Shown here piece by piece: positions 1 through 28,908 of a stretch of 28,908 bases of DNA. A program made the translations under genes and the position numbers. Each line of letters starts with the position of its first letter. Positions within the stretch are counted from its first letter, which is position 1. The stretch is from positions 1-28,908 of the IMG/VR virus record IMGVR_UViG_3300023172_000135; one strand, written 5' to 3'. The stretch comes from a virus. The notes under the pieces are model-generated. The model was not told the DNA's origin. It saw nothing but the letters and a program-made list of their open reading frames with translations, and searched no databases.

Positions 1-178
1 TAGTTACAATGTCATTGATGATTTCAATGTTTTTTGGTGTGAGTGAGTGCCACTCAAAACCAGGGAACATGTCATCCTTGACACGATTCAGCAGTGCTCT
101 CTTACAATGCCACTGACTATCAAAGATTTGGGTAAATGCTTCCCAGTCGTGGTTGCTTTTGAAATGGGGGATACTCAT
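1..178 (-). CDS. Partial hypothetical protein (C-terminus off window)
   Basis: The reading frame opens with ATG at 178 (MSIPHFKSNHDWEAF...) and stays open for 59 codons to the window edge, so only the N-terminal part is visible. The start overlaps the stop of the upstream gene as ATGA (175-178), the same coupling used through this small-gene train. The visible part is soluble, rich in W, H and F, with no signal peptide or membrane segment. I do not recognise a family. The overlap and continuous frame make it a likely real gene of the early operon. Confidence 0.6.
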   Translation of the reverse strand, partial: MSIPHFKSNHDWEAFTQIFDSQWHCKRALLNRVKDDMFPGFEWHSLTPKNIEIINDIVT

Positions 179-408
179 TTGTTCTTCTCACAATAGAGGA
201 AATACTTGTACTCGGCAACTTGATGTGGTGCGTATCTTACTATATCACATCCTTTGTAGGTGTCAACCACCTCAAATGATGGTTGATCGATTGGTGTGTC
301 GTTCATTGCTAGTGCTCCAATGATTAACATACCAATACCTACAACACCAAGAGTAAGTGCTACACCATTACGAAACTCTTTGAGAGCATACTTATCTTCT
401 TCAGTCAT
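175..408 (-). CDS. Small single-membrane-span protein, unknown function
   Basis: A 77-residue protein starting MTEEDKYALKEF. The ATG at 408 is chosen because AGGAG lies seven bases upstream; the longer open frame would run back through the neighbouring gene. Residues about 16-36 (GVALTLGVVGIGMLIIGALA) form one hydrophobic helix, followed by a polar C-terminal domain with two cysteines (KGCDIV and FLYCEKNK). It would sit in the inner membrane with one soluble domain. The start overlaps the upstream stop by 8 bases. No family is recognised; small membrane proteins in early regions of such phages are usually uncharacterised. Confidence 0.6.
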   Translation of the reverse strand: MTEEDKYALKEFRNGVALTLGVVGIGMLIIGALAMNDTPIDQPSFEVVDTYKGCDIVRYAPHQVAEYKYFLYCEKNK

Positions 409-553
409 TGAAACTCTCCTGAAACTCTTTCCAATCTTCATCAAGTTGTTTCTCTGCCCATCCCCATTGTCCGTGCTCCATACCATCAATCTGGGCACAT
501 TCAATCTCATCTTTGATGAGACGACGGAGCATTGTAATTTGTTCGTCAGTCAT
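401..553 (-). CDS. Small acidic hypothetical protein
   Basis: A 50-residue protein (MTDEQITMLRRLIKDEIECA...). The start at 553 is preferred over the longer open frame because it overlaps the upstream stop by 8 bases, as its own stop overlaps the next gene. The product is acidic, probably helical, and has several tryptophans in its second half (GQWGWAEKQLDEDW). No clear Shine-Dalgarno precedes the start, so translational coupling is likely. Family unknown. Confidence 0.55.
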   Translation of the reverse strand: MTDEQITMLRRLIKDEIECAQIDGMEHGQWGWAEKQLDEDWKEFQESFND

Positions 554-728
554 AAGTCGTAAAGAGAAATACTTTGAGTGTTTGTCCGTCATCCTGAAGT
601 GATACTTGAACATTAGAGCATTCGTATCTTACAAACTCTCTTCCTTCACTAGTAATCACTTCAACACGAGTGATATCAGGATAGTTCTTTAGAAAGTCTC
701 CATTTGGTTGTTGGATGTCTTCAGTCAT
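546..728 (-). CDS. Small hypothetical protein
   Basis: A 60-residue soluble protein (MTEDIQQPNGDFLKNY...). The start overlaps the upstream stop as ATGA (725-728). Alternating hydrophobic residues in the second half (VEVITSEGREFVRYECSNVQ) suggest a small beta-sheet domain. No membrane segment or catalytic motif is visible. Not recognised; its position inside a tightly coupled operon supports expression. Confidence 0.55.
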   Translation of the reverse strand: MTEDIQQPNGDFLKNYPDITRVEVITSEGREFVRYECSNVQVSLQDDGQTLKVFLFTTYD

Positions 729-1213
729 GCTACTCCATCAAGTTTAGATTGCTCATACAAATCAAGCATTTCATTTAGTTGATCGTCAGTATATTTGGCA
801 AATCGTTGGAAACGACCCCAATCTTTGGGTTCACTACCAAAGTTATTCTCATAATGGGCATTCAATTTTTCCCATTGAGCATCACGCTCTTTGAAGTCCT
901 GGTATTTCTTCTCCAGGTCCTCATCCATGGTCAGTTCATACTCTTTACAGACCTTACGCTGCTCTTCTTCATTCACATACTCATTGAATACCAACGACAT
1001 AGCACCACTGCGAATAGATTTGGGATCCATGCCTACACATAGCATGAACTTCTCAAATAACTTGAAATACTGTTTGGCATTGAGATCTGCTGCTGGTGCA
1101 GTGATCAGGTAATGCTCTTCAGGAATGTAATCATCATCAGTCCAGGATGATGTCCCAAATTTAGGAGTGAACGTAGCATCAAACTTGAATTGAACTTCTG
1201 CTTCGTAGGTCAT
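725..1213 (-). CDS. Hypothetical protein, 162 residues
   Basis: The largest protein of the left-hand small-gene train (MTYEAEVQFKFDATFTPKFG...). It is acidic and rich in aromatic residues. Residues about 100-160 are predicted helical, with charged stretches ending KYTDDQLNEMLDLYEQSKLD. No signal peptide, membrane span or known motif is seen. The start overlaps the upstream stop as ATGA (1210-1213) and the stop overlaps the next start the same way, so it should be translated as part of one polycistronic message. No function assigned. Confidence 0.65.
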   Translation of the reverse strand: MTYEAEVQFKFDATFTPKFGTSSWTDDDYIPEEHYLITAPAADLNAKQYFKLFEKFMLCVGMDPKSIRSGAMSLVFNEYVNEEEQRKVCKEYELTMDEDLEKKYQDFKERDAQWEKLNAHYENNFGSEPKDWGRFQRFAKYTDDQLNEMLDLYEQSKLDGVA

Positions 1214-1398
1214 TTTCCCTCGTAAAATTCGATTTTAAGTTGCCAGATAAGATCGTTGAATCGTTGTTCAATCTTGGACAATCGTTCTTCAATCAAATCC
1301 ATACGATATTCTCCAATGGCTTGGCGTTTAACTGAGTATGGGTCAATAGTAGCCATTGTACCCTGAAGGGAATTTAGTAGAGGTTCATCAAACATCAT
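1210..1398 (-). CDS. Small hypothetical protein with coiled-coil-like C-terminus
   Basis: A 62-residue protein starting MMFDEPLLNSLQG. The ATG at 1398 is chosen because GGGGAG lies about ten bases upstream and the start then overlaps the preceding gene by only 11 bases; a longer frame from 1443 would lie deep inside that gene. The second half (DLIEERLSKIEQRFNDLIWQ) has heptad-like spacing of L and I and may form a short coiled coil. Function unknown. Confidence 0.5.
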   Translation of the reverse strand: MMFDEPLLNSLQGTMATIDPYSVKRQAIGEYRMDLIEERLSKIEQRFNDLIWQLKIEFYEGK

Positions 1399-1564
1399 CA
1401 GAATCAATCTCCCCGCGAATTTCTGCAAGTTTTGCAGTTGCAAAACACTCTACCATAGTCCAGTAGAGTTCACCGCTCATGGGAAAATTCTCATCACAAA
1501 AATACTCTGCGGTGTCTTCATGGAGTTCCCAGAGAGACTTGATGGTTTCGCGGTCAGTGATCAT
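1388..1564 (-). CDS. First small gene of the left-hand operon, hypothetical
   Basis: A 58-residue protein (MITDRETIKSLWELHEDTAE...) ending ...GEIDSDDV at a TGA (1388-1390). It follows a sigma70-type promoter with about a 19-base leader, so it is the promoter-proximal gene of the train running to the window edge. The protein is acidic with no membrane segment. The stop overlaps the next gene by 11 bases. No strong Shine-Dalgarno is seen before ATG 1564. Family unknown. Confidence 0.5.
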   Translation of the reverse strand: MITDRETIKSLWELHEDTAEYFCDENFPMSGELYWTMVECFATAKLAEIRGEIDSDDV

Positions 1565-1589
1565 TTGAAAACTTTTTGTTTACGGATCC

Positions 1590-1618
1590 ATAGTAGACTA
1601 ACCGAGTTCCCGTGTCAA
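1590..1618 (-). promoter_or_regulatory. Sigma70-type early promoter for the small-gene train
   Basis: On the minus strand a perfect TTGACA (1613-1618) is followed after exactly 17 bases by TACTAT (1590-1595). It lies between the stop of the large structural gene (1624) and ATG 1564, giving a leader of roughly 19 bases. This is the arrangement expected for an early promoter read by host polymerase. Confidence 0.65.
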
Positions 1619-1623
1619 GGGCT

Positions 1624-3336
1624 TCATTCAAAATCATCAAAATCTATGCCTTGGAGAGTCTTGAGATCCAATCTTAACTGTTTTACTTCATTGTTTAATG
1701 ATCCTCTCCCTCTTCTATAATTCCAAGCTTGACTTTGTTTTGTGTCTCTTATTCTTCGCAGTGTAGAAGTTTTTGAGATATAATCATTTACTATCGGTAA
1801 ATTTTGAGTTTTTATACTATTCAATTCTGATTCTGCTGTAGAGATTGCTGCATCGGCTGCATTACAAGTAGCAACACTTGGATTTGCAGCACTTACACCA
1901 GAATATCCAATACCTGAAGATGCAATTGTACCAACTCCGGCTAACACCGTTAGAGTTTGTCCTTCTGAAGCATAAGAGAAATTATATCCAATAACAGTAG
2001 TTCCACCAGGTCCACCCAAAATAGGAATTCTTATTCCAGGCCATTGTTCCGTCCCTTCATAGTAAGACGCAAATCCAGCGCCTACAGATGGTTCTGGGTC
2101 AACTTGTTCGATATAAGTTCTAGTTACGTCTGGATTTCCATTGTTAATTAAATTTAATTTGTGACCATATCCAGTCTTAGAACTATTTTTTATTAGTCCC
2201 ACCTCTACTGGATTTTCTCCACTTGTAGCAGGATCAAAATTTTCATCACTTCCAGTCTGCCTAATAACAAAGAAATTATCATCTTCTGTCCCTACTTCAG
2301 AAGTTGTACTAATGAATATTGTTGGATATGAAGTGAAAATTCCAACGTTGAAGATTGATTGTGATGTTGATGCAATAGCTGGTTGACTTAAAATTATAGA
2401 AGTGGTATCAAGTTCAAAAGTTGTAGTTACGCCCAAAGTATTGACTCCAACAACTTCTATCGACGTTGTACCGAATCCAACTACAACACTATCACTCGAT
2501 GTAATCCCTGTCCTCCATATAGTATCTCCAGTTGTTATACCTGCTGTTGTGTTTATTCCTGTATAGGCAAGTATTGTTGATCCAAATGATATACTTCCAC
2601 CAAAAGTAGTACTTACTCCCAATAAAGATGTTGACCCAAATCCAACTACTTCTGGCAATTCTCCAATAACAAAAATTGTTGGTTGTTCAATAGAGTCAGT
2701 TATTGTATCGTTAGTTTGAATACCAGATAAGACAGTAAATCCATTAGAATCTTCAGTGGAATCATTGATTATCATATATGTGCTACCAATACCTACAGAG
2801 GCACTGGGAATTTCTTTTACTGCACTAGATCCATAGTCACGATCTTTCGGTCTTTTGAAATATTTTGCACCATAATAGTTTATTGTTCTATATTCTGAAG
2901 AATCTTTCTCCACCTTATATGTGGAATATGTTTGAGTGAATGGACTTCCATCACTACCAAAACCGGTAACAGTTTTACTCGATTGGAATACCCACTCAAG
3001 GTCACTTTTGCACCCTATAGAAACCCTATTCCTATAAGCATCCTGTACCGCAGTAATTTTTGTGTTTATTTCTGTTATGGGTGATGGTATTTTTTCATCA
3101 ATATTAACTATCAATTCATCGTATTGATCAAGATCAATGTCCAGAAGTAATAGAATATCATTAACTTGCTCTGCTTGTGTTGACTTTGACTCAATATCTG
3201 CCCTCAAAGAATCCTTAATTCTATTAGATTTCTTTGGGGAATTTGATGTGCTTAGTCCTAAAGCACTTTGAATATAAGTCTGTTGTTCACTTGTTTCTTT
3301 AGATACTCTAGCAGTTGTTCCTATTCCTGTTGGCAT
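1624..3336 (-). CDS. Large virion structural protein of the tail-tip cassette
   Basis: A 570-residue protein (MPTGIGTTARVSKETSEQQ...). Residues about 40-95 and about 495-560 are charged and helical (coiled-coil-like). The centre, about 120-490, is rich in G, S, T, I and V with short beta-strand periodicity, as in fibrous or beta-solenoid virion proteins. There is no enzymatic motif, signal peptide or membrane span. The start shares one base with the stop of the preceding structural gene (TAATG), and it is the last gene of the hub cassette. By position and composition it is probably an extended baseplate or fibre-like component. I cannot equate it with a T4 protein. An adhesin or a connector between baseplate and fibre are both possible. 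Confidence 0.65.
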   Translation of the reverse strand: MPTGIGTTARVSKETSEQQTYIQSALGLSTSNSPKKSNRIKDSLRADIESKSTQAEQVNDILLLLDIDLDQYDELIVNIDEKIPSPITEINTKITAVQDAYRNRVSIGCKSDLEWVFQSSKTVTGFGSDGSPFTQTYSTYKVEKDSSEYRTINYYGAKYFKRPKDRDYGSSAVKEIPSASVGIGSTYMIINDSTEDSNGFTVLSGIQTNDTITDSIEQPTIFVIGELPEVVGFGSTSLLGVSTTFGGSISFGSTILAYTGINTTAGITTGDTIWRTGITSSDSVVVGFGTTSIEVVGVNTLGVTTTFELDTTSIILSQPAIASTSQSIFNVGIFTSYPTIFISTTSEVGTEDDNFFVIRQTGSDENFDPATSGENPVEVGLIKNSSKTGYGHKLNLINNGNPDVTRTYIEQVDPEPSVGAGFASYYEGTEQWPGIRIPILGGPGGTTVIGYNFSYASEGQTLTVLAGVGTIASSGIGYSGVSAANPSVATCNAADAAISTAESELNSIKTQNLPIVNDYISKTSTLRRIRDTKQSQAWNYRRGRGSLNNEVKQLRLDLKTLQGIDFDDFE

Positions 3337-4232
3337 TATCCATTCACTCCTTTTCTATAATCATAATGATATCCTACAATTGATCTTTGATCTCTTCCTG
3401 GATAATCTTCTATTTTTCCTTCATATTCTACGACTATTTTGTCAACGTCTTTTCTTTCACCAAATACTACAAAACTACAGTTTACTGCACTACCTGCGTT
3501 ATTTAGAACCTTTATCTTTGTTCCCCAATCAGAAATTTCATAGTATAACTCTTGATAATTTCCAATAGGAGTTAATTGTACTGTTATTGTCTCCGAATCG
3601 ACTAATCCTCTCCAATATTCTGGTAATTCAATGTAATTAGATCCTTGTAGTTTTCCACGATAATATACTGCAGCTTCTGGACCTTCAATACAAATATGGG
3701 TCAGTCTCCAACCTTTCTTGGTTGGGTGATGCATATCAAATCCTTTTGGTGGTGATGCAGCTGCCTTGGCAATAGCAGCTGCTGCTTGTGCGTTAATCCC
3801 AGTAGTAGCCGTAATATCACCAACAAATGTGGCCGCTCTACACACTGTATCCACATTTACAGTTGTGAATACATTCAATGCTGATCCAGCATTCAAAGCA
3901 GATTTGATATTTACTCCCGTAGTTCCACTCAATGCAGCTCTAAGAGTTGCACCAACTTTTGTAGTTAGACCTGTAACATTAGAAATTGCAAATCTATTAT
4001 AGACTCCATAGTGATTACAAATCCCCAAAATTTGTAATGATATTGGCTGAGTAACTCCAGGACCTATCATGCAGTTAGCTTGAGGAATACCTGGCGCACC
4101 ACCGAGACCAATCCATACCGGTCCATTCAAAACACCTGTACCAGGAATAGCTGGAACCGCTGGTAAAAATGAATAATCTAGTGGACCAAGAACAAACTTA
4201 TCTCCAACATATGCTATTGGTTGTGCAGGCAT
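3336..4232 (-). CDS. Virion protein with possible PAAR-like N-terminus
   Basis: A 298-residue protein with at least three parts. Residues 1-60 (MPAQPIAYVGDKFVLGPL, then GTGVLNGPVWIGLGG) resemble the VGD...G...V...G spacing of PAAR-type spike tips. Residues about 75-155 are Ala/Thr/Val-rich with repeated TxVNVD-like strands. Residues about 160-298 hold a conserved segment, KKGWRLTHICIEGPEAAVYY followed by RGKL and IELPEYWRGLVD, known from C-terminal domains of many phage structural proteins. An AGGAGTGAG Shine-Dalgarno precedes ATG 4232. It lies directly downstream of the hub and spike genes. Virion location is likely; the PAAR reading is an inference from weak similarity. Confidence 0.6.
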   Translation of the reverse strand: MPAQPIAYVGDKFVLGPLDYSFLPAVPAIPGTGVLNGPVWIGLGGAPGIPQANCMIGPGVTQPISLQILGICNHYGVYNRFAISNVTGLTTKVGATLRAALSGTTGVNIKSALNAGSALNVFTTVNVDTVCRAATFVGDITATTGINAQAAAAIAKAAASPPKGFDMHHPTKKGWRLTHICIEGPEAAVYYRGKLQGSNYIELPEYWRGLVDSETITVQLTPIGNYQELYYEISDWGTKIKVLNNAGSAVNCSFVVFGERKDVDKIVVEYEGKIEDYPGRDQRSIVGYHYDYRKGVNG

Positions 4233-4247
4233 ATCTCACTCCTATAA

Positions 4248-4796
4248 TTAACTAAAGAATTGTGTAAATTTAGTAACAACACCCAATATCTGACTCAGAA
4301 TCGAAGATTGTGCTTGTTCTACTCCAGAATTAGCAGCATTTTGTATATTTCCAGTTGATTCAACTGACTGAGCAGCTATGGAACAACTATTTGACATTAC
4401 TGTATTTGACACTCCACCTTTAAAACTTTGTATTGGAGCATTAACATTAAACTGTTTTCCACAGGTTACTGTAACTTCTCCAGCTCCATCTAGGCCGACC
4501 AGTCTTATGTTCTTTCCTCTAATGATAATATCTCCATCAAGTGCTTCGATAACGATGTCACCTTTCTTTGCTCTTATTACTTTTCCTGGTTCCCCATCTT
4601 TACCATCTATTCCGCAAAGTTCATAAGATGTTTTTCTGCACTGCATCTTATGTTCGCCATCAGTAGTCCACTGCATTCCCTGACCGTTGTCAGTAAAGAC
4701 AGCATAATCGGTTACCTTTCCCGCAGCATCTACCGTACCAGATTTTACTACAAAACCAGGTTTTTTGTCATAAAACTCTTTTGGTTGATCTGCCAT
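4248..4796 (-). CDS. Beta-helix spike-like baseplate protein
   Basis: A 182-residue protein (MADQPKEFYDKKPGFVVKSG...). Residues about 88-132 alternate short strands in the style of a gp5/VgrG needle: KGDIVIEALDGDIIIRGKNI, then RLVGLDGAGEVTVTCG. The C-terminal 50 residues are Ser/Gln/Ala-rich and helical. The gene begins four bases after the stop of the OB-fold hub protein. In T4 the hub protein gp5 carries the beta-helix needle on the same chain; here it may be a separate product. Function is inferred from the strand pattern and the neighbours, since no catalytic motif is present. Confidence 0.55.
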   Translation of the reverse strand: MADQPKEFYDKKPGFVVKSGTVDAAGKVTDYAVFTDNGQGMQWTTDGEHKMQCRKTSYELCGIDGKDGEPGKVIRAKKGDIVIEALDGDIIIRGKNIRLVGLDGAGEVTVTCGKQFNVNAPIQSFKGGVSNTVMSNSCSIAAQSVESTGNIQNAANSGVEQAQSSILSQILGVVTKFTQFFS

Positions 4797-4799
4797 TTT

Positions 4800-7061
4800 T
4801 TACACACAATCTACAACATTTACAATAACAGTTGAACCTATTCCAGTCAGTGGAGGTCTTAAATCGGGATTATCTACAACGAATTGTGGAACAAATTGTA
4901 GAACTGGATAAAGTACAGCTCCTTCACCTGTCTTTGTATTTATGCTGACTATTGGTGGAGTTTTGAATTCTTGATCACACCCACCATTTGATTCAAAACT
5001 AATAATAGATCCATTTTCAGTTAAAACTGGTTGATAGAAACAATCATCACCAACTTGAATGGTGTCTCCAGAGGTATATCCTACTCCAGGTCTTTCTACT
5101 ACAAAATTAGTCACTATTCCAACTACACTCGTGGATAATGTATTATCACCAATATCCAAACATGGATTTGTTGCAGTTGTATTTCCTGTTTCAGTATCAG
5201 TTCCAATTCCATTTGTTGATCCAACAGTTTCTTCTGTTAGATTAGTTTGACAATAACCACTTCCAGAATTCAAAATATAAATTGAATCTATTCTTCCGTC
5301 AACAATAGTAGCTTTGGCTTGAGCACCTTTACCATAGTTTGAATTATCAACAATTCTGACCTCTGGTGGGAAAGTATATCCTCTACCAGGATCGCAGATT
5401 AAAAATGTTAATATGGAACCATCAACTTCGGACACAACTGCTTTTGCTCTTCCATCAATACCATCACCATATATTATAACTTCTGGTGGTATGCAGGAAT
5501 AAAATCTAACACCTAAAGGCATTGGTGCTAAATCATTTTGAGTTTGTGGATTTATAATTGCCTTTCTGCAATCTTTAAATGGAGTATTTGAGGATCCATA
5601 CATTGACAAATAACCAATGGCAAAATCTGGATTTCCAAGTCCAGATAATATATCCATATTGCCTAAAATATTATTCCAATTATCTAATGACTGAGCTACT
5701 AAGCCACTGAATGGATCCCAAGAAGTTGTAGTTCTGCAAGATAATGAATCACAACTTAAGAAACTTAGAATTTGAGAAACAATATTTAATGCACCACTTA
5801 AAGCTCCAGTGATACTACTAATTCCCTCGGCTAACCAATCTAGTCCCGACATTACAGTTGCTAGAGCATCATCAACCATGTCAGCAAGTTTGTTTACCAA
5901 CGAACTTGTCATTTCTTCTGCTGCACATGCTGGGATGTTAGGACTTCTGCCTATAACTCCCTGTAACATACCATCAACAAAGTCAACAAGAGGTCCGAAT
6001 AATTTTTCAAACAGACAGAAAATGATATTCATAATCTGTTTAGTTGCTTCAGAAATTGGTAGTTGTAATGGAGATGGAATGGTAATACCAAGAAGTTTAA
6101 ATAATTTTCCTATCAATTTAAATATGTTATCTCGCATTCCATTAATAACAAATTTCATAATGGAAGCCACTAGTCTAGCAACAGTTCTGATAGTTTGTTG
6201 TACATCAACTATCTTATTTCTGACTGGATCTATAAAACCAAGTGCAGTACGTTGAAGTCCATTTACTGTTTGTATGAATGTTTGTAGAGCAGTTGTTATC
6301 TGAGCGATTATATTACTGCCGCATCCATTGTCTCCCTCTACTTTTCCTGCCTTCTTGAATTCACTTAGGAAAGCAAGTTCTGCAACATCATCATAAAATA
6401 ATGTGTCTTTTGGTAATGGTGTAGATGAAAAAATAGAACCAGCAGCATTAAATGAATTGGGACCTAGAGGTGTAAATCCAGGATCTAATTCTAAACTACC
6501 AAGAGAATCTGTGCCAAATTCTGGGTTTGAGGAGATTTGAAATTGGGATCCACTTCCTGTTTTTTCTTCTACTTCTTTTGTCTCTCCAGTCTGTTGCGCT
6601 TTGTTTCTTGTTAGTTGTACTCCAGTTCTCAGGGGTTCAGCTTTACTTCCAGTAAAGGGTTCAAATGGATTTGGATTTTCTACATTTTCTACTACTGGGC
6701 TTCTATGAAAACAACCCATTACTACAGGTTGTTGTGCTTCTTCTCCATCTAAGAAAAATCCTACAACAGATTCCCCACCAACTAATAGAGGAAGTTTACC
6801 AAAACCACCTTGGCCAGGAGCACCATCAGATGCACTCGTTAATACATGAGCCCAAGGCAATGAATCGTCGGATAACTCATTTCTATCAAAACTATGATAT
6901 CCAATGATTCTTACTTTACATCTATAACTCCATGCATCAGTTCCATTATCAATGCGAGTTTTTTCATTACGCCAAACGGAGGGATCGGCGACCTGACCGA
7001 TCCACCAGATGAATCCATCTCTGCCTAGAAAATTAGATTTTAAAAGGGATTCATCAATCAT
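4800..7061 (-). CDS. 5: Baseplate hub subunit, gp5-like OB-fold protein without lysozyme
   Basis: A 753-residue protein. Residues about 1-125 match the OB-fold of T4 gp5 and VgrG proteins: FIWWIGQV, a central RVIGYH-type strand (KVRIIGYHSF), LPWAHVL, and GFFLDGEEAQQPVVMG. In this family the domain sits on the gp27 trimer and leads into the membrane-puncturing needle. The T4 lysozyme domain expected next is not recognisable. Instead residues about 225-440 form a hydrophobic helical region, and about 505-753 contain beta modules with GxGY motifs (PGRGYTFPPEV, SGSGYCQ, PGVGYTSGDT). It is much longer than T4 gp5 (575 residues) and includes a Cys-rich patch, CDSLSCR. The gene lies next to the gp27-like hub gene with CP12 between. 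Identity rests on the N-terminal domain and position. Confidence 0.75.
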   Translation of the reverse strand: MIDESLLKSNFLGRDGFIWWIGQVADPSVWRNEKTRIDNGTDAWSYRCKVRIIGYHSFDRNELSDDSLPWAHVLTSASDGAPGQGGFGKLPLLVGGESVVGFFLDGEEAQQPVVMGCFHRSPVVENVENPNPFEPFTGSKAEPLRTGVQLTRNKAQQTGETKEVEEKTGSGSQFQISSNPEFGTDSLGSLELDPGFTPLGPNSFNAAGSIFSSTPLPKDTLFYDDVAELAFLSEFKKAGKVEGDNGCGSNIIAQITTALQTFIQTVNGLQRTALGFIDPVRNKIVDVQQTIRTVARLVASIMKFVINGMRDNIFKLIGKLFKLLGITIPSPLQLPISEATKQIMNIIFCLFEKLFGPLVDFVDGMLQGVIGRSPNIPACAAEEMTSSLVNKLADMVDDALATVMSGLDWLAEGISSITGALSGALNIVSQILSFLSCDSLSCRTTTSWDPFSGLVAQSLDNWNNILGNMDILSGLGNPDFAIGYLSMYGSSNTPFKDCRKAIINPQTQNDLAPMPLGVRFYSCIPPEVIIYGDGIDGRAKAVVSEVDGSILTFLICDPGRGYTFPPEVRIVDNSNYGKGAQAKATIVDGRIDSIYILNSGSGYCQTNLTEETVGSTNGIGTDTETGNTTATNPCLDIGDNTLSTSVVGIVTNFVVERPGVGYTSGDTIQVGDDCFYQPVLTENGSIISFESNGGCDQEFKTPPIVSINTKTGEGAVLYPVLQFVPQFVVDNPDLRPPLTGIGSTVIVNVVDCV

Positions 7062-7067
7062 TAGTTA

Positions 7068-7295
7068 TCAATCGTCGTAAACTAAACACTCTGGGGATTC
7101 TGGATTGGCATCGCAATAAAGTTCCAATGGAGTTGGATCATGATGATCTCCAGCTGCAATCTCTTCTTTATGGTTCTCTGCGTATGCTTCTAGATCATGC
7201 AATTCTCCTTCAATATGTCTACGTTGTTGTGGAGAAATTGTAGGATCTTGAAGAATCTCTTTGTCTTTTTGGATGTGTGTTTCGATGTCTTTCAT
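7068..7295 (-). CDS. cp12: CP12-like Calvin-cycle regulator
   Basis: A 75-residue acidic protein. Its last 18 residues, LELYCDANPESPECLVYDD-like, match the C-terminal GAPDH-binding loop of cyanobacterial CP12 (consensus CxxNPEAxECRIYDD), including the redox-active cysteine pair C61 and C70 spaced as in the family. CP12 bridges GAPDH and phosphoribulokinase under oxidising conditions and so shuts down carbon fixation. Cyanophages are known to carry CP12 genes, thought to redirect carbon and NADPH toward the pentose phosphate pathway. The N-terminal cysteine pair is absent and the AWD-VEEL core is only weakly represented (around EGELHDLEAYAE). The start overlaps the hub gene stop as ATGA, and the stop lies six bases before the gp5-like start, so it would be co-transcribed with late virion genes. 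Confidence 0.85.
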   Translation of the reverse strand: MKDIETHIQKDKEILQDPTISPQQRRHIEGELHDLEAYAENHKEEIAAGDHHDPTPLELYCDANPESPECLVYDD

Positions 7296-8590
7296 TTGTT
7301 TGCTCCATATAATCCGTAAGAATCTCTTACAAGTTTTAAAGAAGATAACATTTGACCTCCTTCAAAGTGGTGCCTTACTTCTTTGATTAAGTAATATCCA
7401 CTCTGAGATGGATCTACTTCACCAGACTGTGATGCATCTATTTTTTGAAAATCTGCATAAAGTATGTTACCTACTTGCAAATTAATATTCATCGGTACTA
7501 AGATATTTAGTGCTTGTGTGAACAGCAAATTATAACGAGCAAATGATTTAGCCATGTCAGCACTATCTCTACCCGAATCATCTGTATTTCCAGAAGCATC
7601 AAGAATTCCAACATCGGCACTCCGCGATATTATTCTTGATGGTCTATTACCAAAGTCTTTTGGATATGGTTTATCTTCACCCAGAGAAGATTTTAGTTCA
7701 GAATTTAATGAATAAACTACACCATCAACTTTATTTTGATATAGGTCATAAACATAAGTTATGTTTGAATACATACCAACTCGCAACGATTTCATCAAAT
7801 CAATATTTTTCTCAAAGTTGTAATTTATTATTGAAAAGTTATTATTAGGATTGTTAGATTCCACCGCACCAGGTTGGTATGTATATTTTGCAATAGATTC
7901 TTTTTCTGTAGAAGCAATCTGACTTTTTGTTGCAGATACTAAAGTTTCAATACTTCTAAAATTAAAACCATCTTTATTCTCATAAAAAACAAATCCTGCA
8001 ACACCCTTTGCAATTTTTCCACTATTTCCTGAAGATTGATTAGGTGGTATTCCTTTGGGGCCTAACCAAGTGAGGACATGAAATGGTTTTTTGAGTGTGC
8101 CAATAAAACTATAAGAATTTGAAGTTCTTTCTATATTTTCTTTTTTGAACTTATTTGTTAATAGTACATTTTTTAGAATAGATTCTACATGTTCATTAAG
8201 TGGTTTTTTATCATACTTTTTCTGAACTCTTGCAGTTTCGTTAGTCAAACCTTCTCTAGAACATAAGTGTAAAGTGCAAAATTCTTTTGCACCATCATTT
8301 GTTATTCCACTTACCTTGTAGACATACATTGCATAATCACCTGAGAGACCGAAATTTCCACTCAAAGTGTCCATATTCAGTTCCACTTTTTCTCCCCCAC
8401 GAACAGGTAATGAATTGAAAATTGAATACGATGAAGCAATTTGGATTGTCATCATCACACATGGGGACAAAAGATCCTCATAGTAATCACAATACATAAC
8501 GGAACTTGACAGGTCAATTTGATTTCCACTATCTGTAGCCTGTATGGTAATGGAATTAATTTTTAAATTTTCTACGGCATTTCCTGACAT
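7292..8590 (-). CDS. Baseplate hub protein, gp27-like
   Basis: A 432-residue protein, close to T4 gp27 (391). The N-terminal 130 residues look like a tube-type beta domain (INSITIQATDSGNQIDLSSS; PVRGGEKVELNMDTLSG). The C-terminal 60 residues resemble the second hub beta domain: NILVPMNINLQVGNILYADF, then GYYLIKEVRHHFEGGQMLSS. In T4, gp27 forms the trimeric ring that joins the gp5 needle to the tail tube. It immediately follows the M23 gene (one intervening base) and precedes cp12 and the gp5-like gene, in keeping with a hub partner. Direct sequence identity to gp27 is low, so the assignment rests on domain pattern and context. Confidence 0.6.
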   Translation of the reverse strand: MSGNAVENLKINSITIQATDSGNQIDLSSSVMYCDYYEDLLSPCVMMTIQIASSYSIFNSLPVRGGEKVELNMDTLSGNFGLSGDYAMYVYKVSGITNDGAKEFCTLHLCSREGLTNETARVQKKYDKKPLNEHVESILKNVLLTNKFKKENIERTSNSYSFIGTLKKPFHVLTWLGPKGIPPNQSSGNSGKIAKGVAGFVFYENKDGFNFRSIETLVSATKSQIASTEKESIAKYTYQPGAVESNNPNNNFSIINYNFEKNIDLMKSLRVGMYSNITYVYDLYQNKVDGVVYSLNSELKSSLGEDKPYPKDFGNRPSRIISRSADVGILDASGNTDDSGRDSADMAKSFARYNLLFTQALNILVPMNINLQVGNILYADFQKIDASQSGEVDPSQSGYYLIKEVRHHFEGGQMLSSLKLVRDSYGLYGANK

Positions 8591-8591
8591 A

Positions 8592-10526
8592 TTACGTTCC
8601 CGATAAGTTCGTGAGAAGCATAGTATTAAATAAACTATTTAACAGTGATCTTTCCGAAACTCTAGGAGGAGTAATCGTTTTTGATTGACCTCCATTAGAA
8701 ATAACTATCGGTTTTTGAGAAGAACTTTGTGGACCACTATTCATCATCATTGGTATTACCACAACTTCAGATGATGATGTATTGTATGATGGATATTGTT
8801 CTAGTTCCTTAGTCATTACTTGTTGTTGTGGAACAGCTTCAACTTGTGGCTGTGGATCAGCTTCAACTTGTGGTTGTAATTGTGATTCTCTTCTTCTCGC
8901 TGCGGCTTGGGATCTTCTATCTGGTCTCCTAGAAGGTGTTGTAGTTGTTGGTACTTCAGGCGTAGAAGTTCCTGGTTCTACAGTTGAAACAGCTGCGGCT
9001 GCAATTTGAGCTTTATTCTCTTCAAAATATTTTAGATAATCTTCATAAGTATCTGTACTTCCTACCCTAATATCAGCCGTGTCAGTAATATCACGTTCTG
9101 TTCTCACAGAATGAAATTCATCTTCTGTTAGTTTTTTAGGTGGTGGTGGGGTAGCTGTTGGTTGTCCAGCTGGAGGTGTTGCAGGACCTTTAGAAGTTAC
9201 CTTTACGTTTCCGCCAAATCTAAAGTAATTATCCATAACTGGATTGGGATCTGCCATTGCAGCAGTCTCTGATGGATAATATTCAAAGTGTAAGTGTGGT
9301 CCAGTGGATCTTCCCGCACCTCTTGTGCCTGGGGCTCCACCACTTTTTCCAATTACTTGTCCAGCTTCAACCTTTTGTCCAGGAGAAACTGATATGTCAC
9401 TCATATGTAGGTATCTTGTTTGTTTACCATCTTCATGAGTTATTAGTATATTTCCTCCAGCTGCACCACCATATCCAGCAGTAACAACTTTACCAGGTAC
9501 AATTACACTAATCGGAGTTCCTTGGCTTATAGGCAAATCTTCTCCAGCATGTCTTCCCCCCTTTCCACTGTTATAATATTGTCTAAATTCATTATAGTCT
9601 ACCGTATTAACATATTTACTGGGTTTTTCTCCACCCTCAGCCATATACTTATTGTTTACGGGATCATCACCAGAAGGTGATCCTGGTTTTCTTGGATCAA
9701 TCTCTGCATGGGTCTTTTCGCCGTCTTCAGTGGCTACTTCTGCAGCTTTTACAACTCCATTAATTGATCCATAAGCAAGTCTTTGGAATTTAAACACCAC
9801 ACCTTCAAATGTGTCCAGAACTTGTGGAAAACTTAGACTTGTTACAGCCTCTGCTTGTGATTTTTGTTTTGCTTCTTGTTCTTTTAGTCTTTGTTTAGTT
9901 TTTTGTTCTACGGAACCTTCCCCAGTTATACCCTCATGAGCTCGATCACCTAACCATCCTCCAGCCATTCCACCTAATGCACTACCAACCATAAAACCTA
10001 AGCCTGGAACAGGAATCAGTGTTTGACCAATTGCTCCTCCAAGTAAAGATCCAGCAAGAGATCCACCTGCACCCGCAGCAGCTTTTGATACACTTTCACC
10101 TTCTGCAAGACCAGTAGCAAAATCTAGTCCAGCAAATAGCGCATTTGCAATACCATAAGCTTTCACACCACCAAGTCTAATACCTTTCCCTTTTGGTATT
10201 GGTTTTCCTGCCTTTGGGTTTGGTTTTTTATTACTAAACATATCACCAAGGAAACCGCCCAAATCAAGAGCTCCACTGAACAATCCACTAAGTAAACTTC
10301 CTGGTCTACCAAAAGTTGTAGCGATATTCAGTGTTTTTAATTCTTTAATCTTTTTTTCTTTCGGTAATCTTATTGACCCGAGATTTCTCGTCTCGGTAGT
10401 CATAAACCTCAAAAAATCAGTATACTCTCGTTTACTGTTGTTTATAGCGGCTCTACTTCTATCGACTTTTACAATAGTATTAAAAGCTTGCAGAAGTGGA
10501 GATTGTACTGGTGTATCTTTTGCCAT
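8592..10526 (-). CDS. Tail-associated M23 peptidase (putative peptidoglycan hydrolase)
   Basis: A 644-residue protein. Residues about 322-420 form an M23/LytM zinc peptidase domain with the expected ligands: H326 and D330 in GRHAGEDLPI, H374 in RYLHMS, and HLH at 411-413 in GPHLHFEYY. Members cleave peptide cross-links of peptidoglycan. Upstream, residues about 145-200 form a Gly/Ala-rich stretch (SLAGSLLGGAIGQTL; GSALGGMAGGWLG) like a glycine-zipper membrane-active segment. A proline- and glutamine-rich linker near the C-terminus contains short tandem repeats. The gene lies between two other hub-cassette genes, so the enzyme is probably in the virion and opens the cell wall during DNA injection, replacing the lysozyme not seen in the gp5-like protein. 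A lysis role is less likely given the location. Confidence 0.8.
   Translation of the reverse strand: MAKDTPVQSPLLQAFNTIVKVDRSRAAINNSKREYTDFLRFMTTETRNLGSIRLPKEKKIKELKTLNIATTFGRPGSLLSGLFSGALDLGGFLGDMFSNKKPNPKAGKPIPKGKGIRLGGVKAYGIANALFAGLDFATGLAEGESVSKAAAGAGGSLAGSLLGGAIGQTLIPVPGLGFMVGSALGGMAGGWLGDRAHEGITGEGSVEQKTKQRLKEQEAKQKSQAEAVTSLSFPQVLDTFEGVVFKFQRLAYGSINGVVKAAEVATEDGEKTHAEIDPRKPGSPSGDDPVNNKYMAEGGEKPSKYVNTVDYNEFRQYYNSGKGGRHAGEDLPISQGTPISVIVPGKVVTAGYGGAAGGNILITHEDGKQTRYLHMSDISVSPGQKVEAGQVIGKSGGAPGTRGAGRSTGPHLHFEYYPSETAAMADPNPVMDNYFRFGGNVKVTSKGPATPPAGQPTATPPPPKKLTEDEFHSVRTERDITDTADIRVGSTDTYEDYLKYFEENKAQIAAAAVSTVEPGTSTPEVPTTTTPSRRPDRRSQAAARRRESQLQPQVEADPQPQVEAVPQQQVMTKELEQYPSYNTSSSEVVVIPMMMNSGPQSSSQKPIVISNGGQSKTITPPRVSERSLLNSLFNTMLLTNLSGT
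8825..8872 (-). repeat. 24-base tandem repeat in the M23 protein linker
   Basis: Two near-identical 24-base units (8825-8848 and 8849-8872, two differences seen) plus a partial third encode a repeated PQVEAxPQ octapeptide. They lie within a Pro/Gln linker after the peptidase domain. The repeat keeps the frame and could change linker length by slippage. Confidence 0.7.
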
Positions 10527-10530
10527 TATA

Positions 10531-12321
10531 TTATCCGTCTACGATGTTATATACTATTTTTGAATATAACGAAAGGTAGTTATCACCATTGGATGAGTTT
10601 AAAAATGGTACAGAAACACCACCTTTATTCATAACTGGTGGAGAAATTTGACTACCTCCATCTTTAGGTTGGGATTGAACTTGAGGACTGCTCATATCCA
10701 TAGGAAGAACAGTTACCTTAGATTGTTGAGTTGCAGGAGATTGAGAAACTGTTTTTGCAATTTGTTGTTGAACTTCTTGAGATGTTTGTGCAGGAGTTAC
10801 CGTTGGTTTTTCTGGTTCTGTTGGTTTTGCTGCTGCAACTAATTTTGATCCATCGTAATTTATCGGAGCAGCCTCGGTTCCAGCACCCATATCCCCAGGT
10901 GTTGTAAAAAATTGATTATCCCCCGAACCACCTCTCCAAGAAGAATCATAAAATCTTCCATCAGACCCCATTTCACCAGGAACTAAACCCTTTTCTAAAT
11001 AATATCTAGGAGCAGCTCTAAATTGTTGTGCTCCTTTAATAAATTTTGCAGAATCCGCTCTTAGTTCTGGATTTCGCATATCGGCAATTCTTGATTTTAT
11101 TACCTCTTCAGAGACTCCAGCCCAAGCTGCAGCATCAGCGACGGTTTTAATCTTTCTGTATCCTTCAGTTCCACCGCGAGGATTATCAAAAACTCCCTGA
11201 AATTGTCTTTCTGCTGCAAAGACATCAGTATAATCTTTATATTTTCCTGTCGCCATTCTGTTTGCTGCGACTTGTAAAATGTCTGTAGCTGCTGTGCCTC
11301 CAGCACCTTCTGTAACTAAAGCAGCAGCAATTCTTGCTTCTTCTTCACTTCCTGGTTCAATATTTGAACTTCCAGGTGTCTGTCCCGCTCCGGAAACATC
11401 GTCAAGATCCCCACTAAGATCTGGTGAAGTTCTAGATCCAGATGAACTAGAAGATGAAGAAGATGAAGATGATTTACTGCCCCCTGCAAATGCATCTATT
11501 GCTTTGGAGAAAGCATCCAATATTGCATTAAATCTATCTAATACTGGCCCTGATAACGGATCACCACTGGAAATGGTTTGCATTGCAGAAGTATCTGGAC
11601 TTGACATTGCATTTACTACTGCACCACCTCCAGCTCCAAGTAAAGCAGCTCCACCTAACATCATTCCAGGGCGTCTTCTCATCATTCTCATCAATCCCCT
11701 AGGGGCGCCCTTTTTCAATCTTCCACCGGGAACATTGATGTCCATGTTTATTCCACCAGGACCACCAGTAGCCTTTGGTAAACTGGAAAGTTGTTTTACT
11801 ATTCTATTGATAGTTTGTCTTATTATCTTTGCAACTTCAAAAGACTCACTAAAATTTTTGATTAAAAGTTTTAAGTTTGCACCTAAAGTTTTTATGTTGT
11901 TTTTATTACCCAAAAACTGAATGTAACCAATCGCTTCCCTATATGAATTTAAGAAGTTTTGTAAGATTGAATTGGGTGTTGCAGAATCAGTTTTGGATAT
12001 TCTTTGTTTATAATCTTCTTCCAGTCTTCCAGTGGTTTGGTTGACTATGTTGGTTACATTTTGATTTATTGACTGTACTTGACCCTGAACATTATTTAAA
12101 ATGTTCGAAGATAGGGTTTGAATAATATTAGAAAGATTTGGTGGAGGAGCAGCAACTCCAGCAGCTCCTCCTCTTTGAAAACCTACAATCTTATTAGCAG
12201 CTGCAGAAACAACGCCTTCACCTAAAGTTTGTCCACCACTAATAAAATTCTGAGCAGATGAAGCCGATGTTGACCTTTCTGATGCAATTGAACTAGGATT
12301 AAGTGGGGAACTAACTGCCAC
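10531..12321 (-). CDS. Hub-cassette protein with SleB-like hydrolase segment (tape-measure candidate)
   Basis: A 596-residue protein. Residues about 60-185 are helical with regular Ile/Leu/Asn spacing (NIIQTLSSNILNNVQGQVQS). A basic stretch follows at 202-218 (RLKKGAPRGLMRMMRRRPG), then a Gly/Ala segment and a serine run near 284-294. Residues about 325-380 resemble SleB-type cell-wall hydrolases: EEEARIAAALVTEGAGGTAA, then VAANRMATGKY and ERQFQGVF, with E338 as candidate catalytic glutamate. It follows the gp26 and small chaperone-like genes where T4 carries its hub and tape-measure genes, and its length is close to T4 gp29 (590), so it could be a tape measure with an enzymatic segment. The hydrolase reading is moderate and the tape-measure reading is inference. 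It overlaps the upstream gene by 11 bases. Confidence 0.6.
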   Translation of the reverse strand: MAVSSPLNPSSIASERSTSASSAQNFISGGQTLGEGVVSAAANKIVGFQRGGAAGVAAPPPNLSNIIQTLSSNILNNVQGQVQSINQNVTNIVNQTTGRLEEDYKQRISKTDSATPNSILQNFLNSYREAIGYIQFLGNKNNIKTLGANLKLLIKNFSESFEVAKIIRQTINRIVKQLSSLPKATGGPGGINMDINVPGGRLKKGAPRGLMRMMRRRPGMMLGGAALLGAGGGAVVNAMSSPDTSAMQTISSGDPLSGPVLDRFNAILDAFSKAIDAFAGGSKSSSSSSSSSSSGSRTSPDLSGDLDDVSGAGQTPGSSNIEPGSEEEARIAAALVTEGAGGTAATDILQVAANRMATGKYKDYTDVFAAERQFQGVFDNPRGGTEGYRKIKTVADAAAWAGVSEEVIKSRIADMRNPELRADSAKFIKGAQQFRAAPRYYLEKGLVPGEMGSDGRFYDSSWRGGSGDNQFFTTPGDMGAGTEAAPINYDGSKLVAAAKPTEPEKPTVTPAQTSQEVQQQIAKTVSQSPATQQSKVTVLPMDMSSPQVQSQPKDGGSQISPPVMNKGGVSVPFLNSSNGDNYLSLYSKIVYNIVDG

Positions 12322-12496
12322 GATTTGCTGCCTGTTGTGCTTTTAAATTCTCATCTTCTATATGTTGTTTCAATAGGGCAAGATAGATATCTCTCTCCCA
12401 AGGCATCATATCTTCTATCTCACTTAATGAATATTTATGGAACTGCATGAGAGCGAAATTTATTCGGAAATATGACTCAAGATCAATATGAGCCAT
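12311..12496 (-). CDS. Small hub-assembly protein (gp51 / tape-measure-chaperone-like)
   Basis: A 61-residue protein with a central segment, SEIEDMMPWERDIYLALLKQ, typical of small assembly chaperones encoded between a baseplate protein and the tape measure or hub genes in tailed phages. The C-terminus is charged and Ala/Gln-rich, suited to a helical chaperone tail. It starts two bases after the gp26 stop and overlaps the next gene by 11. In T4, gene 51 (hub assembly catalyst) follows gene 26, so this may be a gp51 counterpart, but it is far shorter than T4 gp51, so no symbol is given. Confidence 0.6.
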   Translation of the reverse strand: MAHIDLESYFRINFALMQFHKYSLSEIEDMMPWERDIYLALLKQHIEDENLKAQQAANRGS

Positions 12497-12498
12497 AA

Positions 12499-13227
12499 TT
12501 AGCCGAAAAAACTAGATAATCCCTCCAAAGTTACTTCATTTTTTTGTTTAGTCTTTGGATTTGTAACAGAGAATGTATGTGAAAGTTTAGGCATAGTCTC
12601 AAAGAACTTTTCAATCTTCTTGAATTGTTCTGTATTCATACTTTCAATGAACTCTATAAGTTCTTTCTTGGTACAATCTCCGGCTGCCCACGCTTTTTCT
12701 TCTGTGAAAATAGAATCAATACAGGAAGAAATAATCTCAAAAGATCTTTCAATAGTTGATAATGACTCTTGGGTAGTAAAATCGAAATTGTTTTTGATGA
12801 ATTGTTCTAATGAAGGATACTTCATTTTGATAACAATTTGATCATCAAGTTTTATCTCAGTAGAGTGATCTTCGTCTTTCTGTACTTTAATTTCATCAAC
12901 ATAAACTTTTACAGGAACTTGAGTTTCACCGTCATCGGAACAAGTTACAATTAGATCGATAGCTTCTCCGACAGATTTTCCACGAACGTTTAAGAAAATA
13001 TATTCGATGTCAAAAGAGGGTAACTCTTCTACTTTAACTCCTCTTGTAAGGATGCAGTCTTTTAAAACTGATTTGATAGCGAGAGTAATTTGTTTTACGT
13101 CTTGACTTTCTAAGGCTAAAATTAGAACTTTTTCTTCTTTAACTAGGAATGGTCTATATTTTATAAATCTTCCTGTAGATGGCAACTCAAGTTCATAAGT
13201 TGGAGTCGCAATTTTGGGTAATGGCAT
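12499..13227 (-). CDS. 26: Baseplate hub assembly protein gp26
   Basis: A 242-residue protein (T4 gp26 is 208) of the T4 baseplate protein family. It shows the N-terminal PLPKIATPTYELELPSTG and FIKYRPFLVKEEKVLILALE pattern that is highly conserved in the family, then a beta/alpha domain and a helical C-terminus (FETMPKLSHTF). In T4 the protein is needed to build the central hub and probably acts as an assembly factor. A late-promoter-like AATAAATT sits 23 bases upstream of the ATG. The next gene follows after two bases. Recognition of the N-terminal motif is the main evidence. Confidence 0.85.
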   Translation of the reverse strand: MPLPKIATPTYELELPSTGRFIKYRPFLVKEEKVLILALESQDVKQITLAIKSVLKDCILTRGVKVEELPSFDIEYIFLNVRGKSVGEAIDLIVTCSDDGETQVPVKVYVDEIKVQKDEDHSTEIKLDDQIVIKMKYPSLEQFIKNNFDFTTQESLSTIERSFEIISSCIDSIFTEEKAWAAGDCTKKELIEFIESMNTEQFKKIEKFFETMPKLSHTFSVTNPKTKQKNEVTLEGLSSFFG

Positions 13228-13249
13228 AAAAAATTAATATAGTCAGATA

Positions 13250-13257
13250 AATTTATT
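13250..13257 (-). promoter_or_regulatory. Possible T4-type late promoter before gene 26
   Basis: The minus strand reads AATAAATT, one base from the cyanomyophage late consensus NATAAATA, 23 bases before the gp26 ATG and in the short gap after the gp54-like gene. The region is A/T-rich, so this match could be chance. Confidence 0.35.
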
Positions 13258-13270
13258 TAGAGCGCTAAAA

Positions 13271-14167
13271 TTATTCGTTATCGTAAGCAACTTTTGGATT
13301 TGCAAAAACAACAAATGGATCACCAGCATTGGTCTCTCTTTCCTCGAAATTATTTGATCCCGTAGATTGGTGATTAAGAATCACATAACGTTCATATGTA
13401 AAACTTACCGTAGTTTTTGTAACTGTACTTCCTTGATAAGTTACTGGTAATGCAGTTAAATTTGTTGGAAATGCATTGATGAACTTATAAGTCATCATAG
13501 AAGGAGTTCTTTCTACATTTCTTGTATTGGAATCAATATACATGTCCCTTTCAAATTTTGTAATAGCTATATTTCTTTTATAAGTATCTGGATATCTAAA
13601 TCTAAAGAATTGATTGTCTTGATCTTGACCAACTCCTCCTCTAGGATTTCCAGAAGTTAATCTCCCTCTAGTATTGTATAGTGGATTTATAAAGTTCATC
13701 CATTCTTCAAATAAACGAATGATTCCATATTCTGCATCAACATAGAAAGTCATTGTAATTTCTGGAAATTCCCTTCTGATTGGAAATCTTTCCACAACTC
13801 CTTGTCTACTACCGACTTCCTCAGCCATAGTCATCGTAGCACCAGGCAAGAAAGTTTCGTTACACATAAATTCATAACGAAGAGAATTTAGGTTAGAATT
13901 ATTTCCATTGAAAAGATTAGATCCCAATACACCACAAGTAACTAACCAAGCGTTAATGTCAGAATCTGAAGTTATAGTTGGATAAGTATCTCCCAAAAAT
14001 AGTGTAACTTTAAATTGGCTGGTTACTGATAGTTCACCGAACAATTGTTGAACTCCAGGGAGTCCAGACCTTCCATCATTTGTATTCCTAGCCAAGGTCA
14101 TCCTTGCGTAGATTGGATCTACTCGAAATTCATTAGCAGGATAGTCGGGCCTAAATGGTTCAGCCAT
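13271..14167 (-). CDS. 54: Baseplate tail-tube initiator, gp54-like
   Basis: A 298-residue protein (T4 gp54 is 320). It begins MAEPFRPDYPANEFRVDP and has a tube-protein-like pattern: ELSVTSQFKVTLFLG, FPEITMTFYVDAEYGIIRLF with EEWMNFINP, and a C-terminal TYKFINAFPTNLTALPVTYQ plus TVSFTYERYVIL. The last signature is shared by the gp19-like tail-tube fold. In T4, gp48 and gp54 cap the baseplate and nucleate tube growth. It heads the minus-strand structural cassette, 28 bases from the divergent gp4 gene. The gp48 partner lies on the other strand close by. Another tube-fold protein would be the main alternative. Confidence 0.65.
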   Translation of the reverse strand: MAEPFRPDYPANEFRVDPIYARMTLARNTNDGRSGLPGVQQLFGELSVTSQFKVTLFLGDTYPTITSDSDINAWLVTCGVLGSNLFNGNNSNLNSLRYEFMCNETFLPGATMTMAEEVGSRQGVVERFPIRREFPEITMTFYVDAEYGIIRLFEEWMNFINPLYNTRGRLTSGNPRGGVGQDQDNQFFRFRYPDTYKRNIAITKFERDMYIDSNTRNVERTPSMMTYKFINAFPTNLTALPVTYQGSTVTKTTVSFTYERYVILNHQSTGSNNFEERETNAGDPFVVFANPKVAYDNE

Positions 14168-14168
14168 C

Positions 14169-14176
14169 TATAAATA
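14169..14176 (+). promoter_or_regulatory. T4-type late promoter for gp4-gp48-gp53
   Basis: A perfect TATAAATA lies 19 bases before the gp4 ATG. In T4-like phages this -10 element is read by the late sigma factor gp55 with coactivator gp33, which is encoded in this window. Start of transcription would fall near 14182. Confidence 0.75.
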
Positions 14177-14185
14177 TTTCTTAGG

Positions 14186-14193
14186 TATCTATA
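14186..14193 (-). promoter_or_regulatory. Possible divergent late promoter for the hub cassette
   Basis: The minus strand reads TATAGATA, one mismatch from TATAAATA, 18 bases before the gp54-like ATG at 14167. Together with the plus-strand element 10 bases away it forms a back-to-back pair in the 28-base gap. The mismatch lowers confidence. Confidence 0.5.
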
Positions 14194-14195
14194 GT

Positions 14196-14639
14196 ATGTA
14201 TATGAGTTATAAGGGCAAATATCGACCAGAGAACCCTAGAAAGTATAAAGGTGATCCAACAAACATCATTTATCGTTCACTCTGGGAACGTAAGTTCATG
14301 AGATATTGTGACCTAAATGAAAATGTAAACCAGTGGCAATCTGAAGAATTTTGGATTCCATATCGTTCTCCCCTTGATAATAGAGTTCATAGATACTTTC
14401 CCGACTTCTTTGTTAAGTACAAAGATAAATCTGGCAAAACACGAGTTATGGTAATAGAAATTAAACCAAAAAAAGAAGTAGTAATGCCAGAACAAAATCC
14501 CAAAAGAAGAACAAAGGCTTGGGCATATAAAGTTCAGACATGGGTTGTCAATCAAGCAAAGTGGGAAGCCGCAAAAGAATATTGTGCAGATCATAACTAT
14601 GAGTTCAAGATCATGACTGAGGAGGATCTAGGTATATGA
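14196..14639 (+). CDS. 4: Head completion protein gp4
   Basis: A 147-residue protein matching T4 gp4 (150): KGKYRPENPRKYKGDPTNII, YRSLWERKFMRYCD, a PYRSP...YFPDFFVKYKD core, VMVIEIKPKKE, and a C-terminal WVVNQAKWEAAKEYC with FKIMTEEDL. The PDFxxxY...EIKP arrangement is that of a PD-(D/E)XK-like nuclease fold. T4 gp4 joins the filled head to the tail or trims DNA ends at head completion. ATG 14196 is used because AGG lies about ten bases upstream; ATG 14202 is also possible. It is first in the plus-strand late operon and overlaps the next gene by four bases (ATGA). Confidence 0.9.
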   Translation: MYMSYKGKYRPENPRKYKGDPTNIIYRSLWERKFMRYCDLNENVNQWQSEEFWIPYRSPLDNRVHRYFPDFFVKYKDKSGKTRVMVIEIKPKKEVVMPEQNPKRRTKAWAYKVQTWVVNQAKWEAAKEYCADHNYEFKIMTEEDLGI

Positions 14640-15163
14640 GTTTCGATGGTATATTTCAACCTGGAGAAGGTTTTGGATATGATCTAATCAAAAAATTCAA
14701 AGGAAAGAATGTCAAGAGTGACACCTATACTGGAGAACTTAGACAGTATCTTGGTGAACTTGAACAGTTTAATATTAACGAAATTGACACTGGTGGTATA
14801 GAAGTTGGTAGATTATATTTCTTCATTTATGGAGCATCAACTCCAGGACTAAAGTTTCATGATACCCAACCATTGGCATATATTACTGAAGTGAATTTCC
14901 GTCAAGGATATTTTATTGGTACAAATTTACACTATCTTAATAGAAAATATCGTGAAGGAGTTGCAAAAGGCCTAATAAATAATGGCAGTACTATAGGTAT
15001 ACCTCGAAATACTATACATCGTTACATGTTTTCTGGAGTCAGTGGAGGATTCTTAAGAGTTCCAGAAAAAGATTGGCCCTCCGTTGCATTATTACCCACT
15101 GAAAAATTTGTTGATGAAAGAGGACAACCCTATCCAAATCACAAAGCCTGGAGTAAACCATAA
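14636..15163 (+). CDS. Conserved phage assembly or structural protein, unknown
   Basis: A 175-residue soluble protein. It has a short helical N-terminus, then a beta-rich core: VGRLYFFIYGASTPG, HDTQPLAYITEVN and GYFIGTNLHYLNRKYREGV. The last pattern (aromatic strand, D..PL, G.NLHYL) recurs in an uncharacterised family of tailed-phage proteins. The gene overlaps gp4 as ATGA and ends directly before the GTG start of gp48, so it is translated with neck and baseplate proteins. A virion or assembly role is inferred from this context. No T4 gene number can be given. Confidence 0.55.
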   Translation: MSFDGIFQPGEGFGYDLIKKFKGKNVKSDTYTGELRQYLGELEQFNINEIDTGGIEVGRLYFFIYGASTPGLKFHDTQPLAYITEVNFRQGYFIGTNLHYLNRKYREGVAKGLINNGSTIGIPRNTIHRYMFSGVSGGFLRVPEKDWPSVALLPTEKFVDERGQPYPNHKAWSKP

Positions 15164-16597
15164 GTGGCGTTAACAACAGTAAAAAAACCATTATTTACAA
15201 AAAATAATGTAAATTATGACTTGCAATACGATCCAGTAACTGGTGCTGCAAATATTATTTCCACTGATGGCTCTACTAATACTCTAGTTTATAAAGATGG
15301 TGATTGGACATCAGCTTCAAGTTTAGTATTAAACTCTGCAGAACAACAACAATATCATCAACAAGCAGTATTAGCGATTCAATCAGCATATACAGCTTCT
15401 GGTGGTTCAACTAAAGGTTACGTATTACCTCAATGGGCTAACCAAAATTATAGTAATAACCAACCGGGACAAAAATCATCACAACCACAACAAAATCAAC
15501 CTTCAACAACAACCAGTAACAGTGGTGGAGGTATTGGACAATTGTTTGCATTCTTAGCAGATCCTAAATCATCTTATGAAAAACTCGCTGTAAATGGTGG
15601 TAGATTTGGGGTTGGAAATGAGAAAGAATTGTTCGGCGGAGGAATGGTTTATCCAAATGATTTGATGTCAAGTCAACAAGATTATTTTGCTATTTCTCAA
15701 TTTACATATAAACCATCAAAGGGAGATGATATCTTTGGTGGAAATGATGCAGTCAAAAGAATTTTATTAAATGGATTGCAACCAGGCAGCAATTTGCAGA
15801 GTCCGATAGGAACAGTATTTTTACCAATGCCCAATAGCGTTGCAGATAGTAATAATATTTCATGGGGTGAAGATGCCATGGGAAATCTTGCTGCTGCAGC
15901 AACTGCTAATACTATGGCAAATTTAGGACCTCAGGCAATGACGGCGGCTTTCGGTAGTCTTTTGGGTCAAGGTGGTACTGCTCTTCAGATTGCAAATCTT
16001 GTTAAGCTCGCCAGCTCTGGCGCCATTGGCGATGAAATGGCTACACTATTAGGTGGAGATATAACTTCAAAACTATTGAAGCTGCAAGGATTTGGAGTTG
16101 AAGCGGAATCAATCCTTGCTAGAGGCGCAGGAATTGTTCCCAACTCTAACTTAGAACTATTGTTTAATTCACCAACTTTGAGAAAGTTTAGTTTCAACTA
16201 CAGGTTGTCTCCAAGAAGTGATACGGAAGCTAAAACAGTTCGAAGAATTATTAGATTCTTCAAACAAGGAATGGCAGCTAAAAAAGTAAAAGGAAAATCT
16301 GGACAATCATCTTTCTTCTTGGGAACTCCAAACGTCTTTAAGTTGGAATACAAGAGTGGACGAACAGGCATTGATGGTGTAAATAAGTTTAAGACATGTG
16401 CATTGACTTCTTTCAACTGTAATTATACTCCAGATGGTTTCTGGTCAGCATATGATAAAGGTCAACCAGTTTCCACCGTTTTCCAAATGTCTTTTGATGA
16501 ACTTGAACCAATCTATGATACTGATTATCAAGCAGATAACATCTTTGAAGGTCGAGATGATCTCAGTTCTGTCAGTAACAACGCAGTAGGATATTGA
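15164..16597 (+). CDS. 48: Baseplate tail-tube cap gp48
   Basis: A 477-residue protein, longer than T4 gp48 (364). The C-terminal third carries the family signature: LRKFSFNYRLSPRSDTEAKT, VRRIIRFFKQGMAAK, FFLGTPNVFKLEYKS, KFKTCALTSFNCNYTPDG and VFQMSFDELEPIYD. In T4, gp48 binds the baseplate dome and, with gp54, starts the tail tube. The N-terminal 130 residues are extra, with a Gln/Ser/Asn-rich linker. The start codon is GTG, immediately after the preceding TAA, so translation is coupled. A two-base gap separates it from gp53. Confidence 0.85.
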   Translation: MALTTVKKPLFTKNNVNYDLQYDPVTGAANIISTDGSTNTLVYKDGDWTSASSLVLNSAEQQQYHQQAVLAIQSAYTASGGSTKGYVLPQWANQNYSNNQPGQKSSQPQQNQPSTTTSNSGGGIGQLFAFLADPKSSYEKLAVNGGRFGVGNEKELFGGGMVYPNDLMSSQQDYFAISQFTYKPSKGDDIFGGNDAVKRILLNGLQPGSNLQSPIGTVFLPMPNSVADSNNISWGEDAMGNLAAAATANTMANLGPQAMTAAFGSLLGQGGTALQIANLVKLASSGAIGDEMATLLGGDITSKLLKLQGFGVEAESILARGAGIVPNSNLELLFNSPTLRKFSFNYRLSPRSDTEAKTVRRIIRFFKQGMAAKKVKGKSGQSSFFLGTPNVFKLEYKSGRTGIDGVNKFKTCALTSFNCNYTPDGFWSAYDKGQPVSTVFQMSFDELEPIYDTDYQADNIFEGRDDLSSVSNNAVGY

Positions 16598-16598
16598 T

Positions 16599-18932
16599 AT
16601 GACTTACTTCTCACAACTACCAAACTTACAAGTTCTAAACAGAACAACAAATAACACAGCAACCGATGAAACGGTCATTGTAAAAAATCTCTTCAAAAGA
16701 GCTAAGATTAGAGAGGACATTGCATCAATATCTGGTGCATTTGAATTTTATTCTATAACTGAAAACGAACGTCCAGATGATGTTGCGGAAAAAATATATG
16801 GAGATCCAGAACTAGACTGGGTGATTTTATTAACGAATAATATTTTAAATCTTCAGGATGAATGGCCATTAAACTTAGATAGTTTTAATAGATACCTAGA
16901 AGACAAGTATGAATCCGAAGATAGATATACGGAAATACATCATTACGAAACAATAACTACAAAAGATAGTTTTGGTAGAATAGTTTTTCCTGGTGGGTTA
17001 ATAGTAGACGAAGCCTTCTATAATGCACCAGAGTTTCAGACTATAACAGAAAATCCCCCAGGTATTACATTCCCACCAATCTTTGTTCCAGGAACTCAAG
17101 CTGTATTAACTCCAATAGTGGGTGGGGTAAATAACTCAATTTCTGCAATTCTTATAAGTGAAGCTGGATTAGGATATGATACAAAACCTACAGTAACACT
17201 AAGTCCACCAGATCCTTCATCTAATGCTTCCGCAGATTCTACAATAAGTGATTTTGCAGTAACTAGTGTTACCAATTTATCTGGTGGAGAAGGATATCTC
17301 ACTGCACCTACAGTAACATTTTCTGACCCTATTCAATCTGTACAAGCAACTGTTGATTCCATTCTAGGTCAAGGTATAAACATCGATAAGGTAGATGGTC
17401 TGGAAAATTTAGTAGGAGGAATAGGTTATGGTCTAACAGCACCTTCTGTAACTTTTGAACAATCTCCAGTAGTTCTTTTCGGTTTATATGCCGCAGAATC
17501 TTCTGGAACTGTGGGAAACGATGTAGAAGGATTTTACGTTAAATCGGATGGAACAGAATTATATACAGCAAGTTTTACTGGAATAAATCAAATTAAACAG
17601 TACACTTTAAGCACTGGTTGGGATGTGACATCACTATCTTTAACTTATGAATTAGATGTAAGTGCAGACTTTAACTACACAACGGGAGTTGAGTTTAAGC
17701 CAGATGGTACAAGAATGTATGTTAGTGGTGGTGCTGGAGTAAACTATAAAATTATTAGTTATTCTCTATCCACAAGTTGGGACTTATCTACTGCATCCAA
17801 ACTAAATGAAATTACCCTTGCAACTCCTGGTGGATTAAGATTTAAAGATGATGGAAGTAGATTGTTTGTCTTAGATTTTTCAGATCCAGACATAATAAAC
17901 GAATACTCTTTGGGAACTAATTGGGATATAAGTACAATCAACGTAACTCCAGTTAATACATTTAATGTAACATCACCTACTGGAGATAATGATATTTTAG
18001 GGTTTGGTTTTAACTCCGATGGTACTAAATTGTTCGCTACAAGTGAAGGTAGTTCGAGTATATATGAATTTGATCTAGATGCATGGGATATAAGTACAGC
18101 ATCTTTCGTAAAATCTTTCTTCGTTGGTGATCGTCTTTCATCTCCATCTGATGTATTCATAAGGTCAGACAGAGAAAAATTGATTGTATCTGGTGGTTCT
18201 ATAGACAAAGTTTTTGAGTACAATCTTAATGCAACTGCAAAGGGAACTACTCAAATTACGAACGGATCCGTAACCAGTGTTACTGTGACCCAAGTCGGTG
18301 CAGGTTACACACTACCACCAACAGTTACTATCGGTGCTCCATTTACAGCAGTTACTGCAACTGGAATTGCATCTATAACAAGTGGAATAGTTACCTCAAT
18401 TGATATCACTAATGCTGGATTTGGATATACAGTTGCACCTACAGTAACTATTGAAAGTGCTCCAACATCAGTGGCAGCAATTATAGAAGTTAGTGTTGCT
18501 AACAGTGGAATATCTAGTATAAGAGTAGTAACAAATGGATCAAATTATGTTACACCTCCAACAGTAACTGTTAGTGCTCCAGACGATGTTCTGAGTGTAG
18601 AACAAAATGATCTATACACGCAAAATCAAACTACTTGGAGATGGAATGGAACATCATGGCAAGAGAAAATAACAGAAGAATTTCAATACTTAGACCCAAC
18701 TACAAGTAGTATAATTAAAGTCCCGGGAAATGTGTTATCAAAACCAATAACCAATTTTGAATTTGAAAATAGATTAAACGAAGATAAAAGACTTCTGTAT
18801 ATTTTAAAACCAAACTATTTGCCAGTAGTAATCGATGATCTAAGAAATATTATGAGATATAGTGTTGATGATCCAAATTATATTACTGATAAACTTAAAA
18901 AGACTTATAACGAAAAAATAGCTAGAATATAA
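16599..18932 (+). CDS. 53: Baseplate wedge subunit gp53 with inserted beta-propeller
   Basis: A 777-residue protein, about four times T4 gp53 (196). Residues 27-105 carry the gp53/LysM-like core: FEFYSITENERPDDVAEKIY, GDPELDWVILLTNN and DEWPLNLDSFNRYL. Residues 712-755 carry a gp53-like end (LNEDKRLLYILKPNYLP). Between them lie GxGY beta modules at about 185-205, 228-245 and 272-290, a propeller-like region at about 311-545 with five SDGTxLY-type blades, and three more GxGY modules at about 567-660. In T4 the protein clamps wedge to hub. The insert is probably exposed and could bind host surface sugars or other baseplate parts. The ATG follows gp48 by two bases; a strong terminator follows the stop. 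Confidence 0.85.
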   Translation: MTYFSQLPNLQVLNRTTNNTATDETVIVKNLFKRAKIREDIASISGAFEFYSITENERPDDVAEKIYGDPELDWVILLTNNILNLQDEWPLNLDSFNRYLEDKYESEDRYTEIHHYETITTKDSFGRIVFPGGLIVDEAFYNAPEFQTITENPPGITFPPIFVPGTQAVLTPIVGGVNNSISAILISEAGLGYDTKPTVTLSPPDPSSNASADSTISDFAVTSVTNLSGGEGYLTAPTVTFSDPIQSVQATVDSILGQGINIDKVDGLENLVGGIGYGLTAPSVTFEQSPVVLFGLYAAESSGTVGNDVEGFYVKSDGTELYTASFTGINQIKQYTLSTGWDVTSLSLTYELDVSADFNYTTGVEFKPDGTRMYVSGGAGVNYKIISYSLSTSWDLSTASKLNEITLATPGGLRFKDDGSRLFVLDFSDPDIINEYSLGTNWDISTINVTPVNTFNVTSPTGDNDILGFGFNSDGTKLFATSEGSSSIYEFDLDAWDISTASFVKSFFVGDRLSSPSDVFIRSDREKLIVSGGSIDKVFEYNLNATAKGTTQITNGSVTSVTVTQVGAGYTLPPTVTIGAPFTAVTATGIASITSGIVTSIDITNAGFGYTVAPTVTIESAPTSVAAIIEVSVANSGISSIRVVTNGSNYVTPPTVTVSAPDDVLSVEQNDLYTQNQTTWRWNGTSWQEKITEEFQYLDPTTSSIIKVPGNVLSKPITNFEFENRLNEDKRLLYILKPNYLPVVIDDLRNIMRYSVDDPNYITDKLKKTYNEKIARI
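17529..18233 (+). repeat. Five-blade beta-propeller repeat within gp53
   Basis: Five degenerate protein repeats begin at about residues 311, 363, 412, 468 and 518 of gp53. Each has a G-F-x-SDGTxLY-like start (VKSDGTELYTA, FKPDGTRMYVS, FKDDGSRLFVL, FNSDGTKLFAT, IRSDREKLIVS), then a Y-x-L strand, and in the first four a WD[IVL]ST segment. The pattern is that of WD40/NHL-type propellers. Confidence 0.75.
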
Positions 18933-18959
18933 AAAAGGAGGGGCAAAACCCCTCCTTTT
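18933..18959. terminator. Bidirectional intrinsic terminator between gp53 and gp32 units
   Basis: An 11-base-pair stem (AAAAGGAGGGG with CCCCTCCTTTT) with a CAAAA loop begins one base after the gp53 stop. It ends in T-runs on both strands: TTTT then GGTTT on plus, and TTTTTT on minus. It can end both the plus-strand late operon and the minus-strand gp32 transcript. Confidence 0.85.
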
Positions 18960-18962
18960 GGT

Positions 18963-19079
18963 TTATCGGATGTATTTGTCCATCCTAAGTTTAATGTAGT
19001 ACATCCCGATGATCCAGAGAGAGAAGAGAAACCCTTCTCCGTAACTTAGATTCATCCAAGCGTCAAGTGCATCCCCCAC
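18963..19079 (-). CDS. 38-residue membrane peptide downstream of gp32
   Basis: The frame starts at GTG 19079 (MGDALDAWMNLSYGEGF...) and ends ...MDKYIR at TAA 18963. GGAG lies eight bases before the GTG, at the very end of gp32, and three bases separate the gp32 stop from the start, so coupling to gp32 is likely. Residues about 16-28 (GFLFSLWIIGMYYI) are hydrophobic and are followed by K and R residues, typical of a single inner-membrane helix with a cytoplasmic basic tail. An internal ATG at 19055 could give a 30-residue form. Family unknown. Confidence 0.5.
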   Translation of the reverse strand: MGDALDAWMNLSYGEGFLFSLWIIGMYYIKLRMDKYIR

Positions 19080-19081
19080 AA

Positions 19082-20011
19082 TCAACTCTCCGCGAGTTTC
19101 TGGAAGTAACTCAGTGCATCATCTGCATCCTCATCATCTTCCTCAACACGAGCAGAAGGTTTAGAGATCTCAAAGGAAGGAGCAGAACGCTTCTCAGAGT
19201 AGTCTCCACGACGTTCGGCTTCCCATTGTTGTTCTTCTTCTACTACCTCAGGGTCTTGAGTCTTAGGCGTGCCACGGACTCCCAGAACGTAGTCTAGACG
19301 CTTCTTCAGTTCCTCATAGGTCTTGAAGTTCTTAGCGTCACTGAACTCATTGAGATCGTTCAGGTTGTTATAGATCTTCTCCAGTTTATCATCATCATCC
19401 ATCAGAGGTTCGACACGATCGAACTCAGACTTGTCATAGTTCCAGTAACCTTCAACCTTACGAATCTTCAGTTTGAAGTTCGCACCTTGCCAGAAGTCAA
19501 AGGGGTTGATGGCTTCTTCATCTGCAAACTGAGGTTGCATCGCTTCGGTGATCTTGTCAAAGATCTTCTTACCGAACTTGTAGAGGAACACACGACCCTC
19601 ATTCTCGGGGTGTGCAGGATCAGCAACAACGTAGATGTTTGCGTAGTAAGACAGTTTACGTTTCTGTTTACGAGCAGTCTCCTTATCACGATCAGAACCA
19701 CTGTTCCACAGAACACGGTTGTGTTCGGACACAGGATCCTTCTGACCCATCGTGGTCAGGGAGTTCTCAATATACCAACCACCAGGGCCTTGGAACGCAT
19801 GGCTCCAGACTTGTGCCCAGGGAAGTTCACATCCTTCAGGCGCAGGAAGGAATCGGATCACTGCATAACCGTTACCAGCCTTATCGACTTCAGGCTTCCA
19901 GAAGCGGTCATCAGCACCACCTTCTCCACTATTCAGTTTTTCGACTTTCTTGATCAGTTTATCAGTCAACGAACCAGCACGGGACTGTTTCTTAAGATCA
20001 GCAAAAGACAT
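19082..20011 (-). CDS. 32: Single-stranded DNA-binding protein gp32
   Basis: A 309-residue protein matching T4 gp32 (301). It has a basic N-terminus (SFADLKKQSRAGS, like the LAST motif for cooperative binding), a core with FWKPEVDKAGNGYAVIRFLP, SYYANIYVVADPAHPENEGR and VFLYKFGKKIFDKI, then FWQGANFKLKIRKVEGYWNY, and an acidic tail (VEEEQQ; EEDDEDADD) used by the family to contact replication proteins. The T4 zinc-binding cysteines are missing: the matching segment reads YIENSLTTMGQKDPVSEHNR. It coats single-stranded DNA during replication, recombination and repair. A sigma70-type promoter lies directly upstream, giving expression independent of the operon behind it. Confidence 0.95.
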   Translation of the reverse strand: MSFADLKKQSRAGSLTDKLIKKVEKLNSGEGGADDRFWKPEVDKAGNGYAVIRFLPAPEGCELPWAQVWSHAFQGPGGWYIENSLTTMGQKDPVSEHNRVLWNSGSDRDKETARKQKRKLSYYANIYVVADPAHPENEGRVFLYKFGKKIFDKITEAMQPQFADEEAINPFDFWQGANFKLKIRKVEGYWNYDKSEFDRVEPLMDDDDKLEKIYNNLNDLNEFSDAKNFKTYEELKKRLDYVLGVRGTPKTQDPEVVEEEQQWEAERRGDYSEKRSAPSFEISKPSARVEEDDEDADDALSYFQKLAES

Positions 20012-20058
20012 GTTTGTATTCTCCGTATTTGTTGGGATTTGGCCTTTGGGACGACTTT

Positions 20059-20087
20059 ATCTTACAAGGTGCAAGAAGGGATGTCAA
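20059..20087 (-). promoter_or_regulatory. Sigma70-type promoter of gp32
   Basis: The minus strand carries a perfect TTGACA (20082-20087), a 17-base spacer, and TAAGAT (20059-20064). It begins a few bases after the stop of the upstream gene (20091) and leaves a leader of about 40 bases before ATG 20011. Confidence 0.7.
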
Positions 20088-20090
20088 GCC

Positions 20091-20360
20091 CTAGTCTCGT
20101 GGCATTTCCTCTGGATTTGCCAGTTCCATCTCGAATAAAAGTGGATGACACTCTTCCATGATCAGATAGTTTGACCAACGATACATATCATCCGATGTAT
20201 AAGAATAATTATTGTTTGCTTCGCATTGGACATATGGGTCGTCTTGCATTATTACAGGAATATCATCAAATGTAAAGGGAATTCCATTTATAAAATACAT
20301 ATCTACAATCTCACCATTGTGGTAACAATACTGTGAAGTGATCTTGTAGTGTGGTGTCAT
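20091..20360 (-). CDS. Hypothetical protein, 89 residues
   Basis: An acidic, tyrosine-rich soluble protein (MTPHYKITSQYCYHNGEIVD...) with FINGIPFTFDDIPVI in its centre and a C-terminus ending EEMPRD. GAGG lies about nine bases before the ATG. It is the last gene of the phoH-to-DUF1825 train before the gp32 promoter, three bases after its neighbour. No family recognised. Confidence 0.55.
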   Translation of the reverse strand: MTPHYKITSQYCYHNGEIVDMYFINGIPFTFDDIPVIMQDDPYVQCEANNNYSYTSDDMYRWSNYLIMEECHPLLFEMELANPEEMPRD

Positions 20361-20363
20361 TGT

Positions 20364-20699
20364 CTAATCCTCTATTCCTGCAATTTTGTCTAGACGATTT
20401 AAAGTTTCTTCCATTTCTGAAAACAACTCGTTAATGTCGTTTCCTTCGAATCCAAGAAACTCTGCAGCATCTTGGATTCTTTGTTTCATTTCTTGTGCTT
20501 CGGGATCATCGGAAAGTGAAACACGGAAGTATAAGTTTTTTTGTTTCTCAAGAAAAGTTCTCATCAACTCAACATGTTCTTTTTTCTGTTCCTTGTTCAT
20601 CATAGGAGCTTTGAAAGTTTCTTCTATGATTTGTTGTTGCAGTTGTTCCATCTCTTTGATGGCTTCTCTTACTATTTCGGATTGAAAAAATCCACTCAC
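20364..20699 (-). CDS. DUF1825-like protein
   Basis: A 111-residue helical protein (MSGFFQSEIVREAIKEMEQL...) resembling the cyanobacterial DUF1825 family: a FF.SEIV start, a MNKEQKKEHVELMRTFLEKQ helix, an F.RVSLSDDPEAQ.MK segment, and a C-terminal FSEMEETLNRLDKI. Function of the family is unknown; it is found in cyanobacteria and their phages. The start is GTG at 20699 with AGGAG eight bases upstream. The neighbour at 20711-21082 is a diverged paralogue with the same type of start. Confidence 0.75.
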   Translation of the reverse strand: MSGFFQSEIVREAIKEMEQLQQQIIEETFKAPMMNKEQKKEHVELMRTFLEKQKNLYFRVSLSDDPEAQEMKQRIQDAAEFLGFEGNDINELFSEMEETLNRLDKIAGIED

Positions 20700-20710
20700 A
20701 ACTTAATCTC

Positions 20711-21082
20711 CTATTTTTCTAAATGTTCTATAGTAGTTTCTAATTTCGAAAACAAATTTTTTCCACTATCATCAGAAAATCCCAAGAACCTAGCAGAATC
20801 CTCCATAGCCATAGAAAATTCTATGCATGTTGGATCATATTCATTTTCCAGTAGTCTAGAATAAAAATCTTTAGCTTTGATAAAAAGATTTTTTAGTATA
20901 ATTACATACTTTTCCTTATCTTCATGGTTAATAACAACTTGTTCAAAAAGTTCAAGAAAAGTTTGGTCACCAGTAGAAGTATAATATAATGTTGTTTCCA
21001 TATCGGAATCATTAGTATATACAAACTCTCTGAGATTTTCTACAATCTCTTTGAGTTCCTCCATTTCAGAGTAAATATTCAC
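20711..21082 (-). CDS. Second DUF1825-like paralogue
   Basis: A 123-residue acidic helical protein. The C-terminal half aligns with the adjacent DUF1825-like protein: LYFRVSLSDDP with FYSRLLENEYDP, AAEFLGFEG with SARFLGFSD, and LFSEMEETLNRLDK with LFSKLETTIEHLEK. The N-terminal half has diverged. The start is GTG at 21082, overlapping the gp59 stop as GTGA, with AAGGAG about eight bases upstream; an ATG at 21064 is less well placed. Tandem duplication followed by divergence is the simplest reading. Function unknown. Confidence 0.65.
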   Translation of the reverse strand: MNIYSEMEELKEIVENLREFVYTNDSDMETTLYYTSTGDQTFLELFEQVVINHEDKEKYVIILKNLFIKAKDFYSRLLENEYDPTCIEFSMAMEDSARFLGFSDDSGKNLFSKLETTIEHLEK

Positions 21083-21669
21083 AATACAATCTCCTTCAGG
21101 GTTTTGGTGTATTTTTCCTTATCAATATTTAGGAACGACTTGTATTTCTTTATACGAAGACTGACGGATTCCCACACCGGATCTATTAAATTTTTATCAA
21201 ATTTTTTGGAAAAATTTAAAATCATATCCATAATTACAAAAGTCTCTATGGATATTGCATTTTGCAAATACTTTTTTAAAATTTCTGGATGAGAAGATCC
21301 GTTTACCTCAAATAAAGAATCAAAAGTATCTTTATGTAAAAATACTTCAGATTCTGTTTTAAAAAGATATGAGAGACTTTGGGATCTCTTTAGCCAGTTA
21401 GAATAATTTTGTTCACCCGACTGAATAATTTCACCGATCCAAAGTTTAGATGGATCATCACATTCTACAAAGTTGGCAAGGAAGTATTGTTTGATTTCGT
21501 TATCAGATTTCTGACGAGACATTCGTTCAAAGAAGTAACGATCTTTCCTCTTGTTGAACGATTCTTTTGAAGCTCTAGACTTCCCGCAATATTGAAAGTA
21601 GTCGTAGTTTGGTTTAGTGAAATGATTCTTGAATGCCAGGTACGTTTTGTATACCTCGATTGGCGTCAT
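21079..21669 (-). CDS. 59: Replicative helicase loader gp59
   Basis: A 196-residue protein matching T4 gp59 (217): MTPIEVYKTYLAFKNHF, KRKDRYFFERMSRQKSD, LWIGEII, then ISIETFVIMDMILNFSKKFD and DPVWESVSLRIKKYKSFLNI. In T4 the protein binds forked DNA and gp32, loads the gp41 helicase and couples recombination to replication. It lies two genes from gp32's neighbours and directly follows gp33. The ATG shares a base with the gp33 stop (TGATG). Length and conserved blocks make the call firm. Confidence 0.9.
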   Translation of the reverse strand: MTPIEVYKTYLAFKNHFTKPNYDYFQYCGKSRASKESFNKRKDRYFFERMSRQKSDNEIKQYFLANFVECDDPSKLWIGEIIQSGEQNYSNWLKRSQSLSYLFKTESEVFLHKDTFDSLFEVNGSSHPEILKKYLQNAISIETFVIMDMILNFSKKFDKNLIDPVWESVSLRIKKYKSFLNIDKEKYTKTLKEIVL

Positions 21670-21932
21670 CAGAACATTAATTTAGCACGACTTGTTTTTT
21701 TAAGAAAGTTAAGTTGAGTTGCTTCATACTTAAGTTTTTCTTTCAGTGGTTTTGAGATTAGTTTAGAAACTGATTCAAACTCAATACCATTTTCTTCACA
21801 ATAAGTTACAATCGCTTCAATATAATTAATTTTTGAAGTCATAACGAGATTTTCGATGTCCTGTGCGAATTTTGACTGACAGAGAAATTTATCTTTTATT
21901 AGTGAATTTACGTCTTCAGTATTTTTTTGCAT
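21669..21932 (-). CDS. 33: Late transcription coactivator gp33
   Basis: An 87-residue protein from ATG 21932 (MQKNTEDVNSLIKDKF...). The core (DIENLVMTSKINYIEAIVTY, then CEENGIEFESVSKL and KEKLKYEATQLNFL) matches T4 gp33. That protein links the sliding clamp gp45 to RNA polymerase at late promoters with gp55. The internal ATG is preferred over 22037 because the longer form would lie inside the exonuclease gene; the chosen start is four bases after that gene's stop. This length is shorter than T4 gp33 (112). It fits the late promoters at 14169-14193. Confidence 0.8.
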   Translation of the reverse strand: MQKNTEDVNSLIKDKFLCQSKFAQDIENLVMTSKINYIEAIVTYCEENGIEFESVSKLISKPLKEKLKYEATQLNFLKKTSRAKLMF

Positions 21933-21936
21933 AGGT

Positions 21937-22608
21937 TTAGTTTTCTGTGTGATGAGAGACGAACTCTCTGATGTACTTGGTAAGAAGTTTAATATAGTAA
22001 TCCTTGTTACGTTTTTCATAGACAAAACATTCTCCATTATCAGCTACCATTATGGTAATCAATTTTTTAACTGCAATTCCAGTCATTTCGTAATACATGC
22101 AAGCGTAGGCTACTTCTTGAACAAAGTAGTTTTCAATCCATTCCTCTGGTTTAATCTTCTTTGAAGTCTTGAAGTCAATAATTGCGAGCTCCCCTTCGTA
22201 TTCCGCAATACAATCTACTCGACCCGCAAGTCCTAAGTAGTCACTATAAAGTGACTTTTCTAAAGCATGTATGTTATTTATACGATCAAGATATGGCTTG
22301 GCCGCAAGAAATAATGATTTTGTCGTGGGGAGTGGTTTATGATCATCAACGTTTTCATTGAGCATATATTTCTCAACAAGATCATGAAACCTTGTACCCC
22401 TTTCCGTGGCTACTTTTGTGATCTTATTAGCTTCTTCCTCACCAACTTTTTTACGCCAATCGATAAACTTTTGACGGCCATAAAAACTAGTAATAGAAGT
22501 AATTGAGGGATACATCTTACCAGAAGGAACTCGATAAAAACGAGTCCCTTCAATCATTTCTGCTTGTAAGTCAACTTCTTCTTTCAAATAATCTAAGTGT
22601 ACAAACAT
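21937..22608 (-). CDS. PD-(D/E)XK exonuclease, Cas4/MGME1-like
   Basis: A 223-residue nuclease. The motifs run in family order: RGTRFHDLVE (H75), the acidic residue D132 in GRVDCIAEYEG, D145 and K147 in LAIIDFKTSKK, and Q164 with Y168 in VQEVAYACMYY. N-terminal YPSITSITSFYG is also typical of MGME1-like phage nucleases. Such enzymes degrade single-stranded DNA ends and are found in cyanophage replication modules, probably for recombination or host DNA turnover. The ATG shares a base with the phoH stop. No iron-sulfur cysteine cluster of the Cas4 type is visible. Confidence 0.85.
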   Translation of the reverse strand: MFVHLDYLKEEVDLQAEMIEGTRFYRVPSGKMYPSITSITSFYGRQKFIDWRKKVGEEEANKITKVATERGTRFHDLVEKYMLNENVDDHKPLPTTKSLFLAAKPYLDRINNIHALEKSLYSDYLGLAGRVDCIAEYEGELAIIDFKTSKKIKPEEWIENYFVQEVAYACMYYEMTGIAVKKLITIMVADNGECFVYEKRNKDYYIKLLTKYIREFVSHHTEN

Positions 22609-23369
22609 TACATACCTAAAGCCAATTTAGTAACAATGTAGTTTTTAACAAGTCCAGAACGAACAATGTCATCAACTCCAAATTCTACAGTAGAGAAATC
22701 ATACTCCATTGCACGAATAATTTTCATAAAATCTAGAATCCCATTTTTTTCATGAGATTTTTGTAAGTCTGTTTGAGTGGCATCACCACAGAATACAATC
22801 TTACTATTTTCACCAATACGTGTAATTATACTATCAAGTTCGTGAAAGTTCAAGTTTTGCATCTCATCGATCAAAACAATTGCATTGTCGAGTGTAGTAC
22901 CACGAATAAAACTAGTAGACCAGAATGAGATGGTTTCTTGTGCTTTGAGATTTGCATATAACATTTCAAAGTCAGAATCTGAAGCAAGTTCGAACATGTA
23001 CTTAACCATGTTCTTATAAGGAATTTGATAAAGTGCGGCTTTATCCTCGTGATCTCCAGGAAGGAAACCAATCTCACGAGTTGAAACAAGAGACCTTACG
23101 ATATAAACTTTCTCATATGGAGTTCTATCGTCAAGAACATCTCTTAGTGCGTGATACAAAGCAATGAAAGTTTTACCCGTACCAGCAGCACCATAAGAAA
23201 AGAGATTTTTGCCTTTTTTATATTCATCAAAGAATTTAGTTTGATTCTCAGTCATGGGTTGGATGTCAACCATCATATCTGTGTTGATGGGTTTCTTCCT
23301 CCTCATTTGTTTTGCACTCATACTACCAATTCCACTGGCAGAGTCATTTTTTCTCTTTCTTGCGGGCAT
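22608..23369 (-). CDS. phoH: PhoH-like P-loop ATPase
   Basis: A 253-residue protein. Walker A is GAAGTGKT (60-67), Walker B IVLIDE (164-169), followed by MQNL and a sensor-like IVFCGDATQTD (191-201). The segment VRSLVSTREIGFLPGD (91-106) is diagnostic of PhoH. The first 35 residues are basic and Ser/Lys-rich. PhoH genes are common in marine phages; their role is unsettled, with proposals including RNA metabolism and phosphate stress, and no Pho box is obvious here. It heads the co-directional train phoH - exonuclease - gp33 - gp59, with 1-4 base junctions. Confidence 0.93.
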   Translation of the reverse strand: MPARKRKNDSASGIGSMSAKQMRRKKPINTDMMVDIQPMTENQTKFFDEYKKGKNLFSYGAAGTGKTFIALYHALRDVLDDRTPYEKVYIVRSLVSTREIGFLPGDHEDKAALYQIPYKNMVKYMFELASDSDFEMLYANLKAQETISFWSTSFIRGTTLDNAIVLIDEMQNLNFHELDSIITRIGENSKIVFCGDATQTDLQKSHEKNGILDFMKIIRAMEYDFSTVEFGVDDIVRSGLVKNYIVTKLALGM

Positions 23370-23370
23370 A

Positions 23371-23619
23371 CTAGATCTTCTTTACTTTAGAACCAGGTGC
23401 TTTAGAGGCTTTGTGGAGAACATCATTCCAGCCTGGATTTCTTTGAATGAGTCTGTCTTGCCACTCGCCCACTTCACCAGCACTAGGGCAAGTTGATGGA
23501 TCGCTCCAATCTCTGTCCCAGTCTGGATTATTGATCTTCCACTGATCCCAGTCGTGAACACTCATTGTCACTTCTTTCTGTTCACCAGTGGTCTTGTTAA
23601 TAACAGGATAAGTCGCCAT
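23371..23619 (-). CDS. Conserved small cyanophage protein upstream of phoH
   Basis: An 82-residue soluble protein (MATYPVINKTTGEQKEVTMS...). It has a short N-terminal hairpin (YPVINKTTGEQKEV), a tryptophan-rich centre (HDWDQWKINNPDWDRDWSD) and a basic end. This layout recurs in small proteins encoded next to phoH in T4-like cyanophages, but no function is known. A late-type AATAAATA lies 24 bases upstream. The stop is one base before phoH, so the two may share a message. Confidence 0.65.
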   Translation of the reverse strand: MATYPVINKTTGEQKEVTMSVHDWDQWKINNPDWDRDWSDPSTCPSAGEVGEWQDRLIQRNPGWNDVLHKASKAPGSKVKKI

Positions 23620-23642
23620 TAGTTACGAATTCAACATATTCT

Positions 23643-23650
23643 TATTTATT
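23643..23650 (-). promoter_or_regulatory. Late-type promoter before the 82-residue gene and phoH
   Basis: The minus strand reads AATAAATA, a full match to the cyanomyophage late consensus NATAAATA, 24 bases before ATG 23619. It overlaps the stop of the glycosyltransferase gene. A/T richness makes chance matches possible. Confidence 0.5.
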
Positions 23651-24500
23651 GGATAATTTTATGAGCAACATAATGTTGGTCAGACACCTGTTGTATGTCC
23701 CATTTTACCACAGGTTCAATATAATAACTACTATTTTCTTTAAGTTTATATTTTTTGTGATTTGCTCTATTGTGTCTCTCTAAGACTAGTTTGTGTACTA
23801 TGTTTTCATCTTCAACGTTATTATATTCTTTAATGTGGTTTCGTACTATATCTACGTCATTTTTTTCACTGTAAGCTTGAAACTCTTCCACTCTTTTTTT
23901 AGCTTCATGAGGTAGAGAGAATAAAGTTTTTTCCTCAAACTTAATTTCAATATGTTTTAATCCTAAACGCAGAAGTCTTTCATATATTTCAGTATCTTCC
24001 CACGCAGCGAAATAACACATGTTTTCATTATATCCACCAACTTTAAAGTAGTTTTCTCTGGTTATATAAACAGTACCCCAAAGAGCTTTGTAATATAAGT
24101 ATTTTTGAAAATTTTGCATCTTTGATCTTGGTCTCAAAGGATCATCAAAACTCCAAGATTCATCTGTACCAGTCAAAAAAGTAGTTTCATCAATTTTATG
24201 ATGATCGAAAAAATTGTGATATGGATTCATTATTGTATCGGAATCCAATTTTAAAATATATTCGTTTTTTGTTAATGAAGCCGCTAAATTGAGTGGTTGG
24301 GGTTGATTAAAGTATTGTTCATTTGGAACCGTAACTACTTTAATTCTTTTATCCAACTCAGTCAAATGTGATATGGGTTCACGAGAACTCCAGTCTGTTA
24401 CTATTATTTCATCTATTTCATCAAATTGAATCCATGAAGAAATAGATACTGATAGAGCACGACCCCTATTACCACATGCAGATATTACTGAAACACTCAT
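23646..24500 (-). CDS. GT-A glycosyltransferase, tandem copy 2
   Basis: A 284-residue family-2-like glycosyltransferase. It has the N-terminal nucleotide-sugar fold (MSVSVISACGNRGRALSVSI), IIVTDWSSREP, a DSD metal motif in YILKLDSDTIMNPY, and a GGYNE...AAWEDTEIYERL motif typical of the acceptor or catalytic region in GT7C-like enzymes. The product would transfer a sugar from a nucleotide donor; acceptor and sugar cannot be read from sequence. It overlaps the first copy as ATGA. Possible targets are virion proteins, phage DNA bases or host surface glycans. Confidence 0.8.
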   Translation of the reverse strand: MSVSVISACGNRGRALSVSISSWIQFDEIDEIIVTDWSSREPISHLTELDKRIKVVTVPNEQYFNQPQPLNLAASLTKNEYILKLDSDTIMNPYHNFFDHHKIDETTFLTGTDESWSFDDPLRPRSKMQNFQKYLYYKALWGTVYITRENYFKVGGYNENMCYFAAWEDTEIYERLLRLGLKHIEIKFEEKTLFSLPHEAKKRVEEFQAYSEKNDVDIVRNHIKEYNNVEDENIVHKLVLERHNRANHKKYKLKENSSYYIEPVVKWDIQQVSDQHYVAHKIIQ

Positions 24501-25363
24501 AATTTAACAGCTTTATATGTTTGGTTAGTTAGTTGAATAATATCCCAGTTGTGAATTGGTTTACATAACCAATCAACATTCATAATAAGTTCTAAACTTT
24601 TTATAGATAATTCTCCAGACTCTGAACTTTCTTTGAACATATTAATCATCTTAGATATAATTGGATGTTCTTTGTGATTTTTGTTCCTACACAATTGAGC
24701 CATATAAGTGTAAAACTTATCTCCATCCAAATTTTTTTTAGTCTCTAAAACTTTGTTTAAGTCTTCAAAAGATTCAAAATTCTCTACTCTATTTTTATCT
24801 GAATGGGCAATGTGTAAAGCAGTCAATCTCTGCAAATCTATAAATTTTGGTTTAAGTCCATATGATATTAGTCTCATACACAACTCATCATCTTCTACTG
24901 CATAATACTTACCCATCTTTTCGTTGTAACCACCAACTTCTTTGAATACTTTAGTGTTTACATATAAAAGTCCCCAAAGAGGATAGAGGAAATATGCATC
25001 CATAGTTTTTTGACCTATGTTATTACTACAACCAGATACAAAAGAATCTTCTTCAATTGGATGATGATCGAAGAAGTTCCAATAGGGATTTAAGACATGA
25101 TCGCAGTCTAATTTTAAAAGATACTCAGTATTGGCAAGAGATGCAGCAAGATTTAGTGGTTGAGGTTGATTAAAGTAAGGTTCATCCTTCACCGTAATAA
25201 TTTTTATTTTCGGACTCAACCGAACTAAATCATCTATTGGTTCATCAGAATTCCAATCAGTTATGATAATTTCTTTAACTTCGTCTTGTATAATCCACGA
25301 AGCTAAAGAAATCATTAAAGGTTTTCTTCTATTTCTACAAGCAGTTATTATTGTAACCGACAT
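24497..25363 (-). CDS. GT-A glycosyltransferase, tandem copy 1
   Basis: A 288-residue paralogue of the next gene: MSVTIITACRNRRKPLMISL, IIITDWNSDEPIDDL, YLLKLDCDHVLNPYWNFFDH (DCD metal motif) and GGYNEKM followed by YAVEDDELCMRLI. ATG 25363 is chosen because the protein then begins exactly like its paralogue; an in-frame ATG at 25381 would add six residues. It starts one base after the stop of the 61-residue gene. Both copies keep the metal motif and the ED pair, so both are probably active. The C-termini differ, which may reflect different acceptors. Confidence 0.8.
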   Translation of the reverse strand: MSVTIITACRNRRKPLMISLASWIIQDEVKEIIITDWNSDEPIDDLVRLSPKIKIITVKDEPYFNQPQPLNLAASLANTEYLLKLDCDHVLNPYWNFFDHHPIEEDSFVSGCSNNIGQKTMDAYFLYPLWGLLYVNTKVFKEVGGYNEKMGKYYAVEDDELCMRLISYGLKPKFIDLQRLTALHIAHSDKNRVENFESFEDLNKVLETKKNLDGDKFYTYMAQLCRNKNHKEHPIISKMINMFKESSESGELSIKSLELIMNVDWLCKPIHNWDIIQLTNQTYKAVKL

Positions 25364-25364
25364 A

Positions 25365-25547
25365 TTATTGACTGATATCAAGTTCAGAATATTCTAAGTT
25401 TTGAATTTGTTCTGGAGAAATTACTATGGTTTTGATTTCTCCAGATTCGGTATATTCTACAATATAATTATTATCTTCGGTTACATCTTTTATTGTGCAT
25501 GATGTCCAACAATTATCTTTAGATACTGCCTTTGTTTGATAGTACAT
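25365..25547 (-). CDS. Small beta-rich hypothetical protein
   Basis: A 60-residue protein (MYYQTKAVSKDNCWTSCTIK...). ATG 25547 is chosen because AGAGG lies five bases upstream; an upstream GTG at 25553 would add two residues. Alternating strands (NYIVEYTESGEIKTIVISPE) suggest a small barrel, perhaps SH3- or Tudor-like, but no family is certain. It lies between thyX and the glycosyltransferases. Confidence 0.55.
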   Translation of the reverse strand: MYYQTKAVSKDNCWTSCTIKDVTEDNNYIVEYTESGEIKTIVISPEQIQNLEYSELDISQ

Positions 25548-25575
25548 TCTCACCTCTTGGAAGACATTTTATATA

Positions 25576-26208
25576 TCACCATTCCAAAGCTTCTGCAACA
25601 ACAGGGAACTGTTCTTTGAATACTTCCTTACAAGCATTTGCGATGTCCATGTGTTCCTTCTGAGTTCCATTAGCAGAACGCAGATTGATGTAATGGATCC
25701 AGGAACGACAAGAGCCACTCATGTAGATACGAGTCGGCGTACAGAGAGGTAATACATTACGAGCACACTCTTTTGCAACACCAGACTCAAGCATCTGTTG
25801 GTACAGAGCCATGGAAGAATCAAATAGAGTTTGCATCTGCATCTCTAATTTTTGAACCATGAACGGATCCAAGTCATCAATACTGTTCTGACGATTCTTG
25901 GTGTCTTGACGACGAAGTTCTGGGAGAGGGATCTTCTCCGCGAGTAGGGAAGAATCAGCATAACGTTGCGAAAACTCTTGATACGTAAATGAACGGTGAC
26001 GCAAAATCTGGGCCGCAATTGCACGGGTGGTCTCAATCTCAAGCGTCATGAACGACTGTTCAAAGACACTCCAGTGATTGTGTTTGATGCAATACTTTAG
26101 AAGACCCGCAACGTTAGGATTTTCTTGGTTTGCGGGATTACTGACACGAGCAACGTATCCCATCGTCGCTTCAGCATCAGGAGTAATAGAAACAAGTTTA
26201 ACAGTCAT
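25576..26208 (-). CDS. thyX: Flavin-dependent thymidylate synthase ThyX
   Basis: A 210-residue ThyX. The signature motif reads RHRSFTYQEFSQRYAD (70-85), a common cyanobacterial/cyanophage variant of RHRxxSxNExSxRY. Also present are KHNHWSVFEQSFMTLEIETT near the N-terminus and an ARNVLP...R.Y.SGSCRSWIHYINLR segment that carries FAD and dUMP contacts. ThyX methylates dUMP to dTMP using methylene-tetrahydrofolate and reduced FAD, which supplies thymidine for phage DNA synthesis. The gene starts seven bases after a small acidic gene and shares its putative promoter. Confidence 0.95.
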   Translation of the reverse strand: MTVKLVSITPDAEATMGYVARVSNPANQENPNVAGLLKYCIKHNHWSVFEQSFMTLEIETTRAIAAQILRHRSFTYQEFSQRYADSSLLAEKIPLPELRRQDTKNRQNSIDDLDPFMVQKLEMQMQTLFDSSMALYQQMLESGVAKECARNVLPLCTPTRIYMSGSCRSWIHYINLRSANGTQKEHMDIANACKEVFKEQFPVVAEALEW

Positions 26209-26215
26209 TTAATTC

Positions 26216-26371
26216 TCAGTCAGGGTAGCCGTCGTCGTCTTCAAAAATTTCATCATAATCATGTAGAGATGAATCCAAATATCTCCGAGTATCAGAGTAC
26301 ACTTCAGATTCCAAAACTTCTACAAGTGATTTGAGATTTTTTACAATAAGTTTGAGTTTTTCTTTGTCCAT
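26216..26371 (-). CDS. Small acidic protein upstream of thyX
   Basis: A 51-residue protein (MDKEKLKLIVKNLKSLVEVL...) with a helical N-terminal half and a strongly acidic C-terminal end (EIFEDDDGYPD). An in-frame ATG at 26383 would add four residues; neither start has a strong Shine-Dalgarno. It is the first gene after the promoter at 26393-26421 and lies seven bases before thyX. No family recognised. Confidence 0.5.
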   Translation of the reverse strand: MDKEKLKLIVKNLKSLVEVLESEVYSDTRRYLDSSLHDYDEIFEDDDGYPD

Positions 26372-26392
26372 ACTTATGTGCATTCATATCTA

Positions 26393-26421
26393 ATTTTACA
26401 CAAAAAAAGGGGGGCAGTCAA
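26393..26421 (-). promoter_or_regulatory. Sigma70-like promoter for the thyX unit, overlapping a terminator
   Basis: The minus strand carries TTGACT (26416-26421), a 17-base spacer, and TAAAAT (26393-26398). The -35 element forms the loop of the terminator hairpin at 26402-26427, and the spacer holds its stem and T-run. One element may thus end the upstream transcript and start the next. Confidence 0.5.
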
Positions 26422-26427
26422 CCCCCC
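26402..26427 (-). terminator. Intrinsic terminator after the 57-residue gene
   Basis: On the minus strand GGGGGG, loop TTGACTG, CCCCCC are followed by seven T. This is a strong intrinsic terminator starting 11 bases after the TAA at 26439. Confidence 0.85.
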
Positions 26428-26438
26428 GTAATATAGTT

Positions 26439-26612
26439 TTAGGTGGACAGTATCCTCCTGCAAATTCGTTTGCACGTTGCTTGGTCGTCGTCACATTCAA
26501 TTAGGCACTCATAGTAATCATTAATTAGATCAAGTTCCATCTCCAATTCATCAACTGTTCTTTCGAAATGTCTCCATTCGTCTAACTGATTATATGATAC
26601 CAAATTTTTCAT
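26439..26612 (-). CDS. Small monocistronic protein, unknown
   Basis: A 57-residue protein (MKNLVSYNQLDEWRHFERTV...) with an excellent Shine-Dalgarno (GGAGG, seven bases before the ATG). The first 35 residues are acidic and helical. The C-terminal part has three cysteines in YYECLIECDDD and CKRICRRIL, a C-x3-C and C-x3-C pattern suited to a helical hairpin held by disulfides or a metal. It has its own promoter upstream and terminator downstream, so it is expressed alone. No family recognised. Confidence 0.65.
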   Translation of the reverse strand: MKNLVSYNQLDEWRHFERTVDELEMELDLINDYYECLIECDDDQATCKRICRRILST

Positions 26613-26694
26613 TACGGTTCCTCCAAATTTACAAGACTGTTAGATCATAATAAAAAGAAATTTTCTTACATAATATTCTCCTGACCACATGGTT

Positions 26695-26723
26695 AATATA
26701 CATGATCCCAAAGAAAATGTAAA
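26695..26723 (-). promoter_or_regulatory. Sigma70-like promoter of the 57-residue gene
   Basis: The minus strand carries TTTACA (26718-26723), a 17-base spacer, and TATATT (26695-26700), just after the terminator at 26741-26769. The resulting leader is about 75 bases long. The region 26613-26740 contains no gene I can support apart from this promoter. Confidence 0.55.
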
Positions 26724-26740
26724 TCCGTAAATATACCTAC

Positions 26741-26769
26741 AAAAAAAAGAGAGGTCATAGACCTCTCTT
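26741..26769 (-). terminator. Intrinsic terminator overlapping the end of the 57-residue YRGV gene
   Basis: On the minus strand AAGAGAGGTC, loop TAT, GACCTCTCTT form a 10-pair stem followed by a run of T. The stop codon of the gene at 26755-26928 lies in the loop and 3' arm, so the last codons of that gene form the 5' arm. Confidence 0.85.
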
Positions 26770-26928
26770 AGTTGAGTATGCTGGAGATGAATATTTTTCA
26801 TCTAACCAATCTCGCAAGTGAATCCGATAACAAGACCAGTATGTTACTCCTCTATATTTGAGTTGATAACACGATGGTGGTCGGTTACCTTTATCCATGT
26901 CATCATGATGATAGACATAGTTTTCCAT
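26755..26928 (-). CDS. Small YRGV-motif protein, DUF4278-like
   Basis: A 57-residue protein (MENYVYHHDDMDKGNRPPSC...) with YQLKYRGVTYWSCYRIH in its centre; YRGVxY is the hallmark of the small cyanobacterial DUF4278 domain. A strong AGGAGG lies four bases before the ATG and sits in a hairpin with the end of the upstream gene. The final codons and the stop lie in a terminator stem. A second YRGVxY protein is encoded in the same operon (27033-27197). Function of the domain is unknown. Confidence 0.6.
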   Translation of the reverse strand: MENYVYHHDDMDKGNRPPSCYQLKYRGVTYWSCYRIHLRDWLDEKYSSPAYSTKRGL

Positions 26929-26929
26929 T

Positions 26930-27025
26930 TTACCTCCTGTTTAACAGGAGGATTTCCCCGTAAATCAAACCAATAAATGCTGCACTAAAAAGAGTACCGA
27001 AACCCGCTACTTGTAATGCTAACAT
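26930..27025 (-). CDS. 31-residue single-span membrane peptide
   Basis: The frame MLALQVAGFGTLFSAAFIGL... ends EILLLNRR at TAA 26930. It starts at ATG 27025, seven bases after the stop of the DUF4278-like gene, with GTGAG about six bases upstream. A longer form from 27103 or 27115 (two membrane spans) would overlap that gene by about 70-80 bases in another frame, so the short form is preferred. The peptide is one hydrophobic helix with a basic end, similar in scale to small photosystem or cytochrome b6f subunits, but no such family is recognised. Its stop lies in the Shine-Dalgarno of the next gene. Confidence 0.45.
   Translation of the reverse strand: MLALQVAGFGTLFSAAFIGLIYGEILLLNRR
26933..26951 (-). 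promoter_or_regulatory. Hairpin covering a Shine-Dalgarno
   Basis: CAGGAGG and CCTCCTG form a perfect 7-pair inverted repeat with a 5-base loop at the end of the 31-residue gene. One arm is the AGGAGG of the gene starting at 26928. Translation of the upstream peptide to its TAA would open the hairpin, coupling the two genes. Confidence 0.5.
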
Positions 27026-27032
27026 GATGATC

Positions 27033-27197
27033 TCACTTATTATAAGTGTGGCCGCGATAGCAAAAAGTACCGTGTACTTCGTCAACACCTTCTTGACACT
27101 CATACTTAACACCACGATATGATGTTACAGCAATTTGAGCATCATGAAGAGCTGCTGCTTTCTTGATCTGATTACGAATGAGATTGAGTGTGTTCAT
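27033..27197 (-). CDS. DUF4278-like small protein
   Basis: A 54-residue protein (MNTLNLIRNQIKKAAALHDA...) with the domain features TSYRGVKYECQEGVDEVHGT and FCYRGHTYNK: a YRGVxY strand followed by a second YRGxxY strand. DUF4278 proteins are small, common in cyanobacteria and of unknown function. AGG lies about nine bases before ATG 27197. It is the first gene of a three-gene unit that ends at the terminator at 26741-26769. Confidence 0.65.
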   Translation of the reverse strand: MNTLNLIRNQIKKAAALHDAQIAVTSYRGVKYECQEGVDEVHGTFCYRGHTYNK

Positions 27198-27241
27198 TTG
27201 TCGTTACCTGAAAAAATGGGTGAAATTAATCTCCCGTTCCT

Positions 27242-27436
27242 TCAGTCGTTTGCGTCCTGTGTTTCAAAGCATTGAGGGTCTGTATGTTCCATCCAATGGA
27301 TTAGAATATCAGATTTCTCAAAGGGAGTGAAAAGAGTTGTCTCTTCCAATCCTTGTCTCAACCAATTAAAGTCATCACAGCGAAGATAATTCTCCACTGG
27401 GACATGACTAAAAAAGATGAGTGCTAATGAAAGCAT
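27242..27436 (-). CDS. 64-residue protein under riboswitch-like control
   Basis: The product (MLSLALIFFSHVPVENYLRC...) has a short hydrophobic N-terminus that could be a weak signal or membrane anchor, then an acidic helical part with one cysteine near each end (YLRCDDFNWLRQGLEET; DPQCFETQDAND), possibly disulfide-linked after export. It does not resemble the glutamine synthetase inactivating factors IF7/IF17, which are strongly basic. The leader holds a promoter and a glutamine-riboswitch-like RNA of the Downstream-peptide type, and short peptides are the usual genes after that RNA. GGAG lies ten bases before the ATG. Function unknown. Confidence 0.6.
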   Translation of the reverse strand: MLSLALIFFSHVPVENYLRCDDFNWLRQGLEETTLFTPFEKSDILIHWMEHTDPQCFETQDAND

Positions 27437-27437
27437 A

Positions 27438-27507
27438 GGATGAACGCTCCGTTCCGCGACTTACTTGCGTCCTATTCGCTATTCGCAAATGGCGAATGGG
27501 ATGAACG
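27438..27507 (-). ncRNA. Glutamine-riboswitch-like leader (Downstream-peptide / glnA type)
   Basis: The transcript folds in the family pattern. P1 pairs CGTTC (27507-27503) with GAACG (27454-27450). P2 pairs 27501-27492 with 27479-27470 (nine of ten bases). Next comes the conserved single strand CGCAAGTAAG (27469-27460), close to CGGAAGTAGG of the known aptamers. These RNAs bind glutamine in cyanobacteria, and the Downstream-peptide class is known from marine cyanobacteria and phages. An exact second copy of CGTTCATCC (27446-27438) could pair with the same GAACG and enclose the Shine-Dalgarno GGAG (27450-27447). Recognition is by eye, without a covariance search. Confidence 0.75.
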
Positions 27508-27514
27508 TGTGGTC

Positions 27515-27543
27515 ATTGTAGACCTTACCTACTATCTAGGCAA
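27515..27543 (-). promoter_or_regulatory. Sigma70-like promoter of the riboswitch leader
   Basis: The minus strand carries TTGCCT (27538-27543), a 17-base spacer, and TACAAT (27515-27520). The predicted start near 27508 falls exactly at the 5' edge of the aptamer P1 strand. Confidence 0.6.
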
Positions 27544-27547
27544 CTAA

Positions 27548-27578
27548 TTTTGTAAAATGTGATACAATTTTTACAAAA
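27548..27578. repeat. A/T-rich perfect inverted repeat before the riboswitch promoter
   Basis: TTTTGTAAAA (27548-27557) and TTTTACAAAA (27569-27578) are exact reverse complements separated by 11 bases, between the stop of the petE operon (27580) and the -35 element. It could be an operator or a weak terminator for the petE unit; the stem has only one G-C pair. Confidence 0.5.
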
Positions 27579-27579
27579 G

Positions 27580-27717
27580 TTATGGATTGTGATTTTTATT
27601 TTCTTTAATTTTTTGATATCCCCAGACTGCTAGGGTGCCGATACCTAGACCAGCAAGACAGCAAAGAAACATATGAATAATGTGTTCGTAGGTTGAGTGG
27701 TCAGCGTGATTCATCAT
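27580..27717 (-). CDS. 45-residue single-span membrane protein, last gene of petE unit
   Basis: The frame MMNHADHSTYEHIIHMFLCC... starts at ATG 27717, overlapping the upstream stop as ATGA; ATG 27714 would remove one residue. Residues about 14-34 (HMFLCCLAGLGIGTLAVWGY) form one membrane helix, after a His-rich N-terminus and before a basic end. The His-rich, membrane-anchored form next to plastocyanin might point to copper or electron transfer, but no family is recognised. Confidence 0.55.
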   Translation of the reverse strand: MMNHADHSTYEHIIHMFLCCLAGLGIGTLAVWGYQKIKENKNHNP

Positions 27718-27938
27718 TCAAATACAGGCATAACTTTAGGATTCCATTCTTCTCTGACTGCTTTCATTACATGCTTAGGGACACCGTAATATCCCATATG
27801 CATCCATACACAGTCAATATATCGCAAGTCTTCACGATCTGCGTCTACTGTAGTCATATCACAGTAGTAAATAATGTCTTGTGGAACCTCAACTTTTTTC
27901 CAAGTAATAGGTTCTTCAATGAAGAATGGTACGGTCAT
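27714..27938 (-). CDS. 74-residue hypothetical protein in the petE unit
   Basis: The protein starts MTVPFFIEEPITWKKVEVPQ at ATG 27938, overlapping the upstream stop as ATGA; a longer open frame to 28022 lies inside the preceding gene. It is soluble and beta/alpha mixed, with YYCDMTT, CVWMHMGYYGV and a KHVMKAVREEW helix. Two cysteines and several His/Met residues are present. No family recognised. Confidence 0.6.
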   Translation of the reverse strand: MTVPFFIEEPITWKKVEVPQDIIYYCDMTTVDADREDLRYIDCVWMHMGYYGVPKHVMKAVREEWNPKVMPVFE

Positions 27939-28057
27939 CCGAAATACATTACAGAAAGTGTGAAGATAACAAAAATCATGATCGTAAAGATCATCAATCC
28001 TACACCTGCCCAGGCAACCCAAGCAGGCATAGGTTCATAGTTGTGATTATGAGACAT
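27935..28057 (-). CDS. 40-residue membrane peptide downstream of petE
   Basis: The frame MSHNHNYEPMPAWVAWAGVG... ends at TGA 27935 after SVMYFG. A long hydrophobic helix spans residues about 13-38 (VAWAGVGLMIFTIMIFVIFT). The start overlaps the petE stop by 11 bases and the stop overlaps the next start as ATGA. A His/Asn-rich lumen- or cytoplasm-facing end precedes the helix. It could be a thylakoid or inner-membrane partner of plastocyanin, but this is inferred from position only. Confidence 0.55.
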   Translation of the reverse strand: MSHNHNYEPMPAWVAWAGVGLMIFTIMIFVIFTLSVMYFG

Positions 28058-28370
28058 GAATTGTTCCGATCATGCCCGCGCCTTTATGGGGAGCACACCA
28101 GTAAGTATAGTCTCCTGCTTCAGGGAAGTCAATCGTAAAGTCTTCGCCAGGTAGCATAGCGAGACCTTCGTGACTTAACTCAGGATGACCATCCACCACA
28201 ACATTATGTGGTGGTAGCATATTGTTAACAAAATGAACAGATTCTCCAGCATTGATTGATACCTCAGCGGGTTCGAATACTAGGTTGCCATTAGCACCCA
28301 TTTGAACATCAACTGCCCAAGCAGGTAGCGCGAAGAACATTGTAGCAAGTAGCGCAAAAAGAAATCTCAT
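28047..28370 (-). CDS. petE: Plastocyanin
   Basis: A 107-residue protein with a Sec signal peptide (MRFLFALLATMFFALPAWA, cleavage after AWA) and a mature type 1 copper domain. Ligands are visible: His in LPPHNVVVD, and Cys, His and Met in YWCAPHKGAGMIG. Plastocyanin carries electrons from cytochrome b6f to photosystem I (or to a terminal oxidase) in the thylakoid lumen. Cyanophage copies are known and are thought to sustain photosynthetic electron flow during infection. The gene lies within a minus-strand unit with small genes on both sides. The mature part is slightly short but has no missing ligand, so it is probably functional. Confidence 0.95.
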   Translation of the reverse strand: MRFLFALLATMFFALPAWAVDVQMGANGNLVFEPAEVSINAGESVHFVNNMLPPHNVVVDGHPELSHEGLAMLPGEDFTIDFPEAGDYTYWCAPHKGAGMIGTIHVS

Positions 28371-28388
28371 TAGGTATTTGCAACTATG

Positions 28389-28562
28389 TTATCTAGGAGG
28401 TTCGTCCTTTCCAGGGAATAGTTGTATCCTATTGTAGCGTGGGTTTGTTTTGACTTCCTGACTTATCATCTCAGCAAATTCATCACAACACTGACACCAG
28501 ATCTGTCTCGCATCTGGCGCACCCAATGCTTTTTTTGCTTCAAACGAAACCACTCCCTCCAT
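28389..28562 (-). CDS. Small hypothetical protein upstream of petE
   Basis: A 57-residue protein (MEGVVSFEAKKALGAPDARQ...) with a CQCCDEF cysteine cluster and a C-terminus ending KDEPPR. ATG 28562 is used; a GTG at 28574 would add four residues, and no start has a clear Shine-Dalgarno. A second open frame overlaps it from a GTG near 28608, so which frame is used is not settled. It ends 18 bases before petE. Confidence 0.4.
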   Translation of the reverse strand: MEGVVSFEAKKALGAPDARQIWCQCCDEFAEMISQEVKTNPRYNRIQLFPGKDEPPR

Positions 28563-28611
28563 AATGCGGCACACTCATCTGATTTTTTCTGGAGATGTGG
28601 TTCTCTATACA

Positions 28612-28761
28612 CTATCCTACGTTGTTCTCTTCTTCGTAATATGAAAGTTTATCAATAAGTTTCTCATACTCTTCCCACATGTATTCAGAACCAGTCTCTT
28701 CCTGGTAATTTCTACACGCACGAATAAGTCTTGTGATGTCGTTGGAATTGAATTTCATCAT
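28612..28761 (-). CDS. 49-residue acidic hypothetical protein
   Basis: The frame MMKFNSNDITRLIRACRNYQ... ends ...EEENNVG at TAG 28612. The protein is helical and acidic (EYMWEEYEKLIDKLSYYEEE). ATG 28758 is an alternative start. A TATAAT hexamer lies 21 bases upstream (28782-28787), without a good -35 element. It is probably the first gene of the petE unit. Family unknown. Confidence 0.5.
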   Translation of the reverse strand: MMKFNSNDITRLIRACRNYQEETGSEYMWEEYEKLIDKLSYYEEENNVG

Positions 28762-28797
28762 AGTAAAGAATACTCAAACTAATTATATCTATCTAAC

Positions 28798-28908
28798 TCA
28801 GCAATTCCACGCTCGTAAGGATTTGTTAATACGACTATCTTTGTCGTTGGCAGTTTTCTTAGAAGTTAATTTTTTCTTCATGCCCTTCATTCGAGCACAA
28901 AAGGATGC
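28798..28908 (-). CDS. Partial C-terminus of a virion-type protein
   Basis: The frame enters from the window edge and ends at TGA 28798. The 36 visible residues read ASFCARMKGMKKKLTSKKTA followed by NDKDSRINKSLRAWNC. This Cys/Lys-rich ending, with SFCxRMxGM, TSKKTANDxxSRINKSLRxWxC and a terminal cysteine, recurs at the C-termini of marine phage proteins, often structural ones. The rest of the protein lies outside the window, so the product cannot be named. Confidence 0.65.
   Translation of the reverse strand, partial: ASFCARMKGMKKKLTSKKTANDKDSRINKSLRAWNC

Follow-up and report, generated by a model that had tools for sequence, protein, structure and literature searches.

Riboswitch aptamers are usually regarded as untranslated. 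The closest described systems to the RNA examined here are the two glutamine-sensing classes, glutamine-I (glnA RNA, RF01739) and glutamine-II (Downstream-peptide, RF01704). Cyanobacterial glutamine riboswitches mainly control DUF4278 genes, and riboswitches of either class serve as ON switches, as glutamine-II does in picocyanobacteria (PMC6316151). Glutamine riboswitches have also been reported in cyanophages, including S-CREM1 (PMC9964418, PMC9602691), and in the methylophage Melnitz (PMC9004378), and the accessible parts of these three reports describe neither a split aptamer nor an embedded ORF.

The leader considered here lies on the minus strand of a 28,908-nucleotide window (the whole stretch of DNA that was analysed), upstream of an ORF of 64 residues. 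A first-pass annotation had interpreted it as a self-contained, glutamine-riboswitch-like aptamer in which CGTTCATCC occurs twice, once as the 5′ aptamer strand (A1) and once just before the ATG (A2), and had proposed that glutamine turns the 64-residue ORF on. All of the sequences and coordinates given there match the window. The two strands of the proposed P1 (27507-27503 with 27454-27450) are complementary, nine of 10 positions pair in P2 (27501-27492 with 27479-27470, leaving one C·A mismatch), and both CGCAAGTAAG and GGAG are present. A 181-base query taken from the leader matches 441 cyanophage records, the exact 22-base core is found in more than 120 viral contigs, and the duplicated CGTTCATCC is likewise conserved. 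Judged by these sequence comparisons, the leader is confirmed to be conserved far beyond chance and the original observation to be real. The local RNA alone, however, reaches only 17.1 bits with the Rfam glutamine-II model (threshold 33) and 16.0 bits with the glutamine-I model (threshold 35), and its folding stability does not exceed that of shuffled sequences (z = -0.76).

The features of the locus, in the direction of transcription, are as follows.

27543-27515, minus strand: predicted sigma-70-like promoter, read from the sequence (TTGCCT 27543-27538, a 17-base spacer, TACAAT 27520-27515)
27507-27499, minus strand: A1, CGTTCATCC, 5′ strand of P1 (27507-27503) and of P2
27501-27470, minus strand: P2 hairpin, or slot 1, with covariation that extends across ORFs
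27472-27450, minus strand: B, GGACGCAAGTAAGTCGCGGAACG, core of the 5′ half between the P2 hairpin and GGAG, with AGUA 27465-27462 (loop E), AGUCG 27461-27457 (5′ strand of P3) and GAACG 27454-27450 (5′ strand of P1′)
27450-27447, minus strand: GGAG, Shine-Dalgarno sequence of the embedded ORF, in the P1′ triloop, whose GAG tracks ORF presence
27446-27438, minus strand: A2, the second CGTTCATCC, with the 3′ strand of P1′ at 27446-27442 and double changes against B
27436-27242, minus strand: embedded ORF, 64 aa, phrog_13397 (PHROG E = 1.3e-42), C-terminus DAND-stop, homologues with pN/pS 0.20
27257-27235, minus strand: C, GGACGCAAACGACTGAAGGAACG, the 3′ aptamer half, with CGACU 27248-27244 (3′ strand of P3), GAA 27243-27241 (loop E) and GAACG 27239-27235 (3′ strand of P1)
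27245-27208, minus strand: expression-platform hairpin, CUGAAGGAA 27245-27237 with UUUUUUCAG 27216-27208, adjoining the ribosome site of the next gene
27197-27033, minus strand: DUF4278-like gene, 54 aa, the proposed regulated gene (Pfam PF14105 E = 3.3e-4, below the curated cut-off; phrog_545 E = 2.4e-31)

Homologues carry TTGACT..TATAAT at the position of the promoter. The -10 box of the window copy lies inside a palindrome directly 5′ of the aptamer (27524-27511, GGTCTACAATGACC), where many relatives (e.g. L030, L088) have AGGTCTATAATAGACCT.

On comparative evidence, the first-pass annotation can be shown to have seen half of a larger RNA, a single one with nested helices around a coding ORF. 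The 3′ half, C, is located at the end of the ORF, whose stop codon (TGA, 27244-27242) falls inside it. Among 240 loci, C comes after B in 236 and the remaining four end at a sequence edge; A1 is found in 230 of 236 elements, most of the others having lost it to contig ends. In a second sampling of 80 loci, fetched solely through protein similarity of the next gene, the same pattern recovers C in 79 (the eightieth has a diverged C) and a true B in 74; of the six without one, four stop short at a contig end and two carry an endonuclease-like gene there. The association of B with C is therefore not an effect of seeding the search with B. The two halves are separated by a small hairpin in the compact form and by an ORF of 52-92 codons in the other copies; among isolates, Bellamy has the compact form and SynMITS9220M01 has the same element with an ORF between B and C, and S-RSM4 and S-ShM2 are further isolates with the element. 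With C included, a nested glutamine-I fold closes around the ORF, with P1 formed by 27507-27503 and 27239-27235 and P3 by 27461-27457 and 27248-27244. P1′ and P2′ would make up a second junction within P3, with the ORF in its loop and the Shine-Dalgarno sequence of the ORF in its triloop.

Six of 12 compact copies score 38.4-43.6 bits against RF01739 (gathering score 35), with nested pairing across A1, B and C, such that P1 is A1/C, loop E is AGUA of B with GAA of C, and P3 is AGU of B with ACU of C. The likeness claimed by the first-pass annotation thus stands, and the Rfam search on which it could be judged succeeds with these relatives while failing with the local RNA. For the other six compact copies, and for one copy with an ORF in slot 1, Rfam favours an alignment of A2 with C at 27-34.6 bits, below threshold. 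The RF01704 gathering score of 33 is not reached by the window (17.1 bits), the best relative attaining 34.0 bits as a secondary match, and the Rfam glutamine-II alignments of the window and of S-ShM2 place non-standard pairs in the last helix of the model. The element appears to be a variant of the glutamine-I kind, a class taken from its compact relatives, as the score of the window copy itself covers the 5′ half alone.

With glutamine-I RNAs the element shares P1 (CGUUC/GAACG), P2, ACG, the AGUA/GAA loop E and P3, as well as a position upstream of small DUF4278 genes and a platform at the ribosome site. It differs in that P3 has an inserted second junction with a protein gene (P2 may hold another), that CGCAAGUA stands where glutamine-I has CGGAAGUA, and that the aptamer overlaps an ORF stop codon. 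Glutamine-II RNAs resemble it in CGUUCAUCC, GGACGCA, GGAACGG and small downstream proteins, but that class closes by a pseudoknot and is without the P3 and loop E that are present here. The glutamine-riboswitch match in S-CREM1 has a length of 99 bases, matching the compact form in size. Group I and II introns with endonuclease ORFs likewise loop a protein gene out of a structured RNA core and can carry endonuclease cargo, although the structured core of this element is an aptamer joined to an expression platform and the window matched no intron family.

Rfam is divided between the A1-B-C and A2-C alignments, and we therefore examined the topology by covariation. These tests ignore kinship among the sequences, and the argument is that a single helix is solved in several different ways. 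P3 is paired in 98.8% of cases, with whole replacements, GAGCAUA/UAUGCUC for example, among its 21 double-change cells. In the isolate P-RSM4, P3 is AUUCG/CGAAU, and the same change turns the protein end from DAND to DANE. P1′ becomes CAACG/CGTTG in five loci where A1 and C are unaltered, which backs the A2-GAACG hairpin that had been proposed from the window copy. The same five loci lose one pair each in A1·B and in a tandem A2·C pairing, whereas the outer P1 (A1·C) stays intact. Across the ORF, the 5′ strand of P2′ (UCCU, 27440-27437, formed by A2 together with 27437) covaries with its partner AGGA (27258-27255): position 1 is U-A, C-G or G-C in 193 of 193 elements, and position 4 is paired in 189 of 193 against 151.8 expected. 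The third pair of P2 is likewise maintained across slot 1 ORFs (67 of 68, against 54.5 expected), while P1 shows no covariation because it is invariant. Compensatory changes are seen in P3, P1′, P2 and P2′, including helices that join both sides of the ORFs.

An unguided RNAalifold consensus of 81 distinct ORF-excised elements contains P1 (A1·C), P2, P3 (B·C), P1′ (B·A2) and P2′, the last pairing the A2 side with the stretch just 5′ of C. The three-way junction of P1, P2 and P3 is thus present in the unguided fold, with compensatory changes in P2 and P3. Loop E is represented by AGUA (27465-27462) opposite GAA (27243-27241), and relatives with a TAA stop have AAA. When aligned with solved aptamers (PMC6698751), the glutamine-contacting residues (C1:G59, C58 and the O2′ of G22) fall at 27507, 27235, 27236 and 27468. 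These residues are conserved, 27507 and 27468 preceding the ORF and 27236 and 27235 following it. The base after the contact G is C, compared with G in the RF01739 consensus; glutamine-II has C there.

The ORFs between B and C (slot 2) are coding sequences, with pN/pS values of 0.20-0.33 by length class. Their stop codon lies inside C in 178 of 205 ORF-bearing elements (144 TGA, 34 TAA). The P1′ loop reads GAG, completing the GGAG Shine-Dalgarno sequence, in 196 of these 205 elements and in none of 31 hairpin-bearing ones, which bears out the earlier placement of GGAG in the loop of the A2-GAACG hairpin. The 64-residue protein is predicted to be small and helical (pLDDT 82); its sequence has no match in Pfam, and a PDB fold search with the model gave no match at E below 2. 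Many phages have a second ORF family in slot 1. Three embedded families share an N-terminal hydrophobic stretch and two cysteines and, by hhalign (E = 2e-4 to 4e-4, probability 35-45%), look distantly related.

Slot 1 (the P2 loop) holds an ORF or an HNH endonuclease gene in other phages. The HNH endonuclease-like gene (..WDASRA-stop), whose end is encoded by the B half, has its own compensated P3 (GAGCAUA/UAUGCUC) and occurs in L208, L209, L211, L213, L215-L218, L221-L223, L226-L230 and L232. At L125, L128, L133 and L067, the P1′ loop, between B and A2, is interrupted by a gene or remnant resembling the end of a homing endonuclease (..SIRRWKKSL-stop or GTAAGCAATTAGAATG..).

The gene that follows C is the better candidate for regulation. 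A YRG motif is present in the proteins of 194 of 196 genes 3′ of C. The platform hairpin has a predicted energy of -15.1 kcal/mol in the window (z = -4.23), folds likewise in 138 of 144 distinct homologues, and pairs the C strand CUGAAG with CUUCAG at the ribosome site of the DUF4278-like gene. Where C has CUAAAG, the partner is UUUAG in 31 of 31 cases, and where it has CUGAAG the partner is UUCAG (63) or the wobble-compatible UUUAG (33; p = 7e-12, ignoring kinship). The bases that form the platform are also needed for P3, loop E and P1, and so aptamer and platform are mutually exclusive. We also considered an intrinsic terminator 3′ of C (GGG..CCC then AUUUUUU, judged by eye). However, its U tract is the partner of C and homologues have CUUUAGGAG, and a translational platform therefore fits better. 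A second platform class, seen at several loci (e.g. L028, L044, L048; L357 697-725), has an extra hairpin, CGGATCC..GAGAAGG, between C and the ribosome site, and the distance to the start codon accordingly falls in one of two ranges, 31-40 or 56-67 bases.

We consider it probable that T4-like cyanophages carry, in this element, a riboswitch of the glutamine-I type with its aptamer wrapped around a protein gene, and we infer both the ligand, glutamine, and the polarity. A two-state mechanism is proposed because, among 84 distinct elements folded after excision of the ORF, A1·C forms in 81 when the platform is omitted and in none when it is included, A1·B then appearing in 67. In the ligand-free RNA, C would stay paired at the DUF4278-like gene's ribosome site, keeping that gene off, while A1 pairs with B and the GGAG of the ORF is exposed. 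Binding of glutamine would allow P1, P2, P3 and loop E to form and would free C, and the DUF4278-like gene could then be translated. More tentatively, P1′ would close over the GGAG of the embedded ORF in the bound state, and a ribosome halting at the ORF stop codon could also open the platform. On this model glutamine is likely to turn the DUF4278-like gene on and perhaps turns the 64-residue ORF off. The earlier claims that this ORF is the regulated gene and is switched on are accordingly not supported: the platform that covaries with the aptamer belongs to the gene at 27197-27033, and the predicted bound fold hides the ribosome site that the ligand-free fold exposes.

An extension of this scheme, which we find doubtful, is a double aptamer in which a pair of quasi-symmetric glutamine pockets would share P3 around a gene, and the ligand would activate the DUF4278-like gene and silence the embedded one. 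The case for a second pocket is that the pocket residues recur in the inner junction, as CG of A2, the G of ACG in C, and CG of B. If true, one RNA would toggle two phage proteins by host nitrogen state.

Phages may instead use the repeats as junctions for swapping small genes, with cross-ORF pairing a relic and the embedded ORFs unregulated. Slots that carry different ORF families and endonuclease genes, and isolates with and without an ORF at the same site, would be expected of such a cassette, but compensation preserves the helices that close the ORF loops, C has a built-in stop codon in most ORF-bearing elements, and the Shine-Dalgarno loop tracks ORF presence. We judge this reading unlikely, and it would explain the origin of the arrangement rather than rule out a switch. 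Tandem aptamers seem quite improbable to us. Here A1-B would be one domain and A2-C a second with the ORF in its P2 loop, the B·C contacts serving as a tertiary link. The compact forms that Rfam aligns as A2-C agree with this and tandem glnA RNAs are a precedent (PMC2864571), yet the P3 covariation between B and C, the double changes between B and A2, the division of the loop-E strands between B and C, and the nested unguided fold all speak against it, and even this arrangement would place an ORF inside an aptamer. The self-contained aptamer of the first-pass annotation, in which A1·B is P1 and is switched against A2·B, we regard as very improbable: almost every element has complementary A1 and B, A1·B recurs in the predicted ligand-free folds and A2·B has covariation, but at 16-17 bits the half-aptamer falls well short of the thresholds of 35 and 33, its loop-E GAA, P3 partner and P1 strand all lie beyond the ORF, five loci break A1·B with A1·C still paired, and the presence of C after B and the covariation of P3 are left unexplained. 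The A1·B pairing is best read as a predicted ligand-free alternative to the outer P1 of the gene-interrupted riboswitch.

In viruses of ocean cyanobacteria, one RNA thus seems both to carry a gene and to set the expression of the following one according to the nitrogen state of the host. A protein gene divides the sensor core and itself encodes part of it, as a P3 strand and part of loop E are the last codons and stop of that gene, which suggests a direct coupling of translation to ligand sensing. Our literature search, whose scope was open-access papers, found no natural riboswitch with a gene inside its aptamer. The locus also illustrates how gene-interrupted aptamers can escape covariance searches. 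Hundreds of cyanophage genomes have such leaders amid 'hypothetical' genes; the model offers them a role and renders testable the way in which marine phages read host nitrogen state.

The B core occurs in only three contigs among 84,980 species genomes, one labelled Nonlabens and two in one marine Euryarchaeota MAG. The former (L202, NZ_RMVE01000006.1, labelled Nonlabens xiamenensis, 188 kb) is probably a misplaced phage genome, because it is 98% identical over 6 kb to the cyanophage P-TIM40; with just these three contigs, one of them cyanophage-like, we rejected a bacterial home for the exact element. We also set aside an opposite-strand SymR match (26.2 bits, threshold 61), a chance result of the P2 palindrome, and matches to ceN30, sraA and sR2 far under threshold. 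Downstream of the DUF4278-like gene, a second small gene (26928-26755) has a weak DUF4278 match (E = 0.017) and is followed by a hairpin and T tract resembling an intrinsic terminator (26768-26741). Finally, more than 120 viral contigs contain ordinary short glutamine-I-like aptamers (CGGAAGTA; loci from L233 on), most of them upstream of other small genes, with 17 of 121 preceding YRG proteins by a crude first-ATG test.
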